Assembly (NCBI RefSeq): GCF_000482245.1
Contig: NZ_AWNH01000013.1
Span: 1-64,000 of the forward strand
Source: Leptolyngbya sp. Heron Island J
GTDB lineage: Bacteria > Cyanobacteriota > Cyanobacteriia > Phormidesmidales > Phormidesmidaceae
Direction: 5' to 3'
DNA length: 64,000 nt
Shown: piece by piece, positions 1 through 64,000 of the stretch
Layout of the letters: each line of letters starts with the position of its first letter
Numbering within the stretch: position 1 is the stretch's first letter
Program-made: the position numbers and the translations under genes
The notes under the pieces: model-generated
The model's input: only the letters and a program-made list of their open reading frames with translations
What the model was told of the DNA's origin: nothing
Database searches by the model: none

Positions 1-118
1 CCAACTCCAGCAGACCAGTCGCTCGTTTGAATTGCCGTGCCCCCAGTTGACCTTTGCTCAAAAGGGCTTCTAGGTCGCTGCGGTCAGTGGCGCTTAACTC
101 AAGATGACGTTTGTTCAT
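1..118 (-). CDS. IS630-type transposase, N-terminal part (runs off window)
   Basis: The minus strand from an ATG at 116-118 reads 39 codons to the window edge: a start MNKRHLELSATDRSDLEALL, then a basic stretch GARQFKRATGLLEL. Seen: an N-terminal helix-turn-helix-like segment with the ARxxKRAxxLLxL pattern. Known: IS630/Tc1-mariner transposases begin this way, with the HTH binding the terminal inverted repeat. The catalytic DDE region would lie outside the window. The right end of the element should lie a few tens of bases right of this start, close to the truncated repeat gene. The terminal repeat cannot be identified because the other end is missing. Confidence 0.7.
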   Translation of the reverse strand, partial: MNKRHLELSATDRSDLEALLSKGQLGARQFKRATGLLEL

Positions 119-428
119 TTGCGAATTGATCGGGGGTGGAGACGTTAATTCAGCCTATCGAACCCATCTACGATATGGCAATAAATTTACTTTCCAGAGT
201 ACTAAGGCTATCGACAACATTCAAGCAACTCGCTTAGATGAGCTAGACGCTCGCACTAAGAACTCCGTCCATAAGCTACGTCTGGAGCACCTTAACAACC
301 AAACCAAAGCCGTTGAGAATATTCAATCCGCTCGTTTAGAAGCGTTGGATGCTCGTACTAAAGCTGTCGATAACATCCAGGAAGCTCGCCTAGATGCACT
401 CGATTCTCGTACTAAGTCCATCCGCTAA
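111..428 (+). CDS. Short protein of 18-residue repeats, probably 5'-truncated by the insertion element
   Basis: The frame opens at a TTG (111) directly after a stop and overlaps the transposase start on the other strand, so the first ~30 residues are probably not native. From 201 it encodes repeats with the pattern TKAxxNIQxARLxxLDxR: units at 201-254, 255-302 (a diverged 16-residue unit), 303-356 and 357-410, ending TKSIR-stop. The pattern suggests an amphipathic helix or coiled coil rich in Asp, Arg and Leu. I do not recognise the family. A rho-independent terminator at 562-588 could belong to it. Inference: the 3' end of a longer repeat gene cut by the IS630-type element. Confidence 0.4.
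   Translation: MFICELIGGGDVNSAYRTHLRYGNKFTFQSTKAIDNIQATRLDELDARTKNSVHKLRLEHLNNQTKAVENIQSARLEALDARTKAVDNIQEARLDALDSRTKSIR
201..410 (+). repeat. Tandem 54-bp coding repeats
   Basis: Three 54-bp units and one 48-bp unit in register with the reading frame. Protein conservation (TKA, NIQ, ARL, LDxRTK) is stronger than DNA identity, with third positions varying, so the repeats have been selected as protein. Confidence 0.7.
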
Positions 429-758
429 CAGATTACTGAGCTGTTGAGGTACTCGGGCTGACAAGCTTGGGGGCCCGGTGCAGACTCCGTAATCTGTGAA
501 AGCTTCATTCTCAGGGCACCCTTTTCCTACTCAGACTCTCTCCAACAACACACACTCTAGGGCCGCTGCCATATCGGTAGCGGCTTTTCCATAGATGGAG
601 AAGCGCCAATCTACCATCGAGACTTACTCCAAGTAGATAGGTAAAGAAAGTTAGCCGATTATAGATGAAACTTATCTTTATTTATGCCTTTATAGCCGCT
701 AAAATTACGGGCGAGTGTGCGAGCTACGAATAAATTCACCCCAAAAATATTTCTTACC
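429..758. other. Intergenic, no gene seen
   Basis: Apart from the terminator at 562-588, I see no coding frame with recognisable content. The right part must carry the promoter of the CP12-like gene; no clear -35/-10 pair stands out. Confidence 0.5.
562..588 (+). terminator. Rho-independent terminator after the repeat gene
   Basis: GCCGCTGCC and GGTAGCGGC form a 9-bp stem (one G-T pair) around ATATC, followed by TTTT. The loop-side sequence CCATATCGGTAG also occurs in the terminator at 1106-1133. Confidence 0.7.
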
Positions 759-1049
759 ATGGCTTACACCACTATTGAGCCCACGACAGCTCCTACAATC
801 TCTACACCACTACAGACGCCATCATCGAAATCAGCATTTGAAACGCAGCTCCAAGCTGCACTCGAACATGCCCGTCGCCTCACTGAGATGCACGGGACCG
901 AAAGCATTGAGGTAGCCCTTGCCTGGGAAACCGTCGAAGAACTGCAAACGGCTAAAGCTAGTCACCAAAAGGTAAATCCAACAATAGCCTTTGTTCGCTA
1001 CTGTGCCGAGAATCCCGATGCTTCTGAAGCTCGCGTGTATGACGTTTAG
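759..1049 (+). CDS. CP12-like protein lacking the redox cysteine pairs
   Basis: 96 residues from ATG 759; an in-frame GTG at 717 gives an unlikely extension. Seen: AWETVEELQ at ~55-63 and the C-terminal YCAENPDASEARVYDV. Known: CP12 is a small disordered protein that ties GAPDH and phosphoribulokinase into an inactive complex when its cysteines are oxidised; hallmarks are AWDxVEEL and a C-terminal YCxxNPxAxECRxYDD. Here only Cys82 remains: its partner is Ala91, and the N-terminal pair is absent (Val52 in place of the Cys before the AWE motif). The acidic end is YDV rather than YDD. The N-terminus is a Thr/Pro-rich extension. Inference: a CP12 variant that cannot form the usual disulfides. It is followed by a terminator at 1106-1133. 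Confidence 0.85.
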   Translation: MAYTTIEPTTAPTISTPLQTPSSKSAFETQLQAALEHARRLTEMHGTESIEVALAWETVEELQTAKASHQKVNPTIAFVRYCAENPDASEARVYDV

Positions 1050-1105
1050 GTTATTAGACACTTGCACTCAAGTATTGCCTCTCTTCTTAATACATACACT
1101 TTAAG

Positions 1106-1133
1106 CCTCTACCATATCGGTAGGGGTTTTTTA
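1106..1133 (+). terminator. Terminator of the CP12-like gene
   Basis: CCTCTACC pairs with GGTAGGGG across ATATC, followed by a run of six T. The loop matches the terminator at 562-588. Confidence 0.7.
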
Positions 1134-1270
1134 TTACACCCAAATGGGGCCAAAGCTCCGAGCCGCTATTAAGTTTGGCTTGACGCGATACCTGGACGGA
1201 TAAAATTGGGCAGCTGTGGTGGTGATAATTCTGTTAGATACATGACAGCTTAAGAGCGTCAAGGAACAGC

Positions 1271-1299
1271 AAAAAAGCCCCAGCAGTCACCAGGGCTTT
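1271..1299 (-). terminator. Terminator of the ATP-grasp gene
   Basis: AAAGCCC and GGGCTTT form the stem. On the minus strand it is followed by the complement of the A run at 1271-1276. It lies ~35 bases past the stop of the ATP-grasp gene. Confidence 0.7.
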
Positions 1300-1335
1300 A
1301 GTCTAACTATCTATTGAACTCAAAAAAAGACCTAT

Positions 1336-2490
1336 TTATCTCTGGAGCACTAACTGTCTGGCCACCTTTGGTGAAGGCTTCACCTTAAAGTCCCCATGTA
1401 ATCGGGCCTTTAACTCTTGGTCTAGGGCAAACTGTTCCACAGCCGTTCCAGCTAATAGCACACTGATTTTACCAACTTTAATCGTGCCCCAGTTAATCAG
1501 AATGATACCTCGGCCTTGGTCTGGATCAAACGTAATATCAGTTAGATCAACATTTTGAAGCGATCGCAAAGGCGTTTTGTAGGTCACGCTACTCCAACAA
1601 GGAATCTCCATCCTATGAGCAACAAGGGTTGGATAAGATGAACCGTTAAAACGTGGGTTGCATTCAATCGCCAAATACTGCACGCCGTCGGGTGTTGGCA
1701 CAACGGCAACATCAACAGCAAAGATCCCTTGCATGCCATGTTCACCTAACCACGTTGCTAGGGGCTCAATACTCTCCCATGGCTCGTGTTGAGACGGATA
1801 ACGGTTACCTTGATGGACACAGCCTTCTAAAATTTGCTCTGACACTAGCAGAGGTTGCACACCATCAGCAGTCACTCGATACTGCAAATTCAAAAAGGCA
1901 GAGGCTTGGACTTCTGCTTGAATTTGCAGTGCGGCCTCTGGAGCCAGTTGTGCAAACGCCTTGTCTAAAGCAGACTGATCAGCGCAGCGCGTGATCCCCG
2001 CACCATGATCTGATATGGCAGGCTTGACATAGCAAGGAAATGGCATGTCTGCTGCTGCTCTCGCCGCTGATAAATTAGTAAATCGTAACGTCTTAGGAAC
2101 AGCTACGCCTAAGTCGTCTGCTAACTGAATAAAGTTATTTTTGGAATTGATAAATTCAACAACTTCACACCACTGAGGATTGAGCTGAGCAAAGAACTGA
2201 CGATACTGATAGTGTGAGTTGACCGCATCTCCAAAGAAATAAAATGAGGGCTCATACTCACTATGTCGATTGATTTCATCTAGAGAACACGACCAAATAA
2301 CGTTATGACTGTGAGACAGTCCAACTTGTGCGTAGTGCTCCACAATGAACGCCCACTCCGACGCTAATTCAGGCGTTATCTGAATTTTATCCTCTGGATC
2401 AGTCAAGGCCAGCACTCGACCAGAAAAGAGAGTTGTACCGGCTGCATGGTCATGGGTACTGAGCCTAATATCGTGGTTAAAAATTCTCAT
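1336..2490 (-). CDS. ATP-grasp domain enzyme
   Basis: 384 residues. Seen: a middle part with CYVKPAISDHGAGITRC (Lys of the ATP-grasp domain plus a glycine-rich loop) and AIECNPRFNGSSYPTLVA, matching the ECNPRxxG metal and phosphate motif. Known: ATP-grasp enzymes activate a carboxylate as acyl phosphate and join it to an amine or thiol. The substrate is not evident from sequence. The N-terminal ~110 residues would form the pre-ATP-grasp domain. It stands alone between a terminator and an unrelated gene, so context gives no pathway. No ribosomal or purine-pathway signature is seen. Confidence 0.8.
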   Translation of the reverse strand: MRIFNHDIRLSTHDHAAGTTLFSGRVLALTDPEDKIQITPELASEWAFIVEHYAQVGLSHSHNVIWSCSLDEINRHSEYEPSFYFFGDAVNSHYQYRQFFAQLNPQWCEVVEFINSKNNFIQLADDLGVAVPKTLRFTNLSAARAAADMPFPCYVKPAISDHGAGITRCADQSALDKAFAQLAPEAALQIQAEVQASAFLNLQYRVTADGVQPLLVSEQILEGCVHQGNRYPSQHEPWESIEPLATWLGEHGMQGIFAVDVAVVPTPDGVQYLAIECNPRFNGSSYPTLVAHRMEIPCWSSVTYKTPLRSLQNVDLTDITFDPDQGRGIILINWGTIKVGKISVLLAGTAVEQFALDQELKARLHGDFKVKPSPKVARQLVLQR

Positions 2491-2648
2491 GGTTACTCCT
2501 GAAGTTTCTTACACCAAAACATTTTGAGGTGATCTGCGTTGTATTGAAGAGCTTTGCCAACAAAGCATCAGGGAGCGATAATGATCCCGTTGGAAAACAC
2601 ACAACTGAGTTTTTGCATAAAGCACGGTGTTAACAAGCGATGACGCTG

Positions 2649-3257
2649 CTACACACACTGAACGACTTTACGCTTGAGCACAGCGATATTGGCACCGCGC
2701 TCATCATGCTGACACCTGCCCCTACTTGACGCATGATCAAGCAGCTGGGACATTGAAAATTCAGATACCAAGTGACGATTAGTCTCTGAAAGGAGCTGAG
2801 ATAAAACTACATAAACAGACGGTTCACACGACTGCAGTAGCTGTTGTACCATTTGCAGTGCAACCGTTTTCAAAGCATCCTGAAGATTCAGGTCTAATAC
2901 CTGATTAAGCCCAATCATTAAGGGATAAGGAGCCATTTCATTCAAGCTTTGTTGCGCCAGCATCGGGATATTTTGCTCAACAAAAATCTCTTTTCTATAC
3001 AAAATTTTAAGTAATGGCAAAACAATTGCGCTACCAAACTTAGGTAACAGCCGAGAAAGTTGTTCGCGAGTTCCTTGAGATTGAGTGGTGATAAACAAAT
3101 AAACGGCCAACCCTAGAAAATTTTCACAATCATAGGAATCAAGGTGTTCGCCGACACCTTCATCCTTTGCGAGAGTATAAACTGCTAACCAGTCAGCGTA
3201 TTGGAGAGTGTGCTGACTATGTAGCGCAACAAAGCTTGAACCAATCAAAGTAGACAT
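2649..3257 (-). CDS. Hypothetical helical protein
   Basis: 202 residues from ATG 3257. I do not recognise it. The body (residues 1-170) is Leu-rich and probably all-helical, with alternating hydrophobic positions (for example LPLLKILYRKEIFVEQNIPMLAQQ, split over two helices). The last ~25 residues are basic and Cys/Arg-rich, unlike the rest, which may mean a frameshift near the 3' end. There is no signal peptide and no transmembrane segment. It lies 158 bases upstream of the ATP-grasp gene on the same strand; co-transcription is possible but unsupported. Confidence 0.55.
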   Translation of the reverse strand: MSTLIGSSFVALHSQHTLQYADWLAVYTLAKDEGVGEHLDSYDCENFLGLAVYLFITTQSQGTREQLSRLLPKFGSAIVLPLLKILYRKEIFVEQNIPMLAQQSLNEMAPYPLMIGLNQVLDLNLQDALKTVALQMVQQLLQSCEPSVYVVLSQLLSETNRHLVSEFSMSQLLDHASSRGRCQHDERGANIAVLKRKVVQCV

Positions 3258-3764
3258 AGGCAGAAGGCTAGCAAGGTGCTAGCTTGAGTGTTACCAGATA
3301 GTAAGCAACCAAAAATAAGTCAGACTATGCATGACATGAACAGCGTTGGTAACGCCAAGATGGACTATCAACTCAAGAACCGAAGCGTTTGTCTAAGCAG
3401 TCAAAAAGATCGACAAATAAAATGTGATGCCTCACCACAAAACTTGAGACAATTAAGTATTTAACAATACGCATTTGAAGCTATTTAAGTTTTACAACCT
3501 ATCAAATCGTATTGCAAGCTACAGAATAAGAAATTTTGGTTTATTCGTTGTGATTTCTTGACATTTAAGATGGGCACTGGTTTGGCATTTGGGGGATACT
3601 TCGACCAAAAGGATCGCTACAATCCTGACTCTGTATATATTTCAGCCATATCTCCCATTAAACGGAACCAGTGCCGTGCCTCATCACGAGCAACGAAACA
3701 GATACCAAAGGACCATATGTCCATCAGTTATGCCACTCTGGTAGTGATGACTGCTCCACAGTTA
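3258..3764. other. Intergenic, AT-rich, no convincing gene
   Basis: About 500 bases between two minus-strand genes. A minus-strand frame of 35 codons (3617-3724) reads with protein-like composition (FVARDEARHWFRLMGDMAE) but has no upstream extension, and may be a gene remnant. Confidence 0.4.
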
Positions 3765-4205
3765 TCAATCTGACTCAGAAAGCTGACTGTAGATACTTTC
3801 AACCAGACCATCTGAGGAATTAGCCAACTTTTTAACAACTACAGCTGCAACGCCTTCATTTTCAAGGATAATGCCCAGCAATATATGATTGGGCTCAATA
3901 TGCTCATCACCTAGCTTTTTAGCTTCTGCAAAACCGATTTCTAGAACACGTTTTGCCCGAGGGGTGAACGGAATTTGCGTATCTGTAAATCCTGTCCCAA
4001 GACCAATGATCTGTTCAACTTCGTAACGTGCGTCTTCCAGGGTTATCGCTTGTTCTGAGAGAACATTGGCAGCTGCATTTTCACTATCTGCCAGCATTCC
4101 TAACAGTATCTGCTCTGTGCCAACAAAGTTGTGTCCCATTCTTCTAGCCTCATCTTGAGCCTGAACAATAATGGCACGGGATTTTTCTGTGAACCGCTCA
4201 AACAT
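3765..4205 (-). CDS. Stand-alone Clp N-domain protein
   Basis: 146 residues, with a good ribosome site (GGAGG 8 bases before ATG 4205). The start MFERFTEKSRAIIVQAQDEA and the stretch GHNFVGTEQILLGML match the N-terminal repeat domain of ClpC. A second repeat covers ~80-140 (FTPRAKRVLEIGFAEAKKLG, then IEPNHILLGIILENEGVA). The protein ends there: no AAA module and no Walker motifs. Known: this domain of ClpC binds adaptors and substrates, and plant ClpT proteins are similar N-domain-only proteins bound to the Clp core. Inference: an accessory or adaptor of the ClpCP protease. The frame ends cleanly and the intergenic DNA beyond does not resemble clpC, so it is not an obvious truncation. Confidence 0.85.
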   Translation of the reverse strand: MFERFTEKSRAIIVQAQDEARRMGHNFVGTEQILLGMLADSENAAANVLSEQAITLEDARYEVEQIIGLGTGFTDTQIPFTPRAKRVLEIGFAEAKKLGDEHIEPNHILLGIILENEGVAAVVVKKLANSSDGLVESIYSQLSESD

Positions 4206-4638
4206 ACACTAAACCTCCAAATTATTGACAACAGTTAAAATTGGATAGGCAGCAGATACCACCCTCCAAAGGCTTTCCAAAAATATGGCAACATAAGCTA
4301 TCGCTGAAGTAAGCGGTGCTCAACAAAATGGATAAGATTTCAAACTCAAACTCTCAGCTAACTCTCAATCATGATCGCTTTATGCCGAGTGCCGAGCTCA
4401 GAGCATATGTTGCCGCACCTTCAAGCAGTAACGTTCCTTAAATATTCTTCAAAAGTGTCAAACAGCCTATGTTCTGACACTTGCGATCAATCCTTTAGCG
4501 GCTCCACCTCCATGAGCAGCTCAGCAACAATTATATCCACTCTAAAAAGAAATGGCACCCATGATGGGCCAACATGATAATTGGTCACTATTCCAGTGAT
4601 TCCGTTACTGATTTAGCAGAGAATCAGCATCGCCTAGG
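4206..4638. other. Intergenic, no gene seen
   Basis: No recognisable gene. Short minus-strand stretches have protein-like composition (such as SEHRLFDTFEEYLRNVTA-stop near 4430-4490) but are broken by stops. This may be decayed coding DNA. Confidence 0.35.
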
Positions 4639-5466
4639 TTATTCATTTATCTGTGCCTTTGCCAACCCATGCATCTTCTCTGCTGTGATTTCATCGGCTG
4701 GAAATAGACACTCAATTCGTAACTCTTGCAATGTAATGTCATAGGGTGTCCCTAACGTAGCCAGAGTGGAAAAGAATGCCAGGGTAGTGCCTGCTTTCTC
4801 GAACTTGACCGTTAACAACGGCACCTGCCAAGCTTCATAATCATTGGATTGCCAAAGCGTTTTGACATCGGGGAGTTGCAACATTTCCTGGAACAGAAGC
4901 TCCGAAAGACTATTTTCTCCAGCGGCCACTGCCTCACGATGCACCCGACGGATCGACACGGCAGCAACAGTTTTCCAATTGGTCACTATTGGTCTCAACC
5001 CATCAGGATGGAGCATGGCCTTCATTAAATTTACCTGCCCACTGGCCGAGCAACAGTTCATCAGTTGCTCCGGTTTAATCAGATATGCCCACAAACGCTG
5101 CGCCGCTTGGTTACTCTCCAACTGATTCCAATAGCGATCCATTACTATCGCTGGATAAGGCTCCTGCTGATGCAGCATAAAATCTAGCGCCTGCCGAATC
5201 GGTGCTAGCTCCGGTGCAGATAAGTCGCTCTCTACAAAAACAGGGGCAAACCCTGCTGCCGTTAGCAACGTATTTTGATCGCGAAACGGTATTTCTAAAA
5301 CTGTTCCCAGTCGCAAAATCATCTCTCGACTGGGCTGGGAACGACCCGATTCCAAAAAACTCAGATGCCGCTGAGACACATCACTAGCCAACGCTAGTGC
5401 TAACTGACTAAAGCCACGCTGCTTCCGCCAGGATTTCAACAAAGTTGTAAACGCCGCTTCTGCCAT
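4639..5466 (-). CDS. XRE-family regulator with MmyB-like ligand domain
   Basis: 275 residues. The N-terminal HTH (~8-63) reads LLKSWRKQRGFSQLALALAS then SQRHLSFLESGRSQPSREM, a classic XRE fold. The rest (~95-265) matches the MmyB-like ligand-binding domain common in actinobacterial and proteobacterial XRE regulators (PAIVMDRYWN, NLMKAMLHPDGLRP, and the end LRIECLFPAD). Known: such regulators often control a divergent neighbour. Here the divergent gene encodes a DUF2834 membrane protein and a 17-bp palindrome lies between. Inference: local repressor of itself and that gene; the ligand is unknown. Confidence 0.88.
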   Translation of the reverse strand: MAEAAFTTLLKSWRKQRGFSQLALALASDVSQRHLSFLESGRSQPSREMILRLGTVLEIPFRDQNTLLTAAGFAPVFVESDLSAPELAPIRQALDFMLHQQEPYPAIVMDRYWNQLESNQAAQRLWAYLIKPEQLMNCCSASGQVNLMKAMLHPDGLRPIVTNWKTVAAVSIRRVHREAVAAGENSLSELLFQEMLQLPDVKTLWQSNDYEAWQVPLLTVKFEKAGTTLAFFSTLATLGTPYDITLQELRIECLFPADEITAEKMHGLAKAQINE

Positions 5467-5490
5467 CAGCTCCAGAGCTTCAATAATACG

Positions 5491-5507
5491 ATTACCTCAG
5501 AGGTAAT
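5491..5507. promoter_or_regulatory. 17-bp palindrome, candidate operator of the XRE regulator
   Basis: ATTACCTC-A-GAGGTAAT: perfect 8-base arms about one centre base, 24 bases from the regulator start and 57 bases before the DUF2834 start. Its position between divergent genes fits an autoregulatory operator. Confidence 0.6.
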
Positions 5508-5564
5508 TGTTCCTATTATGTGGGTAAGCCATAATCGGTGCAATCACACCCATGGAGGCTCACG

Positions 5565-5924
5565 ATGAGCACTATTTCTGCCTATCAATCCGGCACATCG
5601 CTACGCAGCAAACTCTATCTGATACTCACCATTATTGGTAGCATCCTGCCCTGGATATTTCTCGATCAGTTCCTATTCTCAGGCAATGCTTCAGCCCCAG
5701 AGTTTTTCAGACAAGCATTAGCCAATCCGGTTGCGATCGCACTCACCATTGATCTCGCCATCTCCTGTCTAGTCTTTTTCTGTTTTACTTGGTTTGAACT
5801 GAGTCGTCTAAACGTATCTCGTCGTTGGCTATGGCTCTATCTAGGTTGCACCTTTAGCATCGGCTTATCCTGTTCTCTCCCCCTCTTTTTATATATGCGA
5901 GAACGACAGCTATCACAGCTTTAA
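5565..5924 (+). CDS. DUF2834 membrane protein
   Basis: 119 residues from ATG 5565, chosen because GGAGG lies 7 bases upstream; an upstream in-frame start at 5538 lacks this. Three hydrophobic segments (about 16-34, 56-74, 88-108) and a conserved-looking end LFLYMRERQL fit DUF2834, a small inner-membrane family of unknown function. RQALANPVAIALTIDLAIS in the middle is typical of the family. Divergent from an XRE regulator with a palindrome between, so it is probably the regulator's target. A strong hairpin follows at 5933-5970. Confidence 0.8.
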   Translation: MSTISAYQSGTSLRSKLYLILTIIGSILPWIFLDQFLFSGNASAPEFFRQALANPVAIALTIDLAISCLVFFCFTWFELSRLNVSRRWLWLYLGCTFSIGLSCSLPLFLYMRERQLSQL

Positions 5925-5932
5925 GAATTGAT

Positions 5933-5970
5933 CAGTAACTCAGTTATTAGAGCCAATAGCTGAATTACTG
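5933..5970 (+). terminator. Strong hairpin after the DUF2834 gene
   Basis: Arms 5933-5948 and 5955-5970 pair over 16 positions with one mismatch and one wobble around a 6-base loop. There is no T run after it, so it may be a 3'-end stabilising hairpin rather than a classical terminator. Confidence 0.45.
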
Positions 5971-6041
5971 GTTAGGTGAAATGAAGTCAACACCAATTCG
6001 ATCAAACCGTAAAAAAATAATAATTTATAGTAGTCCTACAG

Positions 6042-6096
6042 GAGTAAGGATATGTGTGTCTATAATTCCAATAGTTTCATATCCATATCCTTACTC
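6042..6096. repeat. Inverted repeat with 13-bp perfect arms
   Basis: GAGTAAGGATATG (6042-6054) and its exact complement CATATCCTTACTC (6084-6096) enclose 29 bases. It lies in the 333-base gap between the DUF2834 and ExoD-like genes, which holds no gene that I can see. Could be a small structured RNA, a terminator for either side, or a mobile palindromic element. Confidence 0.5.
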
Positions 6097-6257
6097 TTGA
6101 AACCATATCTAATTTATCTCTTCATATAAAGAGCGTACTCAATAAGCCATTGGTTTTAGGTTAACTATCCCTGGTAGCTCACATAGCTTCTAGAATTACG
6201 GCATACCCACAGATAATATGGAAAAATGATAACACTGTAAATACAATAATCATCGAA

Positions 6258-6998
6258 TTAGTCTTTTCGAAAAATTGTTATCAACAATAATACAAAAACG
6301 AGTATTGTGGCCGCCAATGCAATCAGGGAAATAAACTTTAGGATCAATATGTATAGTTGCATTGGCATCACAGTTGGCCAAGATTCGAACCCGAATAATA
6401 GAAGCCTAGCTGTTAATAGTCCTCCAAACGCACCAAGAATTAAACCACCTAAGCTAATTAACCCATCGCGATTTATTAAACCGAAACTAGTGACAAAAGC
6501 TCCTATCAAAGTTAACCCATCAATACCTGGAACAGGAGTGATGGACAGAAGTATCATTAGTATCATTGCAAGTCCTATTAATATCCTTCCTGGCAAACTT
6601 TCGGATACCAATGTAAGACGAGGCTTTGAAAACAATTCAAGCTTCTGAAGCCAGGGAATCCATAACTTAACGATCTCCTGTAGCTTAGACCGTTTCAACT
6701 TGAAACGTCGAAAAGGATAAGGGAGCCAAGGTTGTCTAAAACCAAAAGCTAGCTGCAATGCTAAAAGCAGTATCATTACTCTCAATGGAGCACCTAAGCA
6801 CAATATTAAAAGTACTGAATATTTGATTGATGGTTGTATGCTCACCAAAGCTAACAATGGCAGAATGAAAAGCACAAACAAACAACCGAAGGTGCGCTTA
6901 CCCATCAAGAAGAATAATTCTTCTATCCCAATGGGATGATCCTCTACAGTATTTGCATCAAGAAAATAACGCTGGAGCTTGGAGGATAGCTTATTCAT
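6258..6998 (-). CDS. ExoD-family membrane protein
   Basis: 246 residues from ATG 6998; a longer frame would need a TTG start at 7010. Seen: an N-terminal soluble segment with IGIEELFFLMGKRTFG, then several hydrophobic stretches including LFVLFILPLLALVSI, LLSITPVPGIDGLTLIGAF and a long C-terminal pair of segments. Known: ExoD-like proteins affect exopolysaccharide production in rhizobia and are widespread in cyanobacteria; their biochemical role is unclear. Third positions are more AT-rich than in neighbouring genes. It stands alone with large gaps on both sides. Confidence 0.75.
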   Translation of the reverse strand: MNKLSSKLQRYFLDANTVEDHPIGIEELFFLMGKRTFGCLFVLFILPLLALVSIQPSIKYSVLLILCLGAPLRVMILLLALQLAFGFRQPWLPYPFRRFKLKRSKLQEIVKLWIPWLQKLELFSKPRLTLVSESLPGRILIGLAMILMILLSITPVPGIDGLTLIGAFVTSFGLINRDGLISLGGLILGAFGGLLTARLLLFGFESWPTVMPMQLYILILKFISLIALAATILVFVLLLITIFRKD

Positions 6999-7368
6999 TC
7001 GTAATTCCAAGGTAGTTTTAAATAAAATTTAAGTTCAATGAGAGGGCTGTACTGCAATAAACATTGAAATATCTAAAATTAGTAATACCTTAACCATGTC
7101 GCCCAATGCATCTTATCCAAATCTCACTAAAATGCTTTGCATCGTTAAGGAAAATGCCGAAAATAGACCAGGCTATGTTATTCACATAAGATGTTACACC
7201 CTTCCTAAAGGTGCTTCTACGTCTTGCGTTTAGCCTTTGTTAAGGTTAGGGAAAACACTTCCAAAAAAGATGAATCGTTTATTTATCTAAACAGCCTTAA
7301 CCTTATAGTAAACGTCTACAGCTCCATAGCTCCTCTATACAAAAGATCACCTAAGTCCCCATTTCACT
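6999..7368. other. Intergenic between divergent genes
   Basis: About 370 bases with promoters for the ExoD-like gene and for gloB expected. A TAAGGTTA / TAACCTTA inverted pair flanks 7240-7315. No gene seen. Confidence 0.4.
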
Positions 7369-8136
7369 ATGCAAATCCATCGCCTTAATGCTTGGTCAGA
7401 TAATTATATTTTTTTGCTTCAGGACGGACCTAGAGCAGCCGTTGTTGATCCAACTGAAGCGCCGACTGTCCTAAAGAAGCTTGAGGAATTGGGGGCTGAA
7501 CTCACCGCTATTTTCAACACCCATCACCACGGCGACCATGTGGGGGGAAATCGGGCACTGCTGGCCAAATTTCCTAGCACAATGGTTTACGCTAGCGCAG
7601 CTGATCGCGATCGCATCCCTGGCCAAACAATCTTCCTAAATGAAGGCGATAACGTCACATTTGGTGACCGCACTGGCCAAGTCTTCTTTGTACCTGGTCA
7701 CACTAGAGGCCACATTGCCTATTACTTTCCCCCGGTTGCCGCTGACGAACCAGGCGAATTATTCTGCGGCGATACCCTATTCGCTGGTGGCTGCGGACGA
7801 CTGTTTGAAGGCACCCCAGCGCAAATGGTCGCTTCCCTGAGCAAACTGCGGCAGCTGCCAGACAATACCCGAGTTTGGTGCGCCCATGAATATACCCTGA
7901 ACAATCTCAAATTCGCAGTAACTGTAGACAGCCAGAACCCAGACCTACAAGACCGTTACCGACAGGTCCAAGCTGCTCGCCAGCATCAAAGAGCCACAGT
8001 CCCTTCGCTACTTGGCATTGAGAAAAAAACAAATCCCTTTTTACGCTGGGATCAGCCCGCACTGCAAACCATCGCCAAAATAAAAGAACCGGCCCGCGTT
8101 TTTGGTCGTATTCGCGGTATGAAGGATAGGTTTTAA
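7369..8136 (+). CDS. gloB: Hydroxyacylglutathione hydrolase (glyoxalase II)
   Basis: 255 residues, the usual length. It hydrolyses S-lactoylglutathione to D-lactate and glutathione, the second step of methylglyoxal detoxification. Seen: the binuclear metal motif [10 protein letters not shown] at 51-60, further metal ligands in VPGHTRGH and [17 protein letters not shown], and [14 protein letters not shown]. The C-terminal helical domain typical of GloB follows and ends [13 protein letters not shown]. The opening [17 protein letters not shown] is characteristic. It is a single gene; the following hairpin at 8140-8157 is discussed as an operator. Confidence 0.95.
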
Positions 8137-8139
8137 GAC

Positions 8140-8157
8140 ATCACCCGATTGGGTGAT
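8140..8157. promoter_or_regulatory. Palindrome copy 1 (ATCACCCGATTGGGTGAT)
   Basis: 7-bp arms ATCACCC/GGGTGAT. It starts 3 bases after the gloB stop and ends 69 bases before a small membrane-protein gene at 8227. A half site GGGTGATG lies at ~8165. Near-identical copies occur at 11246-11263 and 17932-17949, each upstream of an exported-protein gene. No T run follows, which argues against a gloB terminator. Confidence 0.6.
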
Positions 8158-8226
8158 CTAGTTGGGTGATGCTAAGTCATCGGGCCATTTATACATTGAG
8201 GACATACTACACAGACACACTGCTGT

Positions 8227-8544
8227 ATGGCCTTAGCTACCTCCCCTGCTATCAAAATATCAGGTGGCCTCGCCATCACCCTATTATGGCTGGTTTCTAT
8301 TAACGTTTTTCAGATGAAATTAGCACAGTGGCAGCTTGCACAGTGGCAGCACATGCATACAACGACAATCGATAATTCAGAGCCCTGGCAGGTGAGCACA
8401 CTAGAGATGACAGATGCGGTGTCAATTGATAAGTTCGCGTTCGCGTCATCGCATCCTATGCCATTGTTCTCTCCACAATTATCCAGCCTTGGTTTATACA
8501 ATCGTTATTTCGGTACAACGACAACCCTGCTCTATACTAGATAA
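8227..8544 (+). CDS. Small membrane-anchored protein upstream of the response regulator
   Basis: 105 residues. One N-terminal hydrophobic segment (~12-30, GLAITLLWLVSINVF) then a polar region with a short duplication LAQWQLAQWQ. No family recognised. It has palindrome copy 1 upstream and ends 54 bases before the response regulator on the same strand, so the two are probably co-transcribed. Inference: an envelope protein tied to the two-component system encoded next door. The gene call rests on the start, the membrane segment and the context. Confidence 0.55.
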   Translation: MALATSPAIKISGGLAITLLWLVSINVFQMKLAQWQLAQWQHMHTTTIDNSEPWQVSTLEMTDAVSIDKFAFASSHPMPLFSPQLSSLGLYNRYFGTTTTLLYTR

Positions 8545-8598
8545 TCAGGCGCAAAGCAAGAATGCTAAGAATTCTCTTAGTCAATGTTATAGATTTTT

Positions 8599-9237
8599 AT
8601 GCCGCTCACAGTTTTAATTGTTGAAGATGACCCCATGATGCGTTTGGGCCTTACCCACTCCCTAGCACAAAAAAATACTGTCACCGTGATTGGTGAAGCT
8701 AGTGATGGTTATCAAGGGGTGATGATGGCTATATCTCAGCAACCCAGTGTGGTACTCATGGATGTGGGCATGCCCCGGCTTGATGGCATCGCGGCCACTC
8801 AACAGATTAAACAATCATCACCTAACATTCGGGTTGTCATCTTCACCTCCCATACCGATCGCACCGAGGTAATCGCGGCCCTCTCTAGCGGGGCAGATGC
8901 CTACTGTATTAAAGGTACGAATATAGACACCTTGATGCAAGCCATTGAAGTAGCCGCTACTGGCGGCATTTATCTAGACCCTCAGATTGCCCAACAGGTG
9001 ATGACCTGTTTGACGCAGCCCCCATCGACTCCCATTCCCGATCATCCGTTATCGAATCGCGAACTTGAAGTGCTTAAGTTAATCGTTGAAGGGTACAGTA
9101 ACCCAGAAATTGGAGAGAAGTTATTTCTCAGCACTAATACGGTTAAAACCTATGTCAAGGGAATCATGAATAAACTCGTTGTCAATGACCGCGTGCAAGC
9201 CGCTGTACTAGCCTTGAGAAAAGGATGGGTTGACTAA
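8599..9237 (+). CDS. NarL/LuxR-type response regulator
   Basis: 212 residues. The receiver domain has Asp10, Asp11, phosphoacceptor Asp55 (VVLMDVGMP), Thr83 and Lys105 all present. A C-terminal LuxR-type HTH (~148-208) reads LSNRELEVLKLIVEGYSNPE then STNTVKTYVKGIMNKL. It should be a phosphorylation-dependent DNA-binding regulator. Its last 30 bases overlap the 3' end of the convergent histidine kinase gene (9208-10575), its probable partner. Confidence 0.93.
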   Translation: MPLTVLIVEDDPMMRLGLTHSLAQKNTVTVIGEASDGYQGVMMAISQQPSVVLMDVGMPRLDGIAATQQIKQSSPNIRVVIFTSHTDRTEVIAALSSGADAYCIKGTNIDTLMQAIEVAATGGIYLDPQIAQQVMTCLTQPPSTPIPDHPLSNRELEVLKLIVEGYSNPEIGEKLFLSTNTVKTYVKGIMNKLVVNDRVQAAVLALRKGWVD

Positions 9238-10575
9238 CGGTAGCGTAAACCAAAAGGTACTGCCCTGGCCCAGATTAGAGTCAACACCAATCATGCCACC
9301 GTGGGCCTCAATAATTTGCTGGGCAATGTGCAGCCCTAGACCAATACTTAAATGACGACGGCGATGGCCTTGGGAATATAAGCTAAAAATTTGTGCACAT
9401 TGTTCAGCTGTCATCCCCACACCGTTATCTCCCACAGAGCAGCGTATATGAGATTGAGGAACAGACTGGATCGATGCCTTTATCCAAATTACAATACCTG
9501 GCGGATTATGGTTTAGAGCATTGATGATCAGGTTATGAAAGACTCTCCACAGCTGAGTATGATCACCAGAAATTGTTGGTAGCTCTTTTGATAGCTGATT
9601 TTCTACTGTAATATTAGATTCTCTTAGGTGCGGCGCTAATTCTTGACAAACTGCCTCGACTAGAGGATGGAGCGCTACTTGCTGCCGTTGTAAAACCAGA
9701 CCTTGAAGATTGTTATTGTGGGCTTCTAAAAGGCTGTTAATTAAAACCAGCTGTCGTTCGCCACCTGCTAACATTTGCTCTAACAGCGACCGTGGCATCG
9801 GAATCGTGTCACCAGGCTGCGTGAGCAAGCTTTTGAGTAACAGCTGAGTCCCCGTGACTGGATTACGCAAATCATGGGAAACCGCATGCAAAAATGTCTG
9901 GATTTCTTGACGAGCCTCAAACTCTTTGTAACGCAACCGCTCGTAGAGATAGACGGACAGATCAGCTACAACACAAACCCACAGGAGATAGATATAGGCA
10001 GCGACAGAGCCTAACACCAGGTTAGAGCGTTCTGTTGCATCTTCTGCCCTTAAAAAGGCCACTATGAGTAGCAACATTAAGGGAATTAGCAGCGTGAGTT
10101 GCGATCGCAAATGCAGCTGCCACCGCACAGGTACCACGGTGGACTGGGCTAAAAACACCATGGTCCAAAAGATCACATCTGCATCATCTAGATTACCGGC
10201 AATGACTGCAGCCACCAACAGCGTTAGCGTTAGCCCGGATGACATGCCCCAAAAGATCACTCCTGGATGACGCTTACCCCAGGAGAGCGTCTGTAATCCC
10301 AGGGCAATCGCAAAGACAAGTCCAACCACAGCATCAACAACAAAATTATATTGTTGACTCCGCTCGGGACCCCAGAACAAGATCCAAGATTCCAACAAAA
10401 CAAAACTGATGAGCACAAATGAAAATAGCCAAATCAGTAATCTCAGACGCTGATGAAAAAAGCGTCGTCGCCACTGCTTGTAAACATTCAGCACACTAGG
10501 TGATTGAGTTGACCCATTAAAGTAGCGACGCCACCAACTATGCAAATGCTCTAACAAGACGTACCCCCACGACAT
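9208..10575 (-). CDS. Membrane sensor histidine kinase
   Basis: 455 residues. About six transmembrane segments between 46 and 210 (for example LIWLFSFVLISFVLLESWIL), with no periplasmic sensor domain of size. Then a HisKA segment with phosphoacceptor His234 (AVSHDLRNPV) and an HATPase with the N box NLIINALNHNP, G1 GDNGVGM, F-region IFSLYSQGH and G2 GLGLHIAQQIIEAHGG. Known: this 5-6 TM plus kinase layout is common in cyanobacteria. It starts 8 bases after an exported-protein gene, so one transcript is likely. It is tail-to-tail and overlapping with the response regulator. Confidence 0.93.
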   Translation of the reverse strand: MSWGYVLLEHLHSWWRRYFNGSTQSPSVLNVYKQWRRRFFHQRLRLLIWLFSFVLISFVLLESWILFWGPERSQQYNFVVDAVVGLVFAIALGLQTLSWGKRHPGVIFWGMSSGLTLTLLVAAVIAGNLDDADVIFWTMVFLAQSTVVPVRWQLHLRSQLTLLIPLMLLLIVAFLRAEDATERSNLVLGSVAAYIYLLWVCVVADLSVYLYERLRYKEFEARQEIQTFLHAVSHDLRNPVTGTQLLLKSLLTQPGDTIPMPRSLLEQMLAGGERQLVLINSLLEAHNNNLQGLVLQRQQVALHPLVEAVCQELAPHLRESNITVENQLSKELPTISGDHTQLWRVFHNLIINALNHNPPGIVIWIKASIQSVPQSHIRCSVGDNGVGMTAEQCAQIFSLYSQGHRRRHLSIGLGLHIAQQIIEAHGGMIGVDSNLGQGSTFWFTLPLVNPSFSQG

Positions 10576-10583
10576 CTGGCCGC

Positions 10584-11150
10584 TTACAACAACGCAAACG
10601 AACTAATAAACCGATTGACATCTGTCTCATCATCGTCGATCGCTAGCAGCAAATAAGCACGTTCCTCAACCAGGTACAATCGCATATCCAGCGTAACTTG
10701 CTCATGACTCCAGCGATAGCGTCGGCCTGGATGCCCGGCCAGGTTAACATCCACTTCTAATGCCTTTAAATCATCTGGATTAAGATCTTCGAATGAGTCT
10801 CTCAGGTAGTCGAGCACAGTATCAGCCCCTTGGTCTAGAAAAGCAGCCGGTAAATCAGAGTACGCCACCATATACTGACCAGTATTGTCAACCCTCTCAA
10901 AGAGATGAATCTCAATAGGTTCACCTTCTATATCATCATCTTCAACGGTCAGTTCAGGAGGGGTCGGAAATGCAATTTCAAATCGCCCTGCGGCTGAGGA
11001 ATAGAGAGAACTCTGAGCAACTTGCCATGGGGCTACGGGTTCATAGGCCATCACTGGTGTGGTCGGCAACATCCCCAAACCGACTACTACAACGATGCCC
11101 TCCATCATCAATCGACGGATAAGTCGAGAACTACGCTGATTCGTATTCAT
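10584..11150 (-). CDS. Exported protein, first gene of the histidine kinase operon
   Basis: 188 residues. Seen: a basic N-terminus, a hydrophobic core (EGIVVVVGLGMLPTTPVMA) and a probable signal-peptidase site after VMA at ~35. The mature part has GRFEIAFPTPPEL and an acidic run VEDDDIEGE, with the fold suggestive of the small PsbP-like or DUF-type exported proteins of cyanobacteria, but I cannot assign a family. Palindrome copy 2 lies 95 bases upstream. Inference: periplasmic or thylakoid-lumen partner or sensor accessory of the kinase encoded downstream. Confidence 0.75.
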   Translation of the reverse strand: MNTNQRSSRLIRRLMMEGIVVVVGLGMLPTTPVMAYEPVAPWQVAQSSLYSSAAGRFEIAFPTPPELTVEDDDIEGEPIEIHLFERVDNTGQYMVAYSDLPAAFLDQGADTVLDYLRDSFEDLNPDDLKALEVDVNLAGHPGRRYRWSHEQVTLDMRLYLVEERAYLLLAIDDDETDVNRFISSFALL

Positions 11151-11553
11151 ATTAATGATTCTCCAAAACTAGTCAGTTAGTCCATAGCTGGCCAACCCGT
11201 CTAAAGCCTAGTTCTGGGAGTGAAAGTCTAACCACACCCATCGCTATCACCCGATCGGGTGATTCTTATCTGAGCAGCTTTGATACAAACAGAAAATCAA
11301 ACATTAGCTCTATCTGCCCCAGAATATCTTTTCTTGGAATAAAGCAAACCCATAGGTACTCATACCCGTGTCACGGTTGTCCCGTCACAGATTTAAAGTT
11401 GCCTTGAATGGGCCTGATTCTATAGAATGTTAGACTGCACAAGTTTTATATGGGTCAAAGAAGGAGACTGGGCCGCATAAACCGTTTTCACGTTTAGGAC
11501 TGTGTCCAAAACGTATTCAAAGAACGATTTATCTGGGCCTGAGCAAAACTACT
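11151..11553. other. Divergent intergenic region before rplI
   Basis: Holds palindrome copy 2 and the rplI leader. TTCTATAGAATG near 11420 is palindromic and may overlap the rplI promoter. No gene seen. Confidence 0.4.
11246..11263. promoter_or_regulatory. Palindrome copy 2 (perfect 18-bp, ATCACCCGATCGGGTGAT)
   Basis: Perfectly self-complementary over 18 bases, 95 bases upstream of the exported-protein/kinase operon. Same element as 8140-8157 and 17932-17949. The other gene in reach, rplI, begins 290 bases to the right. Confidence 0.65.
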
Positions 11554-12006
11554 ATGGCAAAACGGGTTCAGTTAGTTCTAAGTCAAGACATTAGCAAGCT
11601 GGGTAAGGAAGGCGACCTCGTCGAAGTAGCACCTGGCTATGCTCGCAATTATTTGCTGCCTCGCGGGTTGGGCTACCGGGCCACTCCCGGTGTGCTCAAG
11701 CAGGTGGAACGTCGTCGCGAAGAAGAGCGTCAGCGTCTAGAGCAGATTAAAAATGATGCGGAAGCGATGAAGACTGCGATCGCAACCATCGGTCTCTTCA
11801 CCATCAAGAAAGAAGTCGGCGAAAACGACGCCATTTTTGGTACCGTCACCGCAGACGAAGTCGCCGAACTGATCAAGACCAACACCAGCAAAGACATCGA
11901 TAAGCGCGACATTGAAGTGCCCCCCATCAACAAACTGGGCGAGTACACCGTCCTAGTCAAGCTTCATAGTGAAGTCACAGCTGAGCTGCGGCTTCGAGTT
12001 GCCTAA
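11554..12006 (+). CDS. rplI: 50S ribosomal protein L9
   Basis: 150 residues, usual length. The N-terminal domain MAKRVQLVLSQDISKLGKEG and GYARNYLLPRGLG is diagnostic; a long charged linker helix (~50-75) and a C-terminal domain follow (FGTVTADEVAELI, then KLGEYTVLVKLH). L9 binds 23S rRNA near the L1 stalk. Next gene on the strand is dnaB, a pairing common in cyanobacteria, although the gap here is 534 bases with its own terminator, so the two may be separate units. Confidence 0.97.
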   Translation: MAKRVQLVLSQDISKLGKEGDLVEVAPGYARNYLLPRGLGYRATPGVLKQVERRREEERQRLEQIKNDAEAMKTAIATIGLFTIKKEVGENDAIFGTVTADEVAELIKTNTSKDIDKRDIEVPPINKLGEYTVLVKLHSEVTAELRLRVA

Positions 12007-12540
12007 ATCAGCCATACAGCTGCAGGCATCAAAACTCTATGCCTCCAAATGACACCCTCATAACTCAAACTAGCCCTGGGTTTCTCGCCAACTCTGGGGC
12101 TTTTTTGTGAGTTTCCATCCTTCACCATTCCTCCAGCAATACTTAAGGGTGGCCAAGTTTTTACAGGATCATATTGACCGTCTGGCACACTGAATCATAA
12201 CAACTTTGAGACGATATAATACAAATGAACTATTTTAGTTTTATCAGCGTTCCCCAGGGAGCATTTACACTTTTATCTACATGTAGCGTCATCATCTTAT
12301 CCTTAACGCTATATTTGGATTATTAAACCACTCATTGTCGGGAGCGGTATCAGTGCAACCTGGCTACCTAGCATACGCTTCAAACATTTGACCGCTGCTG
12401 ATTTAGAGGATGAATCGATCGGTGAGCAACGCTAGACACCGATATCGTCAAGACAAAATCATCCCGAGGATCCGCAACGCCAAAATTTTTATACCACCTG
12501 CCACTCCCTAGCCCCATTATCCTGTTGCCTGAAGGTCATC
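12007..12540. other. rplI-dnaB intergenic region
   Basis: 534 bases without a complete gene. TATAAT at 12215-12220 is a candidate -10. A stretch from ~12379 reads FKHLTAADLEDESIGEQR-stop and is similar to a stretch at 27519 (FYRYLAVADLEDEPV), suggesting two remnants of one gene family. Confidence 0.45.
12072..12106 (+). terminator. Probable rplI terminator
   Basis: AGCCC pairs with GGGCT across a long loop, followed by TTTTTT. The stem is short, but position and T run fit. Confidence 0.5.
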
Positions 12541-13890
12541 ATGGCTCAAGAACACAAATTTCAAGCAGAATTTGATCGTCTCCCCCCTCAGAACATTGAT
12601 GCTGAAGAAGCTATTTTAGGAGGCATCTTGCTAGACCCGGAAGCCATCGGGCGCGTCACCGAAATCTTGGTCCCCGAGGCGTTTTATATTGCGGGTCATC
12701 GCGAAATATACCGGGCAGCCATTGAACTACAGGCCAAGGGAAAACCCACCGATCTAACCACTTTAGCCTCCTGGCTCAAAGACCATAACCTACTGGAAAA
12801 AGCCGGGGGTCAGGCTCGGCTGGCCCAGCTGTTTGACCGTACCATCAGTGCTGCCAATATTGACCAGTACGCCAAACTGGTGATGGACAAATATACCCGC
12901 CGTAAGCTTATCCAAATTGGCGGCGAAATTGCCCAGCTCGGCTACGAAACTGAGAGCCCGTTAGAAACCGTCCTGGATCACTCTGAGCAAAAAATCTTTG
13001 GCATTACTCAGGAACGACCCCAGCAAGGTCTTACCGCTACATCAGATATCCTCACCGAAACCTTTGATGATATTGAACAGCGCTCCATGGGCATGGTGCT
13101 ACCCGGTTTGTCCTGTGGTTTCTATGATCTCGACGCCATGACCCAGGGTTTTCAGCGGTCTGACCTGATCATCGCCGCTGGGAGACCAGCAATGGGCAAA
13201 ACCAGCTTCGTTTTGAACGTAGCTCGCAATATCGCTGGCGGGCATAAGCAGCCGATTGCTATCTTTAGCTTAGAGATGTCAAAACAGCAGCTGGTGTATC
13301 GTCTGCTGTCAGCAGAAGCCAGAATTGAAAGCGGACGCCTACGCACAGGACGCATCGGTCAGCATGAGTGGGAACCCCTGGGTCACGCCATCAGCTCTCT
13401 TTCGCAGATTCCTATTTTTATCGATGATACTCCCAATATCTCAGTCACAGAGATGCGCTCTAAGTGTCGCCGACTCAAAGCAGAAAATGGCGGAGCATTA
13501 GGTTTAATCCTGATCGACTACCTCCAGCTGATGGAGGGCAGCAGCGATAACCGTGTGCAAGAACTTTCAAAAATCACTCGTTCGTTAAAAGGTCTCGCCC
13601 GAGAATTAAACGTTCCAATTATTTCTCTCTCCCAGCTCAGTCGTGGCGTAGAATCAAGAACTAATAAGCGTCCGATGATGTCTGATCTTCGTGAAAGTGG
13701 CAGTATAGAACAGGATGCAGATTTGATTATGATGCTGTATCGAGAAGAGTATTACGATCCGGATACGCCTGATCGAGGTCTCGCAGAAGTTATTATTGCA
13801 AAGCATCGTAATGGCCCAACCGGTACAGTAAAACTGTTGTTTGAGCCGCAGTATACTCTCTTTAGAAATCTGGCAAAACCAAATTCATAA
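12541..13890 (+). CDS. dnaB: Replicative DNA helicase DnaB, intein-free
   Basis: 449 residues. N-terminal domain (PPQNIDAEEAILGGILLDPE) for primase interaction, then a RecA-like core with Walker A AAGRPAMGKTSFVLN (~218), FSLEMSKQQL, Walker B LGLILIDYLQLM and SLRESG-type motif DLRESGSIEQDADLI. Hexameric 5'-3' helicase of the replisome. No intein interrupts the Walker region or other motifs, whereas some cyanobacterial dnaB genes carry inteins. It converges with era, 14 bases apart. Confidence 0.98.
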   Translation: MAQEHKFQAEFDRLPPQNIDAEEAILGGILLDPEAIGRVTEILVPEAFYIAGHREIYRAAIELQAKGKPTDLTTLASWLKDHNLLEKAGGQARLAQLFDRTISAANIDQYAKLVMDKYTRRKLIQIGGEIAQLGYETESPLETVLDHSEQKIFGITQERPQQGLTATSDILTETFDDIEQRSMGMVLPGLSCGFYDLDAMTQGFQRSDLIIAAGRPAMGKTSFVLNVARNIAGGHKQPIAIFSLEMSKQQLVYRLLSAEARIESGRLRTGRIGQHEWEPLGHAISSLSQIPIFIDDTPNISVTEMRSKCRRLKAENGGALGLILIDYLQLMEGSSDNRVQELSKITRSLKGLARELNVPIISLSQLSRGVESRTNKRPMMSDLRESGSIEQDADLIMMLYREEYYDPDTPDRGLAEVIIAKHRNGPTGTVKLLFEPQYTLFRNLAKPNS

Positions 13891-13904
13891 CGTTGAGAAG
13901 AGAA

Positions 13905-14837
13905 TTATTCTTCAACACGATAACCAAGTTCTGCCAGGTGCGATCGCGACTGTCGCCACCGCGACTGCACCTTCACAAACACCTCTAGATACACCTTACC
14001 CGCAATCAGCTTTTGCATTTGCTCACGGGCAGCGGTGTTGATTACCTTCATCATCGAACCCTTTTTGCCAATCAAAATCCCCTTTTGAGAATTGCGTTCC
14101 ACAAAAACCGTAGCCAGAACATTCGTAATCGTAGGAGTTTCTTCTACCCGCTCAATCGCTACCGCTACGGAATGAGGCACTTCCTCACGCGTATGTAACA
14201 ACACCTGTTCGCGAATCAGCTCGCCCATAATAAACCGCTCTGGCTGATCTGTAACCAAATCAGGCGGATAGTAATAAGGACCAACATCAAGCCGTTCAAT
14301 CAAGCTGGTCTTCAAAGCATCCAGTCCTGTCTCTGTTACCGCCGAGAACTTACAAACGGGCCAGCCATTTTCCTCAGCCAAAGCCTGATAGCTAATATCA
14401 ATCATCTGGGCCTTCGTCTCAGACTGCAGATCAGCTTTGTTAATACCCAAAATAATAGGTACCTCACTACGTTTCAGCAAATCTGCAATAAACAGATCGC
14501 CACGGCCCAGCTCACTAGTACCATCCACAACAAACAACGTCACATCCACGGAATTAATCGCAATGCGGGCATTTTTCACCAGCACTTTGCCCAGCTCGTG
14601 GTGAGGCTTATGAATCCCAGGAGTGTCCACAAAAATCACCTGTGCCTTGGGCAGCGTCATCACACCACGGAGTCGATTGCGAGTCGTCTGTGCCACTGGC
14701 GAGGTGATCGCAATCTTTTGCCCCACCATCGTATTCATTAGCGTTGACTTACCTACATTGGGACGTCCCACAATCCCAACAAATCCGGAACGAAACCCCG
14801 GTGGCGGTGTTGGGGTTCCCCCCAGCTCAATGGTCAT
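13905..14837 (-). CDS. era: GTPase Era
   Basis: 310 residues. G1 GRPNVGKSTLMN, G2-G3 FVDTPGIHKPHHEL, G4 NKAD, G5 SAV, and a C-terminal KH domain with GSMMKVINTAAREQMQKLI. Era binds the 3' end of 16S rRNA and helps assemble the 30S subunit. A Pro/Gly-rich N-terminus (GGTPTPPPGF) precedes the G domain. The start ATG 14837 lies 60 bases past the yjbQ stop, same strand. Confidence 0.97.
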   Translation of the reverse strand: MTIELGGTPTPPPGFRSGFVGIVGRPNVGKSTLMNTMVGQKIAITSPVAQTTRNRLRGVMTLPKAQVIFVDTPGIHKPHHELGKVLVKNARIAINSVDVTLFVVDGTSELGRGDLFIADLLKRSEVPIILGINKADLQSETKAQMIDISYQALAEENGWPVCKFSAVTETGLDALKTSLIERLDVGPYYYPPDLVTDQPERFIMGELIREQVLLHTREEVPHSVAVAIERVEETPTITNVLATVFVERNSQKGILIGKKGSMMKVINTAAREQMQKLIAGKVYLEVFVKVQSRWRQSRSHLAELGYRVEE

Positions 14838-14897
14838 GCTTGTCTTATCACTACTAACTACTAACTATTTCTCATGGATCGGTAGGTCGTGCCCACC

Positions 14898-15338
14898 CTA
14901 GGCTTCACCGGTAATATGAATCACAACATCACGGCGATAGCCATGGCTACGGTGTTCCCACAGGTAAATTCCCTGCCAGGTACCCAATGCCAACCGACCA
15001 TTCATAATGGGAATTTGCTCTGAAGTATGGGTTAATGCCGTCCGTAAATGGGCAGGCATATCATCGGGGCCCTCAGCACTGTGATGGTAATCGTTTCCCT
15101 CTGGGACCAGTTTGGCCAAAAAGTTTTCCATATCCACCAGCACATCAGGATCAGCATTTTCCTGAATCACCAAACTTGCTGAAGTGTGACGTAAAAACAA
15201 GCAACATAGTCCAATTCTCACCCGAGATTCACGCACAGCATCCTGTACTTGCATCGTAAAGCGCTGTAGGGATTTAGGACGGGTGTGTAGCGTTAGCACC
15301 GTCTGATAATGCACAGATGTTGACTTGGTAGGAGTCAT
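14898..15338 (-). CDS. YjbQ family protein (UPF0047)
   Basis: 146 residues, usual length. Diagnostic stretches: FLRHTSASLVIQENADPDV, NDYHHSAEGPDDMPAHLR, and GTWQGIYLWEHR. Known: the YjbQ family has weak thiamine-phosphate synthase activity and conserved His/Asp residues that bind metal; the true role is uncertain. Probably transcribed with era (60-base gap). Confidence 0.93.
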   Translation of the reverse strand: MTPTKSTSVHYQTVLTLHTRPKSLQRFTMQVQDAVRESRVRIGLCCLFLRHTSASLVIQENADPDVLVDMENFLAKLVPEGNDYHHSAEGPDDMPAHLRTALTHTSEQIPIMNGRLALGTWQGIYLWEHRSHGYRRDVVIHITGEA

Positions 15339-15565
15339 GGTGATGCCCTCTGAAATAAAGACTCATCATGCTTTTCAGCATAGAGCAGGACTTATATCAC
15401 GTCCAAGCTACATCCTATAATTTCCCTTAAGTTAAAACGGCTGGACGTAAACCAAGCCTAGTCCAGAGTACCTGGGTTGGTGATAAACAACCTAAAGTTT
15501 TCACGGAGTCAAGTTGTATCAATTACCAAGCCGGGCATCTTGAACATACAGCTACCTGGTGATTT

Positions 15566-16663
15566 ATGCTGCTTCCAAGCCCCATTATTGTCATCATGCA
15601 GGGAGTGCCCGCATGGAATCATTGGCGGCAGATGCAAGCACCTGACACAGCAGCTCCCCAGCTGAGAGAGGCTCTGTTGATCCGTGCCAAACTGTCCAGG
15701 ATTGATCTTAGTCAAATAGACTGCTGCATCAGTAATTTCTCGGGAGCTACTTTATCTCACGCAGACCTTTCCCAAGCCATTTTCTACACCGCTAATTTAT
15801 CTCAGGCCAGATTAGACTGTGCCAGATTACCAGGGGTGGACATGCGTGAAGCAAATTTAAGGGATGCCAGTCTCGTTAAAGTGCAGGGCCAGCACACTAA
15901 TTTTGCTATGGCAGATTTGCAGGGTAGCCAACTCAGAGAAGCGATTTTGACCGACAGTAACTTTTGCGAGGCCTCCTTAGTAGAGGTTGATGGCTGTATG
16001 GCCCAGCTTAGTCAGTGCAATCTTAGCTATACCAACCTAAAAAATAGCCTTTTTTACACAGCTGATCTGCAGCACGCAAACCTGAGGCAGGCAAATCTAA
16101 CGGCAGCAGATTTTCGAGAAGCTAATCTGACTCAGGCACTTTTAGAAGATATTAATGGCTGTCAAACAAGTTTTGCCAGGGCCATTTTAGACCGCGCTGT
16201 GCTGACGGGAGCATTGCTCAAATCAGCTAATTTTACGATGGCCAATTTGCAGCTTACTATTCTCAATCAGGCCAACCTCAGCCATGCCCAGCTTAAAAAC
16301 GCCATTTTGACGGAGGCGAGCCTAGTGGGAGCAACACTTGACCGGGCACAGTTGCAAAATAGCAATATGGCACAAACAGATTGTCGCAACGCCCGGTTTA
16401 GGGAAGCCAATCTAGACAATGTAAATCTGCAAGGGGCTGACCTCAGCGGGGCCAATCTGAGTAAAGCTGGGTTACTAGGGAGCTGTCTCAGAGATGTCAA
16501 CTTGAGCAATGCTGACCTTAGCTATGTTGACCTACGCCAAACTGAACTAACTGGCGCAGATTTAAGCCAGGCTATTTTGACGGGAACTCAGCTACCACAA
16601 GGGTACCAGTGCACCAAGTCTCAGGTCAGCAATACTGGGGTTTATAGGTGGCAAGCGGCTTAA
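15566..16663 (+). CDS. Pentapeptide-repeat protein
   Basis: 365 residues. From ~40 to the end almost every fifth residue is Leu or Phe in A(D/N/S)Lxx units (for example ADLSQAIFYTANLSQA, ADLSGANLSKAG), expected to form a right-handed quadrilateral beta-helix. Opening residues MLLPSPIIVI may be spurious; MQGVPAWNHW at 15596 is an alternative start. The function of most such proteins is unknown. No signal peptide or kinase domain. Convergent with the glycosyltransferase gene. Confidence 0.9.
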   Translation: MLLPSPIIVIMQGVPAWNHWRQMQAPDTAAPQLREALLIRAKLSRIDLSQIDCCISNFSGATLSHADLSQAIFYTANLSQARLDCARLPGVDMREANLRDASLVKVQGQHTNFAMADLQGSQLREAILTDSNFCEASLVEVDGCMAQLSQCNLSYTNLKNSLFYTADLQHANLRQANLTAADFREANLTQALLEDINGCQTSFARAILDRAVLTGALLKSANFTMANLQLTILNQANLSHAQLKNAILTEASLVGATLDRAQLQNSNMAQTDCRNARFREANLDNVNLQGADLSGANLSKAGLLGSCLRDVNLSNADLSYVDLRQTELTGADLSQAILTGTQLPQGYQCTKSQVSNTGVYRWQAA

Positions 16664-16741
16664 GAGGTCAGAGGCAGGAGATGTTGGCTACATATACCCG
16701 TAGATGCGGCTCTTAATACCATGCACCGCTGCTTCGATGAG

Positions 16742-17815
16742 TCAGCTCAAATAATCGCTGATGGCATTCGCGATCGCAGCATTCCCATCCGTGGCCAGTT
16801 TCTCTCCTTTGGGGGGTACCAGCGGTTGCTCTAAAAACGACCAATCTCCGCCAAAAAAGGCCTCACTGTTTAGGAGTTGATGATGGGCATGGCGTTGAAT
16901 ACCATCCAGCAGCAACTGCGCCTCAGCAAACCCCTCACGGGGCAAGGTCACCACTCCTCGCTCCAAACGACAGGCTTCCGCAAAGGTGCTATAGCCGGGT
17001 TTAGAAACAACGCGATCGCACAGCACCATCATGTCCGCAGGTCGCAACGATAGATCGACAATCTTAATCAGATTGGGTAACTCTGGCGCTTGTCGATCAA
17101 AGGTCAGAAACTGCCAGTCAGGATAGGCCCGTAACGCTTTTTCATAGGGAATTTTCGCCAGACCCAAACCGCCAAAGGTGAGAAGCACCGTGAGATCGCT
17201 GGGGGTGGTAATCCCAAATCGCTCACGTATCGCCTCGGCCGTCAGCTTGGGCGTACCGCCGGTCAGCCCCACATCAAGAATGTTGGGAAAAGCCGTCATC
17301 GCCTCATGAAAAGGGAGTCGAAACATGCGATCGCACTCCCTAAAACAAGCCGCAATCCAATCCGCAATTGCCTCAAATTCACCACCCCAGGGTCGATAAA
17401 TAAAGTCCCACCCAAAATTACCCATCATCCAACAGGGCAGATCTACCGCCTTAGCTAGCTGGGTCAGTAGGGGAGGAATATCTCCTAAGATCAGACCAAC
17501 CCCTGTATTTTTAATAAACTCAATCTCAGGTGCCAGAATCTCATCTTGATGATCACGGATCCATTTAAGCTTCTCTAACGTGGCCGCCTTATCCATCGTC
17601 AAGCTATCGCTTTGTAGCACACCAATATCAAAACTTACTGGCCGATAGGTGACCCGCTCAGGTTGCAAATAGGATTGCAATAGCCATTGAGGAGCCGTCG
17701 TTGCCAGAATAATCTCCACATCTGGACGGATCTGTTGCAATGTCAATAACACCGATGCAGCACGAGTGGAATGGCCAAAGCCATGGTTAGTAATGGCGAC
17801 ATAAAGCCTAGGCAT
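16742..17815 (-). CDS. GT-B glycosyltransferase-like protein
   Basis: 357 residues. The opening MPRLYVAITNHGFGHSTRAA carries the HGxGHxxR glycine loop typical of MurG/UGT-type glycosyltransferases. The C-terminal half has LLTFGGLGL and a nucleotide-sugar site region (VVSKPGYSTFAEACRLERGVV, then PREGFAEAQLLLDGI). It resembles bacterial relatives of the arabinokinase N-terminal domain. Donor and acceptor cannot be told. It is divergent from the exported-protein gene at 18007. Confidence 0.8.
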   Translation of the reverse strand: MPRLYVAITNHGFGHSTRAASVLLTLQQIRPDVEIILATTAPQWLLQSYLQPERVTYRPVSFDIGVLQSDSLTMDKAATLEKLKWIRDHQDEILAPEIEFIKNTGVGLILGDIPPLLTQLAKAVDLPCWMMGNFGWDFIYRPWGGEFEAIADWIAACFRECDRMFRLPFHEAMTAFPNILDVGLTGGTPKLTAEAIRERFGITTPSDLTVLLTFGGLGLAKIPYEKALRAYPDWQFLTFDRQAPELPNLIKIVDLSLRPADMMVLCDRVVSKPGYSTFAEACRLERGVVTLPREGFAEAQLLLDGIQRHAHHQLLNSEAFFGGDWSFLEQPLVPPKGEKLATDGNAAIANAISDYLS

Positions 17816-17931
17816 AAAACAAATGCTCCTAAAAACAAGCGGAATAGCTTCAACCCAAACAGCTGCCCCTGCATACTTCTGATTAACCTTTACGTCACCT
17901 CAAGTGACTTCACTCGATCTGGGGTATGGAA

Positions 17932-17949
17932 CCAACCCGATTGGGTGAT
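17932..17949. promoter_or_regulatory. Palindrome copy 3
   Basis: ACCCGATTGGGTGAT (17935-17949) is identical over 15 bases to copy 1; the left outer bases differ (CCA in place of ATC). It ends 57 bases before the exported-protein gene at 18007. Confidence 0.55.
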
Positions 17950-18006
17950 GTGAGCTGAAATTTCACAGGCCATGCTAAAAGGTGTCTTTTCCAGAGATAG
18001 GGAATC

Positions 18007-18543
18007 ATGTCTTTCAAAAAAATGGCTGGCAATCAACTTCTGAAGCTTGGGCTTATCGGTTTAGGCATGGGGAATATTGTCGCGGGGATGCCCGCCTTGG
18101 CAGCCCCTGCACCTGTCTTTGAGCCAATGATTGACGAACTTGCTACTTCAAAATTTGAGATCCGCCTGCCCACATCTATACCCGCTGATGTCGAACTATA
18201 TCCGTTTAGCCGACCAATACATCCTGGTATCCATATCCTGACTGTTGGCACAACACCTGAATGTTCAGGTGAGCGTTGTCTGGCCTTTAATATTGTGACC
18301 ATCCCAGAGCCCAACACCTGGCCAACTCCAGAGGAAAATCGTTTAACGCCTCTGACACCCATTGTCTTAGGCAACGGGATTCAAGGCTATACCGCAGAAG
18401 CTAGAGGATTTGCCTCCGTGGAATGGATGCAGGATGGCACGCTCTATATCTTGAACTACAGCACAGAGCTACTGTCTTTTGAGGATGCGATCGCAATGGC
18501 CACCTCCATGGCGATCGAACCACCAGTGTCTGAGTCGCAATAA
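18007..18543 (+). CDS. Exported protein, third gene with the shared palindrome
   Basis: 178 residues. Signal peptide: basic start, hydrophobic core (LLKLGLIGLGMGNIVAG), site after ALA at ~33. The mature part contains KFEIRLPTSIPADVELYPF and one Cys pair (PECSGERC) that could form a disulfide. No family recognised; the FEIxLPT stretch faintly resembles FEIAFPT in the exported protein at 10584, so the two may be related. Palindrome copy 3 upstream suggests common regulation with the two-component operons at 8-11 kb. Confidence 0.75.
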   Translation: MSFKKMAGNQLLKLGLIGLGMGNIVAGMPALAAPAPVFEPMIDELATSKFEIRLPTSIPADVELYPFSRPIHPGIHILTVGTTPECSGERCLAFNIVTIPEPNTWPTPEENRLTPLTPIVLGNGIQGYTAEARGFASVEWMQDGTLYILNYSTELLSFEDAIAMATSMAIEPPVSESQ

Positions 18544-18668
18544 CCGGCTCTTACAGTTAACGAGAAGCATCCGAGGAATCAGGGGTGAGCAAAACCATAG
18601 AAAATCCCTGCGAGCCTTGATCTAAAAGCGCTTTTCTCAGCCATCATCAAATCATAAAAGTAGAAATG

Positions 18669-18691
18669 GTGAGACAGCTAAGCTGCCTCAC
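18669..18691 (-). terminator. Probable ftsH terminator
   Basis: GTGAGACAGC pairs with GCTGCCTCAC (one mismatch) around TAA. On the minus strand it is followed by a T-rich stretch. It lies 80 bases past the ftsH stop. Confidence 0.5.
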
Positions 18692-18770
18692 CACTCACAG
18701 ATTTATGCCATAAGAGACCACATGGTGACCAAATTCTCAGAATGAATTGGCCATTACAGTCAGTGCGTGA

Positions 18771-20663
18771 TTACAAAACAGGCACAAACCGCTCTTTCTC
18801 AGGGACTGTCGTGTACTCAGCTACAATCTGGCGGAACTCATCCCCATCGAGAGTTTCCTTCTCGATCAGAATATCTACCACCCGATCTACAGCGGCACGA
18901 TTATCTTCAATCATCTGCTTAGCATCGTCGTAGCACTTCTCAACGATACTGCGTACCTGCTCATCAATACGCTGGGATACGGTTTCAGAGTATTCAGAGC
19001 GGTTACCCCAACTGCCGCCTAAAAAGACTTCACCTTGGGGATTCTCCAGAGCAAGGGCTCCTAGCTCAGACGACATGCCAAAGCGGGTCACCATTTGACG
19101 GGCCATGGATGTTACCTGCTGCAGGTCGTTGCCAGCACCAGTAGTCACTTCAGCCTCACCAAAGATGATATCCTCAGCGGCGCGGCCTCCCAAAGCACCC
19201 GTAATTCTTGCCAAGAGCTGGGCACGGGAGATCAGCATCTGATCTTCACTAGGGGTAAACCAGGTGAGACCCTGGGCCTGACCACGAGGAATCAGCGTTA
19301 CTTTTTGTACCGGGTCATGGGCCTTAACCAGGGTACCAATTAGAGCATGACCAACTTCGTGATAAGCAATTAAACGCTTGCTCTTACCATCGACTAGAGG
19401 TGTGCCTTCCATACCGGCGATGACGCGGTCTACGGCATCATCAATTTCCAGCATCGTAATGGCTTCTTTACGACGGCGTGCAGTCAAAATAGCGGCCTCG
19501 TTTAGCAAGTTGGCCAGGTCAGCACCAGTGAAACCAGGGGTACGACGTGCGATCGCATCCAATGAAATCTCATCCGCTAGCTTCTTATTGCGGGCATGGA
19601 CTTCGAGTACTGCGATCCGCCCCTTAACATCAGGTGGATCAACCGATACCTGACGGTCAAAACGACCGGGACGCAGCAATGCAGAGTCAAGCACATCAAC
19701 TCGGTTAGTCGCTGCAATCACGATGATGCCGCTGTTGCCCTCAAAGCCGTCCATCTCGGTCAGCATCTGGTTGAGGGTTTGCTCACGCTCGTCATTACCG
19801 CCACCAATACCGGAACCACGGGAGCGACCAACCGCATCAATCTCGTCGATAAAGATGATACAAGGCGCATTCTCCTTGGCTTTCTTAAACAGGTCACGGA
19901 CACGGGAGGCACCGACACCCACAAACATCTCTACAAATTCAGAACCGGAGATACTGAAGAAAGGCACACCGGCTTCACCAGCAATAGCTTTGGCCAGCAG
20001 TGTCTTACCAGTTCCAGGAGGCCCCACCAGCAAAACACCCTTCGGAATACGAGCACCTACAGCCGTAAAGCGCTCAGGCTTCTTCAGGAAGGTAACTACT
20101 TCTTGAAGCTCTTCCTTAGCCTCATCAATACCGGCCACATCATCAAACATGATGCCAGTCTTAGCTTCCATCATGAAACGGGCTTTGGACTTACCAAAAT
20201 TCATGGCCTGGCCGGGACCACCACCAACGCCACCGTTAGAACGACGGAATAGGAAAAATAGACCCGCGATTAGCAAGAACGGGAATAGTAGATTGCCCAG
20301 GATGCCAACGAACGCACCATCATTACGGGGTGGGTGGGAATCCAGGCTAATGTCAGAATCGCGGAGACGCTCAACTAGTTCAGGAGCACTGCCTGGCAAA
20401 TCTACACGCCAGCGCATGATCCGATCATCCAGCTGTGGATCAACCGCTTCAATAATGGCTGTCCGGCCACCATCATAGAGGTCAACCGCCGTCACTCGGC
20501 CGGCATCTAAATAGTCTAAAAACCGACCATAGGTCATACGGGTACTCGCCGTATTACGACTCATATTTGCGGGGTCTCCGCCCATGGAACCCTGCCAGAA
20601 GAAAAACCCAATTAATAGGGCTGGCAACGTCCAGAGCAAAATGACTCTCCAAGAAAGCTTCAT
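18771..20663 (-). CDS. ftsH: ATP-dependent zinc metalloprotease FtsH (thylakoid, FtsH2-like)
   Basis: 630 residues. Two N-terminal membrane segments (~7-24 and ~118-137) flank a lumenal domain. AAA module with Walker A GPPGTGKT, Walker [12 protein letters not shown] and second-region-of-homology [20 protein letters not shown]. Peptidase zinc motif HEVGH. The N-terminus ([20 protein letters not shown], then [18 protein letters not shown]) closely resembles the cyanobacterial FtsH2 type that, with FtsH3, degrades damaged D1 during photosystem II repair. The assignment to FtsH2 is by recall, not alignment. Confidence 0.96.
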
Positions 20664-20918
20664 ATCTCGGTGGCCTCTTTTTAATTAACAGTCCTAACTG
20701 CCTAAGCAGATTGAAAAGCAAGTTCTAAAGCAAGCTGCTAAAACCTGTAGGTCGACTAAAAAAACTGCCAAGGGCAACTGATTAAGTCAATTAGGTTTTA
20801 TTAGCTACATTGTTTACTAAATGTAACGTAATTTCTCAGATACAAGCAATCCGTTACGTAGTCACTATGTTAACGAGCGATCGCAAATTCACTAGCCAGC
20901 TTGCCAAAATCCATGGAA

Positions 20919-22370
20919 TTAGGCGGTAGCCAGTGCGATCGCAGCTTCCAGACGACCTTGATCAAACCCGCGCTGATGCAAAATTAACCAAGACTCCACC
21001 AAGTCCGGTCCCTGCATATCTCCCATTAGAGCGGCTCGCAGAGATCTCATAATCAAACCTTTTTTAACCCCCAGAGCCTTAGTCACCTGGTTGATCAGTC
21101 CCTTAGCATCACTGGCCTCGGTAAGCCCCTCGTGAGCCTTCAGCGCCTCCAAGACGGACTGCATCGCCGTCGCCACCCCATCTTTTTTAAGCTGCTCTGC
21201 CGCTGCATCGGCAAAATCCATCGTCGGCGTAAAGAAAAAGCGGCTCAGCTCTACACAGTCCTTTAACCGAGTCAGACTAGGACCATTTAATGCCGCTAGC
21301 TTGAGCAACCAATCCCGATCGGCCTCTCGATCAAACCCATATCCCGCTTCGTGAAGATAGGGGACAATCAGCTCCAGTAGCTTCTCCGGGGATTTTTGAT
21401 GGAGATACTGACTGTTGATCCAATCCAGCTTATCCCAGTCAAATTTAGCGCCAGCCTTATTCACCCGCTCAAAGCTAAATAGTTGAGCCGCCTCATCTAA
21501 GGAGAAGATCTCCTGGGCATCCGGGGCAGACCACCCCAACAGGGTCATATAGTTAGCCAGAGCTTCAGGCGTAAAGCCCATGGCCTGAAAGTCTGAAATC
21601 GAGGTGACACCATCTCGCTTAGACAGCTTGGCCCCCTTTTCATTCAAAATCAACGGTGTATGAGCAAATTGAGGTACCGGCATCCCCATTGCCTCATAGA
21701 GCAAGATTTGCTTTGGGGTGTTGCCCACATGGTCTTCCCCACGAATGACGTGGGTAATGCCCATATCAGCATCATCAATCACCACCACAAAGTTATAGAG
21801 CGGCTGACCAATTTCCGTACTAGAAGAGGCCCGCGCAATCACCATATCACCGCCTAAATCACGTCCTTTCCACTGGACGGGACCGCGCACCATGTCGTTC
21901 CAGGTAATGTCACGGTCATTGTCGATCTTAAAGCGGATCACAGCCTGACGCCCCTCAGCTTCAAAGGCTGCTATTTGGTCGGGGGTCAGATCGCGATGCT
22001 GATTGTTATAGCGAGGCGCTTCACTGCGAGCCTTCTGCTTTTCTCGCATTTCATTGAGTTCTTCAGGGGTTTCATAGGCACGGTAAGCCAGTCCGTTATC
22101 TAACAGTTCCTGAATTTTGGGTTGATACAGCCCCATACGCTGGGTTTGATAAACTGGCTCTTCATCCCAGTTCAGCCCCAGCCACTGGAGACCATCCATA
22201 ATGTTCTGAGTGTATTCAGGCTTGGAGCGCTCCAGGTCTGTGTCCTCCACTCGCAGCAGAAAGGTACCTCCCTGGGAACGGGCAAACAGCCAGTTAAAAA
22301 CCGCAGTTCTGGCTGTCCCAATGTGAAGATTGCCAGTGGGACTCGGAGCGATCCGAACGCGAACAGACAT
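20919..22370 (-). CDS. gltX: Glutamyl-tRNA synthetase
   Basis: 483 residues. Class I signature [33 protein letters not shown], and the KMSKS-type [10 protein letters not shown]. Anticodon-binding helical domain at the C-terminus. Charges tRNA-Glu, which in cyanobacteria also feeds tetrapyrrole synthesis through glutamyl-tRNA reductase. In cyanobacteria the enzyme is usually non-discriminating; sequence alone does not settle it. Single gene, 255 bases upstream of ftsH. Confidence 0.97.
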
Positions 22371-22618
22371 GGTGATAGTGCCAAAGACGAAACAGCTAGG
22401 TCTATCAGCGTACTATACGGCTGACAAAACTACGTTAACGCTCAGTTCGGGGAGTTGAGAATCTGGCAAACTACCGATCCTCAGGGAGTACGGGGTTTTC
22501 TACCACACCGGTCTCACAATCCAAGCCACACTGTAAATACGTTCACTTGGCCTCTTCCCTGCAGAGCTACACCATGGGGCGGCACAGCGGACGAATTTAA
22601 TCACAAGGGACTCTGACT

Positions 22619-23245
22619 ATGATTGTTTTCCCTGTCCTTCTGTTTCTGTTTTTAGTGCTGCTATTGCCACTGGTCATTACCGGGTTCACCCTCGATATAG
22701 TGCAGGTTGCTGTTGTCAAACTAGGTTTTGCTCCTCAATTAGCGGTGCTATTACTAGTTGCGATCGTTATTGGCAGCGCCATCAATATCCCGCTTTATCA
22801 GCGAGAGATACAACCAGCAGGAATGCCCTGGTTGATGGAGTCAGCTCGTCGTCGCACCCTAGTAGCGCTCAACGTAGGTGGCGGTTTAATCCCAATTATC
22901 TTGGCGATATATCAGTTAACGCGAGGTCATATCCTGGCCATTCTGACGACGACGGCCATCGTTACCCTCATCAGTTATTTTTCTGCCGAGATCGTCCCAG
23001 GCAATGGGATTCGCATGAATGCGATGGTGGCCCCATTGACCGCCGTTATCTGTGCCTGGTTACTGGGAGCCGATGCGGCTCCTCAAGTGGCATTTGCGGG
23101 TGGCATCCTGGGAACGTTGATTGGAGCAGATCTATTACACTTGCGTGAAGTCGAACATCTGGCCTCCGGAATATTAAGTATTGGCGGTGCAGGTGTTTTT
23201 GACGGGATTGCTTTGTGTGGCTTGTTTGCCCTCCTTTTAGCTTGA
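22619..23245 (+). CDS. DUF1614 membrane protein (intact copy)
   Basis: 208 residues, six or so hydrophobic segments. Typical DUF1614 stretches: GSAINIPLYQRE, VALNVGGGLIPIILAIYQL, ISYFSAEIVPGNGI, and the end SIGGAGVFDGIALCGLFALLLA. Function unknown. A strongly similar second copy lies at 47486-48153 but carries a frameshift. Confidence 0.85.
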   Translation: MIVFPVLLFLFLVLLLPLVITGFTLDIVQVAVVKLGFAPQLAVLLLVAIVIGSAINIPLYQREIQPAGMPWLMESARRRTLVALNVGGGLIPIILAIYQLTRGHILAILTTTAIVTLISYFSAEIVPGNGIRMNAMVAPLTAVICAWLLGADAAPQVAFAGGILGTLIGADLLHLREVEHLASGILSIGGAGVFDGIALCGLFALLLA

Positions 23246-23281
23246 GGTCAGATGTAAAGATCTGACAAAGCAGTCTGAGTG

Positions 23282-23314
23282 ATCCACAACCCTTGGAACA
23301 ATGGTGTTGTGGAT
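23282..23314. repeat. Inverted repeat with 9-bp arms
   Basis: ATCCACAAC (23282-23290) and GTTGTGGAT (23306-23314). It lies 36 bases after the DUF1614 stop; weakly T-rich beyond, so possibly a terminator. The right arm includes TGTGGATAA, a perfect E. coli-type DnaA box. Confidence 0.5.
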
Positions 23315-23362
23315 AATTCTTTATGAATTAGAACAATTTGTATTGCTATAAGGTAAAGCCTA

Positions 23363-23797
23363 ATGGGACTGAGCGAGAAAATCCAAGACCGGACCGTCCG
23401 GGCCAACATTGCGGCTGACTGCGCCAAGCTGATTGACCAACAGGTCGCGGCCAAGGGGGGCCTGTCCGGCATGGCCATGAAAACTGCCTATGGTGTCATC
23501 AAAGGCATTGGTTCGGGCTATATCCCCGGTGCAATTGATCGAATCTTGCCTGATGCCTGCCAAGCAATTGAGCCGATCTGGCAGGAAGGTGCGGCTACGG
23601 GCGATCCAGTTAAGTACCTGAGCGAGCATAGCGATCGCACTGCTGACAGCCTGCTCAGCGTGACAGATGCCCGTATACAAACCACTAGGCACGCTATTTT
23701 AAGTTCTACCTATAAAAAACTACGCAAGTCGGTCAAAAACGACGTTGAAGCCGCCGTTCCCGATCTGGCTCAAATTATTCAAAGCCACGCCGTGTAG
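23363..23797 (+). CDS. Conserved hypothetical protein
   Basis: 144 residues, soluble, mostly helical. Contains GGLSGMAMKTAYGVIKGIGSG and the repeated theme of basic helices. It resembles a small family I have seen in cyanobacteria and actinobacteria (possibly DUF6918), but I am not sure of the name. No motif that suggests catalysis. Convergent with the FAD oxidoreductase, 10 bases apart. Confidence 0.75.
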   Translation: MGLSEKIQDRTVRANIAADCAKLIDQQVAAKGGLSGMAMKTAYGVIKGIGSGYIPGAIDRILPDACQAIEPIWQEGAATGDPVKYLSEHSDRTADSLLSVTDARIQTTRHAILSSTYKKLRKSVKNDVEAAVPDLAQIIQSHAV

Positions 23798-23807
23798 GGA
23801 TCTCTGA

Positions 23808-25835
23808 CTACCAAACCCGCCAATCCTCCCAATCCAGATTAAAGATTGACGTATTAGGAAAGGCAGTGGGGTTACCACTCGTTTGCAGCCGCTGCTGCAG
23901 CTCCAAGAGTTCTGGCTTTAGCCTGGGTAAGTCATCCACCAAGGTGTAGGGCAGCAACTGATTGTCCAGGGCATAGTCAATGGTTGCTCCAGCGGCTATG
24001 CCTGCGGACCATTCAAAGGAATGTACGCGATAAGCGGCAGCAGCAATCGTACTAGTGGCAATACTTTTGCCAGCCACTAGCAAGTTATCAATATTCTGTG
24101 GAATCAAGGACCGCAGCGGAATTTGGCCTGGGTAGCTCTGACCGTGGGCTCGTCGGACCCCCGCTCGTTCAGTGTTGCCCGGCAGTTCAGGCGGTGCCAA
24201 TTCCATACAAGGATGAAAGTCAATGGCATACTGGGCAATCCCTACAGAGTCCGGGAATATGGTGGACCGTGTCCGACGCGGAATCTCGGCAGCTGCTTGC
24301 TCGGTCTCGATCGCGGCGGTAGTTTCTAATCCCGCTAACGCCCGCCGCAGCGACAGATACATACTATCTGGCAGCTGAGTCTGATAGTATTCATCGTTAT
24401 AATCAACGCGGGAAATATCAATTTCATTGATCATAAATCCATCGGGATGACCAAAGGCCGGTCGCCCGACAATCCGACGCCCTTCGCGAATATAGGGATA
24501 CTTTGACAACCCATGGGCCGTATTCATCGGTGCATCAAAGCCCTCTAAAAAGCGATGGCGCACGTCCACAGATTTAACGCCGTAGCCCAGCTGAGAATCC
24601 GTCAGTCCTGCCACTAGCCAGTAATAGTAACTAAAGGCATTCTCTTCACCCCGTCGCAGGGTATCGACTCGCAAACCGCCCAGCCAGCCTCCTGGGTCTA
24701 GCTGACCAGCGGCCTCTAGCTGCTCATGGGAATAGATGAGATTATCGACGGAGGTACCGGGGCGATAGTCATTTCCCCAGGTCCAGTTCTGCATGGAAAT
24801 ATCGCCGGGTTTAATATCGCTTACTCCAAAAATCCGCCGTTCAGGCCGGTCCCCTGGGGCCAGTAGCCGCCGATAGGTAAATACAAAATCAATGTAGTTC
24901 GTGTTTTCCCGAGGGCGCTCAAAGCTGAAGTAGGGCGCATAGATATCGTAGTAATCGGGTCTCACCTGGTCCTGGGGCGTGGCAGTACGCTCCATGGCAA
25001 AGGTGTAGGTGAAGCCCTGAGTACAGTAGGCATCGCCGGTAAACGTTGGCGACGACGGATTGAGGTATGACTTGGGGTCTAACCCCAGTCGGTAGGGGAC
25101 ACCGGATAGGGCAATAATTTCGCCAGTCTCCGTAGCTTCGACCACATACCAGTCGACAGGGCCTTCATGACCGCTGGGCTGAAAGCGAATAATTTTTTTC
25201 CTTAAACGCTCTGAGTCCTCGTAGCGGTAGGCATCTTCGTAGTAGGCCGATAGGGTTTCAGTGTTGAGGGGTGGGGTGCCTGGTGCTGGGCTGTGTTGGA
25301 TTGCGATCGCATCCACAATCATCGCACCCTCAACATCCACCTGTTTCACCACGGTCGACGGGAACCACTTCAGCGTCCCATTCCCATCACGAGCAGCTTC
25401 ATCGAGCATATCCACCAGAATGTCGTTGGCATCGGCGGGCAAAAAACAAACCGCACTCACCCAACAGTCACCAGGGTTTTGACGCCCATAGTGTTCCAGA
25501 ACTCGCTGTCGTAGCTCTTGGTAGCCAGCGGCATAGAACAGCAGCTGACGCTGACGTCTGGCTTCATCCAGAGCCGTTGTTCCCTGAGACGTTAACTGCC
25601 CCCCCAGCCAATCTGTCATCTCCGTCAGGCATACCGTCCGCCCAGACCGTAAACTCTCATAGGCGGTGGCCACTCCTGCTAGACCGCCCCCTACCACCAA
25701 TACATCACAACGCTCGGTCTGATCGATACGACTGGGTGCAGCAGCCACCGGACTAGCCACCACTAGGGCCAGTCCTATCGCCGACAGCCAGTGCCGACTC
25801 AAAGAGTTCCACACAACGCTGACTGAAATTCGCAT
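23808..25835 (-). CDS. Exported FAD-dependent oxidoreductase
   Basis: 675 residues. A signal peptide (hydrophobic core LSAIGLALVVASPVAAAPS) precedes the dinucleotide fold CDVLVVGGGLAGVATAYESL with Glu at the end of the second strand (CLTEMTDWLGGQL). The C-terminal FAD-binding part NIDNLLVAGKSIATS is typical of the FAD_oxidored family. Known: such proteins are widespread, substrates mostly unknown. Secretion of a flavoprotein suggests Tat export, but no clean twin-arginine motif is present. The start ATG 25835 lies 86 bases past the ridA-like stop, same strand. Confidence 0.88.
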   Translation of the reverse strand: MRISVSVVWNSLSRHWLSAIGLALVVASPVAAAPSRIDQTERCDVLVVGGGLAGVATAYESLRSGRTVCLTEMTDWLGGQLTSQGTTALDEARRQRQLLFYAAGYQELRQRVLEHYGRQNPGDCWVSAVCFLPADANDILVDMLDEAARDGNGTLKWFPSTVVKQVDVEGAMIVDAIAIQHSPAPGTPPLNTETLSAYYEDAYRYEDSERLRKKIIRFQPSGHEGPVDWYVVEATETGEIIALSGVPYRLGLDPKSYLNPSSPTFTGDAYCTQGFTYTFAMERTATPQDQVRPDYYDIYAPYFSFERPRENTNYIDFVFTYRRLLAPGDRPERRIFGVSDIKPGDISMQNWTWGNDYRPGTSVDNLIYSHEQLEAAGQLDPGGWLGGLRVDTLRRGEENAFSYYYWLVAGLTDSQLGYGVKSVDVRHRFLEGFDAPMNTAHGLSKYPYIREGRRIVGRPAFGHPDGFMINEIDISRVDYNDEYYQTQLPDSMYLSLRRALAGLETTAAIETEQAAAEIPRRTRSTIFPDSVGIAQYAIDFHPCMELAPPELPGNTERAGVRRAHGQSYPGQIPLRSLIPQNIDNLLVAGKSIATSTIAAAAYRVHSFEWSAGIAAGATIDYALDNQLLPYTLVDDLPRLKPELLELQQRLQTSGNPTAFPNTSIFNLDWEDWRVW

Positions 25836-25921
25836 ACAAATCTTCCTTGGTCACTAAAAAATTACAACGATCAGCAAATAACTCATCCCATGGTGGATGC
25901 CCCACAAGGAATTGCCACTCC

Positions 25922-26317
25922 CTAGGTACCACAATAGACAATTAGATCGATTTCAACGTCGCCATACCCCGCCAAAGCAGTGATGCCTACGGTCGTTCGA
26001 CTCGGTAGACGCGCCTGATTAAAGTAGGACGCATAGACTTGATTAACAATCTCGTAATAGCGAAAATCAGTAACAAATATTCGCACCATGACAACATTTT
26101 CAAAACTGGTGCCCGCGTGGGTTAAGACACGTTTAAGGTTCTCCATCACCTGACGCGTTTGCGCCTCAATATCCAGCTTCAGCACTTCGCCCGTATCAGC
26201 GTCTTCAGCCAGTTGACCCGTTACAAAGAGAAAATCTCCTGCCCTGACAGCATGGGAGTAGGGCGCAACAGGAGGCAGTGCATCAGGCAACGTAATAAAT
26301 TCCAACATAGTAGGCAT
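25922..26317 (-). CDS. RidA/YjgF-family protein
   Basis: 131 residues. Seen: YSHAVRAGDFLFVTGQLAED, a middle helix pair with QVMENLKRVLTHAG, and the end LPSRTTVGITALAGYGDVEIDLIVYCG. The Arg in PSRTTVG is at the place of the catalytic Arg of RidA. Known: RidA trimers deaminate reactive enamine/imine intermediates; many paralogues have other roles. M4 (26308) is an alternative start. Probably co-transcribed with the FAD oxidoreductase. Confidence 0.9.
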   Translation of the reverse strand: MPTMLEFITLPDALPPVAPYSHAVRAGDFLFVTGQLAEDADTGEVLKLDIEAQTRQVMENLKRVLTHAGTSFENVVMVRIFVTDFRYYEIVNQVYASYFNQARLPSRTTVGITALAGYGDVEIDLIVYCGT

Positions 26318-26572
26318 TGATCGAGAGACAACGCCATTAAGACTAAGGCAAATAAGTCTCTCGGCCCATCCAATAAATCGCTAAAACACAGAATTTTAGA
26401 CTATTTGGACCAAAAAGCCTCTGAACAGCCCAGCCCTCTTCAGGCCAAGCTCAAGTCAGGAAATTCACACCTAAAATCAACCTGAAATCTGATCATTTAA
26501 ACAACATATATGGTACATTTGTATCAATAAATAGATCATATGTTCTATCCGTTCCCCGTCCTCTTCTGCAAT

Positions 26573-27481
26573 ATGAACGATTTAGATATGGAACTTCAAA
26601 CTATTCGGCAGAAGCTACAAACCTTAAAAGCCTCTCCACCGGAGACAGTGGCCACGCCGTGGAGTCCGTCCCGACTGACTGCGCCTTCCCCAGATTTGGC
26701 TCAGGTAACAACGGCTATTGAGACCCTGCGACAGCGCTCAGGACAGCCCTTATCTCCCCCTGTGACTAGCCTGCAGCAGTTTGATGCTGCTCTCAGTGCC
26801 CTTGAACAGTTAGCCCAGCAGCAGCAACAGGCACTGCAGCGATTACGAACCGTAGGTATATCTCTCATCCAGCAAACTCAGCCTGGTACATCGCCGGATG
26901 TTGATGATATTGCTCGCTTTTTGACGGAATGTCAGGACATTCAAATCCCAACAATTCAGCGTGATGCAGCTGGATATTTAGATCTGGACTACCACACGGT
27001 TAACTTTCATCAGGCTGACCAGGGGGTGACGACAAAGGGTGGGATGCGATCGCAATTATTTCAACATTCAGCCGGAAATCTGCAATCATCTAACAATCCA
27101 ACTGCTATCCCTAACCGATCCAAATTCAATACTACTGCAACGGGTTTAGTGACAGATCTAAAGCGGTTTTACCAGGTTGTCCATCGTGTATTTCAGCGAT
27201 GGCAGCGGCACTACAGCGCGTCAGCTCAGCGCTCCCGCAGCTCACAGTTCACCCTACTTGATAGCGCTATTTGGTTCATTGGCGCTGCGATCGCACGGAT
27301 CGTTCTCAATCAGCTTTTCCTGCTGTACCCAGCGCTGTGGACACCCGTCGCATTTTTGCTCATCGGCGGAATTCTTATTACCCTCTACCGTGCCATTCTT
27401 AGTCCTCAACCCAATCCGGTTAGCGGCTATCGCACACTCATGATCATCCTTGGTTTAGTGATTGGGGGCCGCTTTTCATAA
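26573..27481 (+). CDS. Hypothetical protein with C-terminal membrane segments
   Basis: 302 residues from MNDLDMELQT; an upstream ATG at 26540 adds an atypical MFYPFPVLFCN. The N-terminal half is Gln-rich and probably coiled coil (ALEQLAQQQQQALQRL). The C-terminus has two or three hydrophobic segments (~225-290, WFIGAAIARIVLNQLFLLY; FLLIGGILITLY; LMIILGLVIGG). Not recognised beyond being cyanobacterial in style. Confidence 0.7.
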   Translation: MNDLDMELQTIRQKLQTLKASPPETVATPWSPSRLTAPSPDLAQVTTAIETLRQRSGQPLSPPVTSLQQFDAALSALEQLAQQQQQALQRLRTVGISLIQQTQPGTSPDVDDIARFLTECQDIQIPTIQRDAAGYLDLDYHTVNFHQADQGVTTKGGMRSQLFQHSAGNLQSSNNPTAIPNRSKFNTTATGLVTDLKRFYQVVHRVFQRWQRHYSASAQRSRSSQFTLLDSAIWFIGAAIARIVLNQLFLLYPALWTPVAFLLIGGILITLYRAILSPQPNPVSGYRTLMIILGLVIGGRFS

Positions 27482-27711
27482 GCCATCTCTACAAGACCTT
27501 TCACACCTATATCAAAGCTTCTACCGATATCTCGCCGTTGCTGATTTAGAAGATGAACCAGTCTGCAAGACGTGCCATTGCCCCAGACTTTACAGATGAA
27601 ATCATGGTTCGGATCAGCCACATCATAATTGCTAAGTCTCTAACCATTTTTATGTAGTTTTTTTAGTTTTGTTTATCTGTTCAATGTTCATTATCTTTGG
27701 AGAGATTTTCC

Positions 27712-28134
27712 ATGGTCTACCCCACCAACATTCCTAATCGTCCTCGCTCTCAAAACTTAGGCCCAAAACCGTTAGTTGCCGTTAGCTTAACCATGATTTT
27801 GGCCGCTTTATTGTTAGACTTTGACAAACTCCAAACCCTCTTACCCTCGACTAACACAATTAGCCACCAAGCCCAATGCAACACTGTTATCAGTGATGAC
27901 GCCAAACTTTCTCGAGAACAACTGGCCCAACTGCTGACCATTCCCGAACGCGATGCTAAATCGCGAGTGCGGCAGGTCGTGAGCGAACCCTACTGTCAGT
28001 TGCCCACACTCAAAGTTAGATCGGGAGTGGAGGCAGAAAGAGAAGCCTATCCCCTCGCATTTGATCCCGGCACCACCCTTGTAATTCTCTACGAAAATAA
28101 TGAGTATGCAGGCTATCGTTTCAGCTTTGAGTAA
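27712..28134 (+). CDS. Conserved cyanobacterial exported/anchored protein
   Basis: 140 residues from ATG 27712, chosen because GGAGAG lies 7 bases upstream. One N-terminal hydrophobic segment (~22-37, VAVSLTMILAALLLDF). The region AKLSREQLAQLLTIPERDAK then PYCQLPTLKVRSGVEAERE and AYPLAFDPGTTLVILYE is, from memory, conserved in many cyanobacteria as a hypothetical protein. Two cysteines (CNTVIS and PYCQL) could pair. It overlaps the next gene by 35 bases, so the two are probably translated together. Confidence 0.8.
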   Translation: MVYPTNIPNRPRSQNLGPKPLVAVSLTMILAALLLDFDKLQTLLPSTNTISHQAQCNTVISDDAKLSREQLAQLLTIPERDAKSRVRQVVSEPYCQLPTLKVRSGVEAEREAYPLAFDPGTTLVILYENNEYAGYRFSFE

Positions 28135-28672
28135 GCTCCAGCCTAATTTATGGATGGTTTTGTTAGGGGTATTGCTCAGTAGCTGTCAACCTCAAACAAT
28201 ACCGCCCAAGCGGGTCATCAACATTCAACAGCAGTGGGAGTTAGAGCCTGGCGATCGCATTGCCGATCGCCTCGTGGTTGGCAGTTTAGGAGACATTTCC
28301 ATTCAACTTAACCGACAACCGTTAAAAGCCCCTTTCCCAGGCAAAGTGGAACCCAGCACATTTGATCAATGTGTCATCTACTCTACTCCTGAGGTGCCCG
28401 CCTATCTATTTAGATTTTGTGGTTTACAACGGCCAAAATTTGGTCCAGTTAAAGCGGGTCAACGTATTGGTGGAGGTAGTCACGTTCAGTTTGCAACATT
28501 ACGTCGTCAGCCTGATGGCACTTGGATTATTGTTGAACCCTCCACAGGCATCCTGGAACGAGCCATTTCTAAAGAGCGCTCTGTCTATCAACCAGCACCT
28601 GAGGATACAGGCCAGGAAATGCAGACTCATCTGTTACACAACTTATTTTCACTCCACACACTATTAAACTGA
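28100..28672 (+). CDS. Probable lipoprotein, conserved in cyanobacteria
   Basis: 190 residues. Lipobox LLSSC with lipid-carrying Cys29 after a hydrophobic core (WMVLLGVLL). The mature part has WELEPGDRIADRLVVGSLGDISIQL (a beta-rich region) and ends without motifs known to me. Overlaps the upstream gene by 35 bases in another frame. Inference: membrane-anchored partner of the upstream protein. Confidence 0.78.
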   Translation: MSMQAIVSALSKLQPNLWMVLLGVLLSSCQPQTIPPKRVINIQQQWELEPGDRIADRLVVGSLGDISIQLNRQPLKAPFPGKVEPSTFDQCVIYSTPEVPAYLFRFCGLQRPKFGPVKAGQRIGGGSHVQFATLRRQPDGTWIIVEPSTGILERAISKERSVYQPAPEDTGQEMQTHLLHNLFSLHTLLN

Positions 28673-28732
28673 CCTAATTTCATTACAAAAATCTCTTTAC
28701 CCTGTGTTTTCGGCTGCGGAGTCTCGACTATT

Positions 28733-29977
28733 ATGCTGCGCTTTAAGCTTCACCATCTGTTTGCATGTTCTCTTTTAGTTACAATCTTGTATCATCGCCC
28801 GGCTCGAGCGATGGGAGTACAGTTTGATTTAGACGGACACAATGAGAGTCCTCTGACATCTCAGCCTATCACTGACATTGCTCAGTCGTTAGCTGCACCC
28901 GAAGATGCATCCAAATTAGATTCGGAGACAGCAGCAGAATTTACGCCACTGCCAATTCCCCCCAACGCCAGCCAGCCCCCCATCAGACATAGTAGTCAGG
29001 CATCTCATCTACCCAATCATGTTCTGGCCTCTGCACGGAGGTTAACGCCACCACCTGCAGCTGCACTACCCAGATCACGAGTACTTGAACCCATTAGTCG
29101 TTCTGCACCAGCCACCGCCATCGCCCTATCCTTTACTCCTAATCAGACCATATCCCGACCGTCGTCATCGCCGACAAATGAGCCTTCACAAGATGTGGAA
29201 GCAAGAAAAAACACGGTGATTCCCACCTGGATTTACCAAGGTGGTTCCGATTCTTTAGTAGCTCGGGTGATTGGCAAAGCTGAAGGAACTCGTACCGCCA
29301 GTGGCAACCACACCAAAGCCTATTATGGCCATACCGATCCAGGTAACGGCGTGTGGAATATGGGCACATTTTCTTACCAACATGGTGCCAGTTCTCCACA
29401 AGAAGCCGACAAAAAGCAACTCAAGAGACTTAAAAAGCAGGGTAAAGCAATTGCACAACAGGCTGACCAAGCGGACTTGACAATGAGTCTAGGCGAAGTT
29501 CTAAATGGCTTAGATTTAGCCAATCAATCCCCTAGAGCCGCCCTGGAGCGCGGCGGCTATATCGATCGCCTGGTGCAAGCTAGACAAAAAGGTATGGACA
29601 CTAGCGATGCCATTATTTGGGCTCGCACATATGCTTATTTAGACCCCGATACTCAACGTTGGAATGCTCCTGGATTAGGCAATACCCTGGCCAGCATCCG
29701 ACGCGATCAAAGCCGTCGCCATGAGGCTGTTGCCCAGGCATTTGATCATTACCAAGCTCAGCGCCTGAATACGGACCAGTCACCGGCAGACACGCTAGCA
29801 GTACCCATGCTGGCATTAGCCCAACCGCCCATGACGAAGACACCGGCTGACGATATCAGTCTCAGCCAACCAAACCTAGCGTCTAAGCAAGCAGTCGAAT
29901 CCAACTCAATGGCGTTTAACATTCATGCATCAACGCCTTATTCTGAACCAGAGCCCCCCTCTCAGCAACCTTCTTAG
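28733..29977 (+). CDS. Large exported hypothetical protein
   Basis: 414 residues. N-terminal signal sequence (HHLFACSLLVTILYHRPARA). A low-complexity Pro/Ser linker to ~160, then a conserved-looking domain (~170-340): SLVARVIGKAEGTRTASGNH, TKAYYGHTDPGNGVWNMGTF, AALERGGYIDRLVQARQ and ARTYAYLDPDTQRWNAPGLG. The Glu in AEGTR and the GHTDPG turn give a lysozyme-like impression, but I cannot assign a fold. It follows the two envelope genes with a 60-base gap, so an envelope operon is possible. Confidence 0.75.
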   Translation: MLRFKLHHLFACSLLVTILYHRPARAMGVQFDLDGHNESPLTSQPITDIAQSLAAPEDASKLDSETAAEFTPLPIPPNASQPPIRHSSQASHLPNHVLASARRLTPPPAAALPRSRVLEPISRSAPATAIALSFTPNQTISRPSSSPTNEPSQDVEARKNTVIPTWIYQGGSDSLVARVIGKAEGTRTASGNHTKAYYGHTDPGNGVWNMGTFSYQHGASSPQEADKKQLKRLKKQGKAIAQQADQADLTMSLGEVLNGLDLANQSPRAALERGGYIDRLVQARQKGMDTSDAIIWARTYAYLDPDTQRWNAPGLGNTLASIRRDQSRRHEAVAQAFDHYQAQRLNTDQSPADTLAVPMLALAQPPMTKTPADDISLSQPNLASKQAVESNSMAFNIHASTPYSEPEPPSQQPS

Positions 29978-30127
29978 TGCTGATCAGGCGATAAATCCCG
30001 ACAGCGAGTCCGAGCCAGTTCCTGGCTAAATCCTGGTCTTCAAAGACACCCGTTTGACCATGAAAATAGACAACACCAAAAAAAGCAAGCTAGAGTAAAC
30101 CTGGTGTCGGCTGGCTTTGTGACCATC

Positions 30128-30574
30128 ATGCAACCCCCATCCTCTCCAATTTCATCGCTTTCAGAGGCAATTGCACGTTGTCAATCTTTAGGTATGCGAT
30201 TGAGTCGTCAGCGTCGCTACATTTTGGAACTGCTCTGGGATTTGCAAGAGCACCTATCCGCACGCGCAATCTATGACGAACTCAATCATCGCGGCAAAAA
30301 GATCGGTCATACATCGGTATATCAAAATTTGGAAGCCTTGTTCGAACACGGCATCATTGAGTGTGTTGAGCGCTCAGATGGCAGGTTATACGGCCACCTA
30401 AATAGCGCCCACAGCCACGTTAACTGTGTAGACAGTCAGAAAATTATTGACATCAATATTGAATTGCCCAGTACTGTCATTCACGAAGTAGAACAACGTA
30501 CTGGGCTTAAAATCACTGGTTATCGTATTGATTTTTTTGGGACCACCAATGGTGTGCAACCAGAGAAACAATAA
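30128..30574 (+). CDS. Fur-family regulator (PerR-like)
   Basis: 148 residues from ATG 30128; GTG 30104 is an alternative. Winged helix: GMRLSRQRRYILELLWDL then LSARAIYDELN and TSVYQNLEALFEHGIIECVE. The dimer domain has a His pair (HSH, 95-97) and ends IDFFGTTNG. Known: Fur-family proteins usually carry two CxxC zinc sites. Here the first is C100xxS103 and there is no C-terminal CxxC, so the structural zinc site is missing. The overall style matches the cyanobacterial PerR type. The spacing to the preceding gene (150 bases) suggests its own promoter. Confidence 0.88.
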   Translation: MQPPSSPISSLSEAIARCQSLGMRLSRQRRYILELLWDLQEHLSARAIYDELNHRGKKIGHTSVYQNLEALFEHGIIECVERSDGRLYGHLNSAHSHVNCVDSQKIIDINIELPSTVIHEVEQRTGLKITGYRIDFFGTTNGVQPEKQ

Positions 30575-30618
30575 TTCCACACAAGCCTTAACCGTAGAAA
30601 TTAGGATATTTGACTAAA

Positions 30619-30693
30619 TTAGTCTCCCAGCACATCACGGCTGAAAAGAACAAACACTGTTCCAAATACGATCGCAGCTAATGTCAAATCCAT
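30619..30693 (-). CDS. 24-residue single-span membrane peptide
   Basis: MDLTLAAIVFGTVFVLFSRD followed by VLGD-stop: one hydrophobic segment with acidic ends, like the tiny photosystem and cytochrome b6f subunits of cyanobacteria. It is not psbX, psbY, ycf12, petN, petL or psaM as far as I recall. It lies 103 bases downstream of dnaN on the same strand and contains a HIP1-like ACGATCGCAGC. Inference only; no ribosome site is strong. Confidence 0.45.
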   Translation of the reverse strand: MDLTLAAIVFGTVFVLFSRDVLGD

Positions 30694-30795
30694 GGTCTTA
30701 ATTCTCACCTAACGATTGGGCCATTACCAGGTTGCCCTGTCTTGGCTCTCAATGCGAGTTCTTAGATAAATTTTTCTTGAATTTTAGCGACGAGC

Positions 30796-31923
30796 TTAAC
30801 TACGAATTTGAACAGGCATCACCAAATAAGTCATTTGCAGTCCACTGACAGGGGTCAGAATTGCTGGGCTGGTGGAAGAATTGCACTGTAGTTGGATTTC
30901 AGAACTCGGTAAGGCACGTAGACCTTCCAGGAGATACCTGACATTAAAGGCAATGTCGAGATCATTACCCGTAACTTGAGCAGACATTTCCTCACGGCCA
31001 CTGCCCACTTCTTGAGCTTCAACGGACAATGCCAGTGTTTGATCGGCCCCAGCAATCGATAGCTTAACGATATTATTACGCTGATCGGCAAGCACGCCAA
31101 TGCGCTCTAGTGCTGACATCAGCTGCTTACGATCGATCGTAAGTTGACGCTCAAACTGCTTTGGAATCAGCTGACGATAATTCGGATACTGTCCTTCTAA
31201 GAGTCGGGTAGTAATGCGCTGATGACCTAGCTCAAACACAACCTGGGTCGGATCAAATCTTAGGGTAATTGGTTCCGTTCCTTGATAGGACTGCAGTAAT
31301 CGCTCTAGTTCTCGCAATGCTTTGCCGGGGACAGTGACATCAATGGCCAGGTCGACACCAGCATCGTCCACGCTCTGGACCACTGCCAGGCGATGCCCAT
31401 CTGTGGCGGCAAACTCAAGCGTTTCGGGCTCCGCTACGACATGCACTCCCGTTAGTACCTGCTTGGTTTCATCAGAGCTAGTTGCAAATAACGCGCCGCG
31501 TAAACCTTCTAGAATTGCCTCAGCTGAAACACTGGCTACCTGCCCATCTTCTACTAGCGGCAAATTGGGATAGTCAGTAGCCTCTATACCGCGTACCTGA
31601 TACTCCCCCGCTGAACAGGTCAGCGTAATTACGGGCTCCGTGCCTGCTTGACTAAAATCCAAGTCTTCCGGCGGTAGTTTAGACACAATATCTCCCAGAA
31701 GTTTAGCTGGAACAGTCAATATCCCCCCCGCATCCACATGGGCAGAAAAACTCGTTTGAATCCCCAATGTTTCATCAAAGCTGGTTAGGGTTATACGCTG
31801 TGCGTCTTCATCCACCTTTACCAAAATATTGGCCAGCACAGGTTTATTCGGCCTGGAAGGAACAGCCCGACTGACAATTGAAAGGTGTGTATTGAGATCC
31901 CCCTGGGAACACACGAACTTCAT
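30796..31923 (-). CDS. dnaN: DNA polymerase III beta clamp
   Basis: 375 residues from ATG 31923 (MKFVCSQGDLNTHLSIVSRA), the family's usual start; a longer frame to 32001 adds 26 unrelated residues and runs toward oriC. Three clamp domains, with NKPVLANILV, ATDGHRLAVV, and the end TPVSGLQMTYLVMPVQIRS. Forms the ring that holds polymerase on DNA. It lies across oriC from dnaA, same strand. Confidence 0.97.
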   Translation of the reverse strand: MKFVCSQGDLNTHLSIVSRAVPSRPNKPVLANILVKVDEDAQRITLTSFDETLGIQTSFSAHVDAGGILTVPAKLLGDIVSKLPPEDLDFSQAGTEPVITLTCSAGEYQVRGIEATDYPNLPLVEDGQVASVSAEAILEGLRGALFATSSDETKQVLTGVHVVAEPETLEFAATDGHRLAVVQSVDDAGVDLAIDVTVPGKALRELERLLQSYQGTEPITLRFDPTQVVFELGHQRITTRLLEGQYPNYRQLIPKQFERQLTIDRKQLMSALERIGVLADQRNNIVKLSIAGADQTLALSVEAQEVGSGREEMSAQVTGNDLDIAFNVRYLLEGLRALPSSEIQLQCNSSTSPAILTPVSGLQMTYLVMPVQIRS

Positions 31924-32019
31924 GGGTGACATAGGTCTATCAAGAATGCTGGCCAATCGTAACACCCCACCAGAAGGATGGAAAGTCTTCATTTTGAGCA
32001 ATTTTTATGGCTCTGTTCT

Positions 32020-32084
32020 CTATCTCTATCTCTCTTTTAAATTTAAACAATAGTAGTAGTAGGGCCTGTGGAAATTGTGGAAAA
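32020..32084. promoter_or_regulatory. Candidate basal unwinding element of oriC
   Basis: Read on the minus strand: TTTTCCACA (32084-32076), then directly ATTTCCACA (32075-32067), a GGCC spacer (32066-32063), four CTA triplets (32062-32051) and an AT-rich tract to ~32020. Known: in Bacillus subtilis DnaA boxes next to a GC-rich spacer and 'DnaA-trio' triplets (3'-GAT-5') guide DnaA onto single strand for melting. The match here is in order, spacing and strand. Confidence 0.75.
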
Positions 32085-32414
32085 CATCGTTACATTCCTT
32101 GTCTTTGCGTTCATTTAATCTATTTCAGCTTGTGGAAAACGTGTGGATATCTAAGCACGTTTTCCACAGAAGGTTGAAGCCTGGAAATTTTTTCCACACG
32201 GCCTGTGCCCTTCTCCCCAACTAATCCCCAAATTTTCCACAGTTTATATAGAGTTTTCCACAAGCGTATACTTCTTGATTTTGGTACCAAACTTAATAGT
32301 TGCAATGGGCTAGTCGACGGTTGTTGCTGCTCAAGCAAGATCTGCAGTACTGATTTCCACAGTCATTGCAAACCATGACTCAGATGAGTAGCACTTGCAG
32401 TTCGGTGTGGATTT
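32051..32414. other. oriC: Chromosomal replication origin (oriC) with DnaA boxes
   Basis: Box-like 9-mers (TTTTCCACA or one to two changes, either strand) at 32067-32075, 32076-32084, 32131-32139, 32142-32150, 32160-32168, 32190-32198, 32233-32241, 32254-32262, 32353-32361 and 32406-32414. Five or more are exact TTTTCCACA. They fill the gap between dnaA and dnaN, a typical origin location. Confidence 0.93.
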
Positions 32415-32418
32415 CCTG

Positions 32419-33783
32419 TTAGTTGGAACGACTGCTCAGGCTGATGCGATCGCTAAGTTCGCGTACAGTCTGAGCCATATTTAAGTCTTTTTTAACCAGC
32501 TGGGCGATCTTGTCGCAGCTATAAAGCACTGTTGTATGATCTTTGCCCCCAAAGACTTCGCCGATTTTAGGCAGGCTCAGGTCCGTATGGCGACGCATCA
32601 GGTACATGGCGATTTGACGCGCCTGGCTGATTTCACGGCGGCGAGAGTTGCTTTTTAAGTCATCCACCGAAATGCTCAGAACCTCTGAAACAATATCAAT
32701 TACCGATGTGGGAGAGGCATCTACTTTCCCCGCTGGTGCATCCAGGACAGGCTTTAGATTTTCAATGGTCATGGGCAAACCGGAAATGGACGTATAGGCA
32801 ATGGCCCGGATTAATGCCCCTTCCAATTCTCGAATGTTAGATGTATAGCTAGAGGCGATATATTCAGTCACCTCACGGCTCAGCGTTACATTTTCGTACT
32901 CTGCTTTTTTTTGCAGAATCGCCATTCTGGTTTCAAAATCAGGGGGCTGAATATCAGCAATTAATCCCATAGAAAACCGTGAACAGAGCCTTTCCTGGAG
33001 CCTTGGAATCTTGTTAGGCGGACGGTCGGAAGCTAAGACAATTTGTTTGCCAGCCTCGTGCAATGTGTTGAAGGTATGAAAAAACTCTTCCTGAGTATAT
33101 TCCTTTCCCTCAATAAATTGGATGTCGTCAACCATAATGATGTCGACTTCACGATACTGTTCGCGAAAGCGCTGCATGCTATCACGCCGAATGGCCGTAA
33201 TCAGGTCATTGGTAAACTGCTCGGTTGACACATAGGCAATACGTGCACTGGTATCAATGTCCAGACGATAGTGACCAATAGACTGCATCAGATGGGTTTT
33301 TCCCAGTCCCACACCGCCACATAGAAATAAAGGATTGAATTCTCGACCAGGAGATTCGGCAACGGCTAGGGCGGCGGCATGGGCCATGCGGTTATTGGAA
33401 CCTACAACAAACCGCGAAAAAACAGCTTTGGGGTTGAGGTCTGGGGTATTGGATTTACTGCTGTTGGTTCGCTCTGCTGTTGGCGGCGAAGGCCAAGCCA
33501 CTGCTTCACCCGTTCGGGATACGTCGCTGTTAGCAGTTTCACTAACTGTGACCACTACGTTGATATCTTGGCCCAAAAGTTCTTGTGCCACATCAGAAAT
33601 CACCTGGATGTAGTGTTTTTGCACCCAGTTTCTGGCAAAGGGATTGGGGGTAGAAATGGTCAGCGTATTATCAGCGAGAGTTTGGAGGCGCGTCGGTTTA
33701 ATCCACGTCTCAAACGTAGGGCCACTGAGTTGGTCCTGAAGCTTTCCAAGTACTTCATTCCAAAGACCATCTGCTTTATCCAC
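32419..33783 (-). CDS. dnaA: Chromosomal replication initiator DnaA
   Basis: 454 residues. Domain [22 protein letters not shown], a Ser/Thr/Pro-rich domain II (~85-118), AAA domain with Walker [13 protein letters not shown], Walker [10 protein letters not shown] and sensor region, and domain IV with the signature [15 protein letters not shown] for DnaA-box recognition. Complete, no interruption. The 5' side faces a 900-base gap. Confidence 0.98.
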
Positions 33784-34694
33784 AACTAACCCTCCGGCTC
33801 AAGGTGAGTGTACTTTGCACTAAGTAAATAGTAATAAGCTCAGTTCTTTCCCTGGTCCGTTTCAGGTAAAGGTCACAAAGAAAAGAATGGCAAAAAATCA
33901 CATGACCACAGCTTAGGTCGTGCTGCATCTGGAGCACTATGAACAGGTTCTGGGGATCATATGTCGACTAACTAATAGTCAAAAATAAATATTAGAGAGA
34001 TCCTATGCGTATATATCCCTTCATACGGTAACTAAACCCAACTAGACATTAAATCGAGCCCCCATGGCTAAGGCTAAAACTCAAGCGATTTATGAAGCAG
34101 CGCCCTAAAGTTTTTAAGCGACGATCTCAAAAGGCCAGTCGATTTATACTCTAAACGAGCTGCCAATCGGACGAAACTGGACAAGGGATGCACACCTGGC
34201 TTGAAAGCGGGTGATACTCAGCGATTTTGTCCCTTAAATGGCTAGCGGCATGGACATCAACCCATATGCTAAACCGGAATATCTAAATGCGTAAGTATAA
34301 CTTCTTAGAGCTTTGTAAATTAATGAGCCCTAATACACTAACCTGTTGTTGCTCACATATCCAGCGAGCACACCAGATGAATCTGGAACATAGTTATAAG
34401 CTTATTTAAAGGATGTGATCGCCTGACTGTCTTGAGATCTAGGGTGAACTGGCACAGATCGGATTGTTGAAGATGGCTGTGGCTGGTTATATAGATATAT
34501 GGAGGGATACGAGGAGAATAGAACCGCTTGCTGCCAAGGCTTTCACTTTAGTGGTTTGCTGTTGTTTGAATGGCTTTTCCGGGGGGTCCCTGATTTTGTT
34601 TGAAGATCTCTAGATATCGTCACCATAAAAGCAATGAGCGCCCTTAGGGTAAACAGTTCTTCTATTTCCCTCACCAGGTACCTTACAAAATTTC
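33784..34694. other. Long intergenic region between dnaA and htrA
   Basis: 911 bases. I see no gene with recognisable product. MAKAKTQAIYEAAP-stop begins at ~34064, and GQSIYTLNELPIGRNW follows in the other frame near 34135, which may be a decayed small gene. No DnaA-box cluster was seen here. Confidence 0.45.
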
Positions 34695-35882
34695 ATGTCT
34701 AAGCCCATGTCTAAGTTACGCTTTTTCAGCCTGCGGTTTGCTAAGTCGTTAGCTATCTATGGTTTTATTGCGGCCTGTAGTACAACGGCGGCAGTGCTGA
34801 CCACAGCAAGATTGATGCCGACGACGGCCCAGCAAGTTCCGTCATCGGGGTCTGGACGTTTGCTGACGGGGAGTAGCTTTATTGCTTCGGTGGCTGATCA
34901 GGTAGGTCCTGCCGTGGTCCGGATCGATTCATCTCGAACGGTAACACGACAGTCTGGACCGTTTAACGACCCGTTTTTCCGAGAATTTTTTGGGGATATG
35001 TGGGAGCAGCCTTCCTCTCGGGTTGAACGGGGGCAAGGGTCTGGTTTTGTAGTCGAGGCCGACGGCGTGATCTGGACCAATGCCCATGTGGTTGAGGGGG
35101 CGGATACGGTCACTGTTACCCTCAGGGATGGTCGTGAATTTAGCGGTCAGGTCGTTGGGGAAGATCCGCTGACAGATGTAGCAGTCATCAAGGTTGAGGC
35201 CCAAGACCTACCGACAGTAACCCTGGGAAATTCTGAGCAGTTACGTCCCGGTGAGTGGGCTATTGCCATTGGTAATCCTTTGGGGTTAGACAATACTGTG
35301 ACAGCCGGAATTATTAGTGCCACAGGGCGTACCAGTGCACAGATTCGAGTACCGGATAAGCGAGTGCAGTTTATTCAGACGGATGCGGCTATTAATCCAG
35401 GCAACTCAGGTGGACCGCTATTAAATGAGCGGGGTGAGGTGATTGGTATTAATACAGCGATTATCGGTGGCGCTCAGGGCCTGGGGTTTGCGATTCCGAT
35501 TAATTCGGCCCAGCGTCTGGCCCAGGAATTGATTGAAAAGGGGCGTGTAGAACATGCTTATCTTGGCATTCAAATGCGGACGCTGACCAATGATTTGCGT
35601 CAACAAATCAACCGCGACCCTCGCAGTAACCTACGGTTATCTGCAGATGAAGGGGTGATTATTTTGGGGCTTATGCGTAATTCACCCGCTGTTGAAGCAG
35701 GGCTAGAGGTGGGTGATGTAATTGTGGCGATGAATGGTAATTCGATTACTGAAGCTGAGCAGGTGCAGCAGGTTGTGCAGGATGTCGGTGTGGGTGAGTC
35801 GATTGAGCTTGAGATTGATCGCGCAGGGCGTCCGGTTTCGTTAGATGTTCAGACTAAGGCATTACCTCAGCAACGTCGATAG
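34695..35882 (+). CDS. HtrA/Deg-type serine protease with PDZ domain
   Basis: 395 residues. An N-terminal signal or anchor (~14-45). Trypsin-like domain with triad His (TNAHVV), Asp ([10 protein letters not shown]) and Ser (GNSGGPL). One C-terminal PDZ domain (~300-390; [29 protein letters not shown]). Periplasmic or lumenal protein quality control, like cyanobacterial HhoA, HhoB and HtrA; which one cannot be told. Its stop is followed at once by the def start. Confidence 0.95.
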
Positions 35883-36404
35883 ATGGCTATTCTGTCTGTT
35901 ATTCAATTAGGGGATGGACGATTGCGATCGCCCGTCCGTCCCATCCATGACCTGGACGATCCACAGCTACAGTGTCTAATTGATGACCTGCTGACTACTG
36001 CTGCTGCTCAAAATGGCGTTGGTATAGCGGCCCCCCAAGTAGCCGAGGGACTGCAGCTATTTATTGTGGCTTCACGGCCAAATCCACGCTATCCTCACGC
36101 CCCGACCATGGAACCTGTTGCCATGATCAATCCACACATCCTGAGCCACAGCGACGATCGGGTTAAAGGTTGGGAGGGCTGCCTGAGTGTGCCAGGCCAG
36201 CGAGGATTTGTGCCTCGCTATCGTGAGATTGAAGTGAGTTATTTAGATCGTCATGGTGATGAACACCAGCACTATCTACGGGATTTTGTGGCTCGGATAT
36301 TTCAACATGAGTACGACCATCTCCAGGGCAAGGTTTTCCTGGACCGGATCGAGCATCCTGACGATATTTTGACCGAGGCCGAATATCAAAAACGATTTGG
36401 CTAA
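35883..36404 (+). CDS. def: Peptide deformylase
   Basis: 173 residues. Motif 1 GVGIAAPQV, motif 2 EGCLSVPG (metal Cys), motif 3 QHEYDHLQGKVF (metal His pair and Glu). Removes the formyl group from new proteins. The ATG directly abuts the htrA stop, which suggests one transcript. Confidence 0.97.
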   Translation: MAILSVIQLGDGRLRSPVRPIHDLDDPQLQCLIDDLLTTAAAQNGVGIAAPQVAEGLQLFIVASRPNPRYPHAPTMEPVAMINPHILSHSDDRVKGWEGCLSVPGQRGFVPRYREIEVSYLDRHGDEHQHYLRDFVARIFQHEYDHLQGKVFLDRIEHPDDILTEAEYQKRFG

Positions 36405-36414
36405 CTCTATTTAC

Positions 36415-38121
36415 CTAATCTTTTTTAGATTTGGTTTTGGGCCGACGGCGTTTGCTGTTGCCTTTGCCAGTTAAGTCCCCTTCCACTCGACTAATCCGCA
36501 AAGGTTGACCCGCAATGGAGACTTTTTTGAGGTGCCGCATGATCTCCTTGGGCATACCCTCTGGTAGGTCAACAGTACTATGGCTGTCATAGATATTGAT
36601 CCGGCCAATGTAGCGACTTTCTAAACCACTTTCATTGGCGATCGCACCCACAATGTGACCTGGTTTCACCCGATGGCGATGCCCTACCTCGATCCGATAG
36701 CGCCCCATACCCTGTTCAGGTGGTGATGCTTTGCGTTCTGCCTGATGCGAACGTTCTCTCCGGTCGTTGTTGCGTTCGGGGCGCGATCGCTTGCGCTCTT
36801 CCAGGAGCAGTGGTTCTTCTCCCTGCACCAGCTTGGCCAGGGCTGCCGCAATTTCAATAGCAGGGACATTATGTTCCTGCTCATACTGCTCCATCAGGGT
36901 CGTAAAAAATTCTAAATTTTCCTCGGCGATGGTGTCAGTAATCTGCTGCTTAAACCGGGCAATGCGCTTGTTATTGACCATTTCAGTGGTCGGCAGCTCC
37001 ATTTTGGAGATTTTTTGTTTGGTTGCTCGCTCAATGGCATACAGCAAGCGTCGCTCTCGGGGAGCGACAAATAAAATCGCTTCACCCTTACGTCCGGCCC
37101 GACCTGTACGCCCCACCCGATGAACATAGGTCTCGGTATCGTAGGGCATGTCATAGTTGATGACGTGACTGATCCGATCCACATCCAAACCTCGGGCTGC
37201 CACGTCGGTGGCAACAACTATATCCAGCTTGCCTGATTTCAGCTGGTCTACGGTCCGTTCCCGCTGCATTTGAGAAACATCGCCGCTCAGCGGTGCAGTT
37301 TCATAACCTCGGGCTTCTAGTTTCTCCGCCAGCTCCACCGTTGCCAGACGAGTTCTGACAAATACAATCATGCCGTCAAAGGTTTCCGTTTCCAAAATGC
37401 GAGTTAACGCATCCAGTTTGTGATAGCCGCTGACCATCCAGTAGCGCTGGCGAATCGTATCAGCGGTAGAGGTTTTGGACTTGATCAGGACTTCAACCGG
37501 GTCATTTAAGTGGCGCTGGGCAATGCGGCGAATTTCCTTTGGTAATGTGGCCGAAAACAGCGCCACCTGACGAGAATCAGGAGTTTGCTCCAAAACCCAC
37601 TCCACATCGTCAATAAAGCCCATGCGAAGCATTTCATCGGCTTCATCAAGCACCAAGCACTTCAGCTCGCTCAGATTGAGGGTCCCTCGTTTCATATGAT
37701 CCATCACCCGGCCAGGGGTACCCACCACAATGTGTACCGAGCGCTCTAGCTGGCGCAGCTGAATGCTGTAGCTTTGTCCCCCATAAAGAGGCAGTACATG
37801 AAACCCTTTCATCTGGGAGGCATAGCTTTGAAATGCTTCTGCTACCTGGATGGCTAGTTCCCGCGTGGGAGTGAGGACTAAAGTGTGGGGTAAACGCTGC
37901 TTGACATCGACACGGGACAATAGCGGTAATGCGAAGGCCGCTGTTTTACCGGTGCCTGTTTGAGCCTGCCCAATAATGTCCGCACCCGCTAGGACATGGG
38001 GAATGGTCTGGGCTTGAATCGGTGTAGGGCTTTCATAACCTAAACCTTCCAAAGCCTTGAGTACCGGCTCACTTAACAATAGCTCACTAAAACTGGGAGC
38101 CAATTCCACATCCATTGACAT
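36415..38121 (-). CDS. deaD: DEAD-box RNA helicase (DeaD/CsdA-like)
   Basis: 568 residues. Motifs: Q-motif, AQTGTGKTAAF, PTRELAIQ, DEADEML, SAT, HRVGRTGRAG. After the core (~1-370) a helical segment and a basic linker (~450-480) lead to a DbpA-type RNA-binding domain (GMGRYRIEVGHRHRVKPGHI, then RYIGRINIYDSHSTVDLP) and a Lys-rich tail. Known: such helicases aid ribosome assembly and RNA decay in the cold. Convergent with def, 10 bases apart. Confidence 0.95.
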   Translation of the reverse strand: MSMDVELAPSFSELLLSEPVLKALEGLGYESPTPIQAQTIPHVLAGADIIGQAQTGTGKTAAFALPLLSRVDVKQRLPHTLVLTPTRELAIQVAEAFQSYASQMKGFHVLPLYGGQSYSIQLRQLERSVHIVVGTPGRVMDHMKRGTLNLSELKCLVLDEADEMLRMGFIDDVEWVLEQTPDSRQVALFSATLPKEIRRIAQRHLNDPVEVLIKSKTSTADTIRQRYWMVSGYHKLDALTRILETETFDGMIVFVRTRLATVELAEKLEARGYETAPLSGDVSQMQRERTVDQLKSGKLDIVVATDVAARGLDVDRISHVINYDMPYDTETYVHRVGRTGRAGRKGEAILFVAPRERRLLYAIERATKQKISKMELPTTEMVNNKRIARFKQQITDTIAEENLEFFTTLMEQYEQEHNVPAIEIAAALAKLVQGEEPLLLEERKRSRPERNNDRRERSHQAERKASPPEQGMGRYRIEVGHRHRVKPGHIVGAIANESGLESRYIGRINIYDSHSTVDLPEGMPKEIMRHLKKVSIAGQPLRISRVEGDLTGKGNSKRRRPKTKSKKD

Positions 38122-38369
38122 CTATCTAAATCTGATACGGGCGTTGTTACAGCCTGACAGATGTTGAGTCAAAAACAAACTCTGATAGCAAAATAAGTCG
38201 TCCACTGGTATGACAGGTCATAGTGAACAATTACGGTGGCGTGAGCTACTCAGCGATAGGATGCTGATTGCTTTGGCAGACATGGCTGAGAAGCCTCTGA
38301 TAGCCCTTTACCAAGATCATCGCTTTACAATAAGGCCATTAGCTTCTGAATTGGTGAGCAAGTTAGGCG

Positions 38370-38807
38370 ATGGTATTTGAATATATTTTTAACTTTGGCA
38401 ATCTGTTTGTGCTGCCATTTTGGGCGCTGATGGTGCTACTGCCCAACTGGGAAGTGACTCGTAAAATCATGGCTTCCTATATCCCATTTGTCGTGCTGGC
38501 GGCGCTTTATGTCTATTGTTTTGTAGCGAGTCTTGATCCGGACAAACTAGAGGAGTTTGCGAATCCTACTCTGGCGGTGCTGGCCGATTTATTTTCGGAT
38601 GAAAAGGTCATGACCACAGGCTGGGTTCACTTCTTAGTTATGGATCTATTTGTGGGACGCTGGATCTATCTACAGGGACAAGAGAAACAGTTGTTTACCC
38701 GGCATTCCCTAGCGTTATGTCTGTTTGCGGGGCCGATGGGGTTGCTGTCCCATGTGGTGACTGTGTGGATAACGCCTTTGTTTAAGCCATCAGTTGAAGC
38801 GGCTTAA
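38370..38807 (+). CDS. ABA4-like family membrane protein
   Basis: 145 residues, four hydrophobic segments. The run FVLPFWALMVLLPNWEVTRK, then MTTGWVHFLVMDLFVGRWIY and LFAGPMGLLSHVVT, matches the ABA4-like (DUF4281) family. Known: plant ABA4 is needed for neoxanthin formation; cyanobacteria lack neoxanthin, so the role here is different or indirect, probably with carotenoids. Confidence 0.9.
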   Translation: MVFEYIFNFGNLFVLPFWALMVLLPNWEVTRKIMASYIPFVVLAALYVYCFVASLDPDKLEEFANPTLAVLADLFSDEKVMTTGWVHFLVMDLFVGRWIYLQGQEKQLFTRHSLALCLFAGPMGLLSHVVTVWITPLFKPSVEAA

Positions 38808-38815
38808 GTGATGAC

Positions 38816-39268
38816 TCATGTGAGACGAGCGGACATCAACATATATTTGTTGCGTGTCTGGAAGTTCGTCTGAGCGTAAAGTTTCTGGGCTCTGGTATTT
38901 AGCCGTGCTACTTCCAGGTGTAGCGCTCGAATATTGAGTAGCTTGGCCTCTTGCTGAATCTGACTTAGGGTGTGTTTGCCGAGACCCTGTCCTCGGAACT
39001 CCGGTCGGATGTAAAACTCATCGATAAAGGCATCTTTGCCGCCGAATTCGATACTGTAGCCAAAGGTGAGGGCAATATAGCCTGAGATCGCAGTGTCTAC
39101 CACTATCAGCCAGATACCCCCCAGTGATGAGTCGGAGAGCAGGCGACCTACAGCCTGATTCCGGCTCTCATCCGTCATCTGGATGTTTTCAAACAGGTGG
39201 TAAGCCTGCACCAATGGTAAGACCTGTGGCAGATTATCCGTAACTGCTCGCTGGAGTCTGTAATTCAT
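38816..39268 (-). CDS. GNAT-family acetyltransferase
   Basis: 150 residues from ATG 39268, chosen for AGAGGGG 5 bases upstream; a longer frame to 39292 has no such site. Acetyl-CoA loop motif FYIRPEFRGQGLGKHTL (RxxGxG). Conserved end ALHLEVARLNTRAQKLYAQTNF. Substrate unknown. Converges with the ABA4-like gene, 8 bases apart. Confidence 0.92.
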   Translation of the reverse strand: MNYRLQRAVTDNLPQVLPLVQAYHLFENIQMTDESRNQAVGRLLSDSSLGGIWLIVVDTAISGYIALTFGYSIEFGGKDAFIDEFYIRPEFRGQGLGKHTLSQIQQEAKLLNIRALHLEVARLNTRAQKLYAQTNFQTRNKYMLMSARLT

Positions 39269-39633
39269 GGAGCCCCTCTGCAAGCATCCCAACCCTGGAA
39301 AACACAGGAGACAGACGCTAGATTCTGTGTACTGAAAAACGTATGGTGACGCTTATATTAAGTCTTTGCACCGTGAAGTTCCCATGGTTGCCGTGCCAAC
39401 TGCAACTATTGTCTAGTTTTGATCCAATTTCCGGGCACGTTTCCTGGGTTATTCAGGTGCCAATGTAAATATTCAGTGTGGTTAATGTTAGTGATTATAC
39501 GTTGCCTACTCATGCACAATTCACATTTTTGCTGAGTAAGTTACGCGCAAATGCGCGACCAATATGACGGGCTACTAGGCATCATGACATTACAGACACC
39601 GTGTTCCCTAACCAATATTGAGAGAGCAGTTCT
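39269..39633. other. Intergenic, no gene seen
   Basis: Promoters for the GNAT gene and the small gene at 39634 are expected. CGCAAATGCGCG at ~39545 is partly palindromic. Confidence 0.4.
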
Positions 39634-39834
39634 ATGGTTGCCGCTAGAAGGCCAGAAAGATCACCAGAGATTATTTTGCAACAGGTCTGGAATACCCATA
39701 GGCTAACGCGCAAAGACTATGTCAGATTGTCTTCTTTCTTACTTTCCATTGTGGATTTGACCCCTAAACAACGTGAACAGGTGCATCATATTTTTGATGA
39801 GTTGAGTATGGGGAAGATTCAGCTGGTTGATTAA
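39634..39834 (+). CDS. Small conserved cyanobacterial protein
   Basis: 66 residues. The pattern LTRKDYVRLSSFLLS then LTPKQREQVHHIFDELSMGK and a final IQLVD matches a small helical family I know only from cyanobacteria as hypothetical. No motif for activity. Single gene. Confidence 0.78.
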   Translation: MVAARRPERSPEIILQQVWNTHRLTRKDYVRLSSFLLSIVDLTPKQREQVHHIFDELSMGKIQLVD

Positions 39835-39954
39835 CGATGGCCATCTGATGCTCAAAATTTCGGCTAGAGCGGTGGAGATGTTGTTAGTTGTTAACAACTC
39901 TCCACCTTTAGTTTGTGGGTAGTCTGCGAGTAATAACAGCGGATTGCAGAACTG

Positions 39955-42675
39955 TTATCCAAAAATATTGAGCTGCGAGTCGGGACTAGTTTCGCCAACT
40001 TTGAGTGTTTTAGGCGTTTTCTTCTTGGGCTGACGCCCCTGGCGCAGACCGACTGCAATTTTGCTGTGTTTTTCAATCTGACCCATGACTTGCTGGGCAC
40101 GTTTGATAACGCTGGGAGGTAAGCCTGCCAGACGACCGGCTTCAATACCGTAGGAGCGGTCGGCACCACCGGGCTGCACCTGGTGTAAAAAGATAATTTG
40201 ATCGGGCATTTCTTTGACTGTTACCTGGAAATTGGCCACATTTTTTAACAACGAAGCCAGTTCGTTAAGTTCGTGGTAGTGGGTGGCAAAAATCGTGCGG
40301 GCTTGAATGTCGCTGGCCAGGTGTTCGGCTACGGCCCAGGCGATGGAGAGACCATCAAACGTGGCGGTGCCACGACCGATTTCATCTAGTAGCACCAGGG
40401 ACTTGGGGGTGGCGTGGTTGAGAATGTTGGCGGTTTCGTTCATCTCTACCATGAAAGTGGATTGCCCGGTGGCCAAGTCATCGACGGCACCAACGCGAGT
40501 AAAGATGCGATCGCACACCCCCAACACCGCACTCTTCGCAGGCACAAAGCTACCCACCTGGGCCATCAGTTGAATGAGACCGACCTGCCGTAGATAGCAG
40601 CTTTTACCGCTAGCATTTGGTCCTGTCAAAATAATCAAATCGGGTGAGCTTTGAGTTGCAGAGCGAGCACTGTCCACCGATGCAGCCAGTGTTTCCCCAT
40701 ATCCCAGCCCCGTCGAATTGGGCACAAAAAATCCCGCAGGCAACGATTGTTCCACCACCGGATGGCGACCCGCTTCAAGTGCCAGCGTCCGCCCTTGAAC
40801 AAATTCAGGTCGACAGTATCCTTGATAAATAGCGAGCTCGGCTAGGCCGCCCAGCACATCTGCTGCGGCTACATTGACGGCCACCTTACGAATGAGTTCA
40901 GCATGTTGACCCACGTCCTCACGGAGTTCTAGAAAAATTTCATACTCTATTTGGTTAATCTCATCCTTCGCATTGAGGATGCGAGCCTCTCGTTCCTTGA
41001 GTTCAGGTGTGATGTAGCGCTCTTCGTTGGTGAGGGTTTGCTTGCGAATATAGTTATCTGGAGCCTGAGCGCTCTTGGCCCGAGAAATACTGATGTAATA
41101 GCCAAAGGCTTTATTAAAGCCCACCTTCAGGTTGGAAATCCCAGTCCGTTCCCGCTCGCTCACCTCCAAACTGGCAATCCAGCGCTGGTCGCTGCTGACC
41201 TGGTCTCGTAAACCATCGAGGTGAGCATTAACGCCTTCGCGAATCAGGCCACCTTCGGTCAGATAGAGCGGCGGGCTGTCGACCAGGTGCGATCGCAGCT
41301 TCCGACCCATTTGCTCTAGTTCTGGCGGTACAACCTGTAGCTTGATCAAATGGGGAGACTGGGCATGGGCCATCAACGTGGCTAGGTCTGGCAGCTTTTC
41401 AAAGGATTCGGCCATGGCCACCAGATCGCGACCGTTAGCGGTACCAGAACCCGCCCGCCCAGCCAGCCGCTCTAAATCATAAATTTGTTTCAGGATGAGC
41501 TGCAGCTGCTGACGTAGGGTACCGTTGTCGACCAGTTCACGAATTGTGTCCTGGCGTTCCTGAATTTTTTCAATGCTCAGTAGTGGCTGTAATAACCAAC
41601 GTCGCAGGGCTCGACTGCCCATGGCGGTTGTAGTTTTATCTAATGCCCACAGCAGTGAGCCGTGAAAGATGCCGTCCCGTACGGTTTGAGTGATTTCTAA
41701 ATTCCGCCGGGTCTGGTTATCAATGACCAAAAATTCTGTTGTAGTGTAAGTAGATAGAGGCTGAAGCGGAGCCAAACTCTCTTTTTGAGTATCTTCGAGA
41801 TAATTCAACAGACCGCCTGCAGCCCTGATGGCCAGAGGTAGATGCGCACAACCAAAGCCTTCTAAAGAACGTACGCGATAGCTTTGAAGCAGACGCTGTT
41901 TGGCTTCAGCATGGGTGAAGGGTGTTTGTGATCGAAAGGTATAACAAAATTGTGCAGGTAAACCTTCCGGTAGTTTGTCGGAGGTTTCTCCAGGTCGCAA
42001 CAGAGCTCCTAAATCCGGTGCGTTGGTGGGTATTAGCACCTCGGCAGGCTGTAGCCGCATCAGTTCCTGGGCTAACTGATCGACAGCTGTGCCCTGGGTC
42101 GTAAAAAACTCTCCCGTCGAGACATCCGCATGGGCGAGTCCCCAATGTTTATCAGCAATCACCAGAGCGGCTAAAAAGTTGTTGCGCTTTGCCGTCAGCA
42201 TGCCCTCTGCCAGAATGGTGCCGGGGGTAATCACACGGGTGACTTCTCGTTTAACCAATCCCTGGGCCTGAGCTGGATCTTCCACCTGGTCACAAATGGC
42301 GATCGCAAATCCCTTTTCCACCAACAGAGCACAGTAACGATCCAGGGCATGGTGCGGGATGCCAGCTAGGGGAACTTTACCGACGGCTTTACCGGCATCC
42401 TTGCTAGTCAGGACTAGCTCTAGCTCACGGGCGATTGCGATCGCATCTTGAAAAAATGTTTCAAAAAAGTCCCCAACGCGATATAGCAATAAGGCATAGG
42501 GATAGTCATCTTTAACCTCAGCATAGTGACGCATCATGGGCGTGAGGTCATCCCGTTTCACCTCGCTGTAGTCGGTATACTGCACTGCATGCTTCAGCAA
42601 CCGTTCTGGAATGCCAATGGTGATATTATCACCAGCTGGCTGACTGGTAGTGGTTTTAGATGCGGATGCGGTCAT
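39955..42675 (-). CDS. mutS: DNA mismatch repair protein MutS
   Basis: 906 residues. Mismatch-binding domain with the Phe-x-Glu motif in [14 protein letters not shown], lever/clamp domains, and ABC ATPase with [25 protein letters not shown] and the THYHEL switch. The C-terminal tail is basic, no Smr domain, so MutS1 rather than MutS2. No mutL in the window. A short N-terminal extension precedes the typical start. Confidence 0.97.
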
Positions 42676-42805
42676 GGGGCATTAGAATCGTGGGGACTCT
42701 GATTCATCTTATGATGCTTGCCCAGGTGCGATCGCTAAGATATCCAGGAAAATCCACAAATGAGCTTCAGCCGTCTAAAATCAACTGACTGATGCTCACT
42801 GGCCC

Positions 42806-43351
42806 ATGCTGACCGATATTCAGACGCGTAAGTTAACCAAGCTCTTTCGCCTGTATGATGCCAACGCCGATGGCATCTTAGAGCAGCGGGATTTTATTGC
42901 CCTGGCCACGCGTCTGGCGAACTTGCGACAAGGGCTGCAAGCCTCACCTCATTACGAGCAAATTTTGACCCACTTACAGCAAGACTGGCTCTGTCTGTGT
43001 AAGGCTGCTGATCAAAACTATGATGCTCGAATTACCCTCAAGGAATGGCTCACTTACTACGAGCAAATTTTGGATGATATTAAGCAATATGCCAGTCGAG
43101 TCATTGCCCTAGTGACACTGCTTTTTGCGGCCTTTGACCAAGATAACGATGGTCAGATTAGCGAACGAGAGTGGATCCATCTACTGTCATTGTTCAATGT
43201 GCTGCCTATCTATGCATCGTCCATATTTCTTAATTTAGACGTCAATCAGGACGGTGTTCTGAGTCAAGATGAAGTGCTGACACTGATCCATGATTTTTTC
43301 TATATCAATGAGCCTTCTGCCCCCGCAAATTTTATGTTTGGACCGTATTGA
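42806..43351 (+). CDS. Four-EF-hand calcium-binding protein
   Basis: 181 residues. Loops at 18-29 (DANADGILEQRD), 69-80 (DQNYDARITLKE), 111-122 (DQDNDGQISERE) and 145-156 (DVNQDGVLSQDE). Loops 3 and 4 are canonical; loop 1 ends in Asp and loop 2 has Ala for Gly at position 6. Known: paired EF-hands bind Ca2+; layouts like calexcitin or calmodulin-like sensors are seen in some bacteria. Soluble, no signal peptide. It is divergent from mutS. Confidence 0.9.
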   Translation: MLTDIQTRKLTKLFRLYDANADGILEQRDFIALATRLANLRQGLQASPHYEQILTHLQQDWLCLCKAADQNYDARITLKEWLTYYEQILDDIKQYASRVIALVTLLFAAFDQDNDGQISEREWIHLLSLFNVLPIYASSIFLNLDVNQDGVLSQDEVLTLIHDFFYINEPSAPANFMFGPY

Positions 43352-43487
43352 TGGATAGGAGCGTTGTGGTGTCTATTAGCTAACTGAGAGGTCGAAGCTG
43401 GCGTTGGAGCAAGGAACAGGATGCGGCTGAAATAGTTGGCCAGGCGTATTATAAAAGCTGTGTATCTACTCAAAGCTTGGACCTTGT

Positions 43488-44357
43488 ATGGTTTCCCTGA
43501 GCACGTCAGCAACCGATTTCGATACTTCACAACAGTCAGACTCGTTACTTCAGCTATCTCCTGTACCGTTAGGTTGGTCACCGGAAGATCAGATCATGGC
43601 CCGCGCCCACCTGGTGGGTGAACGTCTGATTCTGAAAACCCTGGAGACAACAGCGGCACTGTCGACAAATCCGTTGATCGTCAGAGCCGGTAAATCTGGC
43701 TGTGCTGTGCTGCTGCGCTACGGTGTGGTCGTAGTGTTCAACTTAGATGCCGCTGAGGAAGTTGCCTATTTGGACTCGCTAAAACCTCTGGTCAAAGAGC
43801 CATCGGCAGAAAACATATATGAGGATTTGCTGTTGGCGTTTCATCCCACGACCAAAGAGCGTTTAGAGCAAAATACCCTATGGCTTAAGGACTGCAATGC
43901 AGAGCGCTTACAGATTGTGGCGGAAGCTTTAGCCAAAAGCGTTGTCCTGGACTATTACGAGCAGAAGGTGTCTGACCTATTTGCTCAAATTAAGCCATTT
44001 ACCACCGCAATCCAAAATCCCAAGGAGCGTCCACCCAAGGAAAAGGAACTGCTGCGTTATATCGGTGGGACGCTACTAATTCAGCAAAAAATGTTGGGCA
44101 TTGTGGAAGTGGGGGACAAACCCGACCCAATTTGGGATTTCCCGGATTTGAACCGCCTTTATTTACGTCTGGAGGATGAGTATGAACTGCGAGAGCGACT
44201 CTTGATTCTGGAGCAAAAACTCACCCTGATTTCCCGTAGTGTAGAAACCGCTTTGGGTATTTTGCAGCAAGGCAGCAGCCACCGGGTGGAATGGTATATC
44301 GTAATTTTAATTGTGGTGGAAATTCTATTGTCGATCTACGAAATTTGGTTGCAATAG
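43488..44357 (+). CDS. RMD1/YagE-family (DUF155) protein
   Basis: 289 residues. Seen: LRYGVVVVFNL, AKSVVLDYYEQKV and RLYLRLEDEYELRERL then a C-terminal membrane segment (~268-287, WYIVILIVVEILLSIYEIWL). This layout, with the DEYELxxR stretch and tail anchor, is that of the DUF155/RMD1 family. Yeast Rmd1 and mitochondrial relatives have poorly known roles. Confidence 0.88.
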   Translation: MVSLSTSATDFDTSQQSDSLLQLSPVPLGWSPEDQIMARAHLVGERLILKTLETTAALSTNPLIVRAGKSGCAVLLRYGVVVVFNLDAAEEVAYLDSLKPLVKEPSAENIYEDLLLAFHPTTKERLEQNTLWLKDCNAERLQIVAEALAKSVVLDYYEQKVSDLFAQIKPFTTAIQNPKERPPKEKELLRYIGGTLLIQQKMLGIVEVGDKPDPIWDFPDLNRLYLRLEDEYELRERLLILEQKLTLISRSVETALGILQQGSSHRVEWYIVILIVVEILLSIYEIWLQ

Positions 44358-44667
44358 TGCAGTGAATGATCGCTTGCATTGACTGACCGTCTCTAAAAAC
44401 GGCTAACAGTGGTGTTGCTTATGGCCGCAATTCCCTCTCACAATTGACTATGGCGTAGGGCAATTTTGATAGCGCACAGTGCTCCCACCCATAGCACTAC
44501 GGAAAATATCAAATGGGATTTGTAGTTGATAGATAAGGTCTGCGCTTGCCATGGCCTATCGATCAATCTAGCAACGGCCCTCAAAACATACCTGCGAAAC
44601 TCCATGGTTGTCATTAGAGAGCCGAAAATTATCTAGATATCTAGAACCCTGTTCAGGGAGGAACATC
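44358..44667. other. Intergenic, no gene seen
   Basis: 310 bases between the DUF155 gene and the hydrolase gene; a good ribosome site for the latter lies at 44655-44661. Nothing else stands out. Confidence 0.4.
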
Positions 44668-46656
44668 ATGGAATCTAAGCCATTGCCCGTAATCCTGCGG
44701 AAATTTATCTTTCGCGAGGCGTTATCGCAAGAGCATGAATCCTACCTGGATCAAGACATTGATGCCGGTCAAGCTGCTGCCCAGGTTAGGTTGGCTAAGA
44801 TTGGTACCCCTGAACGCAAAAAGGCTTCGATTCCGGGCTATTTTGTGATGAGTAGCGCTCCTCCCAATATTGAAACTGCCAAAGAGATGCAGGAGTCAGA
44901 GCTACAAGATGCGGCGCGAGGTGCGCAGGAAATTGCCCGCTCGCTCTACGATACCTACACTCAAAACAAGAGCCCTGCCCCTGAGTTGATGATTGCTGTA
45001 CATGGATACAACAGTGGACGTAGCTCTGTACGGGATTGGTACAAAAATATTTTTCAGTACATTAACCAGCACGATCAGGCGATTCCTCGACAAGGTAACC
45101 AGGTGTTTATTGGCTATCGTTGGCCGTCCGAAAATATCGAGTTTCAACGTCTGGGGGAAGCGTGTAAAGCTCTGCCTCCCCTGCCTCGTGGCCTAATGTT
45201 TATTGGCTTTTTTGGTGCGCTTATTTTATTGCTGTTTGAAGTGATGACCTGGGATAAAACTCTGGTGGGTCTGTTGCTGTTGCCAGTATTAACTCTGTTT
45301 TTAGGGATAGCGGCCATTATTGCTACTCTGGTGATTTTGCGAATGGTGGTCTATTTTCGCGATCGCTACCGTGCTCAAAATTTTGGTGTCCTAGATTTAG
45401 TGGAGTTACTGCGGCAAATTGATCGCGAATTAGTAAACCTAAAAGCTGCTGATATTAAACAGCAAAACCCTGATGAAAGCAGCCCACTTGAAAAAGCTGC
45501 TCAATTCTGGAAACAAACCCACCGTAAGGTAAAACTCTCATTTCTAGGTCACAGCATGGGAGGCTTTGTGGTGACTAATGTGGTACGTATTTTGTCTGAT
45601 GTGTTTGACACCCGCTCCATTAGCAATAAACCTCCAGCCGATATTGGGTCTGTTTTCCGGTTAGAGCGGCTAATCTTAACCTCGCCCGACATTCCCATTC
45701 TGGCCATTGTGTCCAGTCGAGCTAATTTTCTCTCGTCTTCCCTACGTCGGTTTGCTGAGTCCTATCTCTTTAGTAGTGAAGGTGATTTAGCACTGCGGGT
45801 TGCATCAGCGACAGCCAATTATTTCACCTTTCCAAGCAGCACAGAAGCCATGGGTTATCGGCTAGGTAATGTTTCTCTCAAGACCACCTACAACGATCCT
45901 AAAGACTACGGCATTGTTAATCTCACGGCTTTAGATGAACATTTTTTTCCGGGTTCTCCCCTAGCAGAGGCTATTGCCCGTAATCCCTATAAGGTGATGG
46001 AGCATCTATTCCTTACCTATAGTTGGTGCAAAAAGCGAGGGTATAACACCCTGGCCCAGTTGTCTCAAGATCGTCCACAGACTCGTCAGCCCCAAGCAAC
46101 GGACAATACTCAAGCACAGCAGTCTCCTCAGATTACAATCGCTGATTTCTTTACCTACTTTGACTGTACCGACTACAAAGATGTGACCTTCTCAGTCAAA
46201 GAACAGCTAACGGGGCAAGAGTCGAAAGGATTGTTGACCCGCGCTAATCGTAGAAAAGCGTTGAATTGGTGGGACTATCTATTACTTATTGTCGATGGCA
46301 TGCTCGGGAAACGCGATGTACACGGTGGCTATTTTCAAGGGAAATTCACCCAAGAAATGATCTACCGCATTGCATTTCTTGGGTTTACAGGGTACCTGAA
46401 AACATTGGATGACAATCCGAAGATGGCCTTTGATCCCCATGTGGGATTGAGTATATTACATATGAAATGCCAGAAGTTGGGGATTCAGAGTTTTCTCTCC
46501 CCTATTCGCTATCGCGTGAATATCCAGGGAGAAAACATCATAGATAATAAGCAAGAACTGCTGGAAGTAATTGATAAAGAGTCTACTGAGATTCTGCAAT
46601 CAGATCAGATGATGGAGTCTTTGAAAAATCAGGGGTTTGAAGTCATTGTGAAATAG
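44668..46656 (+). CDS. Membrane-inserted alpha/beta hydrolase
   Basis: 662 residues from ATG 44668, chosen because AGGGAGG lies 6 bases upstream. Seen: the oxyanion-side strand LMIAVHGYNSGRSSV (~110), then two hydrophobic segments (~175-245, LMFIGFFGALILLLFEVM; LLLLPVLTLFLGIAAIIAT), then the nucleophile elbow LSFLGHSMGGFVVTN (~293). The membrane segments therefore sit inside the hydrolase fold, between the first core strand and the elbow. The C-terminal ~250 residues are not recognised. Inference: a membrane-bound lipase or esterase; no signal peptide. Confidence 0.83.
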   Translation: MESKPLPVILRKFIFREALSQEHESYLDQDIDAGQAAAQVRLAKIGTPERKKASIPGYFVMSSAPPNIETAKEMQESELQDAARGAQEIARSLYDTYTQNKSPAPELMIAVHGYNSGRSSVRDWYKNIFQYINQHDQAIPRQGNQVFIGYRWPSENIEFQRLGEACKALPPLPRGLMFIGFFGALILLLFEVMTWDKTLVGLLLLPVLTLFLGIAAIIATLVILRMVVYFRDRYRAQNFGVLDLVELLRQIDRELVNLKAADIKQQNPDESSPLEKAAQFWKQTHRKVKLSFLGHSMGGFVVTNVVRILSDVFDTRSISNKPPADIGSVFRLERLILTSPDIPILAIVSSRANFLSSSLRRFAESYLFSSEGDLALRVASATANYFTFPSSTEAMGYRLGNVSLKTTYNDPKDYGIVNLTALDEHFFPGSPLAEAIARNPYKVMEHLFLTYSWCKKRGYNTLAQLSQDRPQTRQPQATDNTQAQQSPQITIADFFTYFDCTDYKDVTFSVKEQLTGQESKGLLTRANRRKALNWWDYLLLIVDGMLGKRDVHGGYFQGKFTQEMIYRIAFLGFTGYLKTLDDNPKMAFDPHVGLSILHMKCQKLGIQSFLSPIRYRVNIQGENIIDNKQELLEVIDKESTEILQSDQMMESLKNQGFEVIVK

Positions 46657-46717
46657 ACCTTTGAATGGCTTTGAGATTATAGGCAGAGTTGATTGCTATA
46701 TTCCGATATCTGTAAGT

Positions 46718-46782
46718 GTCCCCTGAGCGAGGTCGAAGGAGATGCTGGCTGGGAGTGTTGGCTTCGACTTCGCTCAGGGGAC
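46718..46782. repeat. Dispersed-type inverted repeat
   Basis: Arms of 21 bases (46718-46738 and 46762-46782) pair with one mismatch; core CCCTGAGCGA...TCGCTCAGGG with TCGAAG. Known: CCCTGAGC..GTCGAAG palindromes are dispersed intergenic repeats in many bacteria. It lies between the ends of convergent genes. Confidence 0.75.
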
Positions 46783-46808
46783 GGTATCGGTGGGACAGTT
46801 ACCGATTT

Positions 46809-47348
46809 TCAAGATGATGTTTCACGGTCTGTAACTGGCGGTATCCAGGGTGTTAACCATGGTAGCCAGCGTGGAACATTTTGCTGGTAGTCCAGATAAG
46901 CTTGACCAAATTGTTGTTTGAGTCTGGATTCTTCGAACAGTGGAATGTAAATAACATTTGCTATGCAAAATATCAGGGTCCACAATCCCAACGCAGGGAT
47001 GCGAAAAATCAAGGCTTCTCCCAAAAGCATTAAACCAACGCCGCTGATCATGGGATTACGCACAAACAGATAGGGACCACTATTGACTAACTTCTGAGTA
47101 GGATCCCAGGGAGCAAGTGTTCCTTCTCCATGTCTGATGAACAGGCGAACCGTGCTGATTACCAACCCGCTACCCATAAAAGCGAACACTAGACCCAATA
47201 CGAGTGAAAAAGGGTGGGTAGCCAGATACGCAATCGATAATGTCCCTGTGGATCGACTCAAGAACAGTAGTCCGGCTGGTATCACAATCAATACCATTGC
47301 CGGTAAGAGAAGAATAGCTCGAAAATGCTTCAAAATTATCATTGTCAC
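46809..47348 (-). CDS. Isoprenylcysteine methyltransferase-like membrane protein
   Basis: 179 residues, four or five hydrophobic segments. The conserved end GPYLFVRNPMISGVGLMLLG, then FEESRLKQQFGQAYLDYQQ and VPRWLPW, is typical of the ICMT/phospholipid methyltransferase family (RNPM for the cofactor site, EExxL...FGxxYxxY). Substrate in bacteria unknown. Confidence 0.87.
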   Translation of the reverse strand: MTMIILKHFRAILLLPAMVLIVIPAGLLFLSRSTGTLSIAYLATHPFSLVLGLVFAFMGSGLVISTVRLFIRHGEGTLAPWDPTQKLVNSGPYLFVRNPMISGVGLMLLGEALIFRIPALGLWTLIFCIANVIYIPLFEESRLKQQFGQAYLDYQQNVPRWLPWLTPWIPPVTDRETSS

Positions 47349-47485
47349 TCTATCTTCTGAATCCTGCTCCCATCAGCATACTGTCATCGCATCTAGGAGC
47401 GAATTCTGGCTTGAGTGGTGCATGGCCCCCAACTTGGTTAAAAATGGGGCATAAGCTTGTCAGGACTATAAGGCTATCTGTAACA

Positions 47486-48153
47486 ATGGTTTACCTACCG
47501 GTCACATTAGTACTGTTTCTGGCTATCTTGCTACTCTTACCCCTTATCTTTCTAGGGATAGCGATTGACATTGTGGAAGTGGCGGTGGCCAAGTTGGGGT
47601 TTTCGTCTACGGCGGCATTTTGGCTATTTTTTGCGGTCATCGTCGGCAGCACGATTAATATTCCGCTCTACAGACGAAAAACTGAGATCACCGTAGTTTC
47701 TGATTTTGCTGACTTTTGGTTACAACAATTTTGGGGCATTCCGCTGCACCGGATACAACAGGAGATAGTGGTGGCTCTGAATGTGGGTGGTGGGTTGATT
47801 CCAGTTTTGCTTGCACTCTATCAGTTAACGCGGGCTGATTTGGTTGAGATCGCACTTGTAACCGTCATTGTTACCATTGTCAGCTATTTTTCAGCTCAAG
47901 TGGTTCCTGGCATTGGTATTCAGATGAGTCCATTAGTGGGGCCGTTAACGGCTGCTTTAAGTGCGGTATTGATTGCCGGTAATGAAGCGCCTGCTGTGGC
48001 GTTTTCTGGAGGGATATTAGGCGTTTTAATTGGAGCCGACTTATTGCACTGCGCAAAATTGAACGAATGGCAGCAGGCGTTTTAAGCATTGGCGGAGCAG
48101 GCGTGTTTGACGGAATTGCGTTGTGTGGTTTGTTTGCCTTACTACTAACGTGA
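47486..48153 (+). pseudogene. DUF1614 membrane protein, frameshifted copy
   Basis: From ATG 47486 the frame reads like the DUF1614 protein at 22619 (INIPLYRRKTE, VALNVGGGLIPVLLALYQL, SYFSAQVVPGIGIQ, GGILGVLIGADLLH) and then leaves the frame near 48050. In the next frame the family's end continues to a stop at 48151-48153 (LRKIERMAAGVLSIGGAGVF, DGIALCGLFALLLT). Total length is one base short of a whole number of codons. A single missing C in CAC(C)TG at ~48050 would restore LLHLRKIE. Either a recent pseudogene or a sequencing error. Confidence 0.85.
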
Positions 48154-48288
48154 GAGATTTGTTGCTTGTCTATCTACGACCATTTTTGCAATAGCCATCA
48201 GCGGAGGCGTTGCACAGAAACCCGTGCTTTTGAAAGCTTGGATCAGCATGGGACTACGGCGCTCCTAGCAGCTAATCTAGTATTGGGC

Positions 48289-48699
48289 TTACACGGAAGC
48301 CGCTTCGGCACTTAGCTTTGTAAGCAGTGTCTCCACTCGCTCTTTAATCTCATCCCTTACACGGGGAAAGATGTCAGGTTGTTCGGCAGGGTCATCTAAC
48401 TGCCAATCATCAAAGTATTCACGAGTTAACCACTCTGGGGGCAAACTGATACCGCAGCCACAGAGGGAAATGACAATATCAAAGTCTCCAGGTTTAAAAT
48501 CAGCCAGGGCGTCGGAGGTTTGATTGCTGATGTCAATGCCAATTTCTTTCATAGCAGCAATTGCTTCAGGCCGAACTTGACTTGCTTCCAACCCAGAACT
48601 GGTAACTTCGATTTTGCTTGCTCCCATTGTTTTGGCAAAACCTTCGGCCATTTGAGAGCGAGCAGAATTTTTCTTGCAAACAAACATGACGCGCTTCAT
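48289..48699 (-). CDS. arsC: Arsenate reductase, low-molecular-weight phosphatase fold
   Basis: 136 residues. P-loop VCKKNSARSQMAEGFAK with nucleophile Cys8 (CX5R) and the LCGCG pair Cys80 and Cys82. These three positions match the Synechocystis-type ArsC that reduces arsenate with glutathione and glutaredoxin. The ending PDIFPRVRDEIKERVE is typical. No arsB/acr3 or arsR next to it. Confidence 0.92.
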   Translation of the reverse strand: MKRVMFVCKKNSARSQMAEGFAKTMGASKIEVTSSGLEASQVRPEAIAAMKEIGIDISNQTSDALADFKPGDFDIVISLCGCGISLPPEWLTREYFDDWQLDDPAEQPDIFPRVRDEIKERVETLLTKLSAEAASV

Positions 48700-49023
48700 A
48701 AGTATCTCAGTCGTTAAGTAAGTTTGGTCTCAGGCTACCTTTGGTGAGTAAAGTGTAGGTTAAGTTTTCGACCAACAGGGTATTCCTACGAAAATGTGGG
48801 GTTTTGGATAGTTGGACTGATGATCGCAACGGCAAATCGTTGAAATGGCTGATATGGTTTTTGGCCTTCGTTACGGCGCCAAGTGTGGACTCCCAGACCT
48901 TAGTGTGTATAGAACATTTCTGTTGCTTGAATCTCATTGGAAAGCGTGCTAAAAGTAACCACCGTGCAGTTTCATCATCGGGGGACGCTACTGTATCAGT
49001 AACATTGCATCCACTTTAGGACC
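48700..49023. other. Divergent intergenic region, no gene seen
   Basis: 324 bases between arsC and the TPR gene. No ArsR-type operator was recognised. Confidence 0.4.
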
Positions 49024-50988
49024 ATGGCTAAAAAGAAGAAGAAGAAAACCCTGACGGTTGCTCCTCGAGGCTTTGGCAGCAAAAATTTAGATTCTGAACT
49101 CCGCAAAGCAGAATCACGCATTGTCCACGAGTGCTGGGGTGAAGCCTATCAAATTTTGACCGGGTTAGCTCAAGACTATCCCAAAGAAAAGCGTATCTGG
49201 GCCTACCTGACCGAGGTATGTTTAGAGCTGGATAATATTCAGGGTTACCAGCGTGCCTGTGAACATTGGTTAGAACTTGAACCCAACAATAGTGATGTCT
49301 TGTATGCGTTGGGTTCTTCCTATATGGTCAATCACCATCCGCTGCTAGCCCTGCGTGCATTTCGTCGCGCCCTGGCCTGTCAGCCTGATCATGAATATAG
49401 CGAAGAAGCTAAAAAGACTATCCCTGCACTGGAAACGTTTGCTGAGGAAATAAAAGCTAATTTTGAACCCGCACCGGATGACTGGTGGGATCTGGCCATA
49501 CTCCACGAACAAGCCCAGGCCTATCTGGAGGAGGGAGAATACGCTAAGGCCCGCGATGCAGAGCTGCAGGTGCTAGAACGTCGACCTGAATTTCTGCCAT
49601 CTCGCAATAATCTCAGCCTCAACTACTGGGTTGAGGGCGATGCAGCGCGCGCGATCGCAACCGCTAAATCCATTCTAGAAACTGACCCGGGCAACATCCA
49701 CGCCCTAGCAAACCTGGTGCGATTTCTGGCCCAGTTGGGTGATAATGTCGCTGCCCAATCCTATGCCGATCGGCTTAAAACCATTGATGACCCAGACGCC
49801 TGGAATCCTTGGACTAAAAAAGTAGAAGCTCTCAGCTATCTTGGCGATGATGCTGGGGTCGTAGAGATTTACGAACAATGGCAGGCCTCTGACCCTGATA
49901 ACGAAATTATTGATGCCCTCTTTCATCATTTAGTCGCTGTTGCCCTGGCCCGTCTCGATCAACCCAAAGCCGCCCGTGCTCAGTGGAAAATTGCCCTGGA
50001 ACTCAGCCCTGGTATGACTATTGCTGAGCAAAATCTCAATGAGTTAATGTTGCCCGTTAGCCATCAGCATGGAGCCTGGCCATTTAGCTTTACCGATTGG
50101 CTCCCACCCCAAGCCGTCAAAGACTTTCAGGAGGTTCTTGGTTCACTTACTCGTACCCAGAAATCAGGGAAATTACAGAAAACACTGCAAACGTTTTTTG
50201 ACCAGCATCCTAAGTTCATGAAGCAAATACCCCGGATCCTGGAGCGGGGCGGCCCAGAAGGACAGCCGTTTATGGTTGCGCTAGCTGAAGTTTGTCAGGA
50301 TTCTGAGTTTGTCGCCACTATCCAAGATTTTGCTCTAGGGCAAAACGGAACCGATCAGCTACGCAACCAGGCAATTATGAGTCTGCATAAAGCGGGTTTG
50401 CTAGGTCAAAAAAATATCCGCATGTGGCTGACAGGAGAATGGCAAGAGATTAAATTGCTCGGCTACGAACTCTATGATGAGCCGGATGAAGGCAAACATT
50501 CGAAGAAGGTTACTGCTTGGCTGGCTGAGGCCACACATCTTCTCCATGAATACTCTAAAGAAGCCGCGCTGGAGGCAGAAGAACTGTTGCAAAAAGCTCT
50601 GGCGGTAGAACCTGATGCTCCAGATTTGTTACATAATTTAGCGGCGGCTTACCTGTTGATGGATCGTAAACAGGAAGGGGAAGCGCTGATTCGCGATGTT
50701 CATCAGCGGTTTCCTGATTATTTGTTTGGGTGTACATCGCTGGCACGATTTGAAATTCGCGATCGCAACTTTGAGGCGGCCGAAGCCTTACTTCAGCCTC
50801 TCTTAGACCATAACCGATTCCACTATTCAGAATTTAGGGCTTTGATGGGATCCCAAGTTGAACTGGCTATGGCGAAAAAAGATCGCAAGGCTGCCAAAAT
50901 GTGGCTGCAAATGTGGGCCAAGTTTGATCCAGAGAGCCCCCAATTAGAGTACTGGACAGAGCGTTTAGATATTTTTCCAGAATTGTGA
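49024..50988 (+). CDS. TPR-repeat protein
   Basis: 654 residues. A Lys-rich start (MAKKKKKKTL) and repeated TPR helices (for example GYQRACEHWLELEPNNSDVL, ALGSSYMVNHHPLLALRAFR, YAKARDAELQVLERRPE, LEAEELLQKALAVEPDAPD). Middle (~340-480) lacks repeats and is not recognised. No signal peptide. Likely a scaffold; partner unknown. Confidence 0.9.
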   Translation: MAKKKKKKTLTVAPRGFGSKNLDSELRKAESRIVHECWGEAYQILTGLAQDYPKEKRIWAYLTEVCLELDNIQGYQRACEHWLELEPNNSDVLYALGSSYMVNHHPLLALRAFRRALACQPDHEYSEEAKKTIPALETFAEEIKANFEPAPDDWWDLAILHEQAQAYLEEGEYAKARDAELQVLERRPEFLPSRNNLSLNYWVEGDAARAIATAKSILETDPGNIHALANLVRFLAQLGDNVAAQSYADRLKTIDDPDAWNPWTKKVEALSYLGDDAGVVEIYEQWQASDPDNEIIDALFHHLVAVALARLDQPKAARAQWKIALELSPGMTIAEQNLNELMLPVSHQHGAWPFSFTDWLPPQAVKDFQEVLGSLTRTQKSGKLQKTLQTFFDQHPKFMKQIPRILERGGPEGQPFMVALAEVCQDSEFVATIQDFALGQNGTDQLRNQAIMSLHKAGLLGQKNIRMWLTGEWQEIKLLGYELYDEPDEGKHSKKVTAWLAEATHLLHEYSKEAALEAEELLQKALAVEPDAPDLLHNLAAAYLLMDRKQEGEALIRDVHQRFPDYLFGCTSLARFEIRDRNFEAAEALLQPLLDHNRFHYSEFRALMGSQVELAMAKKDRKAAKMWLQMWAKFDPESPQLEYWTERLDIFPEL

Positions 50989-51033
50989 TTGGGCACTGGC
51001 TCTGCCTGATGAGACGATACTTCTTCGCCTCTT

Positions 51034-52863
51034 CTAGGACATTGCCGATTTGACGGTTGCCGGACTCAAATTACTTTGCTCACAACACCAGGTAACCGTC
51101 TGGACTTGAGTATCGCACAGCATGCAGTAGTCGCTATCCAGATTCATTCCCTGGCCACGGCTCAATTGTTGTTGAAAAGGTTTAGAGACCTGACTAAACA
51201 CCAATGTTAACTGTTGATCATTAGCCAGCTTCAGTAACTTACTAAAGCACAGAACAGCTGAAGCATCTAGACCAAGCACTGACTGAAAACTTAAGACCAA
51301 ATAATCAGGTGTTTGACCAGTAGGGGGATGTATAATTCGGGCTCGAAGTTGTTGAAATAAATTGGCTGCATTGCCAAAAAATAAAAAACCTCTTAAATCA
51401 ATCCAGTCAACTGTACCTTGGGTTTGATCGAGCCAGGTAGCAGGCGTAACAACATCAGAATTCACCCTGGCATCAGGGTCACAGGTGTAGAGTGATCCAA
51501 CCGATTCAATCGGGCTCGTCTGAGTACACGTGTAAAGAAACTGCAGTGCTGTTATACCCAGACCAATGGCAATACCCAAAATAAACCCTAGCCAGTTAAT
51601 CGCTACCAAAACCACAACAATGGTCAAATAGTCGTACCAGGATAGCTGAAACCAAATCTTGTAGAGCCATTGCCACAGTAGATCTAATCCCAAATACAGC
51701 AAGAGGCTCCCCAAGATCGGTTTTGGGAAGTAGACCAAAAATGCTGGACCCAGGAATAAAACCGTGATGCATGGTAAAGCCTTAAACAGGCCAGTCAATC
51801 GACTGGCCGCACCCATCTTATGGACTAAGAGGGTACTTGGCAGTGCCTGATTACCTGCCATGGTACTGCCTAATCCAGCCACAAAATTAGCCATACCAAT
51901 CGTGCGTAGCTCTCGGTTTAGATCCAGATCTCGACCCAGGGCGAGTTCAATGCCTCCATTCGTCAATACCAGTGACAACAGACTCACAAATACCAGTAAC
52001 CCCAGGGTGCTACTGTGCTGGGCAATCACATCCCAATGCACATAGCCAAAACTAGCGCGGGTTAGCGGCTGCCATAGATTTCCATCCGGAAAAGGCCCCA
52101 ATAACCACCCCTGTTCACGGACAGTTGTCAATGGTAAGTGAGATTGCCACACAGCCCCATAAAAGAGAACGATGGCAGCGATTAAAATACCCGGCATAAT
52201 CAGCGAATGTTGGAAGCGCTTGGTCATTGCTAGCAGAACAATAGCAATGACTAACCCAGCTCCCCAATGCGTTGCCGAGTCAACTTTGATAAACCACGCC
52301 AGATGGCTAAACGTCAGCGGCTCTCCAGTCATCACCTGAACAGCTCCCCGTACCAGCAGCCAACCGGTGGCAGCCATAAACCCACCTACCACTGGATATG
52401 GGATAAACTGCAGCGCATTGCCTCCCCGGACAGCACCTAATACCCAAAGGGTGGCTCCCGTGATCAAAGAACCTAGGGCAATAGCGGTCACGACTGTCAT
52501 CAATAGGTCTGTGGAATCGGCGGCAGCCAGGCTATTGGCTATTTGTGCCGCTAGAATCGCCAGAACTGCGGTGGGGGCTGCCAGGGGGGTGGCGATCATC
52601 CCAGGGAGTGAACTCATCAGAGCCACCACAATGCTGATGGCTGCTGAGCTAAAGATGGCAATCCCTACCCCCACATTGAGATGAACGGACAGGCTACCGG
52701 AGAAAATCAAGGCAGCATATGAAATCGCCCGAATGACACCAATGATGCCCGTAATACTGCCTGCAACGAAACTAGAAAAAATACTGTCTGGTTGTAATTC
52801 TTGTATCCAGGAGGAAAGTCGAAGAGCCCCAATAGAAGGCTTAGGAGAGAGAACGGTCATCAA
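51034..52863 (-). CDS. SulP-family anion transporter with STAS domain
   Basis: 609 residues, ~10-12 membrane segments (to ~430) with SulP features such as AISYAALIFSGSL and LAAPTAVLAILAAQIA, GNQALPSTLLVHKMGAASR. C-terminal STAS domain (VDWIDLRGFLFFGNAANLF; LVLSFQSVLGLDASAVL). Known: SulP proteins carry sulfate, bicarbonate or other anions. It is a paralogue of the adjacent upstream gene but stops after STAS. Tandem, same strand, 85-base gap. Confidence 0.92.
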   Translation of the reverse strand: MMTVLSPKPSIGALRLSSWIQELQPDSIFSSFVAGSITGIIGVIRAISYAALIFSGSLSVHLNVGVGIAIFSSAAISIVVALMSSLPGMIATPLAAPTAVLAILAAQIANSLAAADSTDLLMTVVTAIALGSLITGATLWVLGAVRGGNALQFIPYPVVGGFMAATGWLLVRGAVQVMTGEPLTFSHLAWFIKVDSATHWGAGLVIAIVLLAMTKRFQHSLIMPGILIAAIVLFYGAVWQSHLPLTTVREQGWLLGPFPDGNLWQPLTRASFGYVHWDVIAQHSSTLGLLVFVSLLSLVLTNGGIELALGRDLDLNRELRTIGMANFVAGLGSTMAGNQALPSTLLVHKMGAASRLTGLFKALPCITVLFLGPAFLVYFPKPILGSLLLYLGLDLLWQWLYKIWFQLSWYDYLTIVVVLVAINWLGFILGIAIGLGITALQFLYTCTQTSPIESVGSLYTCDPDARVNSDVVTPATWLDQTQGTVDWIDLRGFLFFGNAANLFQQLRARIIHPPTGQTPDYLVLSFQSVLGLDASAVLCFSKLLKLANDQQLTLVFSQVSKPFQQQLSRGQGMNLDSDYCMLCDTQVQTVTWCCEQSNLSPATVKSAMS

Positions 52864-52948
52864 TCAGGGGTTAGTAAAAAGGAGTTTGGTAAAAAAGGGG
52901 GTGGGTAAAAAAAGTTGTTAATGGGGAGATTGAGCAGAGTGTGAAACT

Positions 52949-55210
52949 CTACTGCATGACCTGGAGCTGTTGTTCTCGGCGGAGTAGGCTGTCGCAGAGT
53001 ATTCTGACAATGTAAGCTTCAAGTGCATGTACCAGATCGGGAGCGTCTTGTTGCATACGTTCAAAGGCCTCTTGAGATAGGTAATAGAGCTGACTGGGCA
53101 TATCGGTGACGACGGATGTTGATAGGGGTGCTTTACTGTAAAAACGCATTTCTCCAAGCAGATGTCCACTGGTGCAGGTCTGCAGTCGTTTATGACGGCC
53201 ATTCGCTTGCTCTAATAAGACACTTACCTGGCCGGACTCGATGAAATAGAGACCGGTATGGACTTCCCCCTGCCGAAAAATGTAATGTCCGGCAGGGTAG
53301 GCTTGAGGACTGAGATAGGTGATAAAGTGGCTGGCCTGGTTTGCTGTGAGAAAAAGCTGGATGAGCTGATCGGCAAGAGGAACGGACTCAGGTGATGGGA
53401 TTGAGTCAATGGCCTCTGATAGAATTTGTTGCTCGCACCATTCCAATCCCCGATCAATGTCTGTAAATACGTGACACAGTTCTGAATCAAGATTAATTCC
53501 GCGATTTAGCCCTTGTTGTAACTCAGGTAAAAGATTGGTCAGGACTAATGAAAAGTGTTGTTGATGGGCGAGTTTCAAAATCTTGTCAAAAGTCAAAACA
53601 GCAGAGGAATCTAGACCGTGCACCTGCCGAAAGTCAATGATTACATATCGTAAGGCCTGAGACGTATCGATCTGATCTGACTGAGCTTTTGCGCGATTGC
53701 GAACTTTGTTGAGCAAATAATTTGCTGTACCAAAGAATAAAAACCCCTGCAGTTCTAAAACGTAAATTTGATCACCTTGTTGCGAAAGGATACCCTGGGC
53801 CTCAGGGCTACGATCAACGTTACTGCGGGTATTGCTACCTGAGAACACCTGACGGGCTACATCTACCTGGCTGTAGGTAACCATAAATAGAATGACTGTA
53901 ATTACAAAGCCAGTGAGGATACCTTGTAAAAAGCCCAGGGTATTAATCACGATTAGGGTGACCCATACGATCAGGTAGTCCCACAGAGGTAGCTTAAAGT
54001 ACGCCTGATATAGCCATTTCCAGAGTAGTGAAAGGCCTAAATATAAAATGACGCTACCCAATAGTGCCTTGGGCAAGTAGGAGAGAAAGCTAGAACCCAG
54101 TGCCAGGACAGCAATTGCTGGAATCGTGGCGAAAAGACCAGTGAGTCGATAGGTTGCGCCAATATTATGAACCAGTAGTGTACTGGGAAAGGCCTGATTC
54201 CCCATCATGCCGCCGCCTAGACTAGACACCACATTGGCCAACCCGATGGCTTTGAGTTCATGGCTTAGATTTAGGTCTTGTCCTATAACTAGTTCAATAC
54301 TGCTATTGCTCAGCATCAGTGAGATCAAGCTAATCAGCATAACGGTGAGAATACCCCCGCTCTGGTGCAGAATCGCTAGCCAATGGACCTGATAAAAAAG
54401 CTCTAGAGTTACGGGCTGCCACAGCTGATCGCCCTGGGGAAAGGGACCCAATAGCCAACCGGCGGTTCGTGCTGTACCCATGGAAATGCCAGTTACCCCT
54501 AGCATTAGGTAAAACGCGCCAGCACAAGCCATCAAGGTGATGGGCATGACCCAAAATTGCTGCCATAGCCGAGAGGCAATCAGCAGTGCGATCGCAAACC
54601 CCACACCTGGCAACCAACACCAAAGCATCGAGGGAGCTGCCAAGAGGTCTAACGAAGACCAGGTCAGCGGGATATCGGTGGTGATTTGTACAAATCCTCG
54701 GGTTAATAACCAGCCTGTTCCGGCCATAAACCCACCAATGACAGGGTAAGGAATGACGCGGAGCCGTTCTCCCTGTTTATAGAGTCCTAACAACAGCAAC
54801 AGCCCACCTGTCAGCAAAGCACTCAAGGCGATCATCACCAGAACTGTGGCCAGTAACTCCTGGGTGGTTACCTGAGGAAGCTCCTCAGCAATCCCGGCTG
54901 CCATGATTGCTAAGATGGCTGTTGGAGCGGCCAGGGGGGTGGCGATAATGCCTGGGAGGGTGCTCGTCAGCGCCACAACAGCCAGCGTAATGGCCGTGCT
55001 AAAAATGGTGATTCCAAGACCAATGGGTAATTGGAGCGCTAGAGCCCCAGAAAAGATCAGACTGGCATAGGAGATGGCCCGAATCGTGCCGATGATACCA
55101 GTGACTAGTCCAGCAGATGCACTTGCAATCAGTACCTTGGGTTGAAAATTGGCTTGAAGTTTTTGAAATGCAAAAGGTGTACTAGAGAATGGTACCAACC
55201 GTTGAAGCAT
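52949..55210 (-). CDS. SulP-family transporter with STAS and cyclic-nucleotide-binding domains
   Basis: 753 residues. The SulP membrane part and STAS domain (LELQGFLFFGTANYLLNKV; VHGLDSSAVLTFDKIL) match the neighbour. A C-terminal cNMP-binding-type domain follows (~615-740): ITYLSPQAYPAGHYIFRQGE, LYFIESGQVSVLLEQ, and GHLLGEMRFYSKAPLSTSVV. The cAMP Arg usually seen in GE(x)ALL(x)xxPRxATV reads GEMRFYSKAPLSTSV, with Leu for Arg, so cAMP binding is doubtful. The transport cargo is unknown. Confidence 0.92.
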   Translation of the reverse strand: MLQRLVPFSSTPFAFQKLQANFQPKVLIASASAGLVTGIIGTIRAISYASLIFSGALALQLPIGLGITIFSTAITLAVVALTSTLPGIIATPLAAPTAILAIMAAGIAEELPQVTTQELLATVLVMIALSALLTGGLLLLLGLYKQGERLRVIPYPVIGGFMAGTGWLLTRGFVQITTDIPLTWSSLDLLAAPSMLWCWLPGVGFAIALLIASRLWQQFWVMPITLMACAGAFYLMLGVTGISMGTARTAGWLLGPFPQGDQLWQPVTLELFYQVHWLAILHQSGGILTVMLISLISLMLSNSSIELVIGQDLNLSHELKAIGLANVVSSLGGGMMGNQAFPSTLLVHNIGATYRLTGLFATIPAIAVLALGSSFLSYLPKALLGSVILYLGLSLLWKWLYQAYFKLPLWDYLIVWVTLIVINTLGFLQGILTGFVITVILFMVTYSQVDVARQVFSGSNTRSNVDRSPEAQGILSQQGDQIYVLELQGFLFFGTANYLLNKVRNRAKAQSDQIDTSQALRYVIIDFRQVHGLDSSAVLTFDKILKLAHQQHFSLVLTNLLPELQQGLNRGINLDSELCHVFTDIDRGLEWCEQQILSEAIDSIPSPESVPLADQLIQLFLTANQASHFITYLSPQAYPAGHYIFRQGEVHTGLYFIESGQVSVLLEQANGRHKRLQTCTSGHLLGEMRFYSKAPLSTSVVTDMPSQLYYLSQEAFERMQQDAPDLVHALEAYIVRILCDSLLRREQQLQVMQ

Positions 55211-55382
55211 GGCTTAACCAGCAGCCGGGCGGCCTTAAACGTATGTATAAGGTCAGTCGAGAAAGGTGCCTGACCTATTAATCAATAACCCATAACATTG
55301 GTTGCTGAAATGTAACTTTGGCCACACTCTTGGGATACGATTACTCGTTACTAAGGTAGGTAGACAGTGGAGTAATGAAATA

Positions 55383-55892
55383 ATGACAAACTTGTGCGTT
55401 TACCTGGCTTCTGTATTTACTGTAGTGCCGATCAGAAGTACTCTGGCCACGATTTTCGTTAGTCTTTTCATGGGTTGCGGCATCTGTCTGGGGATAGAGG
55501 ATGTGGCTCTGGCGGCGGTTGCTCCCAGTCAGCAGTCCATAGAAATCCAACAGGTACACCTGGGCAATAACTCTGGTGCCCTGGTGTTTGAACCAGACAA
55601 CTTAACCTTTGAGGCTGGGAAACGCTACAAGTTGCTACTGGATAACCCCAGTCCGGTGAAGCACTATTTCACCGCTAAGGATTTTGCCGATGTGATTTGG
55701 ACCCAAAAGGTGGAAGCGGGCAACGTGGAAGTCAAGGGGGCTATTCATGAGTTAGAACTAAAACCCGGTGCTGAGGCTGAGTGGGTATTTGTTCCTCAAA
55801 AGCCAGGAACCTATGAGTTGCATTGTTCTATCGCGGGCCACGCTGAAGCTGGCATGGTAGGAGAACTTACGGTTGCCGTGGCTGATAGTTAG
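55383..55892 (+). CDS. Exported cupredoxin
   Basis: 169 residues from ATG 55383 (GGAG nearby upstream). A hydrophobic N-terminus (STLATIFVSLFMGCGICL) acts as a signal or anchor, cut after ALAA near residue 43. Blue-copper fold with His in PVKHYFTA and the Cys-His-Met loop LHCSIAGHAEAGM. So a type 1 copper site is complete. Longer than plastocyanin at the N-side. Role: electron carrier or copper chaperone; not plastocyanin itself. Confidence 0.85.
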   Translation: MTNLCVYLASVFTVVPIRSTLATIFVSLFMGCGICLGIEDVALAAVAPSQQSIEIQQVHLGNNSGALVFEPDNLTFEAGKRYKLLLDNPSPVKHYFTAKDFADVIWTQKVEAGNVEVKGAIHELELKPGAEAEWVFVPQKPGTYELHCSIAGHAEAGMVGELTVAVADS

Positions 55893-55963
55893 TGAGAGAG
55901 GTTGGGAGTAGTTGAGGTTGTTGTGTTGACAACAGGTTTGTCATAGCAATGTCATCACAAAAC

Positions 55964-55997
55964 AAAGCGGTGGGCTCGATTCAGAACACACCGCTTT
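55964..55997. terminator. Bidirectional terminator
   Basis: AAAGCGGTG (55964-55972) and CACCGCTTT (55989-55997) form a 9-bp stem with A/T runs at both feet, between convergent cupredoxin and FKBP genes. Confidence 0.7.
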
Positions 55998-56029
55998 CAT
56001 TAAATTTGGCGTTTTGAGGGCTACTGCTT

Positions 56030-56587
56030 CTAGCCGCCGACGCGAATTAGCTCTACATCAAAGATGAGTGTAGCGTTTGGAGGAATAACACCGCCTGCGC
56101 CACGAGTGCCATAGCCTAGTTCAGGTGGGATAACCAGCTTACGACGCCCACCCACACGCATAGTAGCAACGCCTTCGTCCCAGCCTTTGATGACCTGACC
56201 GACGCCAATGGTAAAGGAAAAGGGACGGTTGCGATCGCGGCTGCTGTCAAACTTCTCACCGTTTTCTAGAGTGCCAGTGTAATGCACTGTGACTGCCTGA
56301 CCAGGGGTCGGTAGAGCTCCAGTTCCAACCTCAAGGTCTTCATACATGAGGCCAGAGTCCGTTGTCGTCATATTGTCGGGCATATCAATCGTAGGTTCTT
56401 CAGTAGTAGTTTCCTCGGGTGATAAGTCAGACGCTGCTTGAGCCACTAGCGTAGACTTTGCAGTGTCGGTCGTAGCCATGTCTGCGGTCAAATTACCGGC
56501 AACAGCTTCACCACCTCTCAATTGGGTAGCAAGTGCTATTACACAGCAAAGGGTGAAAACCCCCAGACTAATCAAAACTTCTTTCAC
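56030..56587 (-). CDS. FKBP-type peptidyl-prolyl isomerase, exported
   Basis: 185 residues from GTG 56587, chosen because [20 protein letters not shown] forms a clean membrane anchor and GGGAG lies upstream; TTG 56614 is an alternative. Thr/Glu-rich linker (~40-85), then the FKBP domain ([63 protein letters not shown]). Catalyses prolyl isomerisation in periplasm or lumen. Confidence 0.93.
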
Positions 56588-56746
56588 AGTTCGTTCTCCC
56601 AGTGCGACACGCAAGCGCTGACGTATGAACTCGCAACCTGCATCAAAATTGTACGTTACGAATCATAAAAATTAGCTGGAATACGTGGCATATTGTCAGG
56701 CTGACACGGATTATTCAAGGCTTTTTCTGGAAGGCCGTACATTTAC

Positions 56747-57070
56747 TTAGCGCCACTGTTTGTTTTCTAAGTCCCGCAGTTGTCGCTCCAGTCGGTCTAA
56801 TCGCCCCCGCAGCTCATCCATTTCAGTCTGTCTGGGAACCCCCAGGTCCTGCATAATATTGCGGATTTGACGCTGCAGCTGTTCGTCTATAGCGGCTTGA
56901 TCAATATTGAATTGCGCCATAAAGTCATCTACAAATCCCTTAGCTTGCTCTGGATTAAGCTTGCCATCCTTCACCCAATCTTCGCTCACCTGCCGTAGTT
57001 GTTCGGCGACCAGCGACGTAGTGCCAATGCCCAGCATTAAAAGCTGCCGGAATAAATTGGATGAGTCCAT
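56747..57070 (-). CDS. Phasin-like coiled-coil protein
   Basis: 107 residues. Helix (LLMLGIGTTSLVAEQLRQVSE), GKLNPEQAKGFVDDFM, and a C-terminal coiled coil (TEMDELRGRLDRLERQLRDL). This layout is common in cyanobacteria and annotated as phasin or PHA-granule-associated (PhaF-like) protein; no PHA genes are in view, so the name is by family only. Confidence 0.8.
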   Translation of the reverse strand: MDSSNLFRQLLMLGIGTTSLVAEQLRQVSEDWVKDGKLNPEQAKGFVDDFMAQFNIDQAAIDEQLQRQIRNIMQDLGVPRQTEMDELRGRLDRLERQLRDLENKQWR

Positions 57071-57210
57071 AGCTTACTTAATGGGTGAATAGTTGAAGAC
57101 GACTAAACCGACTGTAGGCTGAAAGTTCTAGATTCTACCTACAAAACATTACAAGTCTCAATAGACTTATTCTGGCAAACTATTGACATATTCGACGGGC
57201 GGTTAACCGT

Positions 57211-57612
57211 ATGGTTCAGAGACTTCTGTGGTGTTTGCTAGCGGTATGGATGACTGTTGTTTGGGCAAGCACACCCGTCAATGCCGAAGCAACTCGTAAT
57301 CCTCAGCCCTCTATGGTGATTGAATGGCTAAAATTTAGGGTAGAGCCTGCTCAACGTGATCGTTATCTAGCAGTTGATGATGAAATTTGGACATCGGCTC
57401 TGGAGTCTTATCCTGGCTTTTTGGATAAAACTACCTGGCTAGATCCAAATCATGACGATGAGGTCATTTTTGTAATTGCTTGGGCTACCCGTGAGCAATG
57501 GAAAGCGATTCCTGAAGCTGATCTAGAGCAAATCAACCAGCGTTTTGATGCTGCCCTGGGATTTGACTATGAGATGTTGGAATCTAGAGAGTTTAACGTA
57601 CCTGCTAAATAA
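57211..57612 (+). CDS. TIGR03792-type exported protein
   Basis: 133 residues. Signal peptide (LLWCLLAVWMTVVWA, cut after NA~25). Then VIEWLKFRVEPAQRDRYLAVD, IWTSALESYPGFLDKTTW, and WATREQWKAIPEADLEQINQ, which match a cyanobacterial family with a dimeric alpha-beta barrel (ABM-like) fold. Function unknown. Confidence 0.85.
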   Translation: MVQRLLWCLLAVWMTVVWASTPVNAEATRNPQPSMVIEWLKFRVEPAQRDRYLAVDDEIWTSALESYPGFLDKTTWLDPNHDDEVIFVIAWATREQWKAIPEADLEQINQRFDAALGFDYEMLESREFNVPAK

Positions 57613-57646
57613 AAATTTCAAGATGTTAGTGTAATCGCCAAGGATT

Positions 57647-57991
57647 ATGCCCAGCTGTCCTCGATGTAACCAGGCCGTATTAGTGACTGCAGTAACCTGC
57701 TCAAACTGTGGGCTAGAACTTAAAGCCCATGGTCATCCAGGTATTGATCTCCATCGTTCTCAATCAGGCAGCTATCTGTGCGATACCTGCGTTTATCATC
57801 AGGATGATAGCTGCACCTTTCCTCAACGACCCCAGGCGACGACCTGCACGCTGTATGTAGACGTAGAGACTGCTCAGCAGCCGATGCGGGCGGCGTCAGA
57901 GATATATGTCATTCCCTGGTGGCGCAAACACTCTGGCTGGTTAATGCTGGCAGCGCTAATTCTAATCAGCATTGCGCTGGTAATAATCTAA
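57647..57991 (+). CDS. Zinc-ribbon protein with C-terminal anchor
   Basis: 114 residues. CPRCNQAVLVTAVTCSNCG at the start is a four-Cys zinc ribbon. A second Cys set follows (LCDTCVYHQDDSC, TTCTLY). One C-terminal membrane segment (~95-114). The stop codon (57989-57991) lies inside the 56-bp palindrome. Role unknown. Confidence 0.8.
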   Translation: MPSCPRCNQAVLVTAVTCSNCGLELKAHGHPGIDLHRSQSGSYLCDTCVYHQDDSCTFPQRPQATTCTLYVDVETAQQPMRAASEIYVIPWWRKHSGWLMLAALILISIALVII

Positions 57992-58044
57992 TCAATAATC
58001 TTGTAGGGGCGTTCCATGGAACGCCCCTACAAGATTATTGATTA
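57989..58044. repeat. Perfect 56-bp palindrome
   Basis: Two 28-base arms about a CCATGG centre (58014-58019), complementary without mismatch or loop. The inner part (GTAGGGGCGTTCC and complement) is a dispersed cyanobacterial palindrome type as far as I recall. It starts in the stop codon of the zinc-ribbon gene and ends 3 bases past the 3' end of tRNA-Asp. Could serve as a terminator of both. Confidence 0.9.
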
Positions 58045-58047
58045 AAC

Positions 58048-58120
58048 GGGCCTGACGGGATTCGAACCCGCAACTTCCGCCGTGACAGGGCGGTGCTCTA
58101 ACCAATTGAACTACAGGCCC
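58048..58120 (-). tRNA. tRNA-Asp (GTC)
   Basis: 73 bases on the minus strand. Acceptor GGGCCTG/CAGGCCC, D arm with GTTC/GAGC around AATTGGTTA, anticodon loop CTGTCAC (GTC), T arm GCGGG TTCGAAT CCCGT. CCA is not encoded. Confidence 0.97.
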
Positions 58121-58194
58121 TTACGGGCGATCTCTATTCTGCTTAGGAATGGGTACTTTGTCAAACAGTTAGCTAGATTTTTTTTGAGAGGTCA

Positions 58195-59817
58195 TTATCC
58201 AGCTTCTGCATCATTTTCCCAGAGGGGGGCGGCAAAATTAGCTAGCCAGCGTTTGACCCAATAGGTAGCACGGCAGTCATCTTCGTTATATTTCAAAATA
58301 TCGTTCAGGTACTGTTCATCCTGGCTAGATAGCCAATTGTCATACCAGCAGATGGATTGGGCTCCGTTAGCACTACTGTCGCGCCACTCAAAGCCAATCC
58401 AACGAGCAATATGTTTTAAGGCATAGCTCTCGATGGGGAGTGTGACCGAGTCGACAATGCGCTTATGAATATCCACAAAGCGACTTAGTAGTTCATCTAT
58501 GTCGATAATGGTGCCGTAACGTTCTGCCAGGCGTCTAACGGTTTGGGCTTCGTAGGGGCAGAAATGGTAAATCGGTGACTCTGGATAGTGGGCGACGACG
58601 TGTTGAAACTGATGCCATGCACTGGCTTCGCCTTCGGGTTCCCGCGCGACTAGGGGAATAAAGGTTTCTGTGTGGGTCTGGGTGTTGATGACTAAGAGGC
58701 CGTGGAGGTAGACCAAATCTTTGTCAGGCGCTGCTTCAATGTCGAAATATAGCTCGATAGGGGCGCTGGGCAGTTCCTGAGGAGATAGGGTGAAGCAATT
58801 GTTGGCATCGGTACGTGCGATCGCAGCGCCAGATAATTTTGCCTGGGCCTGATGCACCAGTTTTTCCGCCACCTTTAATTCAAAGCCTGATGCTTGGGCC
58901 AACGTGGCGGGCTGATTACGCGCTAACGTTTCAACCGTTGTCAGTCCGAGCTTTTCTAGATGGCGGTAGCGATTGAGGGTAACACCCGGTAGGAGGGACA
59001 AATGATTCTGATTTTGGGCTACATCGTAACAGTGGTTAAGCCATACGCACATATCACAGCGACTGCGGCTAATAAATACATCCGGCGTTTCCTCTGATGT
59101 CAGTACCGCCCCACAGGTATCTAGCAGATCCAGTAAGGTGGGCCATTGTTTTTCTAAGTCAATTACATAGTGGCGCTCTTTTAGGCGTAAATGGGCCATA
59201 GTCGGTACCACACCCTGCCAGGCAGCCAGCACATAGGCATGGAATGCTGCAGTTAGCTGATATTCCTGCTTAGGTTTTTTTCCCAGCTTGATATCTAACG
59301 GTACATAGTGCCAATTACCCAGCCAGGAGCCCCCTGGTTGCTTAATCCAGAGGTCAGGCTGACTAACATAGCCAATGGTGCCGTCTTCGCACATTGCCGC
59401 CATTTTGCCTCGACAGATGTAGTCCACTCCTTGCTGCATCAGGGCAAAGGTTTCCTGGGCTGTCGCGGCGACATTCGCCGCATGACGTTTAGGACGACTA
59501 ATAGGGCTAAACTCAGTCAAAACTGTCTGACGATGGGCGGCACTGTCGCTCTTGAGCTTGACCAGATAGTCGCTGGGGGTAGCTTGTAAATCCTGATCTC
59601 CGTAAACATCCAGGTACGCTCGCCGTTGACAGCGGAGAAATGTAAACAGCGTACTATCTTCAATTATTTGGTCTGGATTCGCCTGCTCCAACGACCAAGG
59701 AGAAGCTGGAGATATCCACTCAAGAGCCGATGCTGGTGTAGAGGAACCAGCATCCTGATGTGGCAGCGTGGGTAACCTAGCAACCACTGTCTTCCCAAGC
59801 CTGTTGGCAAGACGCAA
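58195..59817 (-). CDS. TM0106-family RecB-like nuclease with RNase H-like tail
   Basis: 540 residues from TTG 59817, the first start after a stop; the native start may be further inside. Seen: FLRCQRRAYLDVYGD, VPLDIKLGKKPKQEYQLTAA (PD-(D/E)xK-type DxK), and a Cys cluster RCDMCVWLNHC like the iron-sulfur site of Cas4/RecB nucleases. A second module (~375-530) has YFDIEAAPDKDLVY and NEDDCRATYWVKRW, the DxE and Asp motifs of RNase H-like exonucleases. Known: this family joins both nuclease folds; role unknown. A 12-bp palindrome lies 76 bases upstream. Confidence 0.88.
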   Translation of the reverse strand: MRLANRLGKTVVARLPTLPHQDAGSSTPASALEWISPASPWSLEQANPDQIIEDSTLFTFLRCQRRAYLDVYGDQDLQATPSDYLVKLKSDSAAHRQTVLTEFSPISRPKRHAANVAATAQETFALMQQGVDYICRGKMAAMCEDGTIGYVSQPDLWIKQPGGSWLGNWHYVPLDIKLGKKPKQEYQLTAAFHAYVLAAWQGVVPTMAHLRLKERHYVIDLEKQWPTLLDLLDTCGAVLTSEETPDVFISRSRCDMCVWLNHCYDVAQNQNHLSLLPGVTLNRYRHLEKLGLTTVETLARNQPATLAQASGFELKVAEKLVHQAQAKLSGAAIARTDANNCFTLSPQELPSAPIELYFDIEAAPDKDLVYLHGLLVINTQTHTETFIPLVAREPEGEASAWHQFQHVVAHYPESPIYHFCPYEAQTVRRLAERYGTIIDIDELLSRFVDIHKRIVDSVTLPIESYALKHIARWIGFEWRDSSANGAQSICWYDNWLSSQDEQYLNDILKYNEDDCRATYWVKRWLANFAAPLWENDAEAG

Positions 59818-60128
59818 CTAAAGGTATTGAAATCATCAAAGCAGTAGAGCGTGCTCTTTTAGCAGAGGCTTAGCGCTTGCGACTAATGTAACGCAAACGT
59901 TTGCTTATTTACTAACACGCTCCAGGTGAAATCGCAATAATGATTTGGGTAAAAATTAAGTCGTGAGTTGCGATTCGTCTAAGCAATCCACCATCTTCAA
60001 GTGCTTAGTTTGGCTCGAAGGCCTTTTGACTTCATCCTCCATACAGATATAGCTGAAAACTTGAGCTGCAAAACTCAACGGGCAAAGTTTTTGTTTCCTG
60101 GCAAAAAGCTGATACGGCTTATCCAAAG
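59818..60128. other. Intergenic, no gene seen
   Basis: 311 bases between two minus-strand genes. Apart from the palindrome at 59893-59904, nothing recognised. Confidence 0.4.
59893..59904. promoter_or_regulatory. 12-bp palindrome GCAAACGTTTGC
   Basis: Perfect palindrome with a central CG, as in LacI-family operators, 76 bases upstream of the nuclease gene. No LacI-type regulator is in the window. Confidence 0.4.
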
Positions 60129-61262
60129 TTAGGCCGACAGTAGCCCTGCACTCATCCGTTTTAACCCTCGCGTGACGACGTCGGAGTAACGCAGTTTGCC
60201 TAAGAAGACATCACCCATGATCTGTGTGCCGCGGGGATGCTTAACACCAACGCGATAGCCAATCTTGGGGGCTAGATAAAAGGCTTTAGCTAATCGAGCC
60301 GCCCAGCGCATCTCGTTGCCCCATTCCTGGATCATAGTCTGGGTATAGTCGGCCAGAGCCTGCTCATTACCGGCTAAGGCACGACGAATGGCCTCTGAGG
60401 CCTTAAGCCCACTAAAAATCGAAGGGCGAATTCCTTCAGCCGTAAATGGATCAACTACGCAGGCAGCTTCTCCAGCCAGAACCGCCTGGGTCGTATGCAG
60501 GGTCTGATCGCCATCCCAAAGACAAATGGGGTGACCGTGTTTGGTTTCTTCATTGATGTCGACGCCAAACTGTTTGGAATAGTCGGCTAGGGGCTGCACT
60601 AAATCACGGGACTTGCGTTTAGCTGAGATAAAAGCGCCGCTGCCCAAGGAGTAGCCGTCTGCTTTAGGAAAATTCCAGACGTAGCCATTTTTGAGTAAAC
60701 CAAATTCAAAATGGACAATGTGGCCATCGTGGACTGGCAGCCGGGGCTCGGTTTCAATGGCTCCGGCCATAACTGTTTTGCGTTGCTTAAACCCAAGCCA
60801 CTTGGCCATGGGGCCTTTAGCTCCATCGGCGGCAATGAGATAGCGACCCACAATGGGGGCTGCTGATGTGCTGATGTGCCAGAGGCCATCCCTAAATTCA
60901 ACGCCTGTCGCTTTAGTGCTCTCTTGCAAAATGGCTCCTTGCTTTTGAGCCTGTTGCACCATGTAGTAGTCAAACTCATCGCGACGCACCATCCAAATGG
61001 GCTCTGAGAGTTCGGCAATCACTTCATCTTCTAGGTTGTAGGTGTAGCGTACCTGGGTGACTTTTTGCGAAATCACTGCTTCAAAGTCATAGTCGAACCA
61101 TTCAGCTACTTTAGGGCATACGCCGCCACCACAGGGCTTATAACGGGGCAGTTTATGTTTTTCTAATATCAGTACGGAGTGGCCATTTTTAGCGAGGTGA
61201 TAGGCAGCCGTGGCACCAGCGGGGCCGCCACCAACAACAATGCAATCATAAATAGATGTCAT
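60129..61262 (-). CDS. Geranylgeranyl-reductase-family flavoprotein
   Basis: 377 residues from ATG 61262, where the family begins (MTSIYDCIVVGGGPAGATAAYHLA); an upstream start would add 59 unrelated residues. FAD fold GGGPAG, LPRYKPCGGGVCPK (PCGGG motif of the family), LIAADGAKGPMAKWLG, and GEAACVVDPFTAEGIRPSIF. Known: relatives reduce geranylgeranyl chains of chlorophyll, tocopherol or archaeal lipids; this is not the typical ChlP by length and sequence. It may be co-transcribed with the TetR-like regulator (79-base gap). Confidence 0.9.
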   Translation of the reverse strand: MTSIYDCIVVGGGPAGATAAYHLAKNGHSVLILEKHKLPRYKPCGGGVCPKVAEWFDYDFEAVISQKVTQVRYTYNLEDEVIAELSEPIWMVRRDEFDYYMVQQAQKQGAILQESTKATGVEFRDGLWHISTSAAPIVGRYLIAADGAKGPMAKWLGFKQRKTVMAGAIETEPRLPVHDGHIVHFEFGLLKNGYVWNFPKADGYSLGSGAFISAKRKSRDLVQPLADYSKQFGVDINEETKHGHPICLWDGDQTLHTTQAVLAGEAACVVDPFTAEGIRPSIFSGLKASEAIRRALAGNEQALADYTQTMIQEWGNEMRWAARLAKAFYLAPKIGYRVGVKHPRGTQIMGDVFLGKLRYSDVVTRGLKRMSAGLLSA

Positions 61263-61341
61263 AAAGTCAGCAAATTTACAAGATAAGGCTAATAATACGT
61301 GGTGTAGTTTGCCCAGACTAGGAGGGTTGGCTGACTGTTCG

Positions 61342-62544
61342 TTAAGGTATTGGTTTTTTTCTGTCGAGTTGAGTGGCAGCTGCGATCGCACTTTTTTCCC
61401 TGGCCCGCTGCCCATAGGGCTCCAGTTCAGCGATCTCAAAGCCTGTCAGAATGCTTAAATTTTCCAGCGCAATCCCTCGCATCAACATTTCAACACACCA
61501 GGTTTGTTGAGCTTGTACCGGATGAGGTGTAATGCCACCAACCTCCAGCCCTTCCCACCAAAGGTCCCAACGATCATGGATATCCGCTGCGGTAATCGGT
61601 TCACCGGCGTCGTTGATAAACATGGCGGCTTCATCATCCTTGCGGAGCTTGAGCCACTTTGTCAGCGGATTATTGCTGTATGACCCATATCGTTTGCCTA
61701 AAATCCATTGATTAACCGGCACCTGGCGTGATGGATTGACCACCTGCAAAATGTGCTGAGTTTTATCGCAAATTTGGTGCGATCGCTCTAGATGAATAAT
61801 TTCCCTAGGCAATAATCCTGCTCCAAACAACACCAGTGCCAGGGCATAGTCCTGATGGCCCAAACTACGCGCCTGCTTCATCATGAAATGCACCCAGCTA
61901 GCTGGTAAATCTGCAACTCGGGGTTTGCTGGTTGGATGTGCGATCTCTGGCTCATCAAAGGCATCACTGGGTAACTCTGTGGTGCTGCCCTGAGTTCTAG
62001 TCAACACCGATACCAAGCTGTCTAAAAAATCATCGCGCCCTTGCCAGAGAGACTGCCCTCCAGTAGCTTCAATCACCGCATAGCCCACCACGAGCGAGGC
62101 CAGAATATTGGCCAACTCTGCGGCAGATGGTGTACCCTCCCCCAGCATTTGCTTTAAATGCTGCGTCATCGTCTGTCTAATTTCACTCACCCGGTGTTGC
62201 AATGCCTGCTGGTGCTCCGGCGGATATTGATCCGCTTCACCAATTAATGAACGCACAAAATTTGGAAACTGCTCGAGTAAGGACAAGCAGTTACTGGCAT
62301 AGGCTCTCAAACTATCGGATTGCGGTTCTCCATACAGTTGAGTGATTTGAGGCTCTAATGCGGGTGCTTCTTGCAATATTGCCAATAGCAACCCGTATTT
62401 ATTGCCAAAGTTACGAAATAGAGTGGCCTCATTCACCTCTGCCATATTGGCAATTTGACGGGTAGTAGTATGGCTAATTCCCTGAGATAGAAATAATTCC
62501 AGCGCTGCTTGAGTTAGCCGTTGACGAGTTGAAGGCGAGGACAT
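61342..62544 (-). CDS. TetR-type regulator fused to a degenerate tyrosine-recombinase-like domain
   Basis: 400 residues from ATG 62544; TTG 62556 is an alternative. TetR DNA-binding domain (~1-50): TRQRLTQAALELFLSQGISH, TTRQIANMAEVNEATLFRNF. Ligand/dimer part to ~185. A linker, then ~215-385 reads like a tyrosine recombinase catalytic domain: ALVLFGAGLLPREIIHL (cf. TGLRxSEL), VVNPSRQVPVNQWI, MFINDAGEPITAADIHDRW, ITPHPVQAQQTW (cf. TPHxLRHT), GIALENLSILTGF (cf. LGH) and a retained Tyr377. The catalytic Arg residues and second His are missing. Usual TetR length is ~200, so this is double. Inference: a regulator with a recruited, catalytically dead domain. Confidence 0.8.
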   Translation of the reverse strand: MSSPSTRQRLTQAALELFLSQGISHTTTRQIANMAEVNEATLFRNFGNKYGLLLAILQEAPALEPQITQLYGEPQSDSLRAYASNCLSLLEQFPNFVRSLIGEADQYPPEHQQALQHRVSEIRQTMTQHLKQMLGEGTPSAAELANILASLVVGYAVIEATGGQSLWQGRDDFLDSLVSVLTRTQGSTTELPSDAFDEPEIAHPTSKPRVADLPASWVHFMMKQARSLGHQDYALALVLFGAGLLPREIIHLERSHQICDKTQHILQVVNPSRQVPVNQWILGKRYGSYSNNPLTKWLKLRKDDEAAMFINDAGEPITAADIHDRWDLWWEGLEVGGITPHPVQAQQTWCVEMLMRGIALENLSILTGFEIAELEPYGQRAREKSAIAAATQLDRKKPIP

Positions 62545-62551
62545 CAAAAAA

Positions 62552-62568
62552 TGCAAGTATCACTTGCA
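62552..62568. promoter_or_regulatory. Operator-like palindrome 1 (TGCAAGT-ATC-ACTTGCA)
   Basis: Perfect 7-base arms around 3 bases, 7 bases before the regulator ATG on its strand. Near-identical to palindrome 2; both lie between the divergent regulator and desC. Confidence 0.75.
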
Positions 62569-62600
62569 GGTTGTGTGCAAAGTTGTTAGATTATACCCAT

Positions 62601-62617
62601 TGCAAGTGCTGCTTGCA
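62601..62617. promoter_or_regulatory. Operator-like palindrome 2 (TGCAAGT-GCT-GCTTGCA)
   Basis: Same as palindrome 1 with one arm mismatch. Centres are 49 bases apart, about five helical turns, which would suit cooperative binding. It lies 59 bases before desC. Confidence 0.7.
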
Positions 62618-62676
62618 TCTCGACACTCTAGTCAAGCAGTCACCACACTATTCAAATTTCGTGAGGAGAGTTACTA

Positions 62677-63531
62677 ATGACTACTGCGCGATTAACCCCG
62701 CCATCCCTCAATACCAAACTCCAAAAACCTGCCTTAGACTGGGTAACTCTGGGGTTTTTTGCCGTATTTCATGGGGTGGCCCTGTTGGCCCCATGGTTCT
62801 TTTCTTGGTCTGCCCTGGGCGTAGCAATTTTGCTGCACTGGCTCTGTGGTGGTGTGGGCATTTGTCTAGGATTTCACCGACTGCTCAGCCATCGTAGCTT
62901 TCAGGTGCCACGGTGGTTGGAATATCCAATCGCTGTGCTAGGGACACTTGCAATGGAAGGCGGTCCAATTTTCTGGGTCAGCGGTCATCGTAAGCATCAT
63001 GCATTTACAGAGGATATTGATAAAGATCCCTACTCCGCTAAGCGGGGATTTTGGTGGAGCCACATGCTTTGGATTCTGTACCCCCAGCGCGACAACTTCA
63101 AGCAAGAACGTTATGCCAAGTATGCGCCTGACTTAATGCGTCAGCCTTTCTATCGCTTTTTGAATAATTATTTTCTATTGCTTCAAGTGCCACTTGCACT
63201 ATTGCTATATGCCATTGGTGGTTGGTCCTTTGTTATTTACGGTATCTTTGTTCGAGCTGTTCTACTTTGGCATGCCACTTGGTTAGTTAACTCAGCTACC
63301 CATACTTGGGGCTACCGTACCTTTCACACTAAAGATAATGCCCGTAACCTTTGGTGGGTTTCCCTGGTGACCTATGGAGAAGGCTGGCATAACAACCACC
63401 ATACTTATCCACGAGCAGCTCAAACGGGTTGGAAATGGTGGGAAATCGACGTCACCTGGTATACCATTCAGCTATTTGAGCGACTGGGCTGGGCCACCAA
63501 AGTTAAACGGATTCCAGCGGTGCGTCGCTAA
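62677..63531 (+). CDS. desC: Acyl-lipid delta-9 desaturase
   Basis: 284 residues. Three His boxes: HRLLSH (67-72), HRKHH (104-108) and HNNHH (238-242), with membrane segments before and between (~24-58, ~164-200). Introduces the first double bond in membrane acyl chains. The TetR-like gene is divergent, with two palindromes between, so desC is likely its target. A third, weaker copy of the palindrome is inside the gene at 63182-63198. Confidence 0.95.
   Translation: MTTARLTPPSLNTKLQKPALDWVTLGFFAVFHGVALLAPWFFSWSALGVAILLHWLCGGVGICLGFHRLLSHRSFQVPRWLEYPIAVLGTLAMEGGPIFWVSGHRKHHAFTEDIDKDPYSAKRGFWWSHMLWILYPQRDNFKQERYAKYAPDLMRQPFYRFLNNYFLLLQVPLALLLYAIGGWSFVIYGIFVRAVLLWHATWLVNSATHTWGYRTFHTKDNARNLWWVSLVTYGEGWHNNHHTYPRAAQTGWKWWEIDVTWYTIQLFERLGWATKVKRIPAVRR
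63182..63198. promoter_or_regulatory. Possible third operator copy inside desC
   Basis: TTCAAGT-GCC-ACTTGCA: 5-base complementary core arms; differs from palindrome 1 only in the outer left and spacer bases. It may be chance, being in coding DNA (LLQVPLALL). Confidence 0.3.
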
Positions 63532-63536
63532 CGGAT

Positions 63537-64000
63537 TCATCGACCGACCACACCAGCGTCCAGCGATGGAAATCGCAGCAAATAATACGGAGGTTGGGAA
63601 AGGTCACTCCCTTGATTCAAAGCTGGAGAGCGTTGCAGCTGATTGACCGTGACATAGATATGATTGTCGGGTCCAAAGGCAAAGCCATCGGTCCAGCTTA
63701 GGGATTCATCTTGATAGATAATACGATAAGTGCCATTGGGGTCGACAACGCCAATGGCATTTTTCGTAATGTCAGTGACGTAGACGTTGTTACCAGCATC
63801 AATAGTGATTCCATCACTGATAGGTTTATCGCCAAATCGCTCCACTCTAGCCGATAGTTGTGCTGGTGAAAGGATGCTGTCTAATAAGTCTGAGGTACGA
63901 ATGCGATAGAGGGAACGCCCGGACATAGCACCGTAATAAACCCATTCGTTATCAGGATCGATAGTGATGGGGTTAACACCAATACGTGCTTCCGCATCGC
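63537..64000 (-). CDS. MRJP/yellow-family (L-dopachrome tautomerase-related) protein, 3' part
   Basis: The frame enters from the right edge without a start and runs to a stop at 63537, ~154 residues. Seen: GVNPITIDPDNEWVYYGAMS, GRSLYRIRTSDLLD, ISDGITIDAGNNVYVTDITK and SWTDGFAFGPDNHIYVTVN. These are the beta-propeller repeats of the major royal jelly protein/yellow family, found in some bacteria as exported proteins of unknown substrate. The upstream part lies outside the window. It converges on desC, 5 bases apart. Confidence 0.88.
   Translation of the reverse strand, partial: DAEARIGVNPITIDPDNEWVYYGAMSGRSLYRIRTSDLLDSILSPAQLSARVERFGDKPISDGITIDAGNNVYVTDITKNAIGVVDPNGTYRIIYQDESLSWTDGFAFGPDNHIYVTVNQLQRSPALNQGSDLSQPPYYLLRFPSLDAGVVGR

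What the first reader, a model, noticed from the sequence alone, without database searches (positions are those of the whole stretch)
61342..63531. TetR regulator fused to a dead tyrosine-recombinase-like domain, divergent from desC with paired palindromes
Seen: the regulator is 400 residues rather than ~200, and its C-terminal half follows the tyrosine recombinase order (GLLPREI, TPHPVQ, LTGF, Tyr377) with the catalytic Arg and His positions changed. Two near-identical 17-bp palindromes sit between it and a desaturase gene. Inference: a recombinase domain has been recruited as a DNA- or ligand-binding module, possibly letting one protein bridge the two sites 49 bases apart, to control membrane lipid desaturation.
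Basis: partly seen in the sequence, partly recalled or inferred. Interest (0 to 1): 0.7.

Follow-up and report, generated by a model that had tools for sequence, protein, structure and literature searches.

The report
TetR repressor fused to dead recombinase
Many cyanobacteria carry, beside the gene for a membrane-lipid desaturase, what looks like a dedicated regulator that joins an ordinary repressor to a worn-out DNA recombinase, with two likely binding sites framing the desaturase promoter; what the dead recombinase half does is the open question.

Summary
The 400-aa protein (61342-62544, -) is a TetR-family regulator plus a C-terminal tyrosine-recombinase (YR) catalytic fold: modelled alone, the domain has pLDDT 92 and matches XerA at Z 20. 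It is dead: first Arg 0/52, His 0/52, second Arg 3/52; Tyr kept in 46/52. Among 123 distinct fusion proteins examined (best matches, not a random sample), each lies beside a desC-like gene with two 17-bp palindromes near the desC start. 122 are divergent; in the exception tetR is inverted but both sites stay with desC. Genome-wide, the exact degenerate palindrome occurs only at these two sites.

The bridging inference is not shown. Palindrome 1 supplies an inferred desC -35, 17 bp lead to an extended -10, and palindrome 2 covers the start site, so promoter geometry explains the spacing (42-53 bp; 72-85 in one clade). One ortholog without the YR domain, in a one-contig genome, keeps two sites 47 bp apart. 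However, the orthologs seen with one site all lack the domain.

Best reading: a desC-dedicated repressor with a domesticated, inactive YR accessory domain, probably an oligomer or DNA clamp. New variant: dead-YR repressors (MrpR) and TetR desaturase regulators (DesT) are known apart. My paper searches listed no report of this fusion.

The parts
61342..62544 (-). CDS (stop included) of the 400-aa TetR/dead-tyrosine-recombinase fusion regulator
   Evidence: homologs
62377..62514 (-). TetR_N helix-turn-helix domain, residues 11-56
   Evidence: PF00440 E 7.4e-12
61987..62364 (-). TetR-type C-terminal helical domain, about residues 61-186
   Evidence: AF2 helices and TetR structures over model residues 1-194, Z about 15
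61921..61986 (-). linker, residues 187-208; pLDDT under 50 over 186-206, 10-39 aa over the near-equal columns 187-210, 10% mean identity over 187-208
61357..61920 (-). inactive tyrosine-recombinase catalytic-fold domain, residues 209-396 (Tyr377 codon 61414-61416)
62552..62568 (.). operator 1 (inferred), TGCAAGTATCACTTGCA, begins 8 nt from the first base of the tetR ATG
62601..62617 (.). operator 2 (inferred), TGCAAGTGCTGCTTGCA
62564..62569 (+). inferred desC -35 hexamer TTGCAG, five bases of it inside operator 1
   Evidence: the single-sequence consensus scan did not call it
62584..62592 (+). inferred desC extended -10 (TGT TAGATT), 17 bp after the -35
   Evidence: column conservation in 69 non-redundant loci
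62590..62595 (-). possible tetR -10 (TATAAT on the - strand), overlapping the desC -10; inference from this sequence only
62677..63531 (+). desC-like desaturase, 284 aa (the name desC is by similarity to acyl-CoA desaturases, size and histidine boxes, not an equivalog match)
   Evidence: PF00487 E 5.6e-21; NCBIfam DesA family far below cutoff; acyl-CoA desaturase 1 (4ymk) E 5e-32

Best explanation
A dedicated repressor of desC. The TetR half, as a dimer, binds two 17-bp operators that frame the desC core promoter: operator 1 contains the -35 hexamer, operator 2 covers the transcription start, so binding shuts RNA polymerase out (site layout shown by comparison; binding and repression inferred). 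Operator 1 also lies just before the tetR start codon, so autoregulation is likely (inferred). The C-terminal half is a domesticated tyrosine-recombinase catalytic domain that cannot recombine DNA, tied on by a floppy linker (from profile, model and residue loss). Its most likely job is to hold two dimers together and/or clamp the promoter DNA between them, making repression tighter or switchable (inference, about 45%); docking a partner protein about 25%, sensing a small molecule about 15%, only structural about 15%. The signal is probably an acyl-lipid state, bound in the TetR-type pocket (inference by analogy with DesT).
For: Fold and fusion. Dead site. Beside desC: 163 of 164 loci divergent (some genomes twice). 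Of 123 distinct fusions, 121 divergent with two sites and the last two settled. Strict operator only here in the genome. Promoter between the sites: best -10 exactly 19 nt after operator 1 in 52 of 69 non-redundant loci; T19, A20, T24 at 97, 86, 88% and T16, G17 at 81, 88%. In L068 (G074) tetR is inverted, yet both perfect sites stay upstream of desC and none (up to 3 mismatches) is upstream of tetR, so the pair belongs to desC. YR domain under purifying selection, median dN/dS 0.13 in 40 pairs drawn from 115. YR half basic (mean pI 8.6) against an acidic TetR-C (4.9). MrpR, a dead YR, is a DNA-binding repressor whose leftover Tyr seems crucial for DNA binding (passages of PMC10516654).
Against: No expression, binding or ligand data. 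The plain sigma-70 scan finds no promoter here (0 sites); by my count the hexamers match 3/6 and 4/6. In the clade L011, L015-L017 operator 1 lies 72-85 bp away and is not the -35. The YR domain is absent in G085 with both operators in place, so it is not needed for the two-site layout. dN/dS of the YR half (0.13) exceeds that of the TetR halves (0.03). Beyond the operators with their flanking A/T and the -10 there are no conserved bases that would argue for a separate sequence-specific YR site. The 123 proteins are best matches, so they are not a fair sample of the class.
Confidence: 0.66

Rival explanations
1. The YR domain is the bridge: two dimers, one on each operator, join through recombinase-type contacts into a tetramer, looping or clamping the promoter, and the spacing is kept for that.
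For: All 123 distinct fusions examined have two operators. The orthologs seen with a single site (G066, G090, G103, G264) all lack the YR domain; G264 belongs to a family (f23) whose other members in the tree are fusions and falls among them, so domain and second site may have gone together, though its branch is long and its place unsure. YR enzymes dimerise or tetramerise on DNA (PMC10293859 passages).
Against: Spacing follows the promoter and covers 42-53 bp, about a full helical turn (my arithmetic at 10.5 bp), and 72-85 bp. G085 keeps two sites at 47 bp without the domain. G157, also without it, has a second weaker site at 49 bp.
Confidence: 0.3
2. The YR domain is a docking platform: an unknown partner binds it to lift repression, as an antirepressor does for a dead-YR phage repressor.
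For: The PDB holds a SroF-Sar repressor-antirepressor complex, SroF matching the domain at Z 12.9, and the XerD C-terminal domain with FtsK gamma at Z 12.6 (titles only). The patch R273-D303 is strongly conserved without catalytic need.
Against: No third conserved gene was seen in the 19 loci where I listed the longest neighbouring frames, but I compared only lengths and part of the sequences.
Confidence: 0.22
3. The YR domain is a degenerate passenger with no role beyond stability.
For: Absent in G085 and in G264, both among fusions in the tree, the latter on a long, unsure branch; higher dN/dS than the TetR half.
Against: 25 invariant columns among 52 members in the domain, dN/dS 0.13, spread over many families of the class.
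Confidence: 0.13
4. The two palindromes mainly serve tetR autoregulation rather than desC.
For: Operator 1 begins 8 nt from the tetR ATG in the window.
Against: In L068 tetR is inverted and both sites stay with desC; operator 1 lies 7 to 399 nt from the matched tetR start across the 120 loci listed, while the -10 keeps its place.
Confidence: 0.05

Closest known systems
MrpR/YopR, master repressor of Bacillus prophage SPbeta (and SroF of phi3T)
   Same: Tyrosine-recombinase fold with most catalytic residues lost, Tyr kept, acting as a transcription repressor (PMC10516654, passages); YopR 8bpz Z 12.2, MrpR 8a0a Z 11.8, SroF 9rgl Z 12.9 to the model
   Different: MrpR keeps a core-binding domain and is a phage regulator; here a TetR half stands in the place of the core-binding domain and the likely target is a host lipid gene
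DesT of Pseudomonas aeruginosa (TetR)
   Same: TetR-like repressor of a fatty-acid desaturase operon (PMC3536700, passages)
   Different: No YR domain that I know of (recalled); responds to acyl-CoA; not compared by sequence here
TnsF of Tn6022-like Tn7 transposons
   Same: Inactivated YR domain joined to another DNA-binding module, used for DNA target selection (PMC10293859, passages)
   Different: Zinc fingers, transposon targeting, not gene regulation
Crypton-derived DUF3504 proteins (KCTD1, ZMYM2-4, QRICH1, WOC)
   Same: Domesticated YR lacking most of the catalytic tetrad, many in regulators with other DNA-binding domains (PMC3212892, abstract)
   Different: Eukaryotic, separate origin
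XerA/XerC/XerH tyrosine recombinases
   Same: Catalytic-domain fold and profile match
   Different: Active site lost; core-binding domain absent

Membership tests
TetR family of regulators | N-terminal TetR helix-turn-helix above curated cutoff | tested here: met
   PF00440 45.3 bits against 24
TetR family of regulators | Helical C-terminal ligand/dimer domain following the HTH | tested here: met
   AF2 helices 49-188; TetR structures over residues 1-194, Z about 15
TetR family of regulators | Palindromic operators in the promoter region of the target | tested here: met
   as sequence; binding itself not tested
TetR family of regulators | Small-molecule release from DNA | not testable with these tools
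   needs ligand assay
Tyrosine recombinases | Catalytic-domain fold | tested here: met
   Z 20.1 to XerA, 176 residues; profile E 1.3e-7 to 4a8e
Tyrosine recombinases | R-K-H-R-H/W-Y active site | tested here: not met
   Arg1 0/52, His 0/52, Arg2 3/52, His/Trp position 0 His and 15 Trp of 52, Tyr 46/52; a Lys in the hairpin columns in 3/52 (columns by the alignment)
Tyrosine recombinases | N-terminal core-binding domain | tested here: not met
   the N-terminal half is TetR
Tyrosine recombinases | DNA strand cleavage and exchange | not testable with these tools
   needs an in vitro assay; not expected
MrpR-type dead-YR repressors | YR fold with lost catalysis | tested here: met
   loss of activity judged from residues only
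MrpR-type dead-YR repressors | Core-binding plus catalytic-fold two-domain layout | tested here: not met
   N-terminal half is TetR
MrpR-type dead-YR repressors | Phage-borne | tested here: inconclusive
   no relative in phage records or, by three short patterns, in viral contigs; the spread over the class beside desC suggests a host gene
DesT-like TetR desaturase regulators | Regulates a fatty-acid desaturase gene it neighbours | tested here: inconclusive
   neighbourhood and operator-like sites met; regulation not tested
DesT-like TetR desaturase regulators | Sequence orthology to DesT | not tested
   DesT sequence not fetched

The most novel reading that the evidence does not exclude
Recombinase synapsis reused as a repression switch: the dead YR domains of two TetR dimers swap C-terminal helices as Xer proteins do, lock the two operators and the desC promoter into a synapse-like closed complex, and membrane-lipid state is read as the making or breaking of that complex.
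Probability: 0.2. Interest if true: 0.8.

Novelty: new variant of a known kind. Interest (0 to 1): 0.6.

Why it matters
Cyanobacteria tune membrane fluidity through desaturases (established knowledge). This points to a single-target local regulator of desC, spread over many families of the class, that the one annotated copy I saw names simply a TetR/AcrR family regulator. It is also a case of a host regulator built by joining a repressor to a domesticated, inactive recombinase, with natural variants (missing domain, inverted gene, stretched spacing) that make the job of the dead domain directly testable.

Tried and rejected
Bridging as the cause of the fixed 49-bp spacing: tested through promoter layout and spacing spread, not supported as the cause. 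Short orthologs as proof about site number: G259 and G305 looked short but their frames run to a contig end, so they are not evidence; only G085, G264 and the f5 genomes count, and for f5 it is open whether the domain was lost or never gained (long branch). A separate YR binding motif next to the operators: no conserved columns beyond the operators with flanking A/T and the -10. A wider regulon: strict pattern nowhere else in the own genome; in the 19 genomes (own genome included) the one-mismatch matches away from the pair number about 9 by my count, against 23 for the reversed control. Viral or phage source of the domain: 44 pattern matches in viral contigs, none a relative, and no match in phage records. 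One plasmid copy over the whole protein, again beside a desaturase, sites 47 bp apart. Fusions outside cyanobacteria were not searched; how many of the 194 phylum genomes lie outside the class is not shown. Papers: eight searches bear on the fusion or on regulation of desC and two on comparators; the listings showed nothing on this fusion or on a TetR regulator of cyanobacterial desC, but I read listings, not every paper. Rows left out: L047-L066 (short flanks, some of their genomes not otherwise fetched); near-identical intergenic sequences. One search merged proteins identical over about residues 11-180 and, where three or more sites were found, set aside those over 330 nt from tetR; one search shows seven loci (the window three times among them) with such a third match.

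Full report
What is there. On the - strand, 61342-62544, lies a 400-aa protein. Its first half is TetR (PF00440, E 7.4e-12). Its second half is weakly a phage integrase by itself (PF00589, E 0.0016, below cutoff), but 44 of 52 relatives hit PF00589 singly at E <= 0.01. Family profiles hit the archaeal Xer recombinase 4a8e at E 1.3e-7, 8.6e-5 and 1.6e-6. AF2 gives pLDDT 84.8 for the whole protein, with residues 186-206 below 50 and pTM 0.51, so the order of the two halves in space is not defined. The domain alone gives pLDDT 92.1 and pTM 0.87. The best structural matches to the domain are XerA (Z 20.1), 4a8e (17.5), XerH (17.2) and Cre-type (about 15); YopR/MrpR and SroF, phage proteins, come at about 12 to 13. 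YopR/MrpR is the dead-recombinase repressor of PMC10516654; SroF is called a repressor in its PDB title.

Dead site. In the 52-member alignment the first catalytic Arg position (245) holds Arg in 0 of 52, the His position (343) His in 0, the second Arg (346) Arg in 3, the His/Trp position (369) 15 Trp and no His, the Glu (248) is kept in 51, Tyr377 in 46, and a Lys stands in the hairpin columns in 3 (one search printed only the six commonest letters, all). Column assignment rests on the profile alignment to 4a8e; the list of active-site positions is that of the MrpR paper (passages). The domain is not decaying freely: mean pairwise column identity is 0.64 against 0.61 for the TetR-C part and 0.79 for the HTH, and median dN/dS is 0.13 over 40 pairs, though higher than for the HTH (0.027, 34 pairs) and TetR-C (0.031, 36 pairs); pairs were drawn at random from 115 of 80-97% identity, and pairs with dS of 3 or more were dropped.

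Spread. All 63 genomes of the family have some match at E <= 0.001, some of them only paralogous TetRs. In the class, 199 of 388 genomes have a match at E <= 1e-20, a count that includes the short forms and fragments. With the recombinase half alone, 20 of 194 genomes drawn from the phylum matched at E <= 1e-8, all in the same class. Named examples include Nostoc, Calothrix, Spirulina, Acaryochloris and Leptolyngbya PCC 6406 (the best 80 of 535 confirmed stretches). Loci L047-L066 were not used in the later counts.

Partner gene. In 163 of 164 loci a desC-like gene is divergent (genomes may appear twice). After merging identical proteins there are 131 proteins, 123 fusions and 8 without the domain or cut by a contig end. 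Of the 123, 121 are divergent from desC with exactly two palindromes (up to three mismatches) under the filter told in Tried and rejected. Of the other two, L082 has two at 46 bp in a long gap, and L068 has tetR turned round with two perfect sites 48 bp apart still upstream of desC. A plasmid of Gloeothece citriformis PCC 7424 carries the same pair and sites, annotated as TetR/AcrR regulator and fatty acid desaturase. In six genomes without a match to the regulator (G110, G079, G080, G083, G153, G187), and in G067, G073, G077 and G123, the 14 desC-like loci of these genomes had no palindrome near by with up to three mismatches, apart from one three-mismatch match inside a gene.

Promoter. In 69 non-redundant loci with spacing under 60 the columns after operator 1 show TG at 16-17 and TA...T at 19-24. 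The best-scoring -10 starts exactly at 19 in 52 of 69, and within 17-21 in 86% against 28% for shuffled spacers; mean scores differ only modestly (4.75 against 3.96). That places a -35 at TTGCAn, five bases of it inside operator 1, and operator 2 mostly 5-7 nt after the best-scoring -10 (49 of 69), hence over the start site. A plain consensus scan of the window alone finds no promoter. Spacing among the 123 fusions: 47 in 48, 46 in 28, 48 in 19, 49 in 9, then 52 (5), 45 and 50 (2 each) and single cases at 42, 44, 51, 53, 72, 83, 84, 85, plus 46 and 48 for L082 and L068. In L015-L017 a separate TTG-type -35 seems to stand before the -10 (my reading). I conclude that the promoter, not the protein's reach, best explains the usual distance.

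Role of the dead domain. Orthologs without it: G085 (one contig, two sites at 47 bp), G066, G090 and G103 (one site), G157 (two, the second with two mismatches), G264 (one site; among fusions of its own family in the tree, on a long branch whose place the program calls unsure). G085 and G066 have no match to the domain elsewhere in the genome at E <= 1e-5. So the domain is not needed for recognising the operator, and the two-site layout can exist without it, but single-site loci were seen only where it is missing. The numbers are small and the genomes related, so this is a hint for cooperativity, not proof. The linker is poorly conserved and varies in length; the domain is basic, TetR-C acidic. 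MrpR shows that a dead recombinase with its Tyr kept can be a DNA-binding repressor (PMC10516654, passages), and TnsF and Crypton proteins show other reuse (PMC10293859, passages; PMC3212892, abstract).

Novelty. The two halves are each a known kind; their fusion as a single-target desC regulator was not in the listings of the literature searches I ran (given under Tried and rejected). I score it a new variant with fair interest.

Noticed in passing
window 63182-63198: A third, one-mismatch palindrome (TTCAAGTGCCACTTGCA) inside desC, at codons for Gln-Val-Pro-Leu-Ala; similar matches at the same place in several loci of the genus and family, not in most others. Could be codon constraint or a downstream auxiliary operator.
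   Followed up: partly
window 62552-62568 and the T run down to 62544, - strand: Operator 1 followed by TTTTTT just before the tetR ATG looks like a weak intrinsic terminator (7-bp stem); A runs left of operator 1 occur in many loci.
   Followed up: no
L209 1046-3785: On plasmid pP742403 of Gloeothece citriformis PCC 7424 the desaturase-tetR pair sits next to an orange-carotenoid-protein N-terminal-domain gene and an ssl1498-family light-harvesting-like gene.
   Followed up: no
L011, L015-L017: Clade in which operator 1 lies 72-85 bp from operator 2 and has no contact with the -35.
   Followed up: partly
window 60129-61262: A FAD-dependent reductase-like frame (start MTSIYDCIVVGGGPAGA) follows tetR on the same strand about 80 bp on; identity by eye, possible co-transcription.
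   Followed up: no
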